From Salegentibacter lacus (GTDB taxonomy: Bacteria; Bacteroidota; Bacteroidia; Flavobacteriales; Flavobacteriaceae): a stretch of DNA of 57,018 bases. Below the pieces are notes generated by a model that was not told the origin of the DNA, made no database searches, and saw only the letters and a program-made list of their open reading frames with translations. The stretch is from assembly GCF_020164555.1 (NCBI RefSeq), contig NZ_JAIQZB010000023.1, forward strand, positions 1-57,018. The letters run 5' to 3'. Position numbers and translations under genes: made by a program. Below, in pieces: positions 1 to 57,018 of this stretch; the first letter of the stretch is position 1, and every line of letters starts with the position of its first letter.

Positions 1-87
1 CATAGGAAGGGGGCTTCCTTGCCTTTTTTATCATTAAGAATATCTACAAAAGAAGAAGCGCTTCTCTCACAAAAACTTTTATCAATA

Positions 88-127
88 AAAAAGGCCATCT
101 AAATACTTTTTAGACGGCCTCTTCCTT
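88..127 (-). terminator. Intrinsic terminator after the baeRF gene
   Basis: The arms 92-103 and 109-120 form a 12-bp stem with one G-T wobble around a 5-nt loop. On the minus strand the hairpin is followed directly by a T run (TTTTTTAT). It lies about 25 bp past the minus-strand stop codon at 150. The plus side also has a T-rich run, so it could work in both directions. Confidence 0.75.
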
Positions 128-149
128 TTTTTGTGATATAATACTATTA

Positions 150-1310
150 TTAATTAAACCGATAAAGGGCATTCATTTTTGATTGTTTATCTGGCATTTG
201 AGCTTCTGGAATTAAAAAAACATTTCCGCCCTGTCTTAAAACTTCTTTGGCTGCCCAGTTCATTAAAGAATAGTTTTTGTTTGTCTGGTCATCATCTATA
301 CTTACGTTCATATTATCACTATTATAAGTACCCCATATCTCGCTTTGGTTTTCAAGAAATAATGTATCTACTTTTCCCTGTTGCACAGCTGGTAAAATAT
401 CGGTAACTGAAGTCCCGGTATTATCGGTATTATTCAATTCATCAAATTTTTTCATTTTATCCCTTTTCGTTTTTTCCAATTCCGGTTCAAGAACTTTCAA
501 GGCCTTTTCATGCAAACCAAGCATATCGGTATCTGAAGGGTTTCCGGGAATTACTTTTTCAAATAAATGATTATAGGAGTTTGCCTCTTGATAAATTGAA
601 AAGAAATTTTCCTGGCAGGCAACTAATAATGGGGTTTTATCTTTATTTAAAAGAGGGGTAATACCATCATTTATAGCTCTAAAATATCTTAAAATCTCAT
701 TTTTTCGCTCCCTATCGGCACCAGCATGGCCGTGCATATTTGCTTGACCCTGACCTGGAGAGCTACTATTAAATTGAAGGGTTTTTTCTTTATAATCGAA
801 ACCAACTCTTTCCTCTAATTTAGAAGGAGTAAGGTCGTCTATGTCTACTTTACCAATACTATATCTGGTAGCTTCGTAAAGTTCAACATCCTCCAATTGA
901 AGGGCTAATACGTAAAAACTTGTTTCTTCAGAAAACATGGGAACCAGCGGCTTTATATAAAAGTCGTTAGAAATATAAGTATGGGCTTCAAAATTTACCG
1001 GGAGTGTATATTTCTCAAAAAATCCTTCCGCAGCAAAAATTGCGAGTCCGTCGCTTTGATGGCGCCAGAAAGATTTATCGTTAATAAGATCTTCAATAGG
1101 TTTGCCTATTTCCTGAATCTTTTCATCAGAAACGTCTTTTTTCCTAAGCTCATTCCCAACCTCTTTCCACAAAGATTTTAGGTGGGTTTTATTTTTTTCT
1201 TCTAATACATCTTTTCCCGCACGTTGGGTAGGAATAAAAATAGAAATACAGGTTTTATCTTCTTGATTGCTTAATCTTTGCAAGTCTTTTTCATTTATCA
1301 AACTCATCAT
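150..1310 (-). CDS. Bacterial eRF1-like (baeRF family) protein
   Basis: This is a soluble 386-aa protein without signal peptide or membrane segment. Its overall shape fits the bacterial relatives of archaeo-eukaryotic release factor 1: an N-terminal segment with SIFIPTQRAG (residues 23-32), a central part ending in a Gly/Gln/His loop (GQGQANMHGHAG, 186-197), then a helix (RERKNEILRYFRAIND) and a C-terminal domain with an aspartate/asparagine-rich insert. Members of this group are proposed from comparative genomics to act on stalled ribosomes or peptidyl-tRNA. The GQ-rich loop sits where eRF1 would carry GGQ, but GGQ itself is absent. It is transcribed alone, with its own terminator. Either of the two adjacent ATGs could be the start. 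I recognise the family by pattern only and cannot assign the subfamily number; a plain conserved hypothetical is the alternative. Confidence 0.6.
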   Translation of the reverse strand: MMSLINEKDLQRLSNQEDKTCISIFIPTQRAGKDVLEEKNKTHLKSLWKEVGNELRKKDVSDEKIQEIGKPIEDLINDKSFWRHQSDGLAIFAAEGFFEKYTLPVNFEAHTYISNDFYIKPLVPMFSEETSFYVLALQLEDVELYEATRYSIGKVDIDDLTPSKLEERVGFDYKEKTLQFNSSSPGQGQANMHGHAGADRERKNEILRYFRAINDGITPLLNKDKTPLLVACQENFFSIYQEANSYNHLFEKVIPGNPSDTDMLGLHEKALKVLEPELEKTKRDKMKKFDELNNTDNTGTSVTDILPAVQQGKVDTLFLENQSEIWGTYNSDNMNVSIDDDQTNKNYSLMNWAAKEVLRQGGNVFLIPEAQMPDKQSKMNALYRFN

Positions 1311-1326
1311 ACTAAATTTTTTGGTT

Positions 1327-1347
1327 AACTTATACTCAAGATAAGTT
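1327..1347. promoter_or_regulatory. Dyad upstream of the baeRF gene
   Basis: A perfect inverted repeat, AACTTAT-N7-ATAAGTT, ends 17 bp before the minus-strand start at 1310. It could be an operator or a leader hairpin. No regulator is recognisable from the sequence. Confidence 0.25.
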
Positions 1348-1418
1348 GATTTCTCCTTATTTCAATAGGCTTTAGCAGGGCTTTAACGCTAATCTTAAGA
1401 AGATGTCAATAAAATAAT

Positions 1419-2297
1419 TTAGTAGAACTCATCTGGTTCAACGTGAATAAGTACGTCAAAGATTTCAGGAAAGTGGGCCAGGAGTTCATTTTTTACATTA
1501 TGGGCTATATCGTGGCCTTCTTTTACGCTAATCTCTGCATTCACGGTAATGTGAAGGTCTACGTGAAATATCATTCCGGTTTTTCGAACATAACATTTTT
1601 CGGTATCCAGAACTCCCGGCACCTGGCTGGATATTTTTCTTATATCATAGATCATATCATCATACATATGTTCGTCCATTACTTCGCCAAGAGCAGGCCG
1701 TAAAATGAGATAGGCATTATATAAAATAAAGCCGGAAGCAAAAAGAGCAGCCCAGTCATCGGCAGTTTCGTAGCCTTTTCCCATAAAAAGCGCGATTGAA
1801 ATTCCAATAAAAGCCATTAAAGAAGTAATAGCATCGCTGCGATGGTGCCAGGCATCAGCTTTAAGAGAAGTGCTATTAGTTTCATCTCCCTTTTTAGAAA
1901 CTTTTCTATAGAAATATTCTTTAATAATTACAATCGCACCAAGGACAATAAGGGTGTATGGCTCCGGAACTTTATGTGGAGTTTGTATATGTTGAATACT
2001 CTCGTAAGCGATCACTGTAGCTGAAACTACTAAAAAACCTACTACTGCAAAGGTGATTAAGGGTTCTGCTTTTCCGTGACCATAAGGATGATTTTTATCT
2101 GGTGGGCGACTCGAATACTTAAGCCCGAGAAGCACTAAAAATGACGAAAACACATCGGTTGTAGATTCTATTGCATCAGCGATTAGCGCGTAAGAATTAC
2201 CAAAAACACCGGTTATAAATTTAGCAATTGCCAATAAAGCATTTCCTATAATGCTAAGCCAGGATGCTTTAATTGCTTCATTGGTGTTTTGGTTCAT
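1419..2297 (-). CDS. Cation diffusion facilitator (CDF) family metal transporter
   Basis: This inner-membrane proton antiporter exports divalent metals such as Zn, Fe, Mn or Cd. The 292-aa length is normal for FieF/YiiP-type CDF proteins. Six membrane segments are visible, followed by a cytosolic C-terminal domain with a typical HVDLHI/HVEPDE histidine-acid pattern. The transport-site pair in TM5 is canonical (H151, D155 in WHHRSD). The TM2 pair reads E44-x3-D48 instead of the D-x3-D of YiiP. The HPYGHGK loop between TM2 and TM3 is typical. It stands alone behind a perfect -7 box (2320-2327). The metal cannot be predicted, and the glutamate for aspartate may shift preference. Confidence 0.9.
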   Translation of the reverse strand: MNQNTNEAIKASWLSIIGNALLAIAKFITGVFGNSYALIADAIESTTDVFSSFLVLLGLKYSSRPPDKNHPYGHGKAEPLITFAVVGFLVVSATVIAYESIQHIQTPHKVPEPYTLIVLGAIVIIKEYFYRKVSKKGDETNSTSLKADAWHHRSDAITSLMAFIGISIALFMGKGYETADDWAALFASGFILYNAYLILRPALGEVMDEHMYDDMIYDIRKISSQVPGVLDTEKCYVRKTGMIFHVDLHITVNAEISVKEGHDIAHNVKNELLAHFPEIFDVLIHVEPDEFY

Positions 2298-2319
2298 TTA
2301 GGAAGTGTGATTTGGACTG

Positions 2320-2327
2320 CAAATTTA
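2320..2327 (-). promoter_or_regulatory. -7 box of the CDF gene
   Basis: TAAATTTG on the minus strand matches the Bacteroidota -7 consensus TAnnTTTG in all fixed positions. It predicts a leader of roughly 15 nt before the ATG at 2297. No clear -33 TTTG is seen; TTTC lies about 22 bp upstream. Confidence 0.45.
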
Positions 2328-2383
2328 ATGGGAATAATATTATTCTCTGGAAATTAGACTGTATTTCTGAGAAATCATTTAAA

Positions 2384-3217
2384 CTACCACCATACCACAA
2401 ATAATCTTTCAAATTTATTGCCAGGTTTTTTTGCCCAGATTAATGGTGCTTTTTTGTTTGCGAAGGAATTCTCAATTTGAATAATTATTTCTGAATGATT
2501 AACCCAGATCTCGCCATGCTTGGGTAAAATTGGCCAATCTTGCTTTTTTGGCGCGTAAAATTGAAAATCGCGATAACCTGTAGAATTAAAATCTTCAAAA
2601 TGGAGCCAGATTCCCGCTACACATTTATTATTAATTTCTGGAAATTGTTGATTTTGAAGTTCCTTTGGAACAAATAAATTAGCTTTAAAACAAGCCTGCT
2701 GAAGAATATTTATTGAATTTAAATCTAATAAATTCAATAGGTCGTCTGTTTCAGGTTTAAAAAGTAAAGGGAACTGTTTTTCTTTTAGTTTTTCAGTTTT
2801 CTGTAGTAAAGTATCTCTTCTGTTTGGGCCAATCCAGCGATCCATTTCTGAAGTCAAAGAAGGATCGTATACATAGAATTTATAAACCATTTCTATGTGA
2901 TATACTTGTTGGTTTATTAAATCTTCCAGTAAAAAATCAAGTTCACCCAGCGTAATTTTATTCCGGCTAATTTGCATATTTCCAGCCAACAGTTTATAAT
3001 TGGGATTTTTCTGAATTATCCATTCAAAAAAGCGTTCTACACGCTTTCCCATCACAAAATTGGTAGCGAGTGATGGCAGATCTTTATCTAAAGATTGCTG
3101 TACGGGAGTATGGAATTCCGGTAATTCAAACTGGAAGAGTTCCTGAAAAGAATTTTCCCAGAGTGCAGGTGTTTCTAAAAAGCCTTCAAACTGCTTTTCT
3201 ATTCGATTTTGCATCAT
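2384..3217 (-). CDS. DUF1853 family protein
   Basis: A soluble 277-aa protein recognised as DUF1853 from the block WIGPNRRDTLLQK (128-140) and the following EKLKEKQFPLL. A helix with E61 is followed by GELDFLL (91-97) and HIEMVYKFY (107-115). This recalls the E...GE(I/L)D...E-x-K layout of PD-(D/E)XK nucleases, although the last spacing is E-x3-K (E109, K113). No function is established for the family as far as I know. It is monocistronic on the minus strand, between the CDF and AI-2E genes. The tandem ATGs at the start are equivalent. The nuclease idea is inference. Confidence 0.75.
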   Translation of the reverse strand: MMQNRIEKQFEGFLETPALWENSFQELFQFELPEFHTPVQQSLDKDLPSLATNFVMGKRVERFFEWIIQKNPNYKLLAGNMQISRNKITLGELDFLLEDLINQQVYHIEMVYKFYVYDPSLTSEMDRWIGPNRRDTLLQKTEKLKEKQFPLLFKPETDDLLNLLDLNSINILQQACFKANLFVPKELQNQQFPEINNKCVAGIWLHFEDFNSTGYRDFQFYAPKKQDWPILPKHGEIWVNHSEIIIQIENSFANKKAPLIWAKKPGNKFERLFVVWW

Positions 3218-3284
3218 TCCAATTTAAAGCCCTGACATAGACTATTGAAAAATTAAACAATAACATCAATTAACTAAGATTAGT

Positions 3285-3410
3285 TGATTTACTCGTTAAT
3301 CGAGATTTAAATGCTCCGAGCCCTGCCAGAATCATTCAGGCGGAATTGCCTCGAAATCAAGATATATTTTCCAATAATGCCTCTTGGGGCTTGCCCCGAG
3401 ATAGTTTACT
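3285..3410 (+). repeat. Dispersed intergenic element, copy A (most complete)
   Basis: This is the fullest copy of an element seen at least six times here. Its left part holds the dyad TTTACTCGTTAATCGAGATTT. The middle has GCCTCGAAATCAAGATATAT and TTCCAATAATGC. The right end has a strong hairpin (3383-3390 with 3393-3400, 8 bp including one G-T, loop TT), then AGTTTAC. It abuts the AI-2E stop codon at 3411. Confidence 0.8.
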
Positions 3411-4478
3411 TTAGTCCTCATCTTCATCTGTACTTAAAAGATATCCAAAAGGCTTTAAAGCCGGGGTATGGTTAAAGATTACATTTAAAATTCCTAAGAC
3501 GGGGATCGCTAAGATCATTCCCATAACACCCCAAACCATGTTGCCTAAAATAATCGCGAGAATTACGAAAAAAGGGTGAATATCTACTTTATCACCAACG
3601 ATAAATGGCTCTAAAACATAACTTTCAATAAATTGAACTATCGTGAAGGTTAGGATTACACCAATTAAAATACTGGTTTCACCCTGGGTGAGATAACCGA
3701 AAATAAGTGCAAGACCCATCCCGATAATGTTTCCTATAAAAGGTATTAATGTTAGAAATGAAGCAATTACCGCGATTAGAATAAAGTTATTAACTCCTGA
3801 AATTCCAAGGCCTATACTATAAAGAATTGAAAGTATAATAATTAAAATTAATTTTCCTCTTAAATAGAACTGTGCTACCCTGGCAGTTTGATTAATAGTT
3901 CGTTTTACTTCCTGTTTTCGCTCCTTTGAGAAAAGCTTGAGAATAAAAACTTTAAAGCGCTTTCTATAATTCAGCAGAAAAAATATATAAATAAATGTGA
4001 GTAAATAATTGCTTAAAAAACTGGTAACCGAATTAATAAAATTGAAAGCTTTTTGTCCTGAATTTCCGCTGGAGGTTAATATGCTTTGAATATCATTTTT
4101 CTCTTTATACTTTTCAAGATCCTCACTGCTTAATGCGGTATGCTCGTAGGCATAGTTTTGCAGCTGTTCTATTTTGGGCGTCATAGTCTCTTTAATTTTA
4201 TTCCAATCGTCTACAAAATTTTTAATTTGAAAAGAAAGTAAAATAAAAACCCCAAAAGAAAACAAGAGCAATAATACGGTACTTAAAAGCGAAGAAACCA
4301 GGCGGTTTAGTTTGTTTTCCATAAGATTACCCAATGGAATAAGTAGAAGAGCTAAAATAATCGCCGTAACTAAAGGAGCCAAAAAGCCCCTGGCATCGGC
4401 TAATCCGGTAAACAAGAAATATGCCCCTACTATTAGTGCAACGAGAGGGTAAAGTAAAGTTTTATGTGCCGTATTCAT
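3411..4478 (-). CDS. AI-2E family transporter (PerM-like permease)
   Basis: A polytopic 355-aa inner-membrane protein of the AI-2E/PerM family, which exports or exchanges small solutes; individual substrates are mostly unproven. It has the typical order: two N-terminal hairpins (residues 8-45 and 60-85), a long polar loop (about 90-150) with FVDDWNKIKE, then a cluster of segments including LIPFIGNIIGMGLALIFG and IVQFIESYVLEPFIVGDKVDIHPFFVILAIILG. That last stretch is the family signature. The C-terminal tail is acidic (STDEDED). It is transcribed alone. The repeat directly behind the stop codon may provide the mRNA 3' end. Confidence 0.9.
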   Translation of the reverse strand: MNTAHKTLLYPLVALIVGAYFLFTGLADARGFLAPLVTAIILALLLIPLGNLMENKLNRLVSSLLSTVLLLLFSFGVFILLSFQIKNFVDDWNKIKETMTPKIEQLQNYAYEHTALSSEDLEKYKEKNDIQSILTSSGNSGQKAFNFINSVTSFLSNYLLTFIYIFFLLNYRKRFKVFILKLFSKERKQEVKRTINQTARVAQFYLRGKLILIIILSILYSIGLGISGVNNFILIAVIASFLTLIPFIGNIIGMGLALIFGYLTQGETSILIGVILTFTIVQFIESYVLEPFIVGDKVDIHPFFVILAIILGNMVWGVMGMILAIPVLGILNVIFNHTPALKPFGYLLSTDEDED

Positions 4479-4493
4479 TTAATGGTTAGTTTA

Positions 4494-4536
4494 GAACTAT
4501 GAAGGTAGAAAAAGATATTTACTTTTTCTACAGTTC
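4494..4536. other. Long perfect stem-loop between SRPBCC and AI-2E genes
   Basis: The arms 4505-4514 and 4522-4531 pair perfectly over 10 bp around a 7-nt loop. An outer pair (GAACT at 4494-4498, AGTTC at 4532-4536) extends the structure. It lies 3' of the SRPBCC stop (4556) and 5' of the AI-2E start (4478) on the minus strand. No T run follows, so it could be an operator or mRNA stabiliser rather than a terminator. Confidence 0.4.
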
Positions 4537-4555
4537 ATTTAAACGAAAGGACTTT

Positions 4556-5020
4556 TTAGCTATAGGCCAGAATATTTTCTTTTTCTACAAGGTTTTTGAG
4601 TGATTCTAAACTTTCATCCCAGCCGGTATCACAATCTGAATAAAATTTATCGGCTTGAGATTTATTAGGAAAACCTGAATGTTCTAATTTTAAAACACAA
4701 TAATTAGTTTCACATTCAATTCTAAATTTCACTTTAAATTTCGCCTTGAAGGGTAAATATTCATTTTCGCTTAGATAAGTATAATCGCTTAAAGTAAGCT
4801 TTACGTGCGGTTTAAATTCTGAAATAGTAGCAGCGGCAATATAATCTGCTTTATCAGGATTATCTCCCCAACTTAAGGCAAACACACCATCTTCGTCGGG
4901 CACCACAATGGCTTGCGATGCACCCCACCATTCTTTTATCAAATTGGGAGTTACAAGGGCATTAAAAACCTTACTTCCATTTTCGTTAATTCGAATTTCC
5001 TTTTTAATTTTTCGGGACAT
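4556..5020 (-). CDS. SRPBCC/AHSA1-like domain protein
   Basis: A 154-aa cytosolic single-domain protein of the START/Bet v1-like (SRPBCC) fold, AHSA1 subgroup. The start (IRINENGSKVFNALVTPNLIKEWWG) and end (GWDESLESLKNLVEK) are the usual first strand/helix and final helix. Such proteins bind hydrophobic ligands or act as co-chaperone-like factors; the ligand here is unknown. In some genomes relatives sit beside ArsR-type regulators, but none is adjacent here. Length is normal for the family. Confidence 0.8.
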   Translation of the reverse strand: MSRKIKKEIRINENGSKVFNALVTPNLIKEWWGASQAIVVPDEDGVFALSWGDNPDKADYIAAATISEFKPHVKLTLSDYTYLSENEYLPFKAKFKVKFRIECETNYCVLKLEHSGFPNKSQADKFYSDCDTGWDESLESLKNLVEKENILAYS

Positions 5021-5225
5021 AAAATTGAATTTAATATTAAACAGTGAAGCTCAAAATAAAACCTCTATAAACGAGTATTAAAAATTATCTGCTTTTTATT
5101 TATTCAATTAAATTTAAGAAAAATTAACAAGGTAATTTGTAAAAATCGTAATTATTAATTCCTAAAAATGGAAATTTCATTATTGCTTAAAAAACTGGAC
5201 AAACAGTTTTTTGTAATCCAAGCTG

Positions 5226-5360
5226 CTATAAAAGATGAAAAAAGGCAAATATCATTGGAACTATTGATGCCAGGATTCCCAGAATAATCACAATCCCAAT
5301 AAAACGTAACCAGTTTCTAATACTCTTTAGTAATTCAATTTGATATGTATTTTCTTCCAT
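5226..5360 (-). CDS. Small single-span membrane protein (44 aa)
   Basis: The peptide has a polar start (MEENTYQIELLKSIRNW), one hydrophobic helix (about residues 20-40) and ends HLL. An ATG at 5444 in the same frame would add 28 residues with an odd hydrophobic prefix. The ATG at 5360 gives the more natural N-in topology and is preferred. The sequence resembles short membrane peptides common in Flavobacteriaceae, without known role. It lies head to head with hemN. Confidence 0.5.
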   Translation of the reverse strand: MEENTYQIELLKSIRNWLRFIGIVIILGILASIVPMIFAFFHLL

Positions 5361-5492
5361 ATTAATGTTTTTTGAGTTAAGATCTATTTTGAAATCCAAT
5401 TTAAAGAAAATATTTATTATTATACAGAAGCTGATTTTACTCATATTAATTAATACATACCTGTTTTAAGTTTGCAGCAAACTATAGCTTAT

Positions 5493-6848
5493 ATGTCTTA
5501 TAATCTTATTAGTAAATATAACGTACCGGGACCACGGTATACCAGTTATCCAACCGTGCCGTATTGGGACGAAAACACATTTTCGCCTGGGTCCTGGAAA
5601 AGAAGTTTAAAACGAAGCTTTAATGAAAATAAAGAAATTAGCCTTTATATACATTTGCCGTTTTGTGAGAGCCTGTGCACTTTTTGTGGGTGCAACAAGC
5701 GAATTACCAAAAAACACGCCGTTGAAACTCCTTATATAGAAAGTGTGTTGCGAGAATGGGAGCTTTACCTTGAAATTCTGGAAGAAAAACCCTTTATTAG
5801 GGAAGTGCATCTGGGCGGTGGTACGCCTACCTTTTTTGCTCCTGAAAATCTAAAATTTTTGCTCAATATGATTTTTCGGAAAGCCGAGAGAGATTGTAAG
5901 ACAGAATTAAGTTTTGAGGGACATCCAAATAATACTACAAAAGAGCATTTAAAAGTACTGGCCGGTCTTGGCTTTAAAAGGGTAAGTTATGGTGTGCAGG
6001 ATTATAGTGAAAAAGTACAAAAAGCTATACATAGAATTCAACCTTTTCAACATGTAAAAAATGCTACAGAGCACGCCCGGGAAACGGGTTTTACCTCGGT
6101 AGGACACGATATTATTTTTGGTTTACCATTTCAAACCAAAGAAGATATTATTGATACCGTAGAAAAGACAAAATTATTAATGCCAGATCGTATTGCATTT
6201 TATAGTTATGCTCACGTACCCTGGATTAAAGGAAATGGGCAGCGTGGCTTTAAGGATTCAGATCTTCCCGAAGCTGATGAAAAACGCGAAATGTATGAAA
6301 TTGGAAAGCAAATGCTTGAAGATGCAGGGTATGTAGAGATTGGGATGGATCATTTCGCTCTTAAAACTGATTCTCTTTATAAAGCTGTGGAAGAAAAAAA
6401 ACTACATAGAAACTTTATGGGCTATACCACTTCTTCAGGTGCATCTATGATTGGTTTGGGTGTTTCCGCTATTAGCGATAGCTGGTACGGTTTTGCACAA
6501 AATGAAAAATCGGTTGAAGCCTACCAGGAGCAAATTGCTGAAGGAATTATTCCGGTTTTTCGTGGGCATATTTTAAATGAAGAAGATCTTGTTATAAGGA
6601 AACACATTCTAAATTTAATGTGCCGTATGGAAACAAGTTGGGCAACAGCCGAAGATTATTTTGAAGAATTACCGGAGGTGCTGATTAAATTAAGGGAAAT
6701 GGAAGCTGACGAACTCGTCACTTTTTCTGAAAACGGATTAACAATACCTGAAAAGGGAAGACCTTTTGTGCGAAATATTTGTATGGCATTCGATCTAAGA
6801 ATGCAGGCACAAAAGCCAAATACCCAATTATTTTCTATGACGGTTTAA
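5493..6848 (+). CDS. hemN: Oxygen-independent coproporphyrinogen III oxidase
   Basis: A radical-SAM enzyme of anaerobic heme synthesis that decarboxylates coproporphyrinogen III to protoporphyrinogen IX. The 451-aa product carries the N-terminal YNVPGPRYTSYPT signature and the [4Fe-4S] motif C58-x3-C62-x2-C65 followed by C67 (CESLCTFCGC), the arrangement of true HemN. Next come HLGGGTPT and the C-terminal HemN domain. An upstream in-frame TTG at 5472 exists, but the ATG at 5493 gives the conserved N-terminus. It converges on the cbb3 oxidase operon, so heme supply and a heme-rich oxidase are encoded side by side. An 11-bp terminator follows. Confidence 0.95.
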   Translation: MSYNLISKYNVPGPRYTSYPTVPYWDENTFSPGSWKRSLKRSFNENKEISLYIHLPFCESLCTFCGCNKRITKKHAVETPYIESVLREWELYLEILEEKPFIREVHLGGGTPTFFAPENLKFLLNMIFRKAERDCKTELSFEGHPNNTTKEHLKVLAGLGFKRVSYGVQDYSEKVQKAIHRIQPFQHVKNATEHARETGFTSVGHDIIFGLPFQTKEDIIDTVEKTKLLMPDRIAFYSYAHVPWIKGNGQRGFKDSDLPEADEKREMYEIGKQMLEDAGYVEIGMDHFALKTDSLYKAVEEKKLHRNFMGYTTSSGASMIGLGVSAISDSWYGFAQNEKSVEAYQEQIAEGIIPVFRGHILNEEDLVIRKHILNLMCRMETSWATAEDYFEELPEVLIKLREMEADELVTFSENGLTIPEKGRPFVRNICMAFDLRMQAQKPNTQLFSMTV

Positions 6849-6873
6849 TTTAAGTGTTAAAACCGAAGTAAAA

Positions 6874-6907
6874 GTCCGTTGGGAGAATTTCCTAACGGAC
6901 TTTTTTA
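6874..6907 (+). terminator. hemN terminator
   Basis: The stem 6874-6884 with 6890-6900 (11 bp, one wobble, 5-nt loop GAATT) is followed by TTTTTTATT. It starts 26 bp after the hemN stop. Confidence 0.9.
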
Positions 6908-6934
6908 TTCTTCATTTTAAGCTAAGAGTAAAGT

Positions 6935-7048
6935 ATTTTATTCGATAATCGAGATTAATTGCTTCGTCCCGAAGAGTCGGGATGCCTCTATATCAAATTA
7001 TATTTTACACTAATAATAATTCGTGAGCTTTCTCTGAAGTTGTTTACT
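6935..7048 (+). repeat. Dispersed intergenic element, copy B (diverged)
   Basis: Shares TTTATTCGATAATCGAGATT at its left, a CGTCCCGA/TCGGGATG hairpin and GCCTCTATATCAAATTATAT in the middle, and GAAGTTGTTTAC at the right with copies A, C and F. The right-hand hairpin is decayed. Its right end overlaps the stop codon of the 44-aa ORF at 7044. Confidence 0.65.
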
Positions 7049-7178
7049 CTTTATCCTTTCCGCTGTTTATCATATTTAAAACGATAAGTATCAGGCCGAC
7101 GCAAACAACACCGAAAATAGCAATAAGAAAACTTCCCATTTCCCAATTTACCAGTGCAATTGTGTTTAATAATTTCAT
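7044..7178 (-). CDS. Small membrane peptide at the end of the cco operon (44 aa)
   Basis: The ORF starts MKLLNTIALVNWEMG, has a hydrophobic helix (about residues 15-37, FLIAIFGVVCVGLILIVLNM) and ends SGKDKE. It starts 17 bp after the TauE/DsbD-like gene on the same strand. Position and composition suggest a small accessory peptide of the oxidase operon. The cbb3 subunits CcoQ and CcoS are of similar size, but it is neither of these. I know no function. Its stop lies inside copy B of the repeat. Confidence 0.55.
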   Translation of the reverse strand: MKLLNTIALVNWEMGSFLIAIFGVVCVGLILIVLNMINSGKDKE

Positions 7179-7194
7179 AACGAGTGTTTTTAGG

Positions 7195-7896
7195 TTAGTG
7201 GCAACTTTGTGCTGCTGTAATTTCCGGAGTTATTTCCATAGGGGAGAGGTATGGAATTCCGAGTCCCATTCCTCTTAGTATAAATAGTAATCCCATTAGT
7301 ACTACAAAAACAGGAACCGCTTTTCTAATTTTAGATCTAAGGTTCAGGTTTATAAAATTTCCCAGGTAAATTGCGGCAGTCATTAGAGGAACTGTTCCCA
7401 AACCAAAAAGTGCCATATATAAACTTCCTTCTAATGCTGTTCCCGAAGCAATAGCTCCAAAAACCGCCATATAAACGAGTCCGCAGGGGAGAAAACCATT
7501 TAGAAATCCAATGGTATAAAAAGTATCTGGTGATTTTTGTTTCAGTTGTTTTCCCAGGCTGCTTTTTACTTTTGAAACAATTTTGAAAATGAATTTTGAA
7601 CCGTTGTATTTACTGAATTTTTTATATGGAATAAGAATAACCAAAATCATTAATATTCCTACTAAAATTGAAAGTTGCTGCTGAAGCCCAAACAGCCTGA
7701 AACTTTTGCCTAACAGACCAAATAAAAGTCCAATAATGGCGTAAGAACTTAATCTGCCAAAATGGTAAAGTGAGATCTGGCCGAGTTTTCTAAGATTGTT
7801 TTTGTGATCTACCGGCAATAAAAACGCAATAGGGCCGCACATTCCCACGCAGTGAAAACTTCCTAAAAGTCCGAATATTAATGCCGAAATCCACAT
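7195..7896 (-). CDS. TauE/SafE or DsbD-like membrane protein of the cbb3 cluster
   Basis: A 233-aa six- or seven-span membrane protein beginning with the family motif GLLGSFHCVGMCGPIAFLLP. A second half motif, GFLNGFLPCGLVYMA (around residues 130-145), marks the DsbD_2/UreH-like branch usually labelled sulfite exporter TauE/SafE. Paired cysteines in the membrane motifs (HCxxMC and PCG) and the C-terminal AAQSCH are suited to binding copper or moving electrons. Members occur regularly next to ccoG, ccoH and ccoI and are thought to help copper delivery to cbb3 oxidase. The start abuts the ccoH stop (7897), indicating translational coupling. Confidence 0.8.
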   Translation of the reverse strand: MWISALIFGLLGSFHCVGMCGPIAFLLPVDHKNNLRKLGQISLYHFGRLSSYAIIGLLFGLLGKSFRLFGLQQQLSILVGILMILVILIPYKKFSKYNGSKFIFKIVSKVKSSLGKQLKQKSPDTFYTIGFLNGFLPCGLVYMAVFGAIASGTALEGSLYMALFGLGTVPLMTAAIYLGNFINLNLRSKIRKAVPVFVVLMGLLFILRGMGLGIPYLSPMEITPEITAAQSCH

Positions 7897-8343
7897 TTAG
7901 TAAACTATTTCATTTTTATATAAATAAGGAGTCTCTTCGTATTCCCAATGAATATTAATATTCCAACGTCCTTTAACCAACTTTTTATCAGCAATAAAAA
8001 TTTGATGTGATGTTAATTCCAGCGGAATATTAAAATCAAGCTTTGCGTCAGATGGACGATAGAAATTCAGATTTCCTGAAATTTTAGAAAGTTCCAAATT
8101 TTCGGGAAATTCAACAAACCATCCATCTTTTACCCGACGATCACTGATGTTTTCTTCCAGGGAAAATGCGTTGTTTTCTGCATCAATTTCTTCCTGATAA
8201 TGTAATTCTTTTTGATAGTATTCTTCAGTCACCAAATCGTGATCAAATTTGGAATCTGTGAGCATATTAATCACTAAATACATTATGAAAGTGATAAAAA
8301 GTGCCATTCCAATCACAATTCCTGTTCCCCAGTTTATTTTCAT
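7897..8343 (-). CDS. ccoH: FixH/CcoH family assembly protein
   Basis: A 148-aa protein with one N-terminal membrane helix (residues 6-28, GTGIVIGMALFITFIMYLVI) and a periplasmic domain. The family hallmark is visible as FDHDLVTEEYYQKELHYQEEIDAENNA. CcoH binds cbb3 oxidase and supports its assembly and stability. It lies between ccoG and the TauE/DsbD-like gene; about 95 bp separate it from ccoG. Confidence 0.9.
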   Translation of the reverse strand: MKINWGTGIVIGMALFITFIMYLVINMLTDSKFDHDLVTEEYYQKELHYQEEIDAENNAFSLEENISDRRVKDGWFVEFPENLELSKISGNLNFYRPSDAKLDFNIPLELTSHQIFIADKKLVKGRWNINIHWEYEETPYLYKNEIVY

Positions 8344-8438
8344 AATTTTTTATTTTGATCCCAGAACTGGGAAATTAATACAGTTTTTTAATCCTATCAC
8401 TGAGTGTAGCCGATTATTGTTTCCAGCAACATGCTGGT

Positions 8439-9854
8439 TTAATTAAAACTACGAGGTCCCATAAACGTAGTACTTGTAGTTTCTATTAGCCTATCGCCAC
8501 TATAAACACCAATCTCGAGTTTTTCTTTTTCTCCATCCAGTGCTGCTGTATGAATCTCTATAAACAGCGTACCTTCGGTTAATTCCTGTCCCGGCACCAT
8601 AATATTCGATTGTTTTACCGGATTTATTTCTCCCTGGTGGGATAATAACCTGAATTCAATATCTTCAAAATCGGCGGTGGTTTTGTTTACCAGTTTATAG
8701 GTAAAGACGTTGCTGATCACATTATCGGCTTTTCGTTCATATAACTGCCCGGGCAACCTTAAAATTCTGGCTTCAACTTCACTTCTTATAAATAACATTC
8801 CTACCAAAACCGCAGTTAAAATTCCTAAAACAATACTGTAACCTTTTAACCTCGGCGTAAATCTAAATTTTGCTTTCTTTTCTATATTTTCTTCGCTGGC
8901 ATATCTAATCAAGCCTTTGGGAAGATCTACAGCTTCCATCATATTATCGCAGGCATCTATACAAGCGGTGCAATTTATACATTCCAGCTGCGTGCCGTTT
9001 CTAATATCTATTCCAGTAGGACAAACCTGTACACATTGAAAACAGTCTATACAATCGCCTTTTCCGGTTTCTTCACGGTTCTCATTTTTCTTGAATTTCG
9101 CCCTTCCTTTTTCTTTTTCTCCCCGTTTGTGATCGTAGGCTACTACTATAGATTTATTATCTAGAAGCACCCCTTGAAGCCTACCATAAGGACAGGCAAT
9201 AACACAAACCTGTTCTCTAAACCACGCAAATACAAAATAGAATACCGCTGTAAAAATCAATAATGAAATAAAAGTACTCAGGTGGTTTAGTGGGCCGTCG
9301 GTTACATATTGAATAAGACGGTCACTTCCCATTAAATAAGCAAGGAAAACATTGGCGATTAAAAAAGAGATGACAAAGAACAGAAACCACTTGAGAGAAC
9401 GCTTTCTAATTTTTTCGGCGTCCCACTTTTGCTTTTCGAGTCGCATTTGTTTTCCTCTATCTCCTTCTATCCAGTATTCAATTCTACGGAAAACCATTTC
9501 CATAAAAATGGTTTGTGGGCAAAGCCACCCACAAAAAATTCTTCCGAAGGCTACGGTAAAGAGGATGATAAAAACCACCCCAATCACCATCATAATCACA
9601 AAAATGTGAAAATCCTGTGGCCAGAAAGGAAAGCCAAAAATATTAAAACGTCTTTCCAGGATATTGAACATTAAAAACTGGTTGCCATTTATTTTAACAA
9701 ACGGAGCGGCAAAAAGTAGAACTAGCAAAACATAGCTAACGTATTTCCTATACTCGTAAAATCTTCCTGAAGGTTTCTTTGGAAAAACCCATAATCTCTT
9801 ACCCTCGTCATCTGCAGTGGCAATCGTATCCCTGAATTTTTCCTTATTTTCCAA
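8439..9854 (-). CDS. ccoG: cbb3 oxidase accessory ferredoxin-like protein CcoG (FixG/RdxA)
   Basis: A 471-aa membrane protein with two [4Fe-4S] motifs (GDCIDCFQCVQVCPTGIDIR and ECINCTACIDACDNM, roughly residues 258-300), preceded by the membrane motifs CGWLCPQTIFMEMVFRRIEYW and CVIACPYGRLQGVLLD. CcoG is a copper reductase needed to deliver Cu(I) for cbb3 assembly in proteobacteria. The C-terminal Ig-like domain is typical. The start codon is TTG: codons upstream reach a stop before any ATG, and the N-terminal ENKEKFRDTIATAD is the conserved family start. It begins 24 bp after ccoP. Confidence 0.95.
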   Translation of the reverse strand: MENKEKFRDTIATADDEGKRLWVFPKKPSGRFYEYRKYVSYVLLVLLFAAPFVKINGNQFLMFNILERRFNIFGFPFWPQDFHIFVIMMVIGVVFIILFTVAFGRIFCGWLCPQTIFMEMVFRRIEYWIEGDRGKQMRLEKQKWDAEKIRKRSLKWFLFFVISFLIANVFLAYLMGSDRLIQYVTDGPLNHLSTFISLLIFTAVFYFVFAWFREQVCVIACPYGRLQGVLLDNKSIVVAYDHKRGEKEKGRAKFKKNENREETGKGDCIDCFQCVQVCPTGIDIRNGTQLECINCTACIDACDNMMEAVDLPKGLIRYASEENIEKKAKFRFTPRLKGYSIVLGILTAVLVGMLFIRSEVEARILRLPGQLYERKADNVISNVFTYKLVNKTTADFEDIEFRLLSHQGEINPVKQSNIMVPGQELTEGTLFIEIHTAALDGEKEKLEIGVYSGDRLIETTSTTFMGPRSFN

Positions 9855-9878
9855 AACCTTTCTTTCTTAAAATTTAAA

Positions 9879-10760
9879 TTATTCTGTTTCAGCTTCCCAA
9901 ACTTCACCTTCGGCTGCTTTTGCATCTGGCGGGTTGGTTCCCTGTAGGCTTAAAACATAGCTGGATACCTGCGCAATTTCCTGTGCGTTTAATTCAGATT
10001 TCCAGGCAACCATACCTTTTCCATCACGGCCTCCTTCAGAAACAGTTTGAAATACATTACTAATTCCGCCTCCTAAAATCCAATGCTCATCGGTAAGGTT
10101 AGGGCCAATGGCTCCACCACCATCGGCACGGTGACAAGCCATACAGCTCGCCATATAAATTGTTTCTCCTGCTTCTAAATCGGAAGCATCGGTTAACAAT
10201 TCGACTGAGGAAGCATCTATAAGATCTGGATTTGCAGCTTTATAAGCTTCAATTTCTTCTTCTGCCTCGGCAACAGCAGCCAGGTATTCTTCTGTTTGCG
10301 TTTCACCATCAAAAACGTGATAATAGGCCATATAGACAAAAGCAAATACAATACTAATATAGAAACCATAGAGCCACCAAGCGGGAAGATCGTTGTCCAG
10401 TTCTTTAATGCCGTCGTAATTGTGATCTAAAAGAATTTCCTCTTCCTTTTCCACAGGTTTTTGAGTCAGCATTTTCTTATAGAACTTTTTCAAGCCCGAA
10501 AATTGCTTTTCACTATTTTCAGCTTTCAGCTTAGTATAGCGTTCCTGAGCATCTGGCTTTAAACTTCTAAAAACCATATTCTCTAAAGCCGAGATTGAAA
10601 CTTCTATGGATATAGCAATTACAAGAACAACTGCCAGTATCCACCAAATAACCGGATATTGTTCAATTGCCCATCCGCTTTCAGTCTCTACGGTTAGTTC
10701 TATTAAAACCAGGGCAAGAATTAAAAATCCTAAAATTCTTAAATATGCTGTCGTTTTCAT
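9879..10760 (-). CDS. ccoP: cbb3-type cytochrome c oxidase subunit CcoP (single heme)
   Basis: The membrane-anchored c-type cytochrome subunit of cbb3 oxidase. Three helices are visible (about 7-25, 37-55 and 130-148); the last belongs to the cbb3 P N-terminal domain (HNYDGIKELDNDLPAWWLYGFY, shown as two parts: HNYDGIKEL and PAWWLYGFY). A single CxxCH follows (C206-C209-H210, CMACHR), with a downstream methionine candidate in GKGMVAWK. Proteobacterial CcoP has two heme c sites, so this version is reduced at the heme level and carries two extra N-terminal helices. It overlaps the ccoQ stop by 4 bp. Confidence 0.9.
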   Translation of the reverse strand: MKTTAYLRILGFLILALVLIELTVETESGWAIEQYPVIWWILAVVLVIAISIEVSISALENMVFRSLKPDAQERYTKLKAENSEKQFSGLKKFYKKMLTQKPVEKEEEILLDHNYDGIKELDNDLPAWWLYGFYISIVFAFVYMAYYHVFDGETQTEEYLAAVAEAEEEIEAYKAANPDLIDASSVELLTDASDLEAGETIYMASCMACHRADGGGAIGPNLTDEHWILGGGISNVFQTVSEGGRDGKGMVAWKSELNAQEIAQVSSYVLSLQGTNPPDAKAAEGEVWEAETE

Positions 10761-10945
10761 AATTCCTGGTTTTCCGGGTTAGTATCTAAGGGTAATTTGC
10801 TTACCTCTTCTATGTCTTTCTTTTTTGCGGTAATTACCCACAGGAAAAGCACTACAAAAAAGATGAAGAATATAAGCAGGGAAATTAACGGGTAGATCAT
10901 TACACCGTCTATACTTTCCATATGGCCTTTTACGAATTTAAACAT
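10757..10945 (-). CDS. ccoQ: cbb3 oxidase small subunit CcoQ
   Basis: A 62-aa single-span protein (helix about residues 15-40, MIYPLISLLIFFIFFVVLFLW) with a polar tail containing KKKDIEEVSKLPL, as expected for CcoQ/FixQ, a small subunit that stabilises the complex. It begins 3 bp after ccoNO and overlaps ccoP by 4 bp. The call rests on size, topology and position. Confidence 0.85.
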   Translation of the reverse strand: MFKFVKGHMESIDGVMIYPLISLLIFFIFFVVLFLWVITAKKKDIEEVSKLPLDTNPENQEL

Positions 10946-10947
10946 GC

Positions 10948-13149
10948 TTAGTTAGTTTTAGTGGTTGATACTTCTACTTCTTTAGCGTTGATATCGGTTC
11001 CCAGACGCTGTAAATAAGCAATTAGAGCTACAATCTCACGGTTTCGCATTTCTACGAATTCGGTGTCGTTTTCTGCTGCAAATTCCTTCTCAGCTTCATA
11101 AGTTTTAACGAAATCAGGATCTGCATAAAGGTTCTTCTCAATTTGAGTTCCCTGTTCTGTCATCCACTGCTGGGCGTTTTCAATTTCCTCTAAAGTGTAT
11201 GGCACGCCAAGCTTACTAAGAGCTCTCATTTTAGCTTCGGTATCACTTTTATCAAGTTCGTCTGTAATTATCCATTTGTAAGAAGGCATAATAGAACCTG
11301 AAGAAGTACTTTGCGGATCGTACATATGGTTAAGGTGCCAGTTATCGGAATATTTACCGCCTACCCGCATAAGATCGGGACCGGTACGCTTACTTCCCCA
11401 TAGGAAAGGATAATCGTATGCATATTCCCCGGCTTTAGAATATTCACCGTAGCGTTCTACTTCACTTCTAAAGGGCCTAATCATTTGCGAGTGGCAACCC
11501 ACACAACCTTCCCGGATATAAATATCCCGACCTTCAAGTTCTAACGGGGTGTATGGTTTCACACTGGAAATTACCGGTACATATTCATCTACCATTAAGG
11601 ATGGAACAATTTGAACCACACCACCAATTAAAATGGCTATAGTAGCGAAAATTGTAAGTTTTACTGGTCTTCTTTCCAACCAGGAGTGATAAGCTTCCCC
11701 TTTGGTTCTTTTTCGTGTTACTTTTTGTAGCGGAGCAGCTTCAGCTAACTCATCTTCAACTTCGCTTCCCTGTCTTACAGTTTGTATAATATTATAGAGC
11801 AGGATAAATGCACCTACAATATATAAACTACCTCCAATAGCCCGCATCCAGTACATTGGCATAATGGAAGTAACCGTTTCTAAGAAGTTTCCGTAGGTAA
11901 GGGTTCCGTCAGGATTAAATTGTTTCCACATAGAAGCCTGTACGAATCCTGCAACGTACATTGGTAAGGTGTAAATAATAATTCCTAAGGTTCCTATCCA
12001 GAAATGCGCATTGGCTAATTTTACTGAATAAAGGGTGGTTTTAAACAAACGTGGTACTAACCAATAAACCATACCAAAAGTTAAGAAACCGTTCCAGGCT
12101 AAAGCTCCAACGTGTACGTGAGCAATAATCCAGTCGCTAAAATGCGCGATAGCATTTACGTTTTTAAGCGAAAGCATTGGTCCTTCAAATGTTGCCATCC
12201 CATACCCGGTAATTGCTACTACGAAGAATTTAAGAACAGGATCTGTTCGTACTTTATCCCAGGCCCCACGCAAGGTTAGAAGACCGTTGATCATACCTCC
12301 CCAGGAAGGGAATAATAACATAACTGAAAAGGCTACACCAAGGTTTTGAGCCCAGTCTGGTAAAGTTGAATATAATAAATGGTGAGGTCCAGCCCAGATA
12401 TAGATGAAAATAAGGGACCAAAAGTGAATAATGGATAGTCTATAAGAATAAACTGGCCTGTTTGCCGCTTTAGGAACAAAATAATACATTAATCCTAAGA
12501 AAGGTGTAGTAAGGAAGAATGCCACCGCATTATGCCCATACCACCATTGTACCAAAGCATCCTGAACTCCGGAGTAAACGGAGTAACTTTTAAAGGCAGT
12601 AACAGGAATTTCAATATTATTTACAATATGAAGCACGGCTACGGTTACGAATGTTGCGAGATAGAACCAAATCGCTACATATAAGTGGCGCTGTCTTCTC
12701 TTGATCATGGTACCAATAAGGTTGGCTCCAAAAGCAACCCAAACCAAAGTAATTGCGATATCTATTGGCCATTCCAGTTCAGCATATTCTTTGGAACTTG
12801 TAAAACCCATTGGGAGCGTGATCGCGGCAGCAACAATAATAGCCTGCCAACCCCAAAAGTTAAAATTACTTAAGAAATCACTCCACATTCGTGCTTTAAG
12901 CAAGCGCTGGGTAGAGTAATAAACCCCTGCGAAAATGGCGTTCCCAACAAAAGCAAAAATTACTGCGTTAGTATGTAATGGTCTTAAACGACCAAAACTT
13001 AACCACGAAATTCCATCGGTTATATCGGGGAATATAAACATAAAGGCGAGCAGCAGCCCTACACTCATACCTACGATACCCCAGAACAGGGTAGCCATAG
13101 TAAACTTTTTTACGATTTTATTATCGTAATGAAACTGTTCTACTTCCAT
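10948..13149 (-). CDS. ccoNO: Fused cbb3 oxidase subunits I and II (CcoN-CcoO)
   Basis: The catalytic core, which reduces O2 to water and pumps protons, in one 733-aa chain. Residues 1-460 are CcoN with 12 or so membrane helices and the metal ligands in place: H59 (low-spin heme), H206 (CuB, WWYGHNAVAF), Y250 of the FIYIWAGPHH block, H256/H257 (CuB) and H344/H346 (HVHVGALAWNG; heme ligands). A charged linker (465-490) leads to a transmembrane anchor and CcoO with one heme c site C549-x2-C552-H553 (CVGCHSQMIRPFRSE). The N-O fusion is known from Bacteroidota. It sits 3 bp after ccoS. Confidence 0.97.
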   Translation of the reverse strand: MEVEQFHYDNKIVKKFTMATLFWGIVGMSVGLLLAFMFIFPDITDGISWLSFGRLRPLHTNAVIFAFVGNAIFAGVYYSTQRLLKARMWSDFLSNFNFWGWQAIIVAAAITLPMGFTSSKEYAELEWPIDIAITLVWVAFGANLIGTMIKRRQRHLYVAIWFYLATFVTVAVLHIVNNIEIPVTAFKSYSVYSGVQDALVQWWYGHNAVAFFLTTPFLGLMYYFVPKAANRPVYSYRLSIIHFWSLIFIYIWAGPHHLLYSTLPDWAQNLGVAFSVMLLFPSWGGMINGLLTLRGAWDKVRTDPVLKFFVVAITGYGMATFEGPMLSLKNVNAIAHFSDWIIAHVHVGALAWNGFLTFGMVYWLVPRLFKTTLYSVKLANAHFWIGTLGIIIYTLPMYVAGFVQASMWKQFNPDGTLTYGNFLETVTSIMPMYWMRAIGGSLYIVGAFILLYNIIQTVRQGSEVEDELAEAAPLQKVTRKRTKGEAYHSWLERRPVKLTIFATIAILIGGVVQIVPSLMVDEYVPVISSVKPYTPLELEGRDIYIREGCVGCHSQMIRPFRSEVERYGEYSKAGEYAYDYPFLWGSKRTGPDLMRVGGKYSDNWHLNHMYDPQSTSSGSIMPSYKWIITDELDKSDTEAKMRALSKLGVPYTLEEIENAQQWMTEQGTQIEKNLYADPDFVKTYEAEKEFAAENDTEFVEMRNREIVALIAYLQRLGTDINAKEVEVSTTKTN

Positions 13150-13151
13150 AG

Positions 13152-13346
13152 TTAATTAGATTTCTTGTTTTTGGTGGAATTGGATTTATCTGATTTTTCT
13201 TTAACTAATTCATCATCAAAGAGCATTCTTACCGATGGTGTATAGACATCATCATACTGTCCCTTTTTAACTGAAAAAATAAAGGCAACGAAGAAAATGA
13301 GGGCTACTAAAACACTTAATGCAAGCAAGAGGTAAATGATGTTCAT
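13152..13346 (-). CDS. ccoS: cbb3 oxidase assembly protein CcoS
   Basis: A 64-aa protein with one N-terminal helix (residues 3-27) and a short cytosolic tail. The YDDVYTPSVRMLFDD part is the typical CcoS segment (YDDL...R.L.D). CcoS is needed for cofactor insertion into cbb3 oxidase. It lies between ccoI and ccoNO as in many cco operons. Confidence 0.9.
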   Translation of the reverse strand: MNIIYLLLALSVLVALIFFVAFIFSVKKGQYDDVYTPSVRMLFDDELVKEKSDKSNSTKNKKSN

Positions 13347-13406
13347 ATAAAATGAATTATTTTCAGCAAACTTAAAGCGGTGTTAAAATTTAAAATATGA
13401 TCGAAA

Positions 13407-15812
13407 TCAGGTTTTGATCAATACTGGTTTTAATTTCTTTCCCGCAAGGTTTGTTGCCAGGGTTGTAAAAGCCACAATACTAATGGAACTCAACGGCATT
13501 AAAATCGCAGCGATTACCGGCATTAAATTTCCGGTAACTGCAAATGCAAGTCCTACTACATTATAACAAAGGCTCAATACAAAGCTCCATTTGATAATTT
13601 TGATTCCTTTTTCTGAAAGTTTAAAATATTCGCCTAACCTGGTAAGGTTTGAAGCCTCCAGGATTCCATCACAAGCAGGGGAGAAAACATTTATATTTTC
13701 TGAAATTGCAATCCCAACATCACTTTGTGCAAGTGCCCCCGCATCGTTAAGTCCGTCGCCAATCATCATCACCGATTTCTCCTCTTCCTGAAGCTTTTTA
13801 ATAAAATTGAGCTTATCATCAGGTTTTTGATTGAAATAAAATTTAGTATTAAGGGGTAGCATATTTTCAAGTTTCTCCTTTTCCCCATCATTGTCGCCAG
13901 ATAATATGAATAGCTGCTTGCTTTCTCCTAATTCTTTAAATAAGTCGGCAAGTCCTTCGCGGTAAGAATTCTTAAAGACATAGCAGCCTTTATACTCTTC
14001 ATTACTGCTAATATGAACCGCAGTTTTGTTCAGTTCTTTTGTTTCAGTTTCGCTTTCCCTAACAAAGGAAGATGAACCAATCTTCATTTTACTGCCATTG
14101 CTCCCGGAGCTAATACCTTTCCCGGTATGTTCATTAAATTCATCTAAACTCAGGATATTATTTTTATCCAGAATCTGGTAAAGTTGTCTGCTAAGTGGAT
14201 GCCCTGAGGCTCTTAAGCTACTGCTAAGTAGTTGCTCTTCTTCAGCATTGAGTTTTAATCCTTGATAGAAGACTTCCGTTTTTTTGTTTGAAGTTATAGT
14301 TCCGGTTTTATCAAAAACCAGGCAATCTATTTTTGCAATTTGTTCTATTACCCCGGCTTCCTTTAAGTAAAATTTATTTCTTCCGAAGATGCGCAGTAGA
14401 TTCCCTAACGTAAAAGGCGTGGCCAGCGCAATGGCGCAGGGACAGGCAATTATTAATACTGCAGTAAAAACGTTTAAAGCAATGGAAGGATCATAAATCA
14501 GCCAGAAAAGGGTGGACAGAAATGCTATGCTTAAAACCCCGGCGGTAAATCGCTTACTTATTTGGTTGATTAAACTTTGAAACTGTCCTTTTTTATCCTT
14601 TTTAAAGACCTCATTGCTCCAGAGTTTGGTTAGATAACTTTGGTCTATGGCTTTTATGGCTTCAATTTCAAGAATTCCGCCTTGTTGGCGGCCACCTGCA
14701 TAAAGCGTTTCGCCAGATTCTTTTTTAACGGCTTCGGCCTCGCCGGTTACAAAACTGTAATCTATATTCGCACGGCCTTTCATTAATACCGAATCTATAG
14801 GAATTAATTCCCCGTTTCTTATTAAAATCCTATCTCCGGGTTGTACGTTATAAACCTGAACCTGTTCTTCTGTGATCTCTTTTGAAGCATTGGTTTTTAA
14901 ACGCGTTACCGCCATTGGGAAATAGGACTTATAATCCCGCTCAAAGGATAAATAGGAATAGGTTTTTTGCTGAAAGAATTTCCCAAGAAGCAAGAAGAAA
15001 ACAAGTCCTGTAAGACTATCAAAAAAGCCGGTGCCGAGATCGAGTAGAATTTCTGTGGTACTTCTAATGAAAAGTACAGCGATTCCCAGGGCTATGGGAA
15101 CATCTATATTTAAAATTTTGGCACGTAAACCTTTGTAAGCCGAAATAAAATAATCTGATCCTGAATAAAAAACAACGGGAAGGGAAAAAGCAAACATCAA
15201 CCATCGGAATAGATGTTTGAATTGCTCCAGCCAGAATTCTTTTACTTCAAAATATTCAGGGAAAGAAAGGAACATCACATTTCCAAATGCAAAGCCAGCA
15301 ACGCCTAATTTATAGATTAAGCTTCGGTTTATGCTGTGATCTTTTTCATCGTAATCTTTAAGGGAAATATAGGGTTCGTAACCAATTCTGCTAAGAAGAT
15401 ACACCAGCTCTTTTAAACTTATTGTTTCCGAAGAAAAACTAATTCGTACTGTTTTCTTTGGAAAATCTACCTGCGCCGATTTTACACCTTTGTTTAATTT
15501 TCCTAGATTCTCCAACACCCAAATACATGAGCTACAATGCATGGAGGGAATAAGAAAATCAACGATTTGGGTGTTATTCTCATTAAACTCCAGCAGTTTT
15601 TCGACTATTTCCTCGTTATCAAGAAAATCGAACTTTCCTTCTGAAGCACCGGGAGAAATTCCGGGCTTCTCCTGAATATCATAGTAGTAAGTAAGGTCAC
15701 TTTCGTTAAGAATCTCAAAAACTGTTTTGCAGCCGGTGCAACAGAAATCTTTTTCCTGAAAAACAATGTGATCCTCCTGACATTCTTCACCGCAGTGAAA
15801 ACAGCTATTCAT
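13407..15812 (-). CDS. ccoI: Copper-exporting P-type ATPase for cbb3 assembly (CcoI/FixI)
   Basis: An 801-aa P1B-type ATPase that moves Cu(I) across the inner membrane for the oxidase. It begins with a cysteine-rich metal-binding segment (C4, C7, C11, C24, C25, C28) typical of FixI-type pumps, followed by an HMA domain with MHCSSC. The membrane motif CPC occurs in IIACPCAIALATP. DKTGT is the phosphorylation site, SGHPLSR the HP motif and MIGDGLNDAGAL the hinge. TGEAEAVKKESG is the actuator loop. It is the first gene of the cco operon, 60 bp before ccoS. I found no convincing FNR-type site in the 75-bp upstream gap. Confidence 0.95.
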   Translation of the reverse strand: MNSCFHCGEECQEDHIVFQEKDFCCTGCKTVFEILNESDLTYYYDIQEKPGISPGASEGKFDFLDNEEIVEKLLEFNENNTQIVDFLIPSMHCSSCIWVLENLGKLNKGVKSAQVDFPKKTVRISFSSETISLKELVYLLSRIGYEPYISLKDYDEKDHSINRSLIYKLGVAGFAFGNVMFLSFPEYFEVKEFWLEQFKHLFRWLMFAFSLPVVFYSGSDYFISAYKGLRAKILNIDVPIALGIAVLFIRSTTEILLDLGTGFFDSLTGLVFFLLLGKFFQQKTYSYLSFERDYKSYFPMAVTRLKTNASKEITEEQVQVYNVQPGDRILIRNGELIPIDSVLMKGRANIDYSFVTGEAEAVKKESGETLYAGGRQQGGILEIEAIKAIDQSYLTKLWSNEVFKKDKKGQFQSLINQISKRFTAGVLSIAFLSTLFWLIYDPSIALNVFTAVLIIACPCAIALATPFTLGNLLRIFGRNKFYLKEAGVIEQIAKIDCLVFDKTGTITSNKKTEVFYQGLKLNAEEEQLLSSSLRASGHPLSRQLYQILDKNNILSLDEFNEHTGKGISSGSNGSKMKIGSSSFVRESETETKELNKTAVHISSNEEYKGCYVFKNSYREGLADLFKELGESKQLFILSGDNDGEKEKLENMLPLNTKFYFNQKPDDKLNFIKKLQEEEKSVMMIGDGLNDAGALAQSDVGIAISENINVFSPACDGILEASNLTRLGEYFKLSEKGIKIIKWSFVLSLCYNVVGLAFAVTGNLMPVIAAILMPLSSISIVAFTTLATNLAGKKLKPVLIKT

Positions 15813-15887
15813 TCTTCGTGTATTTTAGCCGCAAATTTTGAGAAAATTAACAAAAAATAATATGATAGGAATCAGCTTTAGGATAAA

Positions 15888-17213
15888 TTAATCTCCATTC
15901 CCCGTTTTTCTTAAGTAAAAATATCCGATGAGTCCGGCAATTAAAGAGGCAGAGAGTATTCCTATTTTTGCCTGAGACAGGTAGTTTTCATTTTCAAATG
16001 CAAGTTCGGTAATAAATAATGACATGGTAAAACCTATGGCCGCGAGAAATCCAATGCCGTAGACGTGTTTCCACTTCACTTTATGCGGTAAACTGGCTAT
16101 TTTAGACCAAACCATAAGCCTGGAAAAGAAAACGATCCCGATGAATTTCCCAAAAATAAGCCCGATTATTACACCAATCGTAACCGGACTTAAAAGGGCA
16201 TCAAAAGAGACACCTCCAAGGCTAACGCCTGCATTGGCAAATGCAAAAATTGGAAGAACCACAAAACTCACAAACGGATAAAGCGCATGCTCTAAACGCT
16301 GTAAAGGCGGAGTAGCATCTTCGGTTAAGGAAGAGAATTTTTCTATGTTATGGGTAATATGTTCTTCGGCTTCTTTTGGATTTTTCTTTCTATTTCTAAA
16401 TTCCTGTTGTATTTCGTAGGCTAGGAGTTTAGATTTCCTAAGAAATAAAGGTGTGTTAATTCTTTTGGTATTCGGGATTGCAAAAGCAGCCAAAACCGCC
16501 GCAATAGTAGCGTGAACTCCTGAAAGTAAGATTGCCAGCCATAAACCACCAATTCCCATAACAGCATAAAATAAAGTGTTTCTAATCCCTATTAGATTGG
16601 CTATTGCCAGGATTAGTACAAAGATTCCAGCAATTGCGAGACTTTGCAGGGAAATATCTGAGGTATAGAAAAAGGCAATGACCAAAACCGCACCAAGGTC
16701 ATCCACAATAGCGATTGCGGTTAAAAAAACTTTTAAGGGTAGAGGCACCCGATCTCCGAGCAAGTAAAGAATTCCAAGGGCAAATGCGATATCGGTAGCC
16801 ATGGGAATTCCCCATCCCGAAACCGAATCTAAACCGGTATTGAAATAAAAATAGATAAGCGCTGGAAAAAGCATTCCACCAACAGCAGCCCCAATGGGAA
16901 GTATCGATTTTCTAAAACTGGAAAGTTCACCTTGTAATATTTCTCGTTTTAGTTCCAGGCCGATCATAAAAAAGAAAATAGACATGAGTCCGTCGTTAAT
17001 CCAGTGCAGTAGATTTTTCCTGATTACAAAATCGTTTATTCCTAAATGAATGTATTGCTTCCAAAGATTATGATAGGCATCGGCAAGTGGTGAATTAGCC
17101 ACAATCATCGCAAGAATCGCTGAAAAAATTAATAAAAGACCAACTGAGGTTTTTTTCTCGATAAATTTTTTAATGGGTAACAGCAGGTAGATATCAAGGC
17201 GAGATTTTTTCAT
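15888..17213 (-). CDS. nhaA: Na+/H+ antiporter NhaA
   Basis: An electrogenic sodium/proton antiporter of the inner membrane for pH and salt homeostasis, expected in a marine bacterium. The 441-aa protein shows the NhaA hallmarks: SPLADAYHNLW near the N-terminus, WINDGLMSIFFFMIGLELKREIL, MATDIAFALGIL (essential Asp) and AIAIVDDLGAVLVIAFFY (the two adjacent essential Asp residues). It carries a cytosolic insert (about 255-300) with many charged residues. It ends 75 bp before ccoI on the same strand but is probably its own unit. The start codon is directly preceded by a dyad. Confidence 0.95.
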   Translation of the reverse strand: MKKSRLDIYLLLPIKKFIEKKTSVGLLLIFSAILAMIVANSPLADAYHNLWKQYIHLGINDFVIRKNLLHWINDGLMSIFFFMIGLELKREILQGELSSFRKSILPIGAAVGGMLFPALIYFYFNTGLDSVSGWGIPMATDIAFALGILYLLGDRVPLPLKVFLTAIAIVDDLGAVLVIAFFYTSDISLQSLAIAGIFVLILAIANLIGIRNTLFYAVMGIGGLWLAILLSGVHATIAAVLAAFAIPNTKRINTPLFLRKSKLLAYEIQQEFRNRKKNPKEAEEHITHNIEKFSSLTEDATPPLQRLEHALYPFVSFVVLPIFAFANAGVSLGGVSFDALLSPVTIGVIIGLIFGKFIGIVFFSRLMVWSKIASLPHKVKWKHVYGIGFLAAIGFTMSLFITELAFENENYLSQAKIGILSASLIAGLIGYFYLRKTGNGD

Positions 17214-17228
17214 AATAACCTGGTTATT
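17214..17228. promoter_or_regulatory. Dyad touching the nhaA start codon
   Basis: AATAACC-T-GGTTATT is a perfect 7-bp inverted repeat with a 1-bp centre, placed immediately 5' of the nhaA ATG (17211-17213). As DNA it could be an operator. As RNA the hairpin would be too tight unless inner pairs open. Confidence 0.3.
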
Positions 17229-17298
17229 GGGGATATTCGATTATAGCGTTTAGATAAATTTATATCCGTTTTCTACGTATAAATATGATGAAACTCAG

Positions 17299-17396
17299 TT
17301 TTATTCGATTATCGAGATTTAAAAATTTCCGGTTTCCTTCGAAATTAAGATATATTTTCCAATAATGCTTTTTGGGCTCTGCCCAAGGTAGTTTAC
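17299..17396 (+). repeat. Dispersed intergenic element, copy C
   Basis: Shares TTTATTCGATTATCGAGATT, CTTCGAAATTAAGATATAT, TTCCAATAATGC and GTAGTTTAC with copy A. Its right hairpin is TTGGGC-TCT-GCCCAA (17372-17377 with 17381-17386), which keeps pairing although bases differ from copy A. It lies in the divergent nhaA/corA intergenic region. Confidence 0.8.
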
Positions 17397-17463
17397 CAGT
17401 ATTTTTTTAATGCTGCAAATTAGTTTAGCCCGGTTTTTAATGCAGCCAAAAACAAAACTTTGC

Positions 17464-17471
17464 TACCTTTA
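17464..17471 (+). promoter_or_regulatory. -7 box of the corA unit
   Basis: TACCTTTA fits TAnnTTTG except for the last base. It is 17 bp before the corA ATG, predicting a very short leader, as is common in Bacteroidota. Confidence 0.4.
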
Positions 17472-17488
17472 GCCTACAAAGTACGATT

Positions 17489-18565
17489 ATGGTAAAAAAG
17501 ATTACGCAGAGCTTACGCCGGCCAAAAATGAAATCGGTAAATCAACCGCCGGGAACGGTAACCTATGTTGGTAGAAAAGAATCTGGTGAAACAAGGCTGG
17601 AAGTTATAGATTATAATAAAGATAATTATGAAAAGCATATTTCTTCTTCTACCGAAGATGCTTTTAAGTTTGAAGCTGAAGACCGTATAACCTGGTTTAA
17701 TATTGATGGATTAAGCAATACTGTAGAAATCGAAAAACTTGGTAAATATTATGATCTTCACCCCTTAATTATTGAAGATATTGTAAATACTACACAACGG
17801 CCAAAAATAGATGAGTACGAAGATTATTTGTTTATTGTTGCCAAGATGCTCTATCATCAGGACGGGCAATTGGTTAATGAACATATAAGTTTTGTTTTAG
17901 GAAAAGACTACGTGTTAACTTTTCAGGAAGCAGGTGGGGATGTTTTTGATGGCGTTCGAGGCAGGCTGGAAAAAGCTTACGGCCGTATTCGTACAAATGG
18001 TTCAGATTACCTGGTTTTTGCACTTTTAGATGCTATTGTAGATCATTATTTCCTGGTGGTAGACGAGCTGAGCGAGAAAGTGGAAAAACTGGAAGAACAA
18101 CTTTTTGAAAGTCAGCCAAGTGACGATATTACTTATGAAATTCAGGATCTTAAAAGAGCTATTTTAAGGGTTCGCCGGGCAGTTTTTCCACTTAAGGAAG
18201 TGATTTCCAGATTTCAGAATTTAGAAAATGATCTTATAAAAACCCGTACCAAAAATTACATAAACGATCTTCACGATCATATCCTTCAGGTTTCAGAAAA
18301 TATAGATTTGTATCGAGAGATGGCCTGGGGCCTTATGGATATGTATATGACCACGATTAGCAATAAAATGAACGAGGTAATGAAGGTTTTAACCATTATG
18401 GCCTCTATTTTTATTCCATTGACATTTATTGCCGGTATTTATGGGATGAATTTTGAATATATCCCCGAACTACAGTGGGAATACAGTTATTTTGTATTGT
18501 GGGGAGTAATGATCGTTATTTTTCTCCTTATGATCTACTATTTTAAACGAAAAAACTGGCTATAA
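17489..18565 (+). CDS. corA: CorA family magnesium/cobalt transporter
   Basis: A 358-aa pentameric inner-membrane Mg2+ channel. A large cytosolic N-terminal domain carries coiled-coil helices (about 190-290). Two C-terminal helices are joined by the selectivity motif YGMNFEYIPEL, where GMN is the universal CorA signature. The chain ends in a basic tail (FKRKNWL) that stays inside. It is followed after 13 bp by the lactonase-type gene and probably co-transcribed. Confidence 0.95.
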   Translation: MVKKITQSLRRPKMKSVNQPPGTVTYVGRKESGETRLEVIDYNKDNYEKHISSSTEDAFKFEAEDRITWFNIDGLSNTVEIEKLGKYYDLHPLIIEDIVNTTQRPKIDEYEDYLFIVAKMLYHQDGQLVNEHISFVLGKDYVLTFQEAGGDVFDGVRGRLEKAYGRIRTNGSDYLVFALLDAIVDHYFLVVDELSEKVEKLEEQLFESQPSDDITYEIQDLKRAILRVRRAVFPLKEVISRFQNLENDLIKTRTKNYINDLHDHILQVSENIDLYREMAWGLMDMYMTTISNKMNEVMKVLTIMASIFIPLTFIAGIYGMNFEYIPELQWEYSYFVLWGVMIVIFLLMIYYFKRKNWL

Positions 18566-18578
18566 CGCAATTATAATT

Positions 18579-19700
18579 ATGATAAGATTTACCTTAATTA
18601 CTCTGGCAATGATTCTAACAGGTAGCTGTGCTGCCCAGAATTCTGAAATTCCTGTCTATATTGGAACTTACACCAAGAAAGAAGGCCACGTAGATGGAAA
18701 GGCAAAAGGAATATTTTTAGCCATGCAGAACCCTGAAAATGGAAGTTTACAACCTGAAAAAACGGTAGCCAAAATTATTAATCCCAGTTTTGTAAAGGCT
18801 TCTGATGATGATGAAAATCTATACGCCGTGAGCGAATTGGGGGGCGGTGATGCAGAATCCGGTTTTATTTATTCTTTTAAAAGGAATAAGGATAATAGCC
18901 TGGAAGAGTTAGGTAAAATTTCTACTGAGAGTTTTGCGCCCTGCCATATTGAAATAGACCAAACCGGAAAATATGTTTTTGTCTCAAACTATATGGGCGG
19001 AGTAGTTATGGTTTATAAAAGGGGAGAAGATGGCAAGCTGGGAAAACAGCAAAAAATTCAGTTAGAAAATCCTGAAGCCTCGCATGCGCATTCGACTTCA
19101 ATTACAGCAGATAATAAAACCGCCTATATCTCTGATTTGGGAAATGATAAGATCTGGATCTTTAATTTTAATGCGGAAACTGGGAAGTTAAGTCCGAAAG
19201 AAAAGCCTTTTGTGCAGTTAGAAAAAGGTTCTGGTCCACGACATTTTAGTTTTTCTAAAGATGAAAACTTCGCTTTTTCAATGAATGAACTTAATTCTAC
19301 TGTTAGCGTTTTTAAAATTGAAAAAGACGGCAATCTGAAAGCTATTCAAAATATCTCGAATCTTCCAGAAGATTTGGAAGGGAAAAATTCAGGAGCAGAT
19401 ATTCATTTGCACCCTTCGGGGAAATTCGTTTATACTTCTAATCGAGGGCATAATAGTTTAGCGGCTTTTAAAGTAGATGAAAATTCGGGTAAATTGAGCG
19501 TGATTGGCCATTACCCGACAAAAGGGGAAACCCCACGAAATTTTGCAATTTCCCCGGCTGGAAATTTTCTTTATGCGGCGAATCAAGACACTTCTACAAT
19601 TAGTAGTTTTAAAGTTAATTTGGAAACGGGTGAACTTGAAGAACATTTACTTCCCGTTGAGGTGATGTCTCCGGTTTGCGTAGAATTTGCTGAAAATTAA
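18579..19700 (+). CDS. Lactonase-family seven-bladed beta-propeller lipoprotein
   Basis: A 373-aa protein of the 6-phosphogluconolactonase/3-carboxymuconate cyclase-like family (Lactonase, Pgl type). After a signal peptide with lipobox (LTGSC, Cys17) comes the family start VYIGTYTKKEGHVDGKAKGI. The repeated blade motif is visible as VSNYMGGVV, HLHPSGKFVYTSNRGHNSLAAFKVD and PRNFAISPAGNFLYAANQ. The lipobox puts it in the cell envelope, which argues against a cytosolic pentose phosphate role. The substrate is unknown. Confidence 0.88.
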   Translation: MIRFTLITLAMILTGSCAAQNSEIPVYIGTYTKKEGHVDGKAKGIFLAMQNPENGSLQPEKTVAKIINPSFVKASDDDENLYAVSELGGGDAESGFIYSFKRNKDNSLEELGKISTESFAPCHIEIDQTGKYVFVSNYMGGVVMVYKRGEDGKLGKQQKIQLENPEASHAHSTSITADNKTAYISDLGNDKIWIFNFNAETGKLSPKEKPFVQLEKGSGPRHFSFSKDENFAFSMNELNSTVSVFKIEKDGNLKAIQNISNLPEDLEGKNSGADIHLHPSGKFVYTSNRGHNSLAAFKVDENSGKLSVIGHYPTKGETPRNFAISPAGNFLYAANQDTSTISSFKVNLETGELEEHLLPVEVMSPVCVEFAEN

Positions 19701-19745
19701 TTTGGCTTAAATTTTTAAAAAATTGAATAGGCTAAATCAGCAAAT

Positions 19746-20072
19746 ATGAAAACGAAAATTTTTACTGCGGTTATAGTCTTTTTGCTAATGTCGTGCGGGT
19801 CTATGACCACTCCCGATTCTGATCAAATAATTCGACAACCCGAAGATGCACCAGCAAATTTCGCTTTGGCAAATGGGATGAATTTTGAAGAAAACGTTTG
19901 TAAAAGTCCGATGGTAGATCCTGAAGATGGAACTGAACTAATTATGGTTCGTTCCTGGGGAAACGGGATAGGAGATTATGAAGTTCCAGAAGGTAAATAT
20001 GGACTTGCAAAACGAGAATTCTTACGTGTAAATTGCGAAACCGGAAAACTAATTGGAATTGTGAAGAAGTAA
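19746..20072 (+). CDS. Small putative lipoprotein of unknown function
   Basis: A 108-aa protein with a short signal peptide and lipobox (FLLMSC, Cys17). The mature part contains a MVDPEDGTELIMVRSW segment and ends GKLIGIVKK. I recognise no domain; the compact C-terminal half could be a small beta fold. It follows the lactonase gene by 45 bp on the same strand, so may be in the corA unit, which ends at a shared bidirectional terminator. Confidence 0.65.
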   Translation: MKTKIFTAVIVFLLMSCGSMTTPDSDQIIRQPEDAPANFALANGMNFEENVCKSPMVDPEDGTELIMVRSWGNGIGDYEVPEGKYGLAKREFLRVNCETGKLIGIVKK

Positions 20073-20093
20073 CGCCAAATACCTATTAAAAAT

Positions 20094-20125
20094 AAACCTC
20101 ACAAAACCTGTGAGGTTTAATGTAT
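20094..20125. terminator. Bidirectional hairpin between convergent genes
   Basis: AAACCTCACA (20094-20103) pairs perfectly with TGTGAGGTTT (20109-20118), loop of 5. It lies between the plus-strand lipoprotein gene and the minus-strand M14 gene. Only weak T runs flank it. Confidence 0.6.
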
Positions 20126-20129
20126 TAGA

Positions 20130-20152
20130 TTTTGAAATGAATTCAGAATGAC
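20130..20152. repeat. Remnant of a REP-like arm
   Basis: GAATTCAGAATGACGTG resembles the outer end of the palindromic family seen at 46817-46890 and 56825-56902 (…TTCAGxxTGAC). Only one arm end is present. The assignment is tentative. Confidence 0.25.
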
Positions 20153-20180
20153 GTGTGATTTCTCAGTTATTTGTACTCAA

Positions 20181-21101
20181 TCACTTTCTTTCAACTTCTT
20201 CAATAACAAAAAAACCATCGTTACCCTGCGATTGATAAAGCGGCATAAAAATCCTGGCATCCCATTCGCTTTTCACCTCGTTGCCATTCTGTTTTGCAAG
20301 AAGTTCTCCTTTTTTAATCTTCTGAAAATTCTCATACCCCGGTTCCATTTCAAATACATCTGAATCTTCGAGTCCGTGGCGGTGAACTAGTTCAAAGGTT
20401 TTTTGGTCCGGAGCGTTTTTCTCCGCAAAACGGTTTACACATTCAGGATAGGTTTCAATTTTAGAAAGATCGAGCTTACAGGCTTCTTTTAAAGCCAGCC
20501 AAATCACACCTTCGTGATTTTCAACCGAAGTTTTGTCTTCGTGTTGTCCGGCTTCAAATACAAAGCCTGTCATTCCTGTTCGGCTTAGATAATGGTCTAT
20601 ATCTCCGGTAATAATATCGCTAAAACCACGTACGATAAAAGTTGGGAAATTATGCGCCCATTCGTCATTATCGTTCACTTCCTGTACCGAAACATAAGGT
20701 AAACTCGCCGATGAGGTGGTATGACAATCCAGGAAGTAACGTTTAGTAAAATCTTCTTCCGGAAATTGTTTCAGAATATCTATAATTTCCCACATTTCTT
20801 TCTGCTCGTGGGTTTCAGCTTTTTTCTGCTCAATATTTTCCTTGGTCCAAACCCGGTTAAGGTCTTCATCTATATAACGCTTATTTTGATTGAGCGCTTT
20901 GTGATTTCCGGAAACTCCTACCAAAGTTCCTTCAATTTCTGGTTTGGTCTTTTCGAGTTGTTTAAAAACTTCTTCCAAAGCCTTTACGCCACTGGGTTCA
21001 TTTCCGTGAATTCCAGCGGTTACAAAAAGTAGAGGCCCTTTTTTATTACTGGTATATTTCCCAATTATCCTTGGTATATGTTTATCTGGTTTATTACTCA
21101 T
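20181..21101 (-). CDS. Succinylglutamate desuccinylase/aspartoacylase-like M14 hydrolase
   Basis: A 306-aa zinc hydrolase of the AstE/ASPA branch of the M14 carboxypeptidase clan. The metal ligands are visible: H32 and E35 in GIHGNEPSG and H127 in FLDCHTTSS. DEDLNRVW carries the substrate-binding Asn-Arg, and FVFEAGQHED has the likely catalytic Glu. Such enzymes cleave the amide bond of N-acyl amino acids or remove single terminal residues. It is the last gene of an operon, 21 bp after an ATP-grasp ligase and downstream of a QEGLA metallopeptidase, so a substrate made by the ligase is plausible. Arginine catabolism (AstE proper) is unlikely, as no ast genes are present. Confidence 0.85.
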   Translation of the reverse strand: MSNKPDKHIPRIIGKYTSNKKGPLLFVTAGIHGNEPSGVKALEEVFKQLEKTKPEIEGTLVGVSGNHKALNQNKRYIDEDLNRVWTKENIEQKKAETHEQKEMWEIIDILKQFPEEDFTKRYFLDCHTTSSASLPYVSVQEVNDNDEWAHNFPTFIVRGFSDIITGDIDHYLSRTGMTGFVFEAGQHEDKTSVENHEGVIWLALKEACKLDLSKIETYPECVNRFAEKNAPDQKTFELVHRHGLEDSDVFEMEPGYENFQKIKKGELLAKQNGNEVKSEWDARIFMPLYQSQGNDGFFVIEEVERK

Positions 21102-21122
21102 AATAAATTCCTTTCAGTTTAT

Positions 21123-22172
21123 TTATTCCATACAGGCAATCTCCCTGTTGTCAAATTGGTGCCCGTATAGCTCTTTATATTCAACCTTACGTTCAATAGC
21201 TTCAATTACTGTATCGGTAAAATCCGGGAGGCCTATATCTTTAAAATGCTCCATACCGCCTGGACTTAAAACATTGATTTCTATCAATTTATCTTTCACT
21301 ACATCAAGACCTACAAAGAAGAGTCCGTCTCTAATAAGCTTTGGAGCAGTTAGATCTACAATGCGTTGCATCTCCGGAGTAAGATCGCTGCTATCTGCAG
21401 TGGCGCCAAGGGCGAAATTACTTCGGAATTCACCTTCACCACTCACGCGTCTAATAATTGCCTGTTTGCCATCTTTAACCATAACACGACCATTCATTAA
21501 AATAATCCTTACATCACCATCCTTAACGGCCGGTAGGAATTCCTGTGCTATAACATAACCGTCCTGACTAATGGTCTCAATAATTTGGTTGATGTTTTTT
21601 TCATTTTCATCTATAAGAAAAACGTTTTGGCCACCGGAACCTTCCAGCGGTTTTAAAACGATTTTTTTATCGTTCTTTTCCCAAAATTTCAGAATATCTT
21701 CTTTGTTCCTGGTTATTAAAGAATCTGGTTTTATTTCTTGCGGTAGTTCCTCAAAATAAAGTTTATCTATAAAAGCGTGGGATAGGGCATAGGCATCATT
21801 CAATACCAAAACACCCTGTTGTTGCATCATTCTTCCAAAAGCAACTCCCGCCTGCTCAGCCCATTCGCGGCCAGAACCTTCTTCGGTAGGGTTATTTCTT
21901 ATAAAAAGTACATCCAGTTTAGTTGATTCTATCCTCTTTTTTCTCGCTTTAGAACTTTGCAAAGCTTCCAAAAATTTCTTTGGAGATTTGGTTTTTGTAT
22001 TTTTAGGTACCTGGGTACTATTTATACTAATAGGCGCATCGTGATGAAAGTTGAAATCACCAACTCCCATTGCATAGACCTCGTGACCACGAGCGTGGGC
22101 AGTAGTCATTAACATAACAGAGGTTCCACAGCTCTCGGATTCAATATCGTTTAATACAAAGCAAATTTTCAT
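21123..22172 (-). CDS. GshB-like ATP-grasp ligase
   Basis: A 349-aa ATP-grasp enzyme resembling glutathione synthetase. The N-terminal domain ends with the GshB-like LFIRNNPTEEGSGREWA. The ATP-binding lysine lies in KPLEGSGGQNVFL (K174), and further blocks are IAQEFLPAVKDGDVRIILMNG and FVGLDVVKDKLIEINVLSPGG (metal and phosphate site). The family forms an amide bond between a carboxylate and an amino group. No gamma-glutamylcysteine synthetase is nearby and glutathione is rare in Bacteroidota, so another substrate, possibly a peptide, is likely. Its ATG overlaps the preceding stop codon (TAATG at 22170-22174), indicating coupling to the metallopeptidase gene. Confidence 0.85.
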   Translation of the reverse strand: MKICFVLNDIESESCGTSVMLMTTAHARGHEVYAMGVGDFNFHHDAPISINSTQVPKNTKTKSPKKFLEALQSSKARKKRIESTKLDVLFIRNNPTEEGSGREWAEQAGVAFGRMMQQQGVLVLNDAYALSHAFIDKLYFEELPQEIKPDSLITRNKEDILKFWEKNDKKIVLKPLEGSGGQNVFLIDENEKNINQIIETISQDGYVIAQEFLPAVKDGDVRIILMNGRVMVKDGKQAIIRRVSGEGEFRSNFALGATADSSDLTPEMQRIVDLTAPKLIRDGLFFVGLDVVKDKLIEINVLSPGGMEHFKDIGLPDFTDTVIEAIERKVEYKELYGHQFDNREIACME

Positions 22173-24016
22173 TAGGTTATCATTTGTGAAAGGGGAAGCC
22201 CCTCTCTGATTAAGTTTAATTTATTGGTTATATTCTCGGTTAATAAATAACTTGGGCGCAAGGCGCTCGTTTTTAATACTTTTCTTTCGGTTAATTCTTC
22301 GATGATTTTGGTATGTTTCAACCCGAATTTTCCTGCCAGTAAAGGTTCGTATTCCCCACCATTTTGAAGATGATCGCGAAGTTGAACCAGGCCTTTTAAG
22401 TAGATAATATCCTTTAAAAATCCTCCTCCCTGCATTATTCTGGAAGTTATATTAAAAGCTCTTTCGGCGGTAAAACCATAATCCATTTTTAATAACCTGA
22501 ATAACTGCGGAAACTCTGCTCCTTCCATCAAGGCCGATCCTGCAATTACTCTTCCAGCCAAAGTCCTTAATCTATTACCGGTAAGTCCGTCTACTAAAAA
22601 CTCAGACATTACTGCAAGTCCTTCCTGAAGTGGATCGTAATCTGCAAGGCCGCTGCTTAATAATTCTAAAGGTTGGCGCGTTCCGTTATAATAGGTAAGC
22701 ACATGAGTTCCAACCTCGTGCTGAATAAGTGCCGTAGCTTCAGTTTTATTCATTCTATAATCTGCCGGAATATAGAGTTCACCTTTATTCACCATCATAA
22801 TATTCACATCTTTACGAATGTGAACCTTGCTTTTAAAATTTTCATCCTGTTCAACAAAATAATCAAACTCGCGGCGTGCAAGACTACTAAAGCCCTTGGC
22901 ATCTATAAATTCCGCATCATCTTCCTCTGCAACTTCGTCTACTTCCCTAAGAATTTGACCTGCTTCCTGACTTAATTTTGGGTCTAAGCCTTTGTATAAT
23001 CTAATACTATTATAAAAGAAATTAGAGGTTCCACGTTCACTTAACATCGTGATTTGCTGATCCAACTCTTCACGCTTTTCCCTGAAAATATGAGACATAG
23101 CAGGATCGTCTATTTCTTCAATTTTAAGGTTATAAAGTTCCCTTTTTAGCAAATCGGGGTCTATAGGAAGTAAGCGATAGTGATAGTCTAATACCTTTTC
23201 ATAATTACTTTCAAAAAAAGTTTCCTTTATATCCTGAATATTAGCCGGGGAAACCAACCATAAAAACTGGTAAGAACGTTCTATTTTTGCCAGGGCTTTA
23301 TCTATTTCAAAAACCTTTTCCTTTAGATGTTTTCTACCCAGGGCAAGATAACTTCCCACCCCGCTTGTAGTTTGTACCCTTACATAATCAAAAATTGCTT
23401 TATGAATACAGGTTATAAGGTAATCCTTGAACTGCCTTAGAAAAACGGGATACACTTCATTATTTTCATCCCTATAAACAGGTGGTATTTCAAGTCCTAC
23501 GATTACTGCACCAGATTTTTTTGCCTCATCAACACTCAAAATTTCTTCATCACCTTCTTTTTGACGATGGGGCGTATCTTTAATTTCAGCTTTTAAATAA
23601 AGTCCCGAAAATATATTGTTAATATTGTTGAGCTCTTTTTCTAAAACCTTTACTGAGCTGGGCAGTTTTTGTGCCGGAGCCTTTATGGTAAAACAATTAT
23701 TAGGTTCTCCCGTATAGATTTCAAAAATCATGTACGATTTAAAATCTGAAGAAAGTTTATCGGCAAGGGCATAAATTAATCTTTGGTAGGCTTCAAAGAA
23801 CTTATTTCCAATTAAAAGATAAGATGCTTCACTTATAATAATTCTTTCTGTACCCGCATCATTTTTTCTCTTTCGGTAAACAACCAGGTAAGGTAAATTA
23901 TCTTCTATATGAATTAAACCTCCACCCGGAAGCGAAGCACTTATTTTGCCATCTTCTTCAAGGATTGTTAAAATTTGTTTAATTGATTTCTCCGATAATT
24001 CAGATATATTCAGCAT
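22172..24016 (-). CDS. QEGLA-motif metallopeptidase (DUF1704, MATCAP-like)
   Basis: A 614-aa soluble protein of the family labelled flavohemoglobin expression-modulating QEGLA motif protein. It has a gluzincin-like HExxxH (H433-E434...H438, LIQHEVGTHVL) and the invariant QEGLA (464-468) that supplies a further acidic ligand. The same domain (DUF1704) builds the eukaryotic MATCAP tyrosine carboxypeptidases that trim tubulin tails. The N-terminal about 200 residues are a second domain of unknown role. It is the first gene of the operon with the ATP-grasp ligase and the M14 hydrolase. The bacterial substrate is unknown; carboxypeptidase activity is inferred from the family. Confidence 0.88.
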   Translation of the reverse strand: MLNISELSEKSIKQILTILEEDGKISASLPGGGLIHIEDNLPYLVVYRKRKNDAGTERIIISEASYLLIGNKFFEAYQRLIYALADKLSSDFKSYMIFEIYTGEPNNCFTIKAPAQKLPSSVKVLEKELNNINNIFSGLYLKAEIKDTPHRQKEGDEEILSVDEAKKSGAVIVGLEIPPVYRDENNEVYPVFLRQFKDYLITCIHKAIFDYVRVQTTSGVGSYLALGRKHLKEKVFEIDKALAKIERSYQFLWLVSPANIQDIKETFFESNYEKVLDYHYRLLPIDPDLLKRELYNLKIEEIDDPAMSHIFREKREELDQQITMLSERGTSNFFYNSIRLYKGLDPKLSQEAGQILREVDEVAEEDDAEFIDAKGFSSLARREFDYFVEQDENFKSKVHIRKDVNIMMVNKGELYIPADYRMNKTEATALIQHEVGTHVLTYYNGTRQPLELLSSGLADYDPLQEGLAVMSEFLVDGLTGNRLRTLAGRVIAGSALMEGAEFPQLFRLLKMDYGFTAERAFNITSRIMQGGGFLKDIIYLKGLVQLRDHLQNGGEYEPLLAGKFGLKHTKIIEELTERKVLKTSALRPSYLLTENITNKLNLIREGLPLSQMIT

Positions 24017-24262
24017 TCTGTGTTTCCTCTATATTTTTAAATGAATATTATTAAACGAAAACCACTGTTTCTAAGCGAAATAATGGCTAGAATTGTGGTT
24101 GAACAATAATTAAATTTAGAAAGAAAACTAAGGAATTCTGGATCGTAAACTTACTTTGGGTTTTATTTAAGACATTAGGTGAAAAATTACTTAAATAAAC
24201 AAATAATTATTAAAGGAAGCAGAAATTACTAATTTGGTAAAAATAGATGGATAAGAAGCGAT

Positions 24263-25351
24263 TTACTCTTTTTCCTGAGCGTCTTCCCTTGTTTTTTCTT
24301 CCTCTTTTTCAATTTGCTCCCGGGCATTTTTTATTTCTTCTTCTGTAGCGGGCTCTGGTTTTTGTTCTTCAGCTTTGTCAGGTTCGAGATTAAGTTCAAT
24401 ATACAGTGGAAAGTGATCTGAATCTATTTCGCTACCCAATTTAAAATCGGCTACCCTAAATTCTTCGGTTACAAAAACGTGGTCTAGAGACCAGCGCATC
24501 ACGGTACTGGTAGCATCAAAAGTATTGTAAAAGCCACGACCAATCCGGGTATTTAATAAGCCGGCCACATTTTGAAAAAGGGCGGTGGTAGAAGACCAGG
24601 CAACATCGTTAAAATCTCCGGCTACCACCACCGGTAGTTTAGAATCTCTTACCATAAATGCAATTTTCATCATTTCGGTATCCCTGTCTGTAGAAGAAGG
24701 GTTGTGCTGTGGCATTGGTGGTGTGGGATGAATAGCATGAAACATTATATCTTCTCCAGATCTTAGTTTTAAGATGCTGTGAATAGAAGGAATACTATCG
24801 TCTACCAAATAACGTATTTGTGGATTTGTAAGCTCTAATCGTGAATAGAATAACATCCCGTAGGTATTATCTAAAGGAATTTCAATTTTATAAGGATAAG
24901 TATCAGTAACTACAGTAAGATCCTCTTTCCATCGGGTATTGGTTTCAGTAAAAAGTAAAACATCAGGATTTTGTTTTTTAATATCGGCTATTACCAAATC
25001 AGGATTTTCATTCTTCTGAAGCACATTCGCAGCATAAAGGCTAAACTTATTGCTGAAATTTTCTTCGGTAACCTGGCCAACTTCATAGTCTTTATGCGGA
25101 AAGTAAGGATAGATTTTCACCACTTGAAAGAGAAAACAAGCCAGCAATACAAGCATAAAAATATAATCTTCGGCACGTTTCATATCAAACCTGATAAAGT
25201 ATGCAGCAAGCGCCGTTAAGGTGAGCAGTGTTAACTGGATATGTAAATAATCAAAAATACGTATCCACCAGAAATCTGCAGCAATTAGCGGAATAAGTGT
25301 CATTACCACCGCGATAATCCCAAAGACCTGAAGAAACCCTTTTAAAGTCAT
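24263..25351 (-). CDS. Membrane-anchored endonuclease/exonuclease/phosphatase family protein
   Basis: The 362-aa protein has three N-terminal membrane helices (about residues 5-25, 33-52 and 62-82) followed by an EEP-fold domain. Active-site blocks are LFTETNTRW, VVAGDFNDVAWSS, RWSLDHVFVTEEF and SDHFPLYIELNL (Asp-His). The domain would lie outside the inner membrane. EEP enzymes cleave phosphodiesters in nucleic acids, phospholipids or inositol phosphates, so the substrate is open. The last 35 residues are a highly charged Glu/Lys tail. It is monocistronic. Confidence 0.85.
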   Translation of the reverse strand: MTLKGFLQVFGIIAVVMTLIPLIAADFWWIRIFDYLHIQLTLLTLTALAAYFIRFDMKRAEDYIFMLVLLACFLFQVVKIYPYFPHKDYEVGQVTEENFSNKFSLYAANVLQKNENPDLVIADIKKQNPDVLLFTETNTRWKEDLTVVTDTYPYKIEIPLDNTYGMLFYSRLELTNPQIRYLVDDSIPSIHSILKLRSGEDIMFHAIHPTPPMPQHNPSSTDRDTEMMKIAFMVRDSKLPVVVAGDFNDVAWSSTTALFQNVAGLLNTRIGRGFYNTFDATSTVMRWSLDHVFVTEEFRVADFKLGSEIDSDHFPLYIELNLEPDKAEEQKPEPATEEEIKNAREQIEKEEEKTREDAQEKE

Positions 25352-25397
25352 ATTTTTTTGATTGGTTTGGTCATTGAAAGATAATAGTTTATTCGGA

Positions 25398-25417
25398 TTT
25401 ACTCACTAAGTGAGATC
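25398..25417. repeat. Possible degenerate core of the dispersed element
   Basis: TTTACTCACTAAGTGAGATC resembles the left hairpin of copies A to F (TTTACTCGNTAATCGAGATT). CTCAC/GTGAG replaces CTCG/CGAG, keeping the pairing. No right half is recognisable. Confidence 0.3.
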
Positions 25418-25474
25418 CATAAAATGACGATTCTTAACCTGATATAAACTGAATTTATTTTTTCCTCAGAAGAA

Positions 25475-26782
25475 CTATTGATCTTTACTTAGTTGATTAG
25501 AAGTAATTTTTTCATTCAAATAATCACGAATATCGTCACCCGATGGAGCTTCGAATAATTGGAGATCAAAATAGGAAACGGCAGCTATTATATGGTCAAA
25601 AATATCGGCAGTGATATATTCGAAATTTTCCCAGCGTTTATCGCGACTAAAACATAGAATTTCTAAGGGAATCCCGTGTTCTGTTGGTTGTAAATGCCTT
25701 ACAATAATGTACATTTCTTTATGAACAGCCGAGTGAGTGTTTAAATAAGTATCAATATACTTTCTAAAAATACCAAGATTTGTTTGATTTCTCCCGTTTA
25801 AAGGAAGTTTTGTATCAATTTCGTTTGTAGTGTTGTAAGCGTCAATTTCATTCTGCCGTTCTTCGAGATAGGAAGAAATTGACTGTATGTTTTTATATTT
25901 TTCAAAATCTTCTGGTGTGATAAATTTCACTGAATTCTGTTTAATAAAAACCGAACGTTTAATTCTTCTTCCGGGAGATTCCTGCATTCCGCGCCAGTTC
26001 TGGAATGATTCAGAAATTAAACTGTAGGTGGGAATAGAGGTAAATGTATTATCAAAATTCTGAACTCTTACCGTGGCGAGGGTGATTTCAGTTACGGTAC
26101 CATCGGCGCCATATTTGCTAAAAGTAATCCAGTCGCCAATTCTTACAATATCATTCACGCTAACCTGAATAGACGCCACAAAACCTAAGATGGTATCTTT
26201 AAAAATTAATAGTAAAATTGCCGATGCGGCACCCAGGGAAATAATAAAATTTATGACATCTTTTCCGGTAATTTCAGCGATAATAAAGATAAAGGCGAAG
26301 AGCCAAACAATGATCATCGCTACCTGAATATAACTTTCTACCGGTTTATCTTTGAATGATTCTAAGGTTCTTAGGTAGTTTTTGGTGGCGCGCAAAAAGC
26401 TTCTAATAAGCCAAACGATAAGAAAAATGATATAAATATCAATTAGAAAAAAGAAGGCTTTAATCGCCAGGGGAAACTCTACTAAAATATAAGGAACAGC
26501 CAGGTAAATGATGATTAATGGAAGGATCTGTCCTATATATTTTGGGAAATTAGTTTTTATAAGAAAATCGTCGAAAGTAGTTTGAGTTTTATTACTAAAA
26601 CTTTTAAATGCCTCAATCACAAAATTTCTTATCAGGTAATTTATTCCAAGAATTAATAGGATTAGCACCAGGATATTCAAAAGTAAATTTAGATAGAGCG
26701 CAAGCGTAGGATTTACCCCCTGGTCTATTAGAAAAGTTTCAAAAAGACAAATAAGATTTTTAAATCCTTCCTCTATATTCAT
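25475..26782 (-). CDS. MscS-type mechanosensitive ion channel
   Basis: A 435-aa channel that opens on membrane tension to release solutes during osmotic downshift. Five hydrophobic segments precede the pore region (FIISLGAASAILLLIFKDTILGFVASI, about 180-206, written here in parts: FIISLGAASAILLLIF and KDTILGFVASI). The MscS beta domain follows with VRIGDWITF and GTVTEITLATVRVQNFDNTFTSIP (in parts: GTVTEITLATVRVQN, TSIPTYSLI). A long cytosolic C-terminal domain resembles YbdG-type channels. It is 3 bp after the DUF3817 gene, forming a two-gene operon. Confidence 0.92.
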   Translation of the reverse strand: MNIEEGFKNLICLFETFLIDQGVNPTLALYLNLLLNILVLILLILGINYLIRNFVIEAFKSFSNKTQTTFDDFLIKTNFPKYIGQILPLIIIYLAVPYILVEFPLAIKAFFFLIDIYIIFLIVWLIRSFLRATKNYLRTLESFKDKPVESYIQVAMIIVWLFAFIFIIAEITGKDVINFIISLGAASAILLLIFKDTILGFVASIQVSVNDIVRIGDWITFSKYGADGTVTEITLATVRVQNFDNTFTSIPTYSLISESFQNWRGMQESPGRRIKRSVFIKQNSVKFITPEDFEKYKNIQSISSYLEERQNEIDAYNTTNEIDTKLPLNGRNQTNLGIFRKYIDTYLNTHSAVHKEMYIIVRHLQPTEHGIPLEILCFSRDKRWENFEYITADIFDHIIAAVSYFDLQLFEAPSGDDIRDYLNEKITSNQLSKDQ

Positions 26783-26785
26783 AGT

Positions 26786-27070
26786 TTAAAGATATTTTTT
26801 TTCAACATAAAAAGGTCCAAAAGGCACCAGTGAGCATCCAAGTATTATTAGAAGTTCTTTAAAATTCCAATTTAAGGGTTTAAATAGCCAAACAGCACCA
26901 AATACATAAGCGATAAAAAGTACGCCGTGAGCCATTCCCACTTGTTGCACCATTTGTGGCATTTCCCAAATATATTTTAGTGGCATTGCGATAAATAATA
27001 ACATTAAAAATGAAAGTCCTTCCAGGATACTTACATATTTAAAAACAGTTTTTTGCTTTTCTAAGGGCAT
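26786..27070 (-). CDS. DUF3817 small membrane protein
   Basis: A 94-aa three-helix membrane protein. The family pattern is visible as FKYVSILEGLSFLMLLFIAMPLKY (in parts: FKYVSILEGLSFL, MPLKYIW) and the central VGMAHGVLFIAYV; the ending FGPFYVEKKYL is also typical. The function is unknown. It is the first gene of the operon with mscS. Confidence 0.88.
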   Translation of the reverse strand: MPLEKQKTVFKYVSILEGLSFLMLLFIAMPLKYIWEMPQMVQQVGMAHGVLFIAYVFGAVWLFKPLNWNFKELLIILGCSLVPFGPFYVEKKYL

Positions 27071-27088
27071 AGTTTAAAATTTAGATTG

Positions 27089-27096
27089 CAAAGATA
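27089..27096 (-). promoter_or_regulatory. -7 box of the DUF3817-mscS operon
   Basis: TATCTTTG on the minus strand is a full match to TAnnTTTG, 19 bp before the ATG at 27070. Confidence 0.45.
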
Positions 27097-27225
27097 GGTT
27101 TTATAGAGAATCTGGTAATTTAGAATAGACTTTTCGTTAAAATAATTAATAACCGAATTAGTATTTTCCTGACAGGTTTAACAAATTCATTTTTATTAAT
27201 TTGCGTACAAATAAAAATTAAAGAA

Positions 27226-28266
27226 ATGAGCTCTAAAATATTGGTAACCGGCGGACTTGGTTTTATAGGTTCTCACACGGTTGTTGCGCTTCAGGAACAA
27301 GGTCACGAGGTAGTGATTATAGATAACCTTTCTAATTCTTCTATAGATGTACTTGCAGGAATTACCAAAATTACTCAAAAAAACCCGGCTTTTGAAAATA
27401 TTGATCTTCGGAATAAAAACCAGGTTAAAGAATTTTTCGAAAAATACCCTGATATTGAAGGAGTAATTCATTTTGCTGCTTCTAAAGCAGTTGGTGAAAG
27501 TGTTGAAAATCCTTTGTTGTATTACGAAAATAACGTAGCAAGCTTAATTTATTTGCTTCAGGAACTACAGCTAAAAGAAAATGCATATTTTATTTTTAGT
27601 TCTTCCTGCACGGTTTATGGCCAGGCCGATAGTTTACCTATTACTGAAAATGCTCCGGTTAAAAAAGCCGAATCTCCCTACGGAAATACCAAGCAAATAG
27701 GAGAGGAGATTATAACTGATACCGCTAAAGTCAATAAGAATTTTAAAGCGATTTCGCTTAGATATTTTAATCCGATAGGAGCGCATCCCTCAACTGAAAT
27801 TGGAGAATTGCCAATTGGTACTCCACAAAATTTAATTCCATTTATTACGCAAACCGCTATTGGAAAAAGAAAAGAACTTTCGGTTTTTGGAGACGATTAT
27901 CCAACTCCGGATGGGACTTGCATTAGAGATTATATCCATGTGATGGATTTGGCTAAAGCTCACGTTGTTGCTTTAGAGAGACTTCAGCAAAATAAGGAGA
28001 AAAGCAATTTTGAAGTTTTTAATCTGGGAACGGGAAAAGGAAGCTCAGTTTTAGAAGTGATTAATTCTTTTGAACGTTCTACCGGCGAAAAATTACCTTA
28101 TAAAATTGTAGGCAGAAGGGAAGGAGATATTGTTTCGGCCTATGCCGATACCCAAAAGGCCAATGAAGAATTAGGCTGGAAAACCGAGAAGTATTTGGAT
28201 GAAGCTTTAAAAAGTGCCTGGGATTGGCAAAAGGAAGTTGTAAAAAGAGAAGAAAAAGAGAATTAG
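27226..28266 (+). CDS. galE: UDP-glucose 4-epimerase
   Basis: A 346-aa extended SDR enzyme interconverting UDP-glucose and UDP-galactose for surface polysaccharides. It has the NAD-binding TGGLGFIGSHT (residues 7-17), the catalytic FSSSCTVYG serine region and Y-x3-K in SPYGNTKQ, plus the GalE-type RYFNPIGAHPS and TPDGTCIRDYIHVMDLAKAH. Length is usual. It is transcribed alone and ends at a strong terminator. Confidence 0.95.
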   Translation: MSSKILVTGGLGFIGSHTVVALQEQGHEVVIIDNLSNSSIDVLAGITKITQKNPAFENIDLRNKNQVKEFFEKYPDIEGVIHFAASKAVGESVENPLLYYENNVASLIYLLQELQLKENAYFIFSSSCTVYGQADSLPITENAPVKKAESPYGNTKQIGEEIITDTAKVNKNFKAISLRYFNPIGAHPSTEIGELPIGTPQNLIPFITQTAIGKRKELSVFGDDYPTPDGTCIRDYIHVMDLAKAHVVALERLQQNKEKSNFEVFNLGTGKGSSVLEVINSFERSTGEKLPYKIVGRREGDIVSAYADTQKANEELGWKTEKYLDEALKSAWDWQKEVVKREEKEN

Positions 28267-28284
28267 TTTTTTCTGGTTTATATA

Positions 28285-28325
28285 AAAAAGGTCTGGAAGT
28301 AGAATCACTGCCAGACCTTTTTTGT
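28285..28325. terminator. Bidirectional terminator of galE and the YqaE gene
   Basis: AAAAAGGTCTGG (28284-28295) pairs with CCAGACCTTTTT (28311-28322), followed by a T run on both strands. It serves convergent galE (plus) and the Pmp3 gene (minus). Confidence 0.9.
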
Positions 28326-28346
28326 TTTCTTATTCAAATTCAGAAA

Positions 28347-28499
28347 CTAATCTGAACCATTTACTATAAATGCGTGAATCACTCCGGGAACCCAGCCTAA
28401 AGCGGTTAATAATAGACTTATTAAAAAAGTAACTCCCAAACCGTGTTTTAAGAAAACGGCCAAAGGAGGTAGTAGAATATTTAAAATGATGGTTAACAT
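28347..28499 (-). CDS. YqaE/Pmp3 family membrane peptide (50 aa)
   Basis: The two-helix peptide is read directly from the gap. It contains LPPLAVFLKHGLGVTF and LTALGWVPGVIHAFIV, the hallmark of the Pmp3/YqaE (UPF0057) family. These small membrane proteins respond to salt and membrane stress. Normal family length is about 50-55 aa, so it is complete. It ends just before the shared terminator. Confidence 0.9.
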   Translation of the reverse strand: MLTIILNILLPPLAVFLKHGLGVTFLISLLLTALGWVPGVIHAFIVNGSD

Positions 28500-28596
28500 A
28501 ATAATTTTTTTAATTGGTTATTTCTATCGAAATTACAGAGAAATACTAATCCTCCAATTAGATTTAACGGGTTCTTGGTACGGGTTTAACAAAATA

Positions 28597-29373
28597 TCAT
28601 GCTTTAAATTTTCGGTATTTAGCCAGCATAAATACATAAATACTGTAGCAAACCAAACCTGCAGCAACTAATCCCATTAGCCACGAACCATAGGGTGAAT
28701 CCTGTAAGAAAGAAAAAGCATCAGCGGTTCCTTTCATATCTGAAGTATTAGATTCTACAGCTGCTCTTATAAAGATATAAGCTAAAACCCCGAAAATAAT
28801 CCCGCGTGCAATCAAACCGAGATAGCCTGTATTTTTCACGGTTTTTCGTTTCTTTTCATCTGTAATAGAATCATAGCCAAAATCGTCAAGGAATTTCTTT
28901 GTTTTAGCTTTATTAAATTGGGCAATACTGGCTACAACCAGTCCTACACCTATGACTGCAAACACAACGACCCCAAGAGTTCCTGTAAGTCCGCCGCCAG
29001 ATCCGCCACCCGAGGAGGAACCGGCATTTATTAATTTCATAAATGCATAGACTGCCAGACCCAGATATAAAACGGCACTAATAAAATAGGCTACACGTTT
29101 TCCTTTGCCTTTTTTATCGTCTCCAATATTTTCAGGATCCTTAATTGACTGAATAAATCGCCAGGCCGAGTAGCACAAAAGCCCCAGGCCTATTAAAACC
29201 AGTAATGCATTTCCAAATGCCTGTTTCTGCAAAAATTCTATTACCTGTAAATTACTTGATTTTTGTCCCCCCATATTAAAGGCCGCGAGAAATGTAAGTA
29301 TTCCCATGATACCATAAACAGTGGCTTTGGCGACATAACCCACCCGGGCCATCTTTTTCAATTTAGAATCCAT
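28597..29373 (-). CDS. DUF1206 membrane protein
   Basis: The 258-aa six-helix protein consists of three DUF1206 repeats of two helices each. The signature is visible at the start of each repeat: ARVGYVAKATVYGIMGILTF (residues 9-28), KRVAYFISAVLYLGLAVYAF and KNTGYLGLIARGIIFGVLAY. A glycine/serine stretch (GSSSGGGSGGG) follows in repeat two. Its function is unknown. Confidence 0.88.
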   Translation of the reverse strand: MDSKLKKMARVGYVAKATVYGIMGILTFLAAFNMGGQKSSNLQVIEFLQKQAFGNALLVLIGLGLLCYSAWRFIQSIKDPENIGDDKKGKGKRVAYFISAVLYLGLAVYAFMKLINAGSSSGGGSGGGLTGTLGVVVFAVIGVGLVVASIAQFNKAKTKKFLDDFGYDSITDEKKRKTVKNTGYLGLIARGIIFGVLAYIFIRAAVESNTSDMKGTADAFSFLQDSPYGSWLMGLVAAGLVCYSIYVFMLAKYRKFKA

Positions 29374-29457
29374 TTTCTTAAAAATTTGTTTGGTTGGTAA
29401 ACTAAATTTAAATTTTTGAAAACAGATAAACGAAAACTTGGGAAAATTTTAAAGGTT

Positions 29458-29553
29458 TGCTTGATTGCGATTTAAAAACTCCCAGGCTTGCCTCCTAAAT
29501 TAAATAATGGTACATAATGAATGCTTCGGGGCTTGGTCCGAGGAGGTTTAGTG
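29458..29553 (+). repeat. Dispersed intergenic element, copy D
   Basis: Lacks the left dyad's first arm but keeps GCGATTTAAAAACTCCCAGG, TTGCCTCCTAAATTAAATAAT, AATGCTTCGGGGCTTGGTCC and GAGGAGGTTTAGTGG. It lies between the DUF1206 start and the stop codon of the VTT gene. Confidence 0.6.
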
Positions 29554-29633
29554 GAAATTTAAAAAACTGAAATGATCTTTAAATTTTTGATTTTTGAAAA
29601 GATAAATATGAAAAATATTTAATGATAAAAACT

Positions 29634-30251
29634 TTAAACCATTTCAAAAATAACCAGGGCGTACAGGTAAAATCTTACAAAGCGCAGTAATCCAAACATC
29701 AGGTAACTCGGGAATTGGAATTTTATGATACCCGCCGCGATACTCGTCATTGCAAAAGGTATTGGAAGTAAAGCACCCACAATAATTAAAAACCCACCCC
29801 ATTTACGGGTGTTCTTTATATGCTGCGCCATTTTTACTTCAATGGCTTCGTGTACAGCCGGTATTTTGGTCATCCATCTACCTATAAAATAGGAAATTAC
29901 TCCTCCTAAATAAGAAGCTAAAGCCAATAAAGAAAGGTATAGAATAGGACTGGCAGATTTCCCGGACCAGGCGATAAATAATTCTGGTGGAATTAAACCC
30001 AGTAAAGATTCTGAAGCAAAGAAAACACTAATAATACCCAGTGGCGAATAAGTTTCAGTCACTGTAACAAGCATTTGCTCAATATCAAGAACCCAACAAT
30101 CTATGGCTAATAGTGCAGCGATAAATAAAATTATGGGTAAAATTGCCTTTTTTACGCTTTTCCAAACAAAAGTATAAAAACCGGTATAACTATAATACTG
30201 GTGCAACAAGCGTATGCGCGACTTCTTTTTAGATTTCGCATCTTTCTTCAT
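29634..30251 (-). CDS. VTT-domain (DedA/SNARE-associated-like) membrane protein
   Basis: A 205-aa protein of the DedA/TVP38 superfamily of lipid scramblase-like membrane proteins. It has a basic N-terminus and one helix (about 30-50), then the VTT core with FFASESLLGLIPPELFIAW, YLGGVISYFIGRWM and GGFLIIVGALLPIPFAMTS (in parts). The start at 30251 is chosen over an in-frame TTG at 30269. This ATG has an AAAGGAG eight bases upstream, rare in this window. It is distinct from the TVP38-type copy at 50.9 kb. Confidence 0.8.
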   Translation of the reverse strand: MKKDAKSKKKSRIRLLHQYYSYTGFYTFVWKSVKKAILPIILFIAALLAIDCWVLDIEQMLVTVTETYSPLGIISVFFASESLLGLIPPELFIAWSGKSASPILYLSLLALASYLGGVISYFIGRWMTKIPAVHEAIEVKMAQHIKNTRKWGGFLIIVGALLPIPFAMTSIAAGIIKFQFPSYLMFGLLRFVRFYLYALVIFEMV

Positions 30252-30352
30252 CAAATTCTCCTTTAGCAATTTTCTTATTAAGGTATTTTAATAAGATTTT
30301 TATGCCGACTAATATTCAAATACCAGACCAGTTTACTTTTTCAAGTTAAAAT

Positions 30353-30727
30353 CTAGTTTTCTTCAGCATACTCATTGAAAGCTTTTACATATTCACGCAG
30401 TTCCAATTCATTTACACGATTTGAAGGATCGGCCATTAAAGAAAGTAAATAATCCAGGCTTTCCTGTCCCGTTGCTTCTTCCTGTACCGGTGCTTCTTCA
30501 CCTTCTTCTATCGGATCATCCTCTGGGATGGCAATATTAAAAGAATCGTAAGTATCTACATGTTCGTAAGTTAACCTGATGGCTTTTGCCAATAAAGGCT
30601 GCCCTTCTTCTACAACAAGGGTTCTTAATTCTTTCAGGTCGTTTACCAAAGTATTGGTAATTATTCCGTTGCGCATTAAATCACGCTGAATCTTATTGAG
30701 TAATTTTTGGGCTTTGATATTATTCAA
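30353..30727 (-). CDS. Conserved hypothetical acidic protein (124 aa)
   Basis: A small cytosolic helical protein. The N-terminal half is basic and helical (NIKAQKLLNKIQRDLMRNGI). An acidic linker (DDPIEEGEEAPVQEEATG) divides it from a C-terminal helical piece (LREYVKAFNEYAEEN). It has no signal peptide or recognisable domain. The only usable start is TTG at 30725-30727: an in-frame stop lies six codons upstream and the next ATG is at residue 18, inside the helical part. A -7 box precedes it. Confidence 0.7.
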   Translation of the reverse strand: MNNIKAQKLLNKIQRDLMRNGIITNTLVNDLKELRTLVVEEGQPLLAKAIRLTYEHVDTYDSFNIAIPEDDPIEEGEEAPVQEEATGQESLDYLLSLMADPSNRVNELELREYVKAFNEYAEEN

Positions 30728-30764
30728 GAGAATATAAGTTAATCAGGTTACACTAATTTTTTTG

Positions 30765-30772
30765 CAAATGTA
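30765..30772 (-). promoter_or_regulatory. -7 box of the 124-aa gene
   Basis: TACATTTG on the minus strand is a full match to TAnnTTTG, 38 bp before the TTG start at 30727. Confidence 0.4.
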
Positions 30773-30961
30773 CTGCTTTCGTAGTTTTATAAAACATTTT
30801 AACAAAGAAATTAAGAAGCCAAATTAAGCAGGGAAGGTAGATGTTGAGGAAATCATTTTTCTAAGTAGGAAAATATTCTTTATTGAATACCCTGAGGGCA
30901 ATGGTCCTTAAAATTAACAATATCTTAGTCCTTAAGATTTCAGCAAAATAGCATTGTTTAG

Positions 30962-30969
30962 TAGCTTTA
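30962..30969 (+). promoter_or_regulatory. -7 box of the first SDR gene
   Basis: TAGCTTTA fits TAnnTTTG except the last base. A TTTC lies 20 bp upstream as a -33-like element. The ATG is 26 bp downstream. Confidence 0.4.
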
Positions 30970-30994
30970 GCATAATTAAAAAATTAAAATTAAT

Positions 30995-31705
30995 ATGAGT
31001 TCATTAAAAGGAAAAGTTGCATTTATAACTGGTGGAAGTAAAGGTATTGGCTACGGCGTTGCCCAATCACTTCTAGACTTAGGAATGAAAGTAGCTATAA
31101 CAAGCCGATCTAAGGATGCTGCTGAAAAGGTTGCAAAAGAATTAAGCGCTACTGATGCATTAGGATTGGAAGCCGATGTTAGAAATTTTGAAAGCCAGGA
31201 GAAAGCTGTAAAAGCGGCAATAGATAAATTTGGACAACTCGATGTTATGGTTGCAAATGCCGGAATTGGGCATTTTGGATCTATAGACGAGTTATCGCCA
31301 GAAAAATGGCAGGAAACTATAGACACCAATCTTACCGGTGTTTTCTATAGCGTGAAATCCAGTTTAGATGCTTTAGAGAAATCTAAAGGATACCTTATCA
31401 CTATTTCCAGCCTTGCAGGAACTAACTTTTTTGCCGGTGGTGCTGCTTATAACGCTAGTAAATTTGGCTTAACAGGGTTTACTCAGGCAGTGATGTTAGA
31501 CCTTAGACAAAAAGGAATTAATGTAAGTACCATTATGCCGGGTTCTGTAGCTACGCATTTTAACGACCATACGCCAAATGAAGAAGATGCCTGGAAAATC
31601 CAGCCGGAAGATATTGGAGAACTAGTGGTAGATTTACTTAAAATGAATAAACGAACCTTGCCAAGTAAGATAGAGGTAAGGCCATCGCAACCACCTAAGA
31701 AATAA
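30995..31705 (+). CDS. SDR family NAD(P)-dependent oxidoreductase
   Basis: A 236-aa classical short-chain dehydrogenase. It has the cofactor motif TGGSKGIG (residues 11-18), VANAGIGHFG, the catalytic serine in TISSLAG and Y-x3-K in AAYNASKFGLTGFTQ. The substrate is not predictable; 3-ketoacyl reductases and sugar dehydrogenases share these motifs. It is closed by its own terminator, so is separate from arsR. Confidence 0.9.
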   Translation: MSSLKGKVAFITGGSKGIGYGVAQSLLDLGMKVAITSRSKDAAEKVAKELSATDALGLEADVRNFESQEKAVKAAIDKFGQLDVMVANAGIGHFGSIDELSPEKWQETIDTNLTGVFYSVKSSLDALEKSKGYLITISSLAGTNFFAGGAAYNASKFGLTGFTQAVMLDLRQKGINVSTIMPGSVATHFNDHTPNEEDAWKIQPEDIGELVVDLLKMNKRTLPSKIEVRPSQPPKK

Positions 31706-31722
31706 AGAATAGAAGGTTTTAG

Positions 31723-31767
31723 AAAAGAGGTTTTGTAAGTTAATTTATAAAACCTCTTTTTTTGAAA
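31723..31767 (+). terminator. Terminator after the first SDR gene
   Basis: A 16-bp stem (31723-31738 with 31745-31760, one wobble) with a 6-nt loop is followed by TTTTTTT. Confidence 0.9.
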
Positions 31768-31782
31768 ACTCATTTATCGTAA

Positions 31783-31792
31783 TATTGCAATA
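31783..31792. promoter_or_regulatory. Candidate ArsR operator
   Basis: TATTGCAATA is a perfect 10-bp palindrome 13 bp before the arsR-like ATG. A TAATATTG next to it could be a weak -7 box. Autoregulation by the ArsR-type protein is the simplest reading, not proven. Confidence 0.3.
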
Positions 31793-31805
31793 AATAATTT
31801 TTAAA

Positions 31806-32138
31806 ATGGGTCTAACAAAATCCGAAATATTCAGTCCGCTGCAAAACGAACTGTCAGGAATAGCCAAAGTTTTAGGGCATCCCGCAAGAATTGCAATTCT
31901 TCAGGAAATTATTAAATCGAAATCCTGCATTTGTGGAGATCTCGTTCAGGAAATCGGACTTGCACAACCCACGATTTCACAGCATTTAAAAGAACTAAAA
32001 AATGTAGGTCTCATCAAAGGAGATATTGAAGGTACCCGGGTTTGTTACTGCATTAATCCTGAAAAATGGGTCCAGGTAAAAGAGCTTTTTGCAGCTTTTC
32101 TTGATTCTAATATTCCTGAAGGCGAAGATTGCTGCTAA
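31806..32138 (+). CDS. arsR: ArsR/SmtB family metalloregulator
   Basis: A 110-aa winged-helix repressor that leaves DNA on metal or metalloid binding. The recognition helix is in QPTISQHLKELKNVGLI (54-70). Possible thiol ligands are C41 and C43 (SCICGDL, in the position of the ELCVCDL motif of ArsR), C80 and C82, and the C-terminal C109-C110. Cysteine content and the ArsO-like gene 88 bp downstream suggest arsenite, but other thiophilic metals are possible. Confidence 0.88.
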   Translation: MGLTKSEIFSPLQNELSGIAKVLGHPARIAILQEIIKSKSCICGDLVQEIGLAQPTISQHLKELKNVGLIKGDIEGTRVCYCINPEKWVQVKELFAAFLDSNIPEGEDCC

Positions 32139-32226
32139 TAGGCGTTGAAGTTTCTATATTATTCTATCTGTTGAGTTCAGGGTTTTAGATGAAATAAAAA
32201 AGTATTTTGAAGAAAAATTAGTGAAA

Positions 32227-33282
32227 ATGGCTGAAGTTTATGATGTTATTATAATTGGAGGAGGCCAAAGCGGACTTGCCTGCGCCTATTATTTAAGAAG
32301 AACAAAGCTAAATTATTTAATTCTTGACGATCAGGAATCCTGTGGTGGAGCCTGGCAAAAAACCTGGGATTCACTCAGACTTTTCTCTCCAGCCGATCAT
32401 TCTTCGCTACCGGGTTGGCTTATGCCAAAAACCGAAGATGGGTTTCCACCAAAAGATCATGTGATTAATTATTTATGCAAATATGAAGAGCGTTATGATC
32501 TTAACATAAAGAGACCAGTGATTGTTGATGTTGTTGAAAAAGAATCAGGTGTTTTTAAGATAAAAACTTCAGCTGGTAATTTTTCAGCTAAGACAATCAT
32601 TTCTGCAACCGGGACCTGGAAAGCTCCGTTTATTCCGAAGGTTAAAGGAATTGATATTTTCCGAGGAAAACAACTTCATTCAGCTCATTATAGAAATCCG
32701 GATGATCTTGAAAGCAAAAAAGTACTCATTATTGGTGAAGGAAACTCGGGAGCACAAATTTTAGCTGAAGTGTCCAAAGTTGCCAATACAAGCTGGGCTA
32801 CTTTAAAAGACCCCGAATTTTTACCCGACGATGTAGACGGTAGGGTGCTTTTTGATGTGGCCACGGCAAAGTATAAAGCCGAAAAGGAAGGAAAGAAATT
32901 TGATCCTAAAGATTATAATCTTGGGAATATTGTGATGGTACCACCGGTGAAGGAAGCCAGGGAAAGGGGAGTGCTTAAAAGTAAAGGCAGTTTCAAAGAA
33001 TTTACCGAGGATGGCGTGATTTGGGAAGACGGAACGAAAGAAGAATTTGATACTGTAATTTGGTGTACCGGTTTTCATTATGCTACAAGTCATTTAAAGA
33101 GTATTGCAGAAACCGATACTAAAGGGAAAATTAAAACACAGGGAACTAAAGCTGAAAATGTTGCAGGATTATGGGTAGTAGGCTATGGCGGCTGGACGGG
33201 TTATGCTTCGGCAACTTTAATTGGCGTTGGGAGAAGTGCAAGAGGCACTAGTAAGGAGATTATAGAATTTCTTAAAGATTAA
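32227..33282 (+). CDS. ArsO-like NAD(P)H-dependent flavin monooxygenase
   Basis: The 351-aa enzyme has two dinucleotide folds: FAD site IIIGGGQSGLACAYYL (residues 7-22) and NAD(P)H site VLIIGEGNSGAQIL (about 163-176). The conserved SLRLFSPADHSSLPGWLMP and GGAWQKTWDS match proteins called ArsO, found in ars operons, of uncertain reaction. The start is taken at ATG 32227 rather than the GTG two codons earlier. It follows an ArsR-type gene, supporting a role in (metalloid) resistance. No arsC, arsM or arsenite pump occurs in this window. Confidence 0.8.
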   Translation: MAEVYDVIIIGGGQSGLACAYYLRRTKLNYLILDDQESCGGAWQKTWDSLRLFSPADHSSLPGWLMPKTEDGFPPKDHVINYLCKYEERYDLNIKRPVIVDVVEKESGVFKIKTSAGNFSAKTIISATGTWKAPFIPKVKGIDIFRGKQLHSAHYRNPDDLESKKVLIIGEGNSGAQILAEVSKVANTSWATLKDPEFLPDDVDGRVLFDVATAKYKAEKEGKKFDPKDYNLGNIVMVPPVKEARERGVLKSKGSFKEFTEDGVIWEDGTKEEFDTVIWCTGFHYATSHLKSIAETDTKGKIKTQGTKAENVAGLWVVGYGGWTGYASATLIGVGRSARGTSKEIIEFLKD

Positions 33283-33431
33283 TTATTTAGATTCAGAAGT
33301 AAATATTCCAGAATAGCTAATTTCCTAAAAATTTTAAGAGCTTGTCTTCCTAATTATTGATGTATGTTAGGCTATGCCGTTAAATGCGTACTAAAAATCT
33401 AAAATTACTGGTTTCAGTCTTTTCATTCCTA

Positions 33432-33439
33432 TAGTTTTG
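33432..33439 (+). promoter_or_regulatory. -7 box of the second SDR gene
   Basis: TAGTTTTG is a full match to TAnnTTTG, 30 bp before the ATG at 33462. Confidence 0.45.
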
Positions 33440-33461
33440 ATTAAAACCAAAAAAAATAGAT

Positions 33462-34208
33462 ATGAGTATTAAAGGAAAGACTATAATAATTACCGGAGCA
33501 TCAAGTGGAATTGGAGAAGCTACCGCTAAGAAGTTATCTCAAGAAGGGGCTAATGTAGTTCTAAGCGCTCGTCGTGAAGATAGATTGAAATCTTTAAAAG
33601 ATGAAATTGAAAAGAATGGCGGAATGGCTTTAGTTGTTCCGGGCGATGTTACTAAAAAAGAAGATTTTAAAAAGATTGTTTCGGCAACTTTAGAAGAATT
33701 TGGAAGTATTGACGGGATTATAAATAACGCAGGTTTAATGCCACTTTCCTATGTTAAAAATCTACACACAGAAGAGTGGGATAAAATGATAGATGTCAAT
33801 ATTAAAGGTGTTACAAATGGTGTAGCAGCTGTTTTGCCAACAATGATGGAGCAAAAAAGCGGACATATTATCAATATTTCTTCCAGTGCAGGACATAAAT
33901 ACTATCCTGGGGGAGCCGTTTATTGCGCTACCAAAGCAGCGGTGAAAATGTTTAGCGAAGGTCTTAGGGCAGAATTAGCTCCTAATTTCGGAATCAATGT
34001 AACATCCATCGATCCAGGTTTTGTATCTACCGAATTGACTGATACAATTACCGATGATGAGATCAAAAAAGATATGGAGCCAATGTTTAAAGAATTAACT
34101 CCATTGCAAGCTCAGGATATTGCAGATGCAATTTTTTATTCATTAAGTCAGCCAAAAAGAGCTAACATAAACGATGTTTATATTATGCCAACAGATCAGG
34201 AACAATAG
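33462..34208 (+). CDS. SDR family oxidoreductase
   Basis: A 248-aa classical SDR with TGASSGIGEA (11-20), ARREDR (suggesting NADPH), INNAGLMPLS, NISSSAG and Y-x3-K in AVYCATKAAVKMF. It resembles the serine 3-dehydrogenase/YdfG-type group, but the substrate is open. It is only distantly similar to the SDR at 31 kb and has its own promoter and terminator. Confidence 0.9.
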   Translation: MSIKGKTIIITGASSGIGEATAKKLSQEGANVVLSARREDRLKSLKDEIEKNGGMALVVPGDVTKKEDFKKIVSATLEEFGSIDGIINNAGLMPLSYVKNLHTEEWDKMIDVNIKGVTNGVAAVLPTMMEQKSGHIINISSSAGHKYYPGGAVYCATKAAVKMFSEGLRAELAPNFGINVTSIDPGFVSTELTDTITDDEIKKDMEPMFKELTPLQAQDIADAIFYSLSQPKRANINDVYIMPTDQEQ

Positions 34209-34234
34209 AGTTTTTGTAAAATCTTACCTAAATT

Positions 34235-34276
34235 AAAAAAGGTTGTTTGGAATTTCTCCAGACAACCTTTTTTTGT
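34235..34276. terminator. Bidirectional terminator between convergent genes
   Basis: AAAAAAGGTTGTTTGG (34235-34250) pairs with CCAGACAACCTTTTTT (34259-34274, one wobble). T runs occur on both sides. Confidence 0.9.
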
Positions 34277-34308
34277 TTCCGGGCAAAGTAAAGCCCCAAC
34301 ATACTTAC

Positions 34309-35304
34309 TTAAATTTCAACCACCATTTTTCCGGTATTTTTTCCTTCAAAAAGATCTAAATATGCCTGTGGTGTTTCCTCAAAACCTTTTACGATGGTTT
34401 CATCATACTTTAATTTTCCTTCACTTAACCAACCGGCCAGTTCTTTTATGGCGCTTTCAAATTCATTAAAATGATTACGTACTAAAAAACCCTGCATCAA
34501 AGCACTTTTCTTAATTAAAATACCTTCCAGTCGTGGACCCGTCGGCATTTCTTTTTCGTTGTAAATAGAAATTGCACCGCAATTTATAATTCTGGCAAAA
34601 CGGTTAATATTCATCATTACTGCATCCAGGATTTCGCCACCTACATTATCGAAATATACATCTACACCGTCTAGACAGTTTTCTGCGATAGCTTTCTGCA
34701 TATTTTCGGTGGTTTTATAATTGATTCCTGCATCGTAACCGAATTGCTTCTTTATGTGATCTATTTTTTCATCGCTTCCCGCAATTCCTATCACTTTGCA
34801 GCCCTTTATTTTTCCAATCTGTCCTGCTACACTACCCACGGCTCCAGCCGCACCTGAAACAACGAGGGTTTCATCTTTTTCAGGTTTTCCAATATGTTTT
34901 AGTGCTAAATGAGCAGTTAGACCGGTTAAGCCCAGGATGCCCAGATAGGCACTGGGTTTTGCTAAATTGGTGTCGATTTTATTTAGATTTTCACCGGAAT
35001 GGGTTTGAAAAAGTTCCCACTTCAACATTCCGCTTAGAAAATCTCCTGTGTTAAAATCATCGTTATTGCTCTCCACAACTTCAGCAACCAACATAGATTC
35101 TATGGGTTTATCCAGTTCAAATGGCGGGATATAAGATTCCTCGTCCCGCATTCTTCCGCGTAAATAAGGATCTACTGAAATATATTTGGTTTCCAGTAAA
35201 ATCTCTCCATTCTTTGGGGATGGTTTTTCGATTTTGGTGATTTCAAAATCTGAAAGGGAAGGTTTTCCCTTTGGTCGGTTTTTTAAAAGTATGCTTTTAT
35301 TCAT
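34309..35304 (-). CDS. NADP-dependent MDR oxidoreductase (CurA/PTGR-like)
   Basis: A 331-aa zinc-free medium-chain reductase. The N-terminal domain has SVDPYLRGRM, typical of the alkenal/prostaglandin reductase group. The nucleotide motif is SGAAGAVGSVAGQIGKIKG, and the late motif NCGAISIYN is also characteristic. Relatives reduce the C=C bond of alpha,beta-unsaturated carbonyls, a detoxification activity. It is monocistronic on the minus strand. Confidence 0.9.
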   Translation of the reverse strand: MNKSILLKNRPKGKPSLSDFEITKIEKPSPKNGEILLETKYISVDPYLRGRMRDEESYIPPFELDKPIESMLVAEVVESNNDDFNTGDFLSGMLKWELFQTHSGENLNKIDTNLAKPSAYLGILGLTGLTAHLALKHIGKPEKDETLVVSGAAGAVGSVAGQIGKIKGCKVIGIAGSDEKIDHIKKQFGYDAGINYKTTENMQKAIAENCLDGVDVYFDNVGGEILDAVMMNINRFARIINCGAISIYNEKEMPTGPRLEGILIKKSALMQGFLVRNHFNEFESAIKELAGWLSEGKLKYDETIVKGFEETPQAYLDLFEGKNTGKMVVEI

Positions 35305-35560
35305 TTCTAAACTGATTTAATTATTTAACGAATTGAAATCTTATTACCGGTACTAGCCGGTCTTATAATCATATTTAGTAAATTACTGCTATGTGTAAGA
35401 TTCTGCAACTCACGAATATTAATTTAAACTTAAAATCATACTTCAGGGAAACTTGCAACGTATTAAGTTGAACAAATAGAATATTTAGAAGATTGAACTT
35501 AACTTAAGTAGTAAATGTTATCATTTCTTAAAGAAGTGGTTGATACTCTATAATACAACG

Positions 35561-35568
35561 TAACTTTG
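35561..35568 (+). promoter_or_regulatory. -7 box of the FUSC operon
   Basis: TAACTTTG is a full match to TAnnTTTG. GTTG about 18 bp upstream is a -33-like element. It lies only 20 bp before the TTG start codon. Confidence 0.5.
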
Positions 35569-35587
35569 CTCAAAAAAAGAACAAGAT

Positions 35588-37831
35588 TTGCCCAATATTA
35601 TAATTAATTACTGGCAGGAATTCCTGAAATATATTAGAAGCACCGATTTCTCTAAAGCTATGGTGCTTACTGTAGCGATTGGTTCTCCGGTTGGAATTTT
35701 TATCTGGCTGGGTAATTTTGAGATAGGTGTGGTCCTTGCAATGGGTGCGCTATTAAGTTCTCCCAGTGACATTCCCGGCAGTTTTAGACATAGAAATATA
35801 GGAGTAATTCTAGCAGCCTTGCTGGCAGGAATTGTTTCTATAATTATGGGTTATGCTTCAGCTTATTTATGGCTGGTTTTACCACTTTTAGGCATTTTAA
35901 TGTTCGGAATTGCATATCTGGCGGTTTATGGATTTAGGGCTTCGCTGGTTGCTTTTGCCGGTTTGTTTGCGATTGTATTGAGTTTTGCGAATATTTCTAC
36001 TGAAATTCTCCCCTGGGAACGAGGTCTTCTTATTGTGGGCGGCGGTTTATTTTATTTACTTTTAAGTAATATCTGGAATTTTCTAAATCCTAAACATCAT
36101 ACTGAACAGCTTTTAGCCGAGTGTCTAGAACTTACCGCTAAATACCTAAAAACAAGAGCGCATTTACTTACCGAAACCGCTGAAAGAGAAAAACTTCAGC
36201 AAAAATTGTTTTTATTACAAACCGATCTTAACGAGAAACACGAAAGTTTGCGTAACATTCTAATTAACGCAAGGCGGGCTTCAGGAAATTCAAATTACGG
36301 CCGAAAGCGGTTACTAATATTTATTGAATTAGTAGATATTTTAGAGTTGGCGATGGCCAATCCTGTAGACTATAAAAAAATGGATGAAGTTCTGGAGGGT
36401 GACCGGGAGTTACTAAATCGCTTTAAAAAACTGATTAAAAAAATCGCTTTTCAGTTGGAGGAACTTTCAGTGGTTATTGAAAAGAAGAAAAAATCTTCAA
36501 CTAAAGAAATTCGTCAATATTTAAAAGCCGTAGAAGAAAACTTCAAAGAAGTGCGGGCGGTTATTTCGTCAGAGAATAACGAAAAAGCATTTTTACTTCA
36601 AAATTTATTCGATTATTTAGAAAAGCAGGGGCAAAAGATAAATACCATAGTTAGGGTATTACACAATTTAGACACCCGGGAACCGGTTTTATTAAAGAAT
36701 AAAGAAGTTTCCCAATTTATTACTCCGCAGGATTACGATCCCAAAATGCTTATTGAAAACTTTAATTTTGGTTCTCCAATTTTTAAGCATTCGCTAAGGC
36801 TGGCTATTGTAATTCTTGTGGGATTCAGCATAGGATTATATTTTTCGTTTGAAAATGCATACTGGATCATCCTTACTATCGTGGTAATTATGCGGCCCAA
36901 TTACGGACTTACAAAAGACCGTTCTAAACAACGAATTGTAGGAACTTTGATAGGTGCGGTAATTGCTCTGGGAATTGTTTTTATAACAAAAAATCAGGTA
37001 GTTTATGGAATTCTTGGTCTTTTTTCACTTACACTGGCTTTTTCCTTGTTACAACGAAATTACCGTACGGCAGCGGTTTTTATTACGTTGAGTATCATTT
37101 TTATCTATGCGCTTTTAAAACCAGATGTTTTTAATGTGATTCAGTTTAGAGTGATAGACACTGCCTTGGGCGCCGGGCTTGCTGCTTTGGGCAACCTGGT
37201 TTTATGGCCGGCCTGGGAATCGCAGCATATTAAAAATGTGATTAAAGAAAGTATTGGTGCCAATAAAAAATATTTGGAAGAAATTGATAGTTTTTACCAC
37301 GAAAAAGGAACCTTGCCTACATCTTATAAGCTCTCGAGGAAAAGGGCTTTTTTAGAAATGGGGAATTTAAGTGCATCTTTTCAACGAATGACGCAGGAAC
37401 CAAAATACAAACAAAAGGAATTGGGACAACTCTATAAGATTGTAGGTCTAAACCAAACTTTTCTTTCGGCTCTTGCCTCGTTGGGGACTTTTATACAAAA
37501 TCATAAAACTACCGCTGCATCTAAAAATTTCGAAGTTTTTGTTTCCCATATATGTACTAATTTAGAAAATGCAGTAAAGGGTCTGGAAGAATCTGAAACA
37601 TTAAAGGGTTTTGACTCTTCCCGCACAGAAAAAGCGGCTTCAGCTTTATTGAAAACCTATAAAGAATTACTTACGGAAAGGGATAATCAATTAAAAGAAG
37701 AATCGCAAAACGATCAAAAAGACGTACAATTAAGGTTACAGGAAGCGCAATTGGTAAGTAGCCAGGTACAATGGCTTTTAGAAATTTCAGAAAATCTTCA
37801 AAAAACCATAGCGAAAACAAAATTTAGCTAA
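35588..37831 (+). CDS. FUSC family membrane protein (YccS/YhfK-like)
   Basis: A 747-aa protein built of two halves. Each half has a block of about five to six membrane helices (about 20-150 and 400-540) followed by a cytosolic helical region. The second block has the FUSC core (ENAYWIILTIVVIMRPNYGL, TKDRSKQRIVGTLIGAVIAL). Family members are linked to efflux of aromatic acids or other organic anions. The start codon is TTG: upstream codons reach a stop without ATG, and the -7 box leaves a leader of about 13 nt. DUF6155 starts directly behind the stop. Confidence 0.9.
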   Translation: MPNIIINYWQEFLKYIRSTDFSKAMVLTVAIGSPVGIFIWLGNFEIGVVLAMGALLSSPSDIPGSFRHRNIGVILAALLAGIVSIIMGYASAYLWLVLPLLGILMFGIAYLAVYGFRASLVAFAGLFAIVLSFANISTEILPWERGLLIVGGGLFYLLLSNIWNFLNPKHHTEQLLAECLELTAKYLKTRAHLLTETAEREKLQQKLFLLQTDLNEKHESLRNILINARRASGNSNYGRKRLLIFIELVDILELAMANPVDYKKMDEVLEGDRELLNRFKKLIKKIAFQLEELSVVIEKKKKSSTKEIRQYLKAVEENFKEVRAVISSENNEKAFLLQNLFDYLEKQGQKINTIVRVLHNLDTREPVLLKNKEVSQFITPQDYDPKMLIENFNFGSPIFKHSLRLAIVILVGFSIGLYFSFENAYWIILTIVVIMRPNYGLTKDRSKQRIVGTLIGAVIALGIVFITKNQVVYGILGLFSLTLAFSLLQRNYRTAAVFITLSIIFIYALLKPDVFNVIQFRVIDTALGAGLAALGNLVLWPAWESQHIKNVIKESIGANKKYLEEIDSFYHEKGTLPTSYKLSRKRAFLEMGNLSASFQRMTQEPKYKQKELGQLYKIVGLNQTFLSALASLGTFIQNHKTTAASKNFEVFVSHICTNLENAVKGLEESETLKGFDSSRTEKAASALLKTYKELLTERDNQLKEESQNDQKDVQLRLQEAQLVSSQVQWLLEISENLQKTIAKTKFS

Positions 37832-38353
37832 ATGAGTAAGCGGCAATTAAAGAAATACCTTGAGGATTTAGATAAAGAGCAGCTGGAAGAGCAAATAGTA
37901 GATCTTTACGAGCGCTTTAAACCGGTAAAGGTTTTCTACGATTTTGTGTTTAATCCGCGGGAAGAAGAATTAATGCGGAAAGCCAAATTAAAGATTTCTA
38001 AAGAATATTTTCCTGAAACCAGGCGTAAACCAAAAGCCCGGCGATCTATTGCTCAAAAAGAAATCAAGCATTTTCAGCAACTTGGGGTAGAACCACACTT
38101 AACTGCAGATTTAATGCTTTTTAATATTGAAATTGCGCAAACTTTTGCTGAAGAAAAAAGCAATTTAAAGGAGGCTTTTTGTAAAAGCATGTTCAAATCT
38201 TATGAAGAAGCCGTTAAGTTTATTTTGAAGGAAGGCGTACTTCCCGATTTTAAAAATAGAATCCTGAAATTAGCTGCAGAAGCCGAAAATCAAAGCTGGC
38301 CAAATGCTTACAGGTTTGAAAAAATTGAAATGCAATTTCAGGAAGTGCCGTAA
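37832..38353 (+). CDS. DUF6155 family protein
   Basis: The 173-aa helical, basic cytosolic protein has KRQLKKYLEDLDKEQLEEQI at the start and YERFKPVKVFYDFVFNP, matching the DUF6155 family found mainly in Bacteroidota. There is no known function. Its ATG follows the FUSC stop codon without a gap, so translation is coupled. Confidence 0.8.
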   Translation: MSKRQLKKYLEDLDKEQLEEQIVDLYERFKPVKVFYDFVFNPREEELMRKAKLKISKEYFPETRRKPKARRSIAQKEIKHFQQLGVEPHLTADLMLFNIEIAQTFAEEKSNLKEAFCKSMFKSYEEAVKFILKEGVLPDFKNRILKLAAEAENQSWPNAYRFEKIEMQFQEVP

Positions 38354-38371
38354 TTGTGTACTTTTGAGAAA

Positions 38372-40225
38372 ATGAAAGGTTTTCTTCTTTTTTGTTTTCT
38401 TATACTTTGTACTTCCGGTTATGCCCAGTTAGGCTTTTGTGAAGGGAGCAAAGGCGATCCTATTTTTCACGAAGATTTTGAAACCGCATCGCAATTACCT
38501 GCAGGCACCACCAACTATACTTATGTTAATCAGGATCCTCAAGACGGGGAATATACTGTTTCCAGCCAAATAGGAAGTGTAATTACTTCTTGGCATTCGA
38601 GCTTACCTCCCGGAACCGTTTCAAACCGTGATGCTTTAATTGTAAACGCTTCTTTTACTTCCGGTCGATTTTACCGAACAGAAATTAGCGGACTTTGTGA
38701 GAACACAACCTATGAGTTTTCGGCTTTTTTAATTAATATTTACGATCGTTCCAGTAGCGTTTGTCAAAATGGTGGAATTCCCATAAATGTACGTTTTGAA
38801 ATCTGGGATGAGAATGATACAAATTTGCTAAAAGAGGGAAATACCGGAGATATTCCTTCGCTAAGCACACCAGAATGGGAGCAATACGCGCTTACCTTTC
38901 AAACTGAAGTAGGGCAGGAGGCCGTAATTTTAAAAATGTTCAACAATGGAGAAGGCGGCTGCGGAAACGACCTCGCCATAGATGATATAATTTTTAGGTC
39001 TTGTGGCGATCTCACTACGGTTACTGCAGAAAATGATGAAACCCGAATAGATATTTGCGCTGAAGAAGCACCCGTTAGCCTTACCCTGGAAGCAACTCCC
39101 GATTATTCGGTGTATAGTTCACACGCTTATCAGTGGCAGGAGAGTAACGATAATCAAACCTGGACAAATATTCCCGGGGAAAATGATGAAATTTATAATA
39201 CTCCAGCTCTTAATAATTCGCGATTCTATAGGGTGAAAGTGGCTGAAGATCCTGTAAATTTAAATGCCAATCTTTGTAGTTCTGTTTCTGAAATTTTTAT
39301 GGTAAATATTCTGAAAAGACCGTCGCCGCCGCAAACTGATGGTAATGTTAGTATTTGCAGTGACGACGAAATTTCTGCGTTAAATGTTGAAATTGAAGAA
39401 AATGAAACAGCAAACTGGTATGATGAAAACAACAATTTGCTGGCAGAAAATACCACATCTTATTTACCGGAAACCCCTGGGACATATTATGTAGAAGCGG
39501 TAAATAAAGGTTTTAACTGCAAACCGAGTACAAAAACTGCTATTGAGTTTATTATAAATGAAAGTCCGCACGTAGATGATGAAGTTTTACAACTCTGTGA
39601 TGGTGGAAGTCTCATTCTCAATGCAGGCTTGAGTGGACTTAATTATGAGTGGTCTACTGGCGAAAATTCACAGGAAATTGAAATAGATTCGGCGGGAAAT
39701 TACAGTGTTGAGCTTACTACTACTGAAGGTTGCTCAACGAATAAAAACTTTGAAATTAACCAGGTAGATATTGCTGAAATTTCATCGGTAATTTCAGATG
39801 TGGAAGATATTGTGATTAACCCGGCTAACGAAGGTGATTTTGAATATTCTATAGATGGAACTAGTTTCCAATCTTCAAATATATTTACTTTAGTTCCCGG
39901 CGGAATTCACACAATTTATATGCGTGATCTTTCATCTTGTAACACCGTTACACAGGAATTTCCTCATATTGTGATTCCCAAGTTTATTACTCCAAACGCA
40001 GATGGTTATAATGATAATTTCAGCATTAACGGACTCGAATATTTTCCTTCTTCAGAAATAAGAATTTTTGATCGGTATGGTAAATTATTAAAAGCCGATG
40101 ATGGTGAAACTTTTAACTGGAATGGTACTTTAGACGGACGCGCTCTTCCATCAGACGATTATTGGTATCATATTATTATTGAAGGTTTTAAGACGCTTAA
40201 AGGGTCTTTTAGTTTAAAGCGCTGA
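38372..40225 (+). CDS. Secreted T9SS type B cargo protein with Ig-like repeats
   Basis: A 617-aa exported protein. After a signal peptide (MKGFLLFCFLILCTSGYAQ) comes a jelly-roll-like domain (about 25-210) ending DLAIDDIIFRSCG, of a kind seen in carbohydrate-binding modules. Two or three Ig/PKD-like modules follow (about 215-500; PETPGTYYVEAVN and EIDSAGNYSVELTT mark their ends). The last about 85 residues are the gliding-motility/T9SS type B sorting domain: FITPNADGYNDNF, IRIFDRYGKLL, WNGTLDGRALPSDDYWY, and a basic final strand. It is thus expected at the cell surface. The ATG at 38372 starts the signal peptide; an upstream TTG is less likely. It overlaps the MFS gene tail to tail by 12 bp. 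Confidence 0.9.
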   Translation: MKGFLLFCFLILCTSGYAQLGFCEGSKGDPIFHEDFETASQLPAGTTNYTYVNQDPQDGEYTVSSQIGSVITSWHSSLPPGTVSNRDALIVNASFTSGRFYRTEISGLCENTTYEFSAFLINIYDRSSSVCQNGGIPINVRFEIWDENDTNLLKEGNTGDIPSLSTPEWEQYALTFQTEVGQEAVILKMFNNGEGGCGNDLAIDDIIFRSCGDLTTVTAENDETRIDICAEEAPVSLTLEATPDYSVYSSHAYQWQESNDNQTWTNIPGENDEIYNTPALNNSRFYRVKVAEDPVNLNANLCSSVSEIFMVNILKRPSPPQTDGNVSICSDDEISALNVEIEENETANWYDENNNLLAENTTSYLPETPGTYYVEAVNKGFNCKPSTKTAIEFIINESPHVDDEVLQLCDGGSLILNAGLSGLNYEWSTGENSQEIEIDSAGNYSVELTTTEGCSTNKNFEINQVDIAEISSVISDVEDIVINPANEGDFEYSIDGTSFQSSNIFTLVPGGIHTIYMRDLSSCNTVTQEFPHIVIPKFITPNADGYNDNFSINGLEYFPSSEIRIFDRYGKLLKADDGETFNWNGTLDGRALPSDDYWYHIIIEGFKTLKGSFSLKR

Positions 40226-41428
40226 AGCTGTTTTAGTGACATTTTTTATTCGTTGGGAGTTAATGCTTATCAATAGCATTGCCGTAAATAAAACCAGGAT
40301 AATGGTACTAAAATCAAATCCGCCGTCAATCATAAATCCAACCAATAAAGGGCCTAAAGCGGTACTAATTACCATAAACATTGTAAATACACTTCGTATG
40401 GCTCCCATTTTTTCGGTACCGTAGATTTCTGCGATAAGGGATGTTTTAACCGTTCCGGCCATTCCGGTGGTAATTCCGGCAGTAATTAAGAATAGAAGTG
40501 CGCCAATAATGCTGTCCATTAGTGCAAAAGGTATTAAACCCAGGGTCATTGGAACGAGATAAACCCTAAACATTTTTTTCGCGGTGAATTTATCAACCCA
40601 GGTGCCGCCAACCAGGGAAAATACAAATCTGGAAATTGCATAAACCGTAAAAAATGTAGCATAAAGTTGGGGAGACCAGCCTTTATCTTCAACAAATACA
40701 TATTGATAAAAGAAAATAGCAGTGTTGGTAAAACTAAGAATAAAGCTGGCGGGCATCATAATCCCAAAACGTTTATCGGCCACCACGCCTTTATAATCTT
40801 TTAAAAGCGACCAGGTAGAGGGTTTTCCTTCGGTAGAAAGTTGCTTATCAAATGCTATTAGATTAGTGAATTTTAAGCGGATTAAATAGAGTAAGAGGGC
40901 AACACCACTAATAATTGCTGCCATTCTCCAATCGAAAAAAGCTATTATTGAAGTGATAATAATTGGGAAAACAGCTTCTCCCATAGAGTATCCCAGAGAT
41001 GATATACTCAAAGCTTTTCCGCGGTTTTTATCAAAATACTTGGAAATAATGGTCATACTTATATGACTCATTAATCCCTGTCCACATAATCTTAAGCCGA
41101 TTAAAGCAACAAAAAGTATAGCAATATGATAAGATAGACCCAATAAAATACTGGAAAGTCCAAGGCTTAGTACGGTGAAAGCAGTAACTTTTTTTACCGG
41201 TTTATGGTCTACAGTATGACCAACGCTAAGCATAATTACGGAAGCCGCAACAGTACACGCGGCATAGATAGCACCAAAAGTACCTTCAGTAATATCGAAG
41301 GCTTTTACAATTTCGGGAACATATAATGATATAAGAAAAGTCTGGCCAAAACTGGACAGAAATGTGAGCAGCCAACCAAAACTGACTTTCTTATAATTTC
41401 CTCGTAAAAAATAGAAATAATCTTTCAA
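40214..41428 (-). CDS. Major facilitator superfamily transporter
   Basis: A 12-helix carrier of about 404 aa. Motif-A-like segments appear after TM2 (LSVGHTVDHKPVKKVTAF) and TM8 (VGGTWVDKFTAKKMFRVY); SFGQTFLISLYVPEIV is the usual TM1. The substrate is unknown; the closest pattern is the monocarboxylate/oxalate-formate-like branch. There is no ATG near the N-terminus. TTG at 41428 gives MKDYFYFLRGNYKK and is preferred; TTG at 41473 would add 15 residues. The 3' end overlaps the T9SS gene by 12 bp. Confidence 0.85.
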   Translation of the reverse strand: MKDYFYFLRGNYKKVSFGWLLTFLSSFGQTFLISLYVPEIVKAFDITEGTFGAIYAACTVAASVIMLSVGHTVDHKPVKKVTAFTVLSLGLSSILLGLSYHIAILFVALIGLRLCGQGLMSHISMTIISKYFDKNRGKALSISSLGYSMGEAVFPIIITSIIAFFDWRMAAIISGVALLLYLIRLKFTNLIAFDKQLSTEGKPSTWSLLKDYKGVVADKRFGIMMPASFILSFTNTAIFFYQYVFVEDKGWSPQLYATFFTVYAISRFVFSLVGGTWVDKFTAKKMFRVYLVPMTLGLIPFALMDSIIGALLFLITAGITTGMAGTVKTSLIAEIYGTEKMGAIRSVFTMFMVISTALGPLLVGFMIDGGFDFSTIILVLFTAMLLISINSQRIKNVTKTASAL

Positions 41429-41516
41429 ATGCTTTACTTCAAATTTAGAAAGCTGCAAATATAAGGCTACCAAGAAACATGACAGTACAGTAGCGGTTTA
41501 AATTCGTTTAAAATAT

Positions 41517-41541
41517 AAAAGCCACCCTTTTGAGGTGGCTT
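41517..41541 (-). terminator. Terminator behind the 35-aa gene
   Basis: AAGCCACC (41519-41526) pairs with GGTGGCTT (41534-41541). On the minus strand it is followed by TTATATTTT. It sits 28 bp after the stop of the 35-aa ORF, which supports that ORF being transcribed. Confidence 0.75.
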
Positions 41542-41568
41542 AATTTTCTTTTTTAAAATAAACCTAAA

Positions 41569-41676
41569 TTATTTTTTAGGTTTTTCCTGCTGGGCTGATT
41601 GTTTTTTAGGTGCGTCCTGGTTTTTTTTAGGCTCCCTCTTTGCATCGTCCTTTTTTTGATTTCCTTGCTGTGCCAT
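41569..41676 (-). CDS. Lysine/glutamine-rich small protein (35 aa)
   Basis: The product is very hydrophilic: MAQQGNQKKDDAKREPKKNQ, then DAPKKQSAQQEKPKK. It has no hydrophobic residues after the start apart from alanines, so is probably disordered. It is bracketed by a -7-like box (41705-41712) and an intrinsic terminator, which argues for a real unit. No function is known; nucleic-acid binding would fit the charge, but this is inference. Confidence 0.5.
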   Translation of the reverse strand: MAQQGNQKKDDAKREPKKNQDAPKKQSAQQEKPKK

Positions 41677-41704
41677 AATATTTATATTTTATTGATTATA
41701 ATTT

Positions 41705-41712
41705 TAAAGATA
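41705..41712 (-). promoter_or_regulatory. -7 box of the 35-aa gene
   Basis: TATCTTTA on the minus strand fits TAnnTTTG except the last base, 29 bp before the ATG at 41676. Confidence 0.35.
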
Positions 41713-41855
41713 TCATTATAGTTGCCTGTAAAATAGTTAATTACCAAAATATTAACGCAGTGGTTTTTCAATTAAATATCTATAATGCTTAAAAACTATA
41801 TGAGCTTATTGAAAGCATTTATTATAAAATAAATGCAATTTGCCGGGCTATTGTT

Positions 41856-41863
41856 TACATTTG
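41856..41863 (+). promoter_or_regulatory. -7 box of the cysE-cysM operon
   Basis: TACATTTG is a full match to TAnnTTTG. A TTTG lies 13 bp upstream, too close for an ideal -33. The leader would be about 33 nt. I saw no riboswitch-like structure in it. Confidence 0.45.
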
Positions 41864-41903
41864 AAATAAAAGAAAGATTATCATTCTAAAATTATAGTTT
41901 TAA

Positions 41904-42692
41904 ATGAGCCAGAATGAGGTTATAGAGCAAATAAAAGCACTAAAAAAATTACCGAATTTAAAATTCAGTATAAAAGAAAAAACCGAAGCTTTTACTAATA
42001 ATCTTTTTTACACGCTGTTTGATGAAGAGACACCGGTAGAAGAGAATATTATAAAATTAGGAAAGGATTTTGAAGAACTGGCAGATCTTGTTTGTTGGCA
42101 GCCAGACACTCCCTGCCGGGATATTTGGCAGGAGTATTTGGATAGACTACCGGAAATTCTGGAAAAACTCAATAAAGATGCCTTAGCGATTTCAGAGAAC
42201 GATCCGGCTGCAAATTCCCTGGAAGAGGTAATTCTCTCGTATCCCGGGTTTTTCGCTATTGCCATTTACCGTTTTAGTCATGAATTTTACAAATTTGGAC
42301 TTCCGCTGGTGCCACGTTTAATGGCAGAATGTGCTCATAGCCTCACAGGCACCGATATTAATCCCGGAGCTCAAATTGGCACCCCGTTTTTTATAGATCA
42401 CGCTACGGGTGTGGTTATTGGTGAAACTGCGGTAATAGAAGATAATGTGAAGATTTATCAAGGAGTAACGCTGGGAGCTCTTTTTGTAGACCGAAATTTA
42501 AAAAATGTAAAAAGGCACCCTACTATAGAAAAAAATGTAACGATTTACGCTAACGCCACTATTTTAGGTGGGGAAACAGTAATAGGAGCCAATAGTATAA
42601 TTGGAGGGAATGTTTGGCTAACCGCTTCAGTACCTAAAGATTCTATGGTTTCCCATACTCCTCAAATCAATATTAAAAATACGAGCAAATAA
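41904..42692 (+). CDS. cysE: Serine O-acetyltransferase
   Basis: Makes O-acetylserine from serine and acetyl-CoA, the first step of cysteine synthesis. The 262-aa chain has an N-terminal helical domain and the left-handed hexapeptide-repeat domain (about 155-255): GTDINPGAQIGTPFFIDHATG, split as GTDINPGAQIG and FFIDHATGVVIGE (His of the catalytic pair), then GVTLGAL, KRHPTIEKNVTIYANATILG. This is the long-N-terminal form usual in Bacteroidota. Its stop overlaps the cysM start (TAATG). Confidence 0.93.
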   Translation: MSQNEVIEQIKALKKLPNLKFSIKEKTEAFTNNLFYTLFDEETPVEENIIKLGKDFEELADLVCWQPDTPCRDIWQEYLDRLPEILEKLNKDALAISENDPAANSLEEVILSYPGFFAIAIYRFSHEFYKFGLPLVPRLMAECAHSLTGTDINPGAQIGTPFFIDHATGVVIGETAVIEDNVKIYQGVTLGALFVDRNLKNVKRHPTIEKNVTIYANATILGGETVIGANSIIGGNVWLTASVPKDSMVSHTPQINIKNTSK

Positions 42693-43576
42693 TGAATGAC
42701 TCTATATTAGATTTAATAGGTAATACGCCCCTCGTAAAAGCGCAAACCCTGGTAAAAAACCCAAAAGTTCAGCTCTATTTTAAGCTGGAAGGGCAAAATC
42801 CCGGTGGAAGCGTGAAAGATCGGGCCGCTTATAATATGATTAAAAGTGCGTTAGATCGGGGAGATATTACCAAGGAATCAAAACTCATTGAAGCTACCAG
42901 CGGAAATACAGGAATTGCCCTGGCAATGATAGCCGGAATTTTCAAATTGGATATAGAACTGGTAATGCCTGAGAATTCTACTATTGAAAGAGTAAAAACT
43001 ATGCGTGCTTACGGAGCTAAAGTTACTCTTACAGATGCTGATGGAGGCATAGAAGGTGCCCGTGATTATGCTGAAGAAAAAATGGCTGGAGGAGATTATT
43101 TTATGATCAATCAATTTAGTAACAACGATAACTGGCAGGCGCATTATAATACTACGGGGCCAGAAATTTGGAACGATACCAAATATAAAATTACTCATTT
43201 TGTTTCCTCAATGGGTACCACCGGGACAATTATGGGAACTTCTACCTATTTAAAAGAAAAAAACAAAGACATTCAAATTGTTGGTGTACAACCAACCGAT
43301 GAATCTCGTATTCCGGGAATTAGAAAATGGCCGGAAGCTTATTTACCAAAGATTTTTAAGCCTGAGAAAGTAGATCGTATTTTGGAAGTAAGTGAAGATG
43401 AAGCAGTTGCAATGACTAAAAAACTCGCCGAAGAAGAAGGTATTTTTGCCGGAATGAGCAGTGGAGGTGCTGCTGCGGCAGCGGTTAGATTATGCAATGA
43501 GTTGGAGGAAGGTATTGTGGTAAGTATAGTTTGTGATCGCGGAGATCGTTATTTGTCATCCAATATCTTTGATTAG
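42692..43576 (+). CDS. cysM: Cysteine synthase (O-acetylserine sulfhydrylase, CysM type)
   Basis: A 294-aa PLP enzyme that replaces the acetyl group of O-acetylserine with sulfide. The cofactor lysine is K42 in NPGGSVKDRAAYNM; the substrate loop is EATSGNTGIALA; the phosphate loop is SSMGTTGTIMGTS. PTDESRIPGIRKWPEAYLP is the CysM-type segment. It lacks the long C-terminal part of CysK and is close to normal CysM length. Its start overlaps cysE, with which it forms an operon. Confidence 0.93.
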   Translation: MNDSILDLIGNTPLVKAQTLVKNPKVQLYFKLEGQNPGGSVKDRAAYNMIKSALDRGDITKESKLIEATSGNTGIALAMIAGIFKLDIELVMPENSTIERVKTMRAYGAKVTLTDADGGIEGARDYAEEKMAGGDYFMINQFSNNDNWQAHYNTTGPEIWNDTKYKITHFVSSMGTTGTIMGTSTYLKEKNKDIQIVGVQPTDESRIPGIRKWPEAYLPKIFKPEKVDRILEVSEDEAVAMTKKLAEEEGIFAGMSSGGAAAAAVRLCNELEEGIVVSIVCDRGDRYLSSNIFD

Positions 43577-43579
43577 AAA

Positions 43580-43620
43580 TTACTCCGGAAATTGAATTAT
43601 TCAACTTCCGGAGTAAAAAT
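43580..43620. terminator. Convergent hairpin after cysM
   Basis: TTACTCCGGAA (43580-43590) pairs perfectly with TTCCGGAGTAA (43606-43616), loop of 15. T runs are weak, but the site lies between convergent genes and 3 bp after the cysM stop. Confidence 0.65.
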
Positions 43621-43633
43621 GAAAAACTTTGTT

Positions 43634-44197
43634 TTATTCAATTGTTGCAACGGCCACACCTGAAGCGTCTCTGTTGATATTCATTTTTACGGTTTTACTT
43701 TTGTTGCCATTTTCAAGCTTAACCTTATAAAATTCCTTGTTAATTTCTCCACCAGATCTAGAAAATGCTAAATGCTTGGTACCAACAATACTATAACCTT
43801 CATTAGCTTTTAGAACACTTATTAAAGAATTATAAGGTAAATTTATATCAGTAAATTTTTGACTACTGGAAATAATTTCTCCCTTGTTATTATAGTTAAC
43901 TTTTAAATTTCCCTTATTAGTAATAAAGCTAACTACATAAGTACTATATTCTTTATCCCGGTTTGCTTCAATGAAATCCATAATACTAAAATTTTCTTTG
44001 GCATATCTCATTGGGTTTGAATGAAACTGGCCAATATAATCTTCACTTACTTTAAATGTTAATGAATTTGAAGATTCATCAATTTCCAGGGATTTAGGAT
44101 TGTACTCCATTTTTAATTCGTCTAGCTTAATAACACCTTGTGAATATGCCATCCTTACAAAGGCAATACACAATAAGCTTAAGATTAACTTTCTCAT
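43634..44197 (-). CDS. Exported protein of unknown function (187 aa)
   Basis: The protein has a clear signal peptide (MRKLILSLLCIAFVRMAYSQ) and a mature part without cysteine, so is probably periplasmic. Beta-strand-like stretches (SNSLTFKVSED, YSTYVVSFITNKGNLKVNYN) and a NRDASGVAVAT end are seen. I recognise no domain. Some Bacteroidota proteins of this size show a similar STYVVSF...G pattern, without assigned role. It has its own -7 box. Confidence 0.65.
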   Translation of the reverse strand: MRKLILSLLCIAFVRMAYSQGVIKLDELKMEYNPKSLEIDESSNSLTFKVSEDYIGQFHSNPMRYAKENFSIMDFIEANRDKEYSTYVVSFITNKGNLKVNYNNKGEIISSSQKFTDINLPYNSLISVLKANEGYSIVGTKHLAFSRSGGEINKEFYKVKLENGNKSKTVKMNINRDASGVAVATIE

Positions 44198-44234
44198 AAT
44201 GATTTTATTTAGAGATTAATAAATAATTGTCTCC

Positions 44235-44242
44235 CAAAGTTA
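44235..44242 (-). promoter_or_regulatory. -7 box of the exported 187-aa gene
   Basis: TAACTTTG on the minus strand is a full match to TAnnTTTG, 38 bp before the ATG. A TTTT stretch lies about 20 bp upstream. Confidence 0.45.
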
Positions 44243-44317
44243 ATCGTGTATTACTTGAAGTAAAACTACTTAAGTGACACTAAAAGAGTAATTAAAAGAT
44301 TTTAACTAATTAGTTTT

Positions 44318-45016
44318 TTATTGGTTAGTCGCTTTCTTTATCAATAAGGTTAGATTAATAACTTCCATTTTTTTACGACCTAATTTGAGGATACCTTCAT
44401 TTTTAAATTCTTGAAAATGCCTGTTTACCACAGCCCTGGTAGATCCTATTAGATTGGCAATTTCTTCATTAGAAAGATCATTGATAACTTCCAGTTTTTT
44501 TGAATCTTGGTTTATATTATTTAAAATAAGCCTGGCCAGGCGCGCAGGTATTTCTAAGAGCGTATGGTTTACCGCATATTCTTCTATACTTAAAAGTTGT
44601 TTTCCTAAATATGGGAGAAGCTGTTGGTTTAGCACTGGATATTGTTTTAGCCATTGCCGTACTATTAAAATAGGAGTGGATAACATTTTCACATCTTCCA
44701 AGGACTCATAATATAACTTATGAGAACATTCTTCTATTAAGGTAATCACATCAAAAAAATCATTTTTGCACAATAAAAACAAAGTAAATTCACGACCCGT
44801 TTTCCTATTTGTCTTAAAAACTTTTAAACGTCCTGAAATTATAATATGAAATTTATGCCTTAACTGGTAGTAACTACTGCAGGTGTGTGCAGGCCATTTT
44901 TCTATAATAAAGTGGGAAGCGATTTCCGGTAAGAGTTCTTTATCAAGATTCTTAAAAAGAATAGTGTTGCTTATGGTTATTAAACCAAGATCTTTTGCTG
45001 CTCCCTCTCGCTTCAT
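44318..45016 (-). CDS. Crp/Fnr family transcriptional regulator
   Basis: The 232-aa protein has an N-terminal cyclic-nucleotide-binding-like beta barrel (about 20-125, with FHIIISGRLKVFKTN and GREFTLFLLCKNDFFDV), a dimer helix and a C-terminal winged helix with LSNEEIANLIGSTRAVVNRHFQEF. No FNR-type cysteine cluster is present, and the barrel lacks the usual cAMP-contact RxS motif, so the signal is unknown. The ATG at 45016 is preferred over a TTG at 45022. It is divergent from the helicase gene (154-bp gap), which could hold an operator. Confidence 0.85.
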   Translation of the reverse strand: MKREGAAKDLGLITISNTILFKNLDKELLPEIASHFIIEKWPAHTCSSYYQLRHKFHIIISGRLKVFKTNRKTGREFTLFLLCKNDFFDVITLIEECSHKLYYESLEDVKMLSTPILIVRQWLKQYPVLNQQLLPYLGKQLLSIEEYAVNHTLLEIPARLARLILNNINQDSKKLEVINDLSNEEIANLIGSTRAVVNRHFQEFKNEGILKLGRKKMEVINLTLLIKKATNQ

Positions 45017-45141
45017 AATCAAATGTTTTGACTATATAAAACCTTATGGAGGGTGCAAAAAAAGAAGAGTAAATTTACTGAATTTTGGATTATTAATGTG
45101 TATTTCTGACCTAAATATTTCTTTAAACCTAAGAAATCAGC

Positions 45142-45149
45142 TATTTTTG
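45142..45149 (+). promoter_or_regulatory. -7 box of the SF2 helicase gene
   Basis: TATTTTTG is a full match to TAnnTTTG. A TTTC at 45118-45121 is spaced 20 bp upstream as a -33-like element. The ATG is 27 bp downstream. Confidence 0.5.
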
Positions 45150-45175
45150 CAAACTTGCAGATCTGAAAAAAAATT

Positions 45176-46690
45176 ATGGCGGTGGAAACCTTTGGAATAG
45201 AAAACAAAAAAGTTGACAAGGAACTTTATGACTATCAACAAAAAGATATTGATAAAATCTTTAGCGTGATAGATGAGCATCCTGAACATTATAACCTGCT
45301 TTACCAGCTACCCACGGGTGGAGGTAAAACGGTTATATTTTCCCAAATGGTGCGTGAATACATACAACGTACCCAGAAAAAGGTTCTTATTCTAACCCAT
45401 AGAATAGAATTATGTAAGCAAACCTCTAATATGTTAGATGGGTTTGGTGTACTTAATAAAATTATAAATTCCAAGGTTAAAGAATTACCAGATCAGGAAG
45501 ACTATATGTGCTTTGTAGCCATGGTAGAAACCCTGAATAACCGTTTACACGATGAAAAACTGGAAATTAAAGATATTGGCCTTGTAATTATAGATGAGGC
45601 ACACTATAATTCTTTCAGGAAATTATTCAAATTCTTTGAGAAGTGCTTTATCTTGGGAGTAACGGCGACGCCGCTTAGCTCCAATATTAAATTACCTATG
45701 AAAGATAATTACCGCGAACTTATCGTGGGTGATTCCATAGGCTCACTAATTGAAAAAGGCTTTTTGGCCCGTGCGAATACGTTTAGTTACAATGTAGGAC
45801 TAACCAGTTTAAAAGTTGGGATGAATGGAGATTATACGGTAAAATCTTCAGAAGAACTGTATTCCAATATTTCCATGCAGGAAAAACTGCTTACTGCTTA
45901 TTACGAACGCTCCCGCGGAAAGAAAACCCTTATTTTTAATAATGGTATTAATACTTCTATAGAAGTATATGAGACCTTTAGAAATGCCGGTTTACCTATT
46001 CGGCATTTAGATAATACGACCAGTAAGCAGGATAGAAAAGACATTCTAAAATGGTTTAAGCATACGCCAGATGCGATTGTAACTTCAGTGAGTATTCTTA
46101 CCACTGGTTTTGATGAACCTACGGTAGAAACCATTGTATTAAACAGGGCAACGAAATCGCTAACCTTATATTTTCAAATGATAGGCCGTGGCTCCAGAGT
46201 ATTGCCTGGAAAATCTGAATTTAACGTGATTGATTTAGGTAATAACCTGGCTCGTTTTGGCGAATGGAGTTCACCGGTAGACTGGAAACAAATCTTTAGA
46301 GCTCCAGATTTCTATTTTGAAAATCTATTAAGTGATGAAGAAATAGAGCGTGAATTCAAATACGTAATGCCTCCTGAAATAAGGGAACAATTTTCTAATA
46401 CCAAAGATGTAGATTTTGATGTGGAAGAAGCTTATGATAAAGTGATTAAAAAAGGACTAAAATCTAAAGCGGTATTAGAATGGTCTATGGAGCAACATGT
46501 GAAAATGTGCGTAGAAAATTCTGAAGATGTTTTTGATGCCAGAATCCTCGCCAAAGAGCTCAAAGATGATATTAATTCCCGCATCAAGCAATATTCCTAT
46601 TGCATTAGCAAGAGTACCAAGAATTACCGTGATTGGCTGGAAGAAGATTATTCCAGAAAATTAAGAATGGAAATTAATAAAGAGTTTTAA
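45176..46690 (+). CDS. Superfamily 2 DEAD/DEAH-box helicase (ERCC3/RES III-like)
   Basis: A 504-aa ATP-dependent nucleic-acid translocase. Motif I is LPTGGGKTVIFS, II is IIDEAH, III is VTATPLS, and V/VI are ILTTGFDEPTVETIVLNRAT and YFQMIGRGSRVLPGK. The layout is the XPB/type III restriction R subunit branch, but no methylase or nuclease partner is adjacent. The C-terminal about 120 residues, with repeated acidic and basic helices, match nothing I know. A stand-alone DNA-repair or remodelling helicase is likely. It is monocistronic. Confidence 0.88.
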   Translation: MAVETFGIENKKVDKELYDYQQKDIDKIFSVIDEHPEHYNLLYQLPTGGGKTVIFSQMVREYIQRTQKKVLILTHRIELCKQTSNMLDGFGVLNKIINSKVKELPDQEDYMCFVAMVETLNNRLHDEKLEIKDIGLVIIDEAHYNSFRKLFKFFEKCFILGVTATPLSSNIKLPMKDNYRELIVGDSIGSLIEKGFLARANTFSYNVGLTSLKVGMNGDYTVKSSEELYSNISMQEKLLTAYYERSRGKKTLIFNNGINTSIEVYETFRNAGLPIRHLDNTTSKQDRKDILKWFKHTPDAIVTSVSILTTGFDEPTVETIVLNRATKSLTLYFQMIGRGSRVLPGKSEFNVIDLGNNLARFGEWSSPVDWKQIFRAPDFYFENLLSDEEIEREFKYVMPPEIREQFSNTKDVDFDVEEAYDKVIKKGLKSKAVLEWSMEQHVKMCVENSEDVFDARILAKELKDDINSRIKQYSYCISKSTKNYRDWLEEDYSRKLRMEINKEF

Positions 46691-46731
46691 ATAGTCTTCC
46701 TTTTAAAAGCTAAAAAATTTGTCACTCTGAG

Positions 46732-46800
46732 TCTTTTCAATGCGCTCAGGACAAGTTGCAGTTGAATTATAAAAAATTCCCGACTGCGTAGCATTTTTTA
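46732..46800. repeat. Mosaic REP-like fragment next to the 46.8-kb palindrome
   Basis: GTCACTCTGAGTC and GCGCTCAGGACAAG, then ATTCCCGACTGCGTAGC, recall intergenic repeats common in Flavobacteriaceae (…GTCA…TGAGCG…). No complete symmetric unit is visible. It is probably decayed. Confidence 0.4.
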
Positions 46801-46816
46801 TTCTGGACCTGTCTTA

Positions 46817-46890
46817 GGCGTCTGACGGGTTCAGAATCTAATATATTGATTTAAAATCATGTTAGAAGCTAAAACAAGTTCAGCTTGACG
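46817..46890. repeat. REP-like inverted repeat, copy 1
   Basis: The right arm (46861-46890), read on the minus strand, is CGTCAAGCTGAACTTGTTTT then AGCTTCTAAC. The left arm (TCTGACGGGTTCAGAATCTA) is a shortened mirror of it. It lies behind the PBP1A stop codon (minus strand) and the helicase stop (plus), where it may end both transcripts. Confidence 0.7.
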
Positions 46891-46924
46891 AATAACTATA
46901 CTAAACTTTTTAGATAGTCTCTTT

Positions 46925-49228
46925 TTAATTTTTATCCTTACCGCCAAAAAGGCGCTTAAAAAAGCCTTTCTTTTCCTTCTTTTCTTCTTTTTTGGATTCT
47001 TCTGTTTCATCTTTATCACCACTACCAAAGAGACGTTTAAAGAAGCCATCTCGTTTTTCTGGATCACAGTCCATCATTTCTTTTGTTTCTGCAGAAAGCG
47101 GTGTAAATCTCGCCTGAGTAATTTCATTAAATTCGGGATCGCTATTCATTTTCTGCATCAGTTTAGCAAAAACCGGCAAGGCTGAATTGGCGCCCTGCCC
47201 AATATAAGTATTTCTAAATCCAATCCTGTGATCGTCAGAACCCACCCAGGTTACGGCGAGAAGTTTTGGAGTAATTCCCACAAACCAGCCATCTTTATTG
47301 TTTTGGGTAGTTCCGGTTTTTCCGGCAATATCGTTTCTTAATCCGTAAGTACTTCTTAACCTGGTAGCGGTGCCTTCATTAACAGTAGCTTTCATCATCT
47401 CTATCATGATTTTCCTGTTGGTTTCAGAAATACTACGATTATCTGAAATTTCAGGTTTGAATTCAGCTAAAATATTGCCCTCGCCATCTTCAATTTTTGT
47501 GATATAAAACGCCTGACTTGTTTTTCCTTCATTTACAAATGGAGTGTAAGCTTCAGTTAATTCGGTTAAGTTTAAAGAAGCAGTTCCCAGGGCAATTGAA
47601 GGTACTTTTGGTAAATCTGAAGTAATTCCCATTGCTTTGGCCTGGTTCACCACATTTTCAATTCCTGTTTCCATAAGTACTTTAACCGCAATGGTATTCA
47701 TAGATTGACTTAAAGCTTCTTTTAAGTTGTAGTTCATATGCGGATCTTCGTCCTCTCCACCCGAGTTTGAAGGCGTCCAGCCATCGGCATAAGTGACCTC
47801 TCTGGCCGAAAAATATTCGCAAGGTTCTATGCCATTTTCTAAAGCTGCGGTGTAAACAAATGGCTTAAATGTAGAGCCAACCTGGCGTTTACTCTGCGAG
47901 ACGTGATCGTACTGAAAGTGTTGAAAATTAACTCCGCCAACCCAGGCCTGCACTGCACCTGTTTCAGGAGTTACAGCGAGCATCCCGGCGTTTAGGAATT
48001 TGAGATAGTGAGCCACACTATCTCTTGTACTTACATTTTTGGTTTCTGTACCTTCATAATTAAAGAGTTCGGTAGGATGTTCTTTGTTTAGGACCTTCAT
48101 TATTTCAGCTTCGCTGTGGCCTTCCTTGGCAAGATTTTTCCAGGCCGAAGTCTTTTTCAAAGCATCGTTCACAATCTGCTGATTGGTTAACCAGGGGGCC
48201 GCTTTTCCCCAGGCATCTTCGTGCTGTTTTTGTAAATTTTGTAAATGTTCTTTTAAAGCCTCTTCAGCTAAAGTTTGCATCTTAACATCCAAAGTGGTGT
48301 GAACGCTTAATCCGTCTCTGTAAATATTGAATTTCTTTCCATCTTTATTTTTAAGGGTGTCCAGGATTTTACTTACATCTTTTCTTACCTGCTCTCTAAA
48401 ATACGGCGCAAGACCTTTATCGTGGCTGTAACTCTTATAATTCAGTACCAATTCGCGCTGCTTGGCCTCTTGAACCTCTTCTTCAGTTAAATACCCATAT
48501 TTCCCCATTTGTTCTAATACCACATCTCTACGTAATCGGCTTCTTTCAGGAAAGATTCTGGGATTGTAAGAATGGGAAGCTTTTAAAGTACCCACTAAAA
48601 CCGCTGCTTCCTCAAGATTTATTTCTGAAGTATGCTTTCCGAAGAATTTCATAGCCGCGCTTTCAATTCCGAAAGTATTATCACTAAAAGGCACAGTGTT
48701 GAAATAGAGCCTAATAATTTCTTGTTTTGAATAAATATCTTCCAGCCTTTTGGCGATAATGGCTTCCTGGAATTTATTCACAACAATGCCTAAAGTACCG
48801 TAATCTTTTCTTCCGTAGATATTTTTAGCTAACTGAAGACTAATAGTACTTCCGCCGCCGGCGGAATCGTCCTGAAGCAAAATAGACTTGAAAACAACCC
48901 GTAACAAACTTCGATTATCGATACCATCGTGTTCAAAAAACCGGGCATCTTCGGTAGCCACAAGGGCGTTTATTAAATGTGTAGGAAGTTCTTTATAGGT
49001 AATAGGTTGCCTGTCAAAAATGTAAAATTTACCAATTAGCTCACCATTTTTGGCTAAAACTTCAGTAGCCCTGTTTTGCTTAAGTTCTTTCAACTCGGTA
49101 GAGGAGGGGAGTTGGCCCCAGGCTCCAAAATAAATACTGGCAAAAAACAGCACGAAAATTGTAAAAAGGCTGAGAAGTATTATTAGTGCCCATTTTATTT
49201 TGGAAGATTTTTTAATCTTATTTAGCAT
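46925..49228 (-). CDS. mrcA: Penicillin-binding protein 1A (bifunctional transglycosylase/transpeptidase)
   Basis: A 767-aa class A PBP that polymerises and cross-links peptidoglycan. It has one N-terminal membrane anchor, the GT51 domain (EDARFFEHDGID with the catalytic Glu, GGSTISLQLAKN), a linker, and the transpeptidase with SxxK (GSTFKPF), SxN (SQSMNTIA) and KTG (GKTGTTQN). The ATG at 49228 (MLNKIKKSSKIKW) is chosen over a TTG at 49267. The C-terminus is odd: two GFFKRLFG blocks separated by a Lys/Glu-rich stretch, ending GGKDKN. Confidence 0.95.
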   Translation of the reverse strand: MLNKIKKSSKIKWALIILLSLFTIFVLFFASIYFGAWGQLPSSTELKELKQNRATEVLAKNGELIGKFYIFDRQPITYKELPTHLINALVATEDARFFEHDGIDNRSLLRVVFKSILLQDDSAGGGSTISLQLAKNIYGRKDYGTLGIVVNKFQEAIIAKRLEDIYSKQEIIRLYFNTVPFSDNTFGIESAAMKFFGKHTSEINLEEAAVLVGTLKASHSYNPRIFPERSRLRRDVVLEQMGKYGYLTEEEVQEAKQRELVLNYKSYSHDKGLAPYFREQVRKDVSKILDTLKNKDGKKFNIYRDGLSVHTTLDVKMQTLAEEALKEHLQNLQKQHEDAWGKAAPWLTNQQIVNDALKKTSAWKNLAKEGHSEAEIMKVLNKEHPTELFNYEGTETKNVSTRDSVAHYLKFLNAGMLAVTPETGAVQAWVGGVNFQHFQYDHVSQSKRQVGSTFKPFVYTAALENGIEPCEYFSAREVTYADGWTPSNSGGEDEDPHMNYNLKEALSQSMNTIAVKVLMETGIENVVNQAKAMGITSDLPKVPSIALGTASLNLTELTEAYTPFVNEGKTSQAFYITKIEDGEGNILAEFKPEISDNRSISETNRKIMIEMMKATVNEGTATRLRSTYGLRNDIAGKTGTTQNNKDGWFVGITPKLLAVTWVGSDDHRIGFRNTYIGQGANSALPVFAKLMQKMNSDPEFNEITQARFTPLSAETKEMMDCDPEKRDGFFKRLFGSGDKDETEESKKEEKKEKKGFFKRLFGGKDKN

Positions 49229-49348
49229 AGGTGGTTTAATTGTTACAAATAAACAAATACCATACAAACAAGATTTAAATTTTAAAGATAATTTAAGTTT
49301 TTTTAAATTTCATGCTTTCAGCAGTATCCTAAATTCCTGAAATAAAAA

Positions 49349-49378
49349 AGCCGGCTACAATCTAGGGTAGTGCCGGCT
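49349..49378 (-). terminator. Terminator of the mini-ORF operon
   Basis: AGCCGGC (49349-49355) pairs with GCCGGCT (49372-49378), extended by a TAC/GTA pair. On the minus strand it runs straight into TTTTTTATTT. It is 38 bp after the last mini-ORF stop and is not needed by PBP1A, whose start lies further downstream at 49228. Confidence 0.85.
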
Positions 49379-49415
49379 AGGTTTTACTGAGTTCCATAGG
49401 GGATTTGTTTTAAGA

Positions 49416-49553
49416 TTAACTCATTGGTCTAAGGTTTAAACACCAGTTGTTCCTGGTGAAGTTTTCATGGAATTTATTACGTGGTTTCTTTCCAAAAACC
49501 TGGGACTCTCGTGAACCTCCACAGTTTAAATTTATATACTCCTGGATTTTCAT
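49416..49553 (-). CDS. Mini-ORF 3 (45 aa), unknown
   Basis: Starts MKIQEYINLNCGGSRESQ, continues VFGKKPRNKFHENFTRNN and ends WCLNLRPMS. It is polar with two cysteines, two Gly-Gly/Asn-rich stretches and one Trp; no membrane helix. Its ATG lies 4 bp after the stop of mini-ORF 2 and a terminator follows, so it appears to be the last gene of a small operon. I do not recognise it. It is not a clear paralogue of the other two, although all share an N-x-W near the end. Confidence 0.55.
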   Translation of the reverse strand: MKIQEYINLNCGGSRESQVFGKKPRNKFHENFTRNNWCLNLRPMS

Positions 49554-49557
49554 GGCC

Positions 49558-49653
49558 TTAAGTTTTAAGGTAACGGCGTTTAATTTCCCAGTTACTACGA
49601 TGGTTAGATTTACTTTGATTTAAAAACGGACGGATGTTTTCTGAACTTTTCAT
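49558..49653 (-). CDS. Mini-ORF 2 (31 aa), paralogue of mini-ORF 1
   Basis: Reads MKSSENIRPFLNQSKSN, then HRSNWEIKRRYLKT. With one gap it is identical to mini-ORF 1 at 19 of about 30 positions, including IxRPFxNQxKSN and WxxKRRYLK. This level of protein conservation between tandem copies with different codons argues for translation. It is strongly basic at the C-terminus. The function is unknown. Confidence 0.65.
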   Translation of the reverse strand: MKSSENIRPFLNQSKSNHRSNWEIKRRYLKT

Positions 49654-49671
49654 GATTTCTATATTTTGAGA

Positions 49672-49767
49672 TTATTTTAAATAGCGTCTTTTACTGTTCC
49701 AGGTATTTTTAGAGTTGCTCTTATCCTGATTAAAAAATGGTCTGCTGATTGTTTCAAAAGTTTTCAT
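49672..49767 (-). CDS. Mini-ORF 1 (31 aa), first gene of the mini-operon
   Basis: Reads MKTFETISRPFFNQDKSN, then SKNTWNSKRRYLK. It is the paralogue of mini-ORF 2, which starts 18 bp after its stop. A promoter-like pair with an overlapping dyad lies about 60-100 bp upstream on the same strand. Without hydrophobic signal it is likely cytosolic. Possible roles are a ribosome- or RNA-binding peptide or a leader-type peptide; none is supported beyond charge. Confidence 0.65.
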   Translation of the reverse strand: MKTFETISRPFFNQDKSNSKNTWNSKRRYLK

Positions 49768-49824
49768 AATTGCTAAAATTTAAAGGTTTATATCTAATAG
49801 ACTCCATTGAGTTTGGTTTGTTAC

Positions 49825-49869
49825 AGTACTATGTTATAAATAGTACTAAATTAACTTATCTTTAACAAA
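49825..49869 (-). promoter_or_regulatory. Promoter with overlapping dyad for the mini-ORF operon
   Basis: On the minus strand a -33 TTTG (49866-49869) is followed after 20 bp by TACTATTT (49838-49845), a near match to TAnnTTTG. A perfect inverted repeat AGTACTAT-N7-ATAGTACT (49825-49847) covers that -7 box, the usual place for a repressor operator. The remaining 49870-50000 stretch shows no gene. Confidence 0.4.
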
Positions 49870-50000
49870 TAGGGTATTTTTTGGGAAGGTTTCAGCCTAT
49901 TTTTTTAGCTAATTTTAAAAACCGGATGTTAATAATAATTAATTATCGTGGCAGACTTTAATATTAAACCTATTTTAGAATTTAAGTTGGAGCGCATTTT

Positions 50001-50861
50001 ATGAAATTGAATAAAATAGTAGTAGGGATTGTTGCTGGGGTTTTTATCCTCGCCGGACTTATTTTCTGGGCTTTTAAAAACAATAGTTACTTGTCTTTTG
50101 ACGATGACAACAAAACCTATGTTATAGAAGAAAAATGGGATTTACCATCAATTCTTCAGGAAGTTTCTGGGATAAGCTATTTGGGAAATAACGAGGTTGC
50201 CTGCATCCAGGATGAAGATGGAATTATTTTTATTTATAACCTAAAAACTTCAGAAATTACATCCCGAATTCCTTTTGGGGAAGGCGGAGACTATGAAGAT
50301 ATTACCGTAATAGAAGATACGGCCTATGTTGCAAGAAGTGATGGTAAATTATATAAAGTTGTGAATTTTAGGGAAGAAAATCCCGAAATTGATACTTACC
50401 ATATTTCCGGCTTAGATATTAACGAGATGGAAAGTCTTGAGTTTGATGCTAAAAGCAATCGTTTATTATTCGCCGTAAAAGAATATAATAATAGGAAAGC
50501 TACCAAAGGAATTTACACTTTTGATCTTGCTACGAAAAAATTAAATAAGGAACGCCATTTTACCCTTGACGGAAACGATGACATCTATAAACAATTGAGA
50601 GGAGGACCGTCTTCTGGAATTATTAGGCCATCTTCTATTAGATTTCATCCAGTTACAGGAGAATTGTATGTTATGGAAGGGAATCAGCCAAAGTTGATTA
50701 TTCTAGACCAGGATGGAAACGAGGTGAAAATTCATCTTCTTGATCCTGAAAATTTTCCTCAACCAGAAGGGCTAACTTTTGATGATGAAAATCGCCTGTA
50801 TATTTCCAATGAAAGTAGAAGACAACCCGCAAATATTTTAAGAGTCAAATTAAACGATTAA
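50001..50861 (+). CDS. SdiA-regulated (YjiK-like) beta-propeller protein
   Basis: The 286-aa protein has one N-terminal membrane anchor (residues 6-26) and an extracytoplasmic propeller. Family marks are LPSILQEVSGISYLGNNEVA, CIQDEDGIIFIYNL, GEGGDYEDITVIEDTAYVAR and IRPSSIRFHPVTGELYVM with PQPEGLTFDDENRLYISNE. The family is called SdiA-regulated after one E. coli member; its function is unknown. The EGLTFD and DYEDI motifs resemble metal-binding propellers of the esterase-like phytase type. It forms an operon with the VTT gene 9 bp downstream. Confidence 0.85.
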   Translation: MKLNKIVVGIVAGVFILAGLIFWAFKNNSYLSFDDDNKTYVIEEKWDLPSILQEVSGISYLGNNEVACIQDEDGIIFIYNLKTSEITSRIPFGEGGDYEDITVIEDTAYVARSDGKLYKVVNFREENPEIDTYHISGLDINEMESLEFDAKSNRLLFAVKEYNNRKATKGIYTFDLATKKLNKERHFTLDGNDDIYKQLRGGPSSGIIRPSSIRFHPVTGELYVMEGNQPKLIILDQDGNEVKIHLLDPENFPQPEGLTFDDENRLYISNESRRQPANILRVKLND

Positions 50862-50870
50862 ATAAATACT

Positions 50871-51575
50871 ATGCCCGATTCTGTTGAAACCACCTCAGTA
50901 AAGAAAAGTAAAGCCCCGCTAATTGTTTCCGGAATTATAATAGCTGCCTTAATCGCGGCTTATTTTTTTATTCCCGGGGTCCGGGAGTTTTTCACCAATG
51001 CCTGGGAGGTTTTAACCAGTAACGACGAAGAACGTATTACCGAGTGGGTTTCAGAATTTGGGTGGATGGGCCCAACAATGCTTATCCTGGCTATGGTGGC
51101 ACAAATGTTTTTAATCGTGATCCCTTCAGTAGCATTAATGGTGGTTTCAATTTTGGCTTATGGACCTTTTTTTGGAAGCCTTATTATTTTCGCAGCTATT
51201 TTTTCGGCTTCCAGTGTAGGGTATTTTATTGGGCGTTATTTTGGACCGGTCATCGTTCAGAAACTAATAGGACCCAAGAACGAAAATAAAATTGAGGATT
51301 TTATTGATGATTACGGCTTTTGGGCGGTAATCGTTACCAGGATAAATCCTTTTCTTTCTAACGATGCCATTAGCTTTGTAGGAGGAATTCTTAAAATGGG
51401 TTACTGGCGTTTTATTGGTGCAACCCTTGTAGGTATTGCCCCGCTCACCATTTTTATTGCAATTATAGGTAAAAGCACCGATGGCCTAAAAACCGGGCTT
51501 CTCTGGGGATCTATTGTAAGTTTGGTTATTTTTGTTTTATACGTGTGGTGGGATAAGAAAAAGCGCAAAAAATAG
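50871..51575 (+). CDS. TVP38/TMEM64 family VTT-domain membrane protein
   Basis: The 234-aa protein has a polar N-terminus, helix 1 (about 15-35), a soluble stretch, then the VTT domain: FLIVIPSVALMVVSILAYGPFFG, SASSVGYFIGRYFG, RINPFLSNDAISFVGGILKM (in parts: RINPFLSND, SFVGGILKM). Such proteins are linked to lipid scrambling. The basic C-terminus (WWDKKKRKK) is inside. It follows the SdiA-regulated gene by 9 bp. Confidence 0.88.
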   Translation: MPDSVETTSVKKSKAPLIVSGIIIAALIAAYFFIPGVREFFTNAWEVLTSNDEERITEWVSEFGWMGPTMLILAMVAQMFLIVIPSVALMVVSILAYGPFFGSLIIFAAIFSASSVGYFIGRYFGPVIVQKLIGPKNENKIEDFIDDYGFWAVIVTRINPFLSNDAISFVGGILKMGYWRFIGATLVGIAPLTIFIAIIGKSTDGLKTGLLWGSIVSLVIFVLYVWWDKKKRKK

Positions 51576-51648
51576 TAGGGAAGCAGTGTTTTAGTGAAAT
51601 CATAAATTATTTATTCGCTTCAAATTAAGTAATTTAATTTCTATCACT

Positions 51649-51656
51649 TATCTTTG
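51649..51656 (+). promoter_or_regulatory. -7 box of the cold-shock gene
   Basis: TATCTTTG is a full match to TAnnTTTG, 140 bp before the ATG at 51796, so the leader would be about 130 nt. A second -7-like TACATTTA lies at 51691-51698. Confidence 0.45.
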
Positions 51657-51673
51657 TAAAAGTTTAAGCAGTG

Positions 51674-51685
51674 TCCTAATTAGGA
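51674..51685. promoter_or_regulatory. Perfect 12-bp palindrome in the cold-shock leader
   Basis: TCCTAATTAGGA is fully self-complementary, about 18 bp after the upstream -7 box and just before the second one. It could be a protein-binding site. Confidence 0.3.
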
Positions 51686-51708
51686 TTCTTTACATTTACT
51701 GAAGATTA

Positions 51709-51786
51709 ATGGCAATACAAGCCGGGTTACTACCACAAAAATCTTCAAGAAAAAAATTCAAGCTTACTCACTCAATTACTAATTAA
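51709..51786 (+). CDS. Upstream ORF in the cold-shock leader (25 aa)
   Basis: Reads MAIQAGLLPQKSSRKKFK, then LTHSITN, and stops 9 bp before the cold-shock gene ATG. If translated it could couple to, or attenuate, the downstream gene. There is no sign of homology, and the ORF is short enough to arise by chance. Confidence 0.3.
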   Translation: MAIQAGLLPQKSSRKKFKLTHSITN

Positions 51787-51795
51787 AATTAATTA

Positions 51796-52257
51796 ATGGG
51801 CAAATCGCAGCAGACATTCAGTAAAACTGAAAAAGAAAAAAAGAAAATAAAAAAACGGAAAGAAAAGGAAGCTAAGAAGCAGGAGCGCAAAGAAAACTCC
51901 AACAAAGGCGGTAATTTTGAAGATATGATCGCTTATGTAGATGCTGATGGAAATCTTACCGATACTCCGCCGGATCCTTCTCAAAAAGTTGAAGTTGAGG
52001 CTGATAGTATAGAAATTGGTGTTCCTAAGAAAGAGGATATGCCGGAAGAAGATCCGCAAAGAAACGGAAAGGTCTCTTTCTTTGATCATTCTAAAGGTTT
52101 CGGATTTATTATAGATTCAGAAAACAACGAAAAATATTTTGTTCACGTTACTGGATTAATCGATGAGATTGATGAAAACGACAAAGTGACTTTTGAACTG
52201 GAACGAGGAATGAAAGGTATGAATGCCGTTCGCGTTAAACAACAAAAAACTACCTAA
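51796..52257 (+). CDS. Cold-shock domain protein with lysine-rich N-terminus
   Basis: In this 153-aa protein the cold-shock (OB-fold) domain is C-terminal (about 87-150): GKVSFFDHSKGFGFIIDSEN carries RNP1 (KGFGFI) and KYFVHVTGL carries RNP2. The first 45 residues are a Lys/Glu-rich likely coiled coil, and residues 46-85 an acidic linker. This layout is common in Flavobacteriaceae and differs from the 65-aa CspA. It binds single-stranded RNA or DNA. A DEAD-box helicase follows 211 bp downstream after a terminator. Confidence 0.92.
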   Translation: MGKSQQTFSKTEKEKKKIKKRKEKEAKKQERKENSNKGGNFEDMIAYVDADGNLTDTPPDPSQKVEVEADSIEIGVPKKEDMPEEDPQRNGKVSFFDHSKGFGFIIDSENNEKYFVHVTGLIDEIDENDKVTFELERGMKGMNAVRVKQQKTT

Positions 52258-52293
52258 GAGCAAGCTCAAGAGGTATTTATATTGAACAATTGT

Positions 52294-52347
52294 TTAATTT
52301 CGAGGCAAGCCCTGGAGCATTTAAATCTCAATTATCGAGTAATTCTC
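52294..52347 (-). repeat. Dispersed intergenic element, copy E (left half only)
   Basis: On the minus strand it reads GAATTACTCGATAATTGAGA, TTTAAATGCTCCAGGGCTTG and CCTCGAAATTAAAC. It matches copy A's left half with an internal deletion and lacks the right hairpin. It is in opposite orientation to the other copies. Confidence 0.7.
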
Positions 52348-52358
52348 AACTCTCATAA

Positions 52359-52399
52359 AAAGGTTCGGTAATCTATTATTGCTGAACCTTTATTTTTTT
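52359..52399 (+). terminator. Terminator of the cold-shock gene
   Basis: AAAGGTTC (52359-52366) pairs with GAACCTTT (52384-52391), followed by ATTTTTTTA. It separates the cold-shock and helicase genes. Confidence 0.8.
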
Positions 52400-52468
52400 A
52401 CTTAACTTTCCTAAAATAGGGGTTATCCCTTCAAAGTCTTTTTTAAGGCTTTATTATTTCAAAATTAC

Positions 52469-53770
52469 ATGCAAACTAAGAATTTACAGGAAATCCTGAA
52501 CAAATTGGAGATTTCTCAGCTTAATGCTATGCAGCAGGAAGCTTTCAAAACTATTGCCGAAAACCCAAACACGGTGCTGCTCTCCCCAACAGGATCGGGT
52601 AAAACTCTGGCATTCCTATTACCCTTACTCGAAATTTTAGATCCCGATCTGGCAGAAGTACAGGCATTGATTTTAGTACCTTCAAGAGAGTTGGCTATTC
52701 AAATAGAACAGGTTACCCGGGAAATGGGTGCCGGATTTAAAGCAAATGCCGTTTACGGCGGCAGGGCTTTTTCTAAAGATAAAATAGAACTGCAACACGC
52801 ACCGGCCATTTTAATAGGTACTCCAGGAAGAATTGCCGATCATTTTAGACGGGAAACCTTTGCTACAAAAAATATTAAAGCCCTTGTTTTAGATGAATTT
52901 GATAAATCTTTAGAAGTAGGTTTTGAAAACGAAATGAAAGAGATTATTGGGGAACTTTCCGGTTTGCAGAAGCGAATTTTAACTTCAGCAACGCAAAACA
53001 TTGATGTTCCAGGATTTGTTGGGCTAAAAAACCCGAAGCGAATAGATTATTTAAAAGGGGAGCAGTCTTCCCTGGAGATTAAAACCATACGGGTAAATCC
53101 CAAAACGAAACTTCAAAGCCTGGTGAATTTACTTTCTGAAAATGCTAAAGGTTCAGGAATTATTTTTTGTAATTTGAAAGATAGTATTGCGGAAGTAAGT
53201 GATTTTCTGGATAAAAATAACATTGAGCATGGGATTTTCTCCGGGGGAATGGAACAAAAGGATAGGGAAAGATCACTTATTAAGTTCAGAAATGGAACCC
53301 ATAGAATACTAATCGCCACAGATCTTGCTGCGCGGGGGATTGATGTTCCCGAAATCGATTTTATAATTCATTATCAATTACCATATAAAGCTTCAGAATT
53401 CACCCATAGAAATGGGCGTACCGCGAGAATGCACCAGGAGGGAATTGCTTATGTACTTTCTGATAGAAAAACGCTTCCAGATTTTATCAATTCAAATGAT
53501 TATAAAATTCAGGATTCAAAAACCGATACCAATGTAGTTGAAAAAACTACGTTGTTCATTTCGGGAGGAAGAAAAGATAAAATTTCAAAAGGAGATATTG
53601 CCGGACTTTTCTTAAAACAGGGAAATCTTAAAAAAGAAGAACTTGGGCTTATCGAGCTTAAACAGGATTGTGCATTTGTTGCTGTGCCCGAAGAAAAAGC
53701 TGAAGCACTTATCGCAGCGCTTAATAATTCCAGGCTAAAGAAGAAAAAAGTAAGAGTCCGTTATATTTAA
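52469..53770 (+). CDS. DEAD-box RNA helicase with DbpA-type RNA-binding domain
   Basis: A 433-aa RNA helicase. It has the Q motif region, motif I (SPTGSGKT), Ia (VPSRELA), Ib (TPGR), III (TSAT), V (TDLAARGID) and VI (HRNGRTAR). Motif II reads LDEFDKS, DEFD in place of DEAD. The last about 75 residues ([20 protein letters not shown] ... VRVRYI) are a DbpA/RRM-like domain, which in DbpA recognises 23S rRNA hairpin 92. A role in ribosome assembly is thus likely. VF530 follows 2 bp downstream. Confidence 0.9.
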
Positions 53771-53772
53771 TT

Positions 53773-53988
53773 ATGGAAAATAGCCAACCTAACAATCCGT
53801 TGCATGGAATAAAGCTCGCAGAGATTCTGGAATTCCTGGTGGAACGTTATGGCTGGGAAGAAATGGGTAAGCGTATAAATATTAAATGTTTTACCCAGGA
53901 TCCTTCTATAAAATCCAGTTTAAAATTCTTAAGAAAAACGCCATGGGCCAGAACCAAAGTAGAGAATTTATACCTTGAATCCCTTTAA
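53773..53988 (+). CDS. VF530 family DNA-binding protein (DUF2132)
   Basis: The 71-aa helical protein carries the family marks [50 protein letters not shown] and KVENLYL. A member from Vibrio fischeri has a known structure with a winged-helix-like DNA-binding fold. The cellular role is unclear. It is probably co-transcribed with the helicase. Confidence 0.92.
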
Positions 53989-54122
53989 ATTCGGTGGTAG
54001 AAGAGTAAATATTAAGTTTTAACATCAAATATGTGGATTACCGTAAACTAAACTCAGGAATTAAAAATATCTTTGATAGTTCGATTTGGGGCAGTTATTA
54101 GTGAATTTTTATAGATATTTTG

Positions 54123-54236
54123 ATGGAAAGCATTTTAGAATGGTTAAAACCTAACGTAATAAAGTTGATAATAGCTATTATTGCCGGCATTGTTACTTAC
54201 CATTTGCTCGATTGGATGTATTTTCAAAACTATTAA
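54123..54236 (+). CDS. Small single-span membrane peptide (37 aa)
   Basis: Reads MESILEWLKPNVIKLI, a hydrophobic helix to about residue 25 (IAIIAGIVTYHLL) and a DWMYFQNY tail. It is located in an otherwise empty 330-bp gap between VF530 and the J-domain gene. Hydrophobic core and aromatic interface residues look designed for a membrane. There is no homologue I recognise. Confidence 0.4.
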   Translation: MESILEWLKPNVIKLIIAIIAGIVTYHLLDWMYFQNY

Positions 54237-54290
54237 ATAGATTTAAGAAAGGGGAGGAGATTAACCCGTCAATTATCCGAAAAAAAGAAG

Positions 54291-54298
54291 TAGTTTTG
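54291..54298 (+). promoter_or_regulatory. -7 box of the J-domain gene
   Basis: TAGTTTTG is a full match to TAnnTTTG, 24 bp before the ATG at 54322. Confidence 0.5.
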
Positions 54299-54321
54299 CC
54301 GCTTATTTAAAATTTAAAGTA

Positions 54322-54777
54322 ATGAAGCGTGTAAATCACTATAAAAAGCTCTTTAATGTTGAAAAAGAGATAGACCTTAAAGAACTTAAAACCAGCTACC
54401 GAAATCTGGTTAAAGAATGGCATCCCGATAAATTTAGGGAAACTGATGAAATGCACGCAGAAGCTGAAATAAAGAGTAAAGAAATTATAGATGGTTATCA
54501 TTTTTTGGTAAGCATCGCACCGCAAACCCGAGATGCAAATCTGGAAGAATATAATCGCACCATAAGCGAAGCTGGAATTGCCGATTACCAGCACAAAGGA
54601 AATTTACTGGAGATCTCTTTTACTAATGGAACTACCTACGAATATTTTGGTGTAAATAAGAAACTTTTTATCAAGTTCATCAGTTCAGATAAGCAGGTGA
54701 GATTCGCCAAAAGAAATATTTATAACTCTTTTTTATATAGAAAATCTAAAAAAGACCTTGAGTTGGAAACTGCTTAG
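54322..54777 (+). CDS. J-domain protein with C-terminal KTSC domain
   Basis: The 151-aa protein begins with a J domain (1-60): helix II/III loop HPD at residues 34-36 (KEWHPDKFRE), needed to stimulate DnaK. Residues about 85-145 are a KTSC-type domain (GNLLEISFTNGTTYEYFGV). This domain is found alone or fused to nucleic-acid enzymes and may bind RNA or DNA. No Gly/Phe or zinc regions of full DnaJ exist, so it is a class C type co-chaperone. It is transcribed alone with its own terminator. Confidence 0.85.
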   Translation: MKRVNHYKKLFNVEKEIDLKELKTSYRNLVKEWHPDKFRETDEMHAEAEIKSKEIIDGYHFLVSIAPQTRDANLEEYNRTISEAGIADYQHKGNLLEISFTNGTTYEYFGVNKKLFIKFISSDKQVRFAKRNIYNSFLYRKSKKDLELETA

Positions 54778-54806
54778 GTTAATCAAAATTTATCTTTTTA
54801 GAATGC

Positions 54807-54836
54807 ACCCACGCTTTTATAGTCGTGGGTTTTTTA
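54807..54836 (+). terminator. Terminator of the J-domain gene
   Basis: ACCCACG (54807-54813) pairs with CGTGGGT (54824-54830), 10-nt loop, then TTTTTATG. Confidence 0.85.
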
Positions 54837-54840
54837 TGGA

Positions 54841-54953
54841 TTTTACTCGACAATAGAGATTAAAATACACCAAGGTTTGTCTCGTAAATTAAAAAATCGC
54901 TCACTATGCATACCTCTTTAGCTTGCTCCGAGACAGTTTACTGAACTACGTTT
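54841..54953 (+). repeat. Dispersed intergenic element, copy F
   Basis: Shares TTTTACTCGACAATAGAGAT, GTTTGTCTCGTAAATTAAAA, CTATGCATACCTC, GCTTGCTCCGAGACAGTTTA with copies A and D. The right hairpin is weak. It lies directly behind the J-domain terminator. Confidence 0.7.
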
Positions 54954-55009
54954 TCCCTCTTCTTTCTATCCTTAACAATTGTAAATGCCCTGTACGTTTT
55001 TAAAAACAG

Positions 55010-55017
55010 TATTTTTG
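55010..55017 (+). promoter_or_regulatory. -7 box of the FAD oxidoreductase-msrA operon
   Basis: TATTTTTG is a full match to TAnnTTTG, 24 bp before the ATG at 55041. Confidence 0.45.
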
Positions 55018-55040
55018 AATGTATCAACGAAAGTTTTATC

Positions 55041-56294
55041 ATGGAAAAAAGGGATTATAAAATAAAAGTTGTTGGCGCAGGTCTTAGCGGACTTATTGCT
55101 GCAAAAGTTTTGAAAGATCACGGGTATTCCCCTGAAATTTATGAAGCTTCAGATAGGGTGGGCGGCCGAATTAAAACCGACATGGTGGAAGGTTATCAAT
55201 TAGATCGTGGGTTTCAGGTACTTCTCAGTGCTTACCCAAAAGCTAAACAATATCTGGATTATAAGAAATTGGATTTGCAAAAATTACTACCCGGTGCGGT
55301 GATTTTTGAAAATGGAAAATCCAGTACTGTTGGAGATCCTTTGCGTGATGCTTCCTTATTGATGCCTACAATTTTCGCCGGAATCGGTAATCTTTCAGAT
55401 AAACTAAAGATTTTAAGGCTCTATGGCGACCTCAAGAAGAAAAAGGTGGAAGACATTTTTAGAAGCAAGGCAGCAACAAGTTTAGAATATCTTCAGCAAA
55501 AAGGTTTTTCAGAAGCTATAATCATTAAATTTTTTAAACCTTTTTTCAGCGGTATCTTTCTGGAACCAAACCTGGAAACTTCCAGTAGGATGTTTGAATT
55601 TGTATTCAAAATGTTTGGAGAAGGGCTGGCTGTAATCCCGAAGCAGGGAATGGGAGAGATTTCCGAACATTTGGCTAATGATATAGAAACTACCAAAATT
55701 CATTTTAATACTCCGGTAAAGCAAGTTAAAGAGGGAGAAATTATTTTGGAAAATGGAGAGCTCGTTGAGACCCAATTCACGATTATCGCTACCGAAGCCA
55801 ATAAACTGGTTAGTAATCTAAAAAATCAGGAAACCAATTGGAGATCCTGCCATACTTTTTATTTCGAAACAAAAAAGCGAGTAATAGAGAAACCTCTGAT
55901 TGGCTTGATTACCGATGAAGACGCCATAATTAATAATATCTTCTATCATACCAGCGTAGCCACCGGTTCTAATGGAGGAAAAGAATTACTTTCTGTTACC
56001 GTGGTTAAAAAGACCGATTTACCTCAAGCGGAACTTCAAAATAAAGTGGAGCAGGATTTAAAAAGATATTGTGGAGTAGGGGAAGCAAGGTTTTTAAAAT
56101 ATTATTTTATTAAAAAAGCACTTCCAAAAATAGATGATCTACATTATGAAATGGATCCGACGGAGACTCAATTGAATGATACTATTTTTCTCGCCGGAGA
56201 TCAGTTATTAAATGCTTCCCAAAACGCAGCGATACTTTCTGGTGAGCGTGCAGCTTTAGGGTTAATAAAGAATCTGGAAGGCAGTTCAAACTAA
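55041..56294 (+). CDS. FAD-dependent amine-oxidase-like/protoporphyrinogen-oxidase-like protein
   Basis: The 417-aa flavoprotein has KVVGAGLSGLIAAKVLKDHG (dinucleotide fold, residues 9-28), EIYEASDRVGGRI (ribose and FAD contacts) and the C-terminal FLAGDQLLNASQNAAILSGE that closes the FAD site. LDRGFQVLLSAYPKAKQYLD is typical of a subgroup seen in Bacteroidota and cyanobacteria, annotated NAD(P)/FAD-dependent oxidoreductase. The substrate (amine, carotenoid or porphyrin) is not known. It forms an operon with msrA, 9 bp downstream. Confidence 0.85.
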   Translation: MEKRDYKIKVVGAGLSGLIAAKVLKDHGYSPEIYEASDRVGGRIKTDMVEGYQLDRGFQVLLSAYPKAKQYLDYKKLDLQKLLPGAVIFENGKSSTVGDPLRDASLLMPTIFAGIGNLSDKLKILRLYGDLKKKKVEDIFRSKAATSLEYLQQKGFSEAIIIKFFKPFFSGIFLEPNLETSSRMFEFVFKMFGEGLAVIPKQGMGEISEHLANDIETTKIHFNTPVKQVKEGEIILENGELVETQFTIIATEANKLVSNLKNQETNWRSCHTFYFETKKRVIEKPLIGLITDEDAIINNIFYHTSVATGSNGGKELLSVTVVKKTDLPQAELQNKVEQDLKRYCGVGEARFLKYYFIKKALPKIDDLHYEMDPTETQLNDTIFLAGDQLLNASQNAAILSGERAALGLIKNLEGSSN

Positions 56295-56303
56295 TTATTA
56301 ATT

Positions 56304-56783
56304 ATGAGTGCGACTTTAGAAAAAATAGGATTTGGCGGTGGCTGCCATTGGTGTACCGAAGCTGTTTTTCAACAAGTAGTTGGGGTGAAACTGGTAGAAC
56401 AGGGTTATATAGCCTCAACCGGGAAATATTCAGGTTATTCTGAAGCAATTATCGCTCATTTTAATCCTAAAGAAATTTCAATCGCTCGTTTAATCGAAAT
56501 TCACTTACATACGCACCAAAGCACATCTAATCACAGTATGCGGGAAAAGTACAGATCGGCGATATATTATTTTGATAAGAATGCTAAAGATAAAGCTTCA
56601 GAAACTATTCTGAATTTGCAACCAGATTTCGAGGAAGAAATAATCACGAAGGTTTTGCCATTTGCTATGTTCGATGCTTCCAGGGAAGAGATCCGGGATT
56701 ATTATCTGAAAGGCCCATATAGACCTTTTTGTAGAAGTTTTATCCATCCAAAACTTAACTTACTGAGGAAAAGGTTTTTTTAA
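56304..56783 (+). CDS. msrA: Peptide-methionine (S)-S-oxide reductase
   Basis: A 159-aa repair enzyme that reduces S-methionine sulfoxide in proteins. The active-site cysteine is C14 in GFGGGCHWCTEAVFQ, where most MsrA have GCFWG; here His15 replaces Phe and C17 may act as a resolving residue. TGKYSGYSEAI and HLHTHQSTSNHSMREKYRS follow the usual G.YSGG and H.PTQ.N.QG.D..YRS pattern in altered form. It represents a divergent MsrA branch. It is co-transcribed with the FAD oxidoreductase. Confidence 0.88.
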   Translation: MSATLEKIGFGGGCHWCTEAVFQQVVGVKLVEQGYIASTGKYSGYSEAIIAHFNPKEISIARLIEIHLHTHQSTSNHSMREKYRSAIYYFDKNAKDKASETILNLQPDFEEEIITKVLPFAMFDASREEIRDYYLKGPYRPFCRSFIHPKLNLLRKRFF

Positions 56784-56824
56784 GGATTTGGCATAAAAAA
56801 GGCTGTCTGAAAAGTCTAAATTTT

Positions 56825-56902
56825 GTCAAGCTGAACTTGTTTCAGCTTCTAATATGAAATTAATTATAAACATGTTAGATCCTGAAACAAGTTACCATTG
56901 AC
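56825..56902. repeat. REP-like inverted repeat, copy 2 (complete)
   Basis: Two 30-nt arms (56825-56854: GTCAAGCTGAACTTGTTTCA, GCTTCTAATA; 56873-56902) pair with a few mismatches around an 18-nt AT loop. The inner 12 bp AACTTGTTTCAG pair perfectly. It lies behind msrA and in front of a leftward gene end, where it may end transcripts. It is the same family as 46817-46890. Confidence 0.8.
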
Positions 56903-56909
56903 GTATTTT

Positions 56910-57018
56910 TCAAGTTGCTGTTTTATAGCTGATTACCATGTTCATTTCTTTTGCCATTTTGAATAAGCTTTTTTGTTTATTAAGTAGTATTTTTTCTTGG
57001 TAAGCTTTGATACCTTCT
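56910..57018 (-). CDS. C-terminal end of a gene running off the window
   Basis: An open frame on the minus strand from the window edge to TGA at 56910-56912 gives 35 codons: EGIKAYQEKILLNKQKSLFK, then MAKEMNMVISYKTAT. A helical, Lys-rich tail is plausible for a real protein, and the REP-like element right behind the stop fits a gene end. Identity is unknown, and chance cannot be excluded. Confidence 0.35.
   Translation of the reverse strand, partial: EGIKAYQEKILLNKQKSLFKMAKEMNMVISYKTAT

Follow-up and report, generated by a model that had tools for sequence, protein, structure and literature searches.

TTL is a eukaryotic ATP-grasp ligase that is opposed on tubulin by a MATCAP carboxypeptidase (TMCP1 or TMCP2). 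Gene neighbourhoods pairing an ATP-grasp peptide ligase with a peptidase were reportedly predicted by Iyer et al. in 2009. The MATCAP enzymes were discovered in animals as tubulin-tail carboxypeptidases. As described in the available text of PMC10499314, eukaryotic MATCAP relatives trim tubulin tails and deglutamylate. In the RimB-RimK system, the ATP-grasp glutamate ligase RimK adds Glu to RpsF, the linked retropepsin-like aspartic protease RimB removes it, and RimB-RimK hybrid genes exist (PMC11957791, available text). The RloABC operon of Pseudomonas aeruginosa also combines a peptidase with an ATP-grasp protein and is linked to hypo-osmotic tolerance; its peptidase is secreted and retropepsin-like, it has a membrane transglutaminase-like protein, and no MATCAP or M14 enzyme is named in the available text of PMC12239564. 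Among the literature matches listed, none dealt with the role of the bacterial MATCAP relatives (DUF1704, QEGLA, or COG3930); the term QEGLA itself is mentioned in a single paper, PMC10308900.

Here I describe an operon of the marine bacterium Salegentibacter lacus that was analysed within a stretch of 57,018 nucleotides (the window). It resembles the TTL/MATCAP pair in that a MATCAP-family carboxypeptidase would work against an ATP-grasp ligase, but TTL belongs to another ATP-grasp branch and acts on tubulin, whereas the bacterial pair shares its operon with a third hydrolase. It resembles RimB-RimK in that a linked peptidase would undo the product of the ligase, and a parallel Zn_protease-RimK-AstE operon in the same genome has an AstE-like third gene as well. 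In contrast to RimB and RimK, the peptidase of this operon is a zinc enzyme of the MATCAP family, and its ligase is of the GshB type.

Three adjacent genes in the window

Three minus-strand ORFs encoding 614, 349, and 306 residues lie at 22172-24016, 21123-22172, and 20181-21101, respectively. The first two overlap by 1 bp (TAATG) and the last two are separated by 21 bp, so that the layout given in the first-pass annotation was confirmed, down to the residue level. A possible intrinsic terminator (20093..20119, minus strand, with a 12-pair stem and a T-rich tail) lies behind the operon, as called by a consensus scan alone in a region with seven terminator-like sites versus 3.6 expected from shuffles. 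In one scan, the order QEGLA-ligase-AstE was kept in all 17 close relatives. Among these relatives, L013 has two ligases, and the QEGLA frame of L018 is split in two.

The product of the first gene has a C-terminal MATCAP zincin domain (22172..23281, minus strand; Pfam match PF08014 at residues 265-601, 261 bits versus a cut-off of 27), while it stays under the curated cut-off of TIGR02421 (296.7 versus 338.65 bits). A profile of the diverse QEGLA family matches the MATCAP structure 7z5g (E 7.4e-18) with the HExxxH and (Q/E)EGLA motifs aligned. These motifs, which had already been noticed in the window protein, occupy residues 433-438 and 464-468. In 17 sequences, H433, E434, H438, Q464, E465, G466, and A468 are invariant and L467 is at least 90% conserved; H433, E434, H438, Q464, and E465 are also invariant across 19 diverse QEGLA sequences. 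The Glu residue of (Q/E)EGLA is presumably the third metal ligand. The QEGLA protein is predicted from its sequence to be a MATCAP-type carboxypeptidase.

The second gene had been likened to TTL. However, no TTL match was found among the five Pfam families listed at E ≤0.001, and the ligase instead passes the cut-off of PRK12458/NF009110 (443 over 408 bits), a branch of the glutathione synthetases; a TTL-type ligase was therefore rejected. It matches PF02955 (GSH-S_ATP, 171 bits versus a cut-off of 23) and keeps the GshB N-terminal domain GSH-S_N (PF02951, 38.7 bits). It shares the fold family and the ATP- and metal-site residues with GshB, but lies under both GshB equivalog cut-offs (NF003573, 205.8 versus 272; TIGR01380, 193.4 versus 299) and under that of RimK (TIGR00768, 78 versus 143.4 bits). 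The proposed K174 and metal site held up well: 18 sequences all share K174, E298, and N300, and these three are also invariant in a set of 24 ligases including two GCS2-linked GshB sequences, as is R92 in the latter set. Two differences from the two GCS2-linked GshB sequences are fixed (G305 for T and S251 for G). The window ligase is referred to as type B. The ligases of the AstE clade form one supported clade in the tree, and L032, a type A relative, passes NF003573 (293.5 over 272) and fails TIGR01380.

The third gene encodes an M14-like zinc amidohydrolase of the AstE/aspartoacylase type (PF24827, 71.6 bits versus a cut-off of 25). The AstE-type profile matches 1yw6, a structure of AstE, at E 8.4e-12 and structures of aspartoacylase at E ~2e-5, while the protein is under the curated NCBI cut-offs for AstE (71.1/170 and 60.9/305.65) and aspartoacylase (60.9/180). 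H32, E35, and H127, the zinc-site residues named in the first-pass annotation, are all invariant in 18 sequences, and so are R75, N82, and R83.

Linkage of the pair and its changing partner

Neighbourhoods within 5 kb were counted in a family sample of 80 chosen QEGLA-positive genomes. A GSH-S_ATP ligase was found near 91 of the 96 QEGLA/MATCAP matches, where about 0.4 loci would be expected by chance, and 95 of the 97 ligases of that type have a QEGLA gene within the same distance. The linkage is present in Bacteroidota, rhizobial, and Photobacterium records. QEGLA genes without a nearby ligase are the remaining five matches plus those of G186 and a Pseudoalteromonas plasmid; ligases without QEGLA are the remaining two plus those of three Ensifer plasmids that were opened. 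The operon is thus one form of a module that is both widespread and variable.

The M14 gene is the variable part. It adjoins QEGLA in only 2 of the 12 QEGLA genomes of a 198-genome phylum sample, and an N-formylglutamate-amidohydrolase-like gene (FGase) usually takes its place elsewhere. Thus, AstE as a universal partner was rejected, and of the three-gene neighbourhood that had been expected, the M14 gene is lost in relatives while the QEGLA-ligase pair is retained. The two hydrolases alternate. Of 51 short-QEGLA loci, 47 have both a ligase and an FGase, and the third gene of rhizobial plasmids is an FGase as well. The long-QEGLA loci number 41; AstE is present at 29 of them (detected by search at 24 and by BLAST of fetched loci at five), five have FGase, and seven have neither beside them, though the genomes of these seven hold another locus with FGase. 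The AstE-type partner is specific to the sub-clade that includes the window. Moreover, FGase and QEGLA form one chain in L033, L044, and L045, of which two are Photobacterium records and one is a Bacteroidota genome.

The operon FGases and AstE have a common R...D-x-NR signature (R67, D71, N73, and R74 in FGases; R75, D80, N82, and R83 in AstE), whose residues hold a free carboxylate in known relatives. Since the profile comparison of AstE with operon FGases was not significant (0.6%), the signature is a motif observation only. The operon FGases gave no solved-structure match at E ≤0.01.

A degenerate domain in the QEGLA protein

The N-terminal domain of the QEGLA protein (about 245 residues; 23282..24016, minus strand) has no Pfam family; in 19 members searched, there were only weak, unrelated matches (E ≥0.02). 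Using hhalign, the 19-member domain family was matched to type I FGases with a probability of 96.2 (E 2.1e-9, about 200 columns), whereas 40 column shuffles and four reversals all gave 0.4 or less. A first comparison at default settings had given 60%. The FGase-linked members alone gave 93.2%, and the window-type members alone only 17%; the tie of the window-type domain to FGase thus runs via related N-domains, to which it is joined by BLAST (E 1e-6 to 1e-33). The motifs AxH[DNHS]G, DxHSYN, and DLNR are found in 13/14, 14/14, and 14/14 FGases, respectively, and in none of the 19 N-domains, and the fourth motif, EEDP, is found in all 14 FGases and one N-domain. These motifs presumably make up the FGase active site. 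Judging from these comparisons, the window domain belongs to a degenerate FGase-derived family that has lost the active-site motifs.

A possible cycle of ligation and hydrolysis

The three-gene set probably makes and remodels an acidic peptide or a protein tail. In the explanation proposed here, the operon would run a cytosolic amide-bond cycle. The GshB-fold ligase would phosphorylate a carboxylate with ATP and couple it to the amino group of a second partner, an amino acid that, by analogy with relatives, would most likely be acidic (Glu/Asp type). Two zinc enzymes would remove single residues bearing a free alpha-carboxylate. One is the MATCAP-type QEGLA carboxypeptidase, and the other would be an N-acyl-amino-acid amidohydrolase, of the FGase type in most relatives and swapped for the AstE type in the window clade. 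The dead N-domain may go back to an FGase-MATCAP fusion in an ancestor and serve today in docking or regulation. The product would be something other than glutathione, the first choice being a soluble acidic peptide (an N-acyl or a short glutamyl/aspartyl peptide) with a link to osmotic stress or to stress in general. Taken as a whole, this explanation stands at about even chances. A cycle of ligation and removal had been suggested before; the coupling of ligase and hydrolase is borne out by the linkage and the FGase-QEGLA fusions, and M14 as its general partner is not.

Glutamate recurs around the system, in the deglutamylating MATCAP relatives (PMC10499314, available text), in the RimB/RimK precedent, and in an SDF symporter, and this was counted in favour of the cycle. 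The symporter is found in five compared loci (its nearest NCBI model is GltP, far under the cut-off at 266.6 versus 638), and BLAST found further SDF symporters at QEGLA loci. As for stress, RNA-seq of Photobacterium damselae at 1% versus 3% NaCl gave a 27.5-fold increase for the QEGLA gene RS17025, 38.4-fold for the adjacent 'GshB' gene RS17020, and 52-fold for RimK (PMC10308900, available text). Counted against the cycle were the retained GSH-S_N domain, the passing of one glutathione synthase equivalog cut-off by L032, and the rhodanese and bshC neighbours, which hint at thiols. So were the QEGLA and ligase genes that occur apart, the GCS2 proteins of G130, G000, and G171, and the low FGase match of the window-type N-domains taken alone.

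It is possible, but rather unlikely, that the ligase adds a C-terminal residue to a cytosolic protein and that QEGLA and the amidohydrolase remove it. The described substrates of MATCAP relatives are tubulin tails (PMC10499314, available text), and both the RpsF precedent and the parallel RimK operon of the window genome fit such tail editing. However, the ligase is of the GshB type rather than the TTL or RimK type, and its retained GshB N-terminal domain leans towards a soluble peptide over a protein tail. No conserved substrate gene was seen beside the loci compared, although a housekeeping substrate would need none.

Less probable still is a thiol pathway, in which the ligase would make a glutathione-like thiol peptide or remake imported glutathione and the hydrolases would recycle it. 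The QEGLA-linked gene set is usually annotated as glutathione synthesis. The GshB homology and the invariant R92 agree with a thiol product, as do some neighbours: a rhodanese gene that separates the FGase from the ligase in 17 of the 52 pairs of type A, a DCC1-like thiol oxidoreductase near five loci, and bshC near seven long-QEGLA loci without an adjacent hydrolase. Yet the window operon has no rhodanese, and the bshC and DCC1 neighbours, like M14 (PF00246) and chorismate synthase, look like synteny inside the family. The fixed residues 251 and 305 separate the ligases from the GCS2-linked GshB, and the GCS2-GshB pairs of G194 and G076 come without QEGLA. For gamma-Glu-Cys ligases, PF04107 and PF04262 were searched. 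PF04262 was not found in 14 genomes, and 8 of the 11 phylum-sample genomes with a QEGLA-ligase pair have neither family, while G130, G000, and G171 have GCS2 proteins. The window genome, said to lack gshA, indeed has no PF04262, but it has one PF04107 (GCS2) protein elsewhere, in an RLAN-ATP-grasp/GCS2/FGase operon. Glutathione from the ordinary pathway is thus disfavoured for this genome, in agreement with the first-pass annotation. A literature search for S. meliloti gshB2, or for FGase plus glutathione synthetase, found no papers.

Finally, chance adjacency of unrelated genes is hardly credible: variation in the third gene and a few loci without a ligase speak for it, but the excess of linked loci, their spread over Bacteroidota, rhizobia, and Photobacterium, and the fusions contradict it.

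With somewhat less than even confidence, I suggest that the PRK12458-branch 'glutathione synthetases' (types A and B) do not make glutathione but drive the forward half of an amide cycle induced by stress, and that its reverse half, the bacterial MATCAP, arose by fusion with an amidohydrolase that became a pseudo-enzyme docking domain. If so, bacteria would have a counterpart of the tubulin ligase/MATCAP cycle, and its product would be a new acidic peptide or a new modification of a tail. Many 'glutathione synthetase' labels would then mean another pathway, which affects the reading of data such as the salinity transcriptome, whose available text takes one gene with this label as GshB with a meaning for colonisation (PMC10308900). 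The bacterial MATCAP family gains partners that stay constant, a fused architecture, and a chemistry that can be tested.

The operon and its conserved pair

The operon (20181-24016, minus strand) encodes a 614-aa QEGLA/MATCAP peptidase (PF08014, 261 bits), a 349-aa GshB-type ATP-grasp ligase (GSH-S_ATP PF02955, 171 bits; GSH-S_N PF02951, 38.7 bits), and a 306-aa AstE/aspartoacylase-type M14 enzyme (AstE_AspA PF24827, 71.6 bits), and a consensus scan placed a terminator-like stem 3′ of the last gene. ORF analysis and alignments confirmed the first-pass annotation in its three minus-strand genes, 1-bp TAATG overlap, 21-bp gap, and named residues (H433, E434, H438, and QEGLA 464-468 in the peptidase, K174 and an ENxx-type metal site in the ligase, and H32, E35, and H127 in the M14 enzyme). 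The QEGLA protein is 97% identical to a S. agarivorans protein. A single scan with this QEGLA, which finds close relatives only, gave 17 distinct loci, labelled by their records as eight genera. The order QEGLA-ligase-AstE is kept in all 17, although L013 carries a second ligase. Gene spacing was taken from mechanically set ORF starts in 15 loci (all but L013 and L018): QEGLA and ligase overlap by 1, 4, or 26 bp in 14 and are 28 bp apart in one, while the ligase-AstE gaps are 9-88 bp. The QEGLA frame of Gillisia marina (L018:5989-7850) is split into two overlapping ORFs by a frameshift or an assembly error.

Is the three-gene unit general? The first-pass annotation had proposed counting how often QEGLA (DUF1704) genes have both an ATP-grasp and an M14 gene beside them. 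In the phylum sample, where 12 of 198 genomes have QEGLA, a ligase matching GSH-S_ATP strongly (E no higher than 1e-50) lies within 5 kb in 11 of the 12 (exception, G186), but AstE is adjacent in only two, the window's own genome and G053. A profile search found no AstE match anywhere in the G002 and G122 genomes. In the family sample, 190 of 397 genomes have QEGLA. Eighty were chosen, not drawn at random: 26 with a best E weaker than 1e-92, nine with long frames among the matches listed, and, from the remainder, the 45 that came first in the table. In this set, 91 of 96 QEGLA matches have a ligase (E no higher than 1e-30) no more than 5 kb away (not G251, G226:C15, G203:C14, G261, or a contig-end fragment of G468), and QEGLA lies within 5 kb of 95 of 97 ligases (exceptions, G272 and G382); chance placement in genomes of 3.5 Mb would give about 0.4 loci.

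A ligase-plus-peptidase module is of a kind already known from RimB-RimK, and Iyer and colleagues reportedly predicted such gene neighbourhoods in 2009. Among the matches listed in a search of the open-licence literature, no account of a QEGLA/ligase/hydrolase system was found, while a bacterial QEGLA gene is named in PMC10308900. An unverified Pseudomonas phage Y1 record (L048:5820-7826) gave a weak tblastn QEGLA match (24%), in which Pfam sees only an AIM24 domain.

The exchangeable hydrolase and the N-domain

The QEGLA frames fall into short (380-599 aa, 51 loci) and long ones (600 aa or more, 41 loci). One ligase and an N-formylglutamate-amidohydrolase-like gene (FGase, PF05013) are found at 47 of the 51 short-QEGLA loci. 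AstE lies beside 29 of the 41 long-QEGLA loci, 24 found by a search covering 35 of the 80 genomes and five (L063, L064, L096-L098), from other genomes, by BLAST of fetched DNA. Five long-QEGLA loci have an FGase, four of them with two ligases, and seven (L056-L062) have neither hydrolase; all seven genomes of the latter have a separate short-QEGLA locus with an FGase. All seven have bshC nearby and, farther out, a gene for a zinc carboxypeptidase of family M14 (PF00246); in two loci, DnaJ and MerR genes stand between them (Pfam assignment for L056, BLAST clusters for the others). All six annotated long-QEGLA plasmid loci inspected (Pararhizobium, Shinella, Mesorhizobium, S. meliloti pSymB, Roseateles, and Aminobacter) have the order FGase-QEGLA-"glutathione synthase/synthetase". 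One Pseudoalteromonas plasmid has a lone QEGLA.

The ligases form two clades with a mean identity of 28%, type A accompanying short or fused QEGLA and type B, to which the window ligase belongs, accompanying N-domain QEGLA. In 4 of the 80 genomes both occur at one locus, where type A always precedes QEGLA and type B follows it. In a midpoint-rooted tree of 42 chosen rows, in which some inner type B branches are weak (94/91, 88/63), the 13 AstE-linked ligases form a single clade (100/100) nested in type B (99/98), and the remaining type B ligases are FGase-linked or hydrolase-less. Since type A ligases are FGase-linked too, this topology is read as AstE having replaced FGase once.

FGase and MATCAP domains are joined in one chain of 662-667 aa, encoded directly behind the ligase, in G045 and two Photobacterium records (all three scanned). 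The 245-residue N-domain of the window QEGLA matched no Pfam family. A first default profile comparison of 19 N-domains with 14 FGases gave a probability of 60%; more careful alignment gave 92.1% against 18 FGases (E 6.3e-7) and 96.2% against eight type I FGases (E 2.1e-9, about 200 columns). Controls gave at most 0.4% (10 column shuffles and two reversals for the former, 30 and two for the latter), and the N-domain profile scored 1.2% against AstE, 0.1% against the ligase, and 0.2% against the QEGLA C-domain. FGase-linked N-domains alone reach 93.2% and nine window-type ones only 17%, while direct BLAST joins the two groups (E 1e-6 to 1e-33). The motifs AxH[DNHS]G, DxHSYN, and DLNR are absent from all 19 N-domains. 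Among the 14 operon FGases, 13 have the first motif and all have the other two, and the three fusions have every one; EEDP occurs in one of 19 N-domains versus 14 of 14 FGases. Thus, judged from these profile matches, BLAST links, and missing motifs, the N-domain family is descended from FGases that lost their active site. It may serve in docking or regulation.

Ligase identity and product

The best NCBI fit for the window ligase is PRK12458, a subfamily named "glutathione synthetase" (443 bits; cut-off, 408), but the protein falls under the cut-offs of both GshB equivalogs and of RimK. Types A and B are each about as distant from two GCS2-adjacent GshB proteins, presumed to be true glutathione enzymes. 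S251 and G305 are common to both types, these positions being G and T in the two GshB proteins. The GCS2-GshB pairs (G194 and G076) occur without QEGLA. Eight of the 11 phylum-sample genomes in which QEGLA and ligase are paired have neither of the two gamma-Glu-Cys ligase families searched (PF04107 and PF04262), and G130, G171, and the window's own genome have a PF04107 protein. In the last, it belongs to an RLAN-ATP-grasp/GCS2/FGase operon (L051:7389-10744, contig 52). The only PF02955 matches of this genome are the operon ligase and the RimK of a Zn_protease (RimB-like)/RimK/AstE operon (L052:7668-9946, contig 41), whose layout is the nearest to that of the window operon.

As less likely alternatives to a soluble acidic peptide as product, the pathway may edit protein tails or yield a thiol, the latter hinted at by bshC near the seven hydrolase-less loci and by a rhodanese gene that separates type A ligase from FGase in 17 of 52 pairs. 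Outside the 52 are four FGase loci: G261 (no ligase), G209 (ligase on the other side), and G211 and G382 (cut ligase matches). Eighteen ligase A-FGase gaps are 1 kb or more, with rhodanese in 16 of 17 fetched and in the eighteenth (L034); a weakly TerB-like gene is present in the four gaps of 558-582 bp. The rhodanese is mercaptopyruvate-sulfurtransferase-like (L034, L037, L065, L073-L086, L088, L089), and a small weakly TerB-like gene accompanies it in 7 of the 16 fetched rhodanese loci.

The probable residue moved and a possible link to stress

A profile of diverse QEGLA sequences matches the MATCAP structures 7z5g (E 7.4e-18) and 7z6s (E 2.9e-16), with HExxxH, (Q/E)EGLA, and KDxxYLxG aligned. 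In a profile search, the AstE-like protein of the operon aligned with the AstE structure 1yw6 and with aspartoacylases; it keeps R75 and DLNR, while the FGases keep R-F-x-x-D-x-N-R. The known enzymes use these residues to hold a free carboxylate, so the hydrolases here should all release single amino acids whose alpha-carboxylate is free. Five of the compared loci contain an SDF symporter that is nearest to GltP though far below the cut-off of that model. Animal MATCAP relatives trim tubulin tails and deglutamylate, according to PMC10499314. Taking this deglutamylation, the carboxylate-holding residues, and the symporter together, the best guess for the residue moved is glutamate or aspartate.

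In PMC10308900, the QEGLA gene A0J47_RS17025 is 27.5-fold up, the "GshB" gene RS17020 38.4-fold up, and RimK 52-fold up in 1% versus 3% NaCl. RS17020 and RS17025 are consecutive tags, and in the two Photobacterium records the ligase directly precedes the FGase-QEGLA fusion; thus, RS17020 is very probably the QEGLA-linked ligase rather than a glutathione enzyme.

Genes for an NhaA antiporter, a CorA channel, and an MscS-type channel, all of ion or osmotic homeostasis, flank the window operon (15888-18565 and 25475-26782). Three Ensifer plasmid PRK12458-like ligases (L093-L095) have no QEGLA nearby; the genes around them (CsbD, DUF2934, ferritin-like, LigD, and similar) include stress-type genes.

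Tolerance of hypo-osmotic conditions is also tied to RloABC, a further operon of peptidase and ATP-grasp genes (PMC12239564). On this circumstantial evidence, the QEGLA module may be tied to stress.
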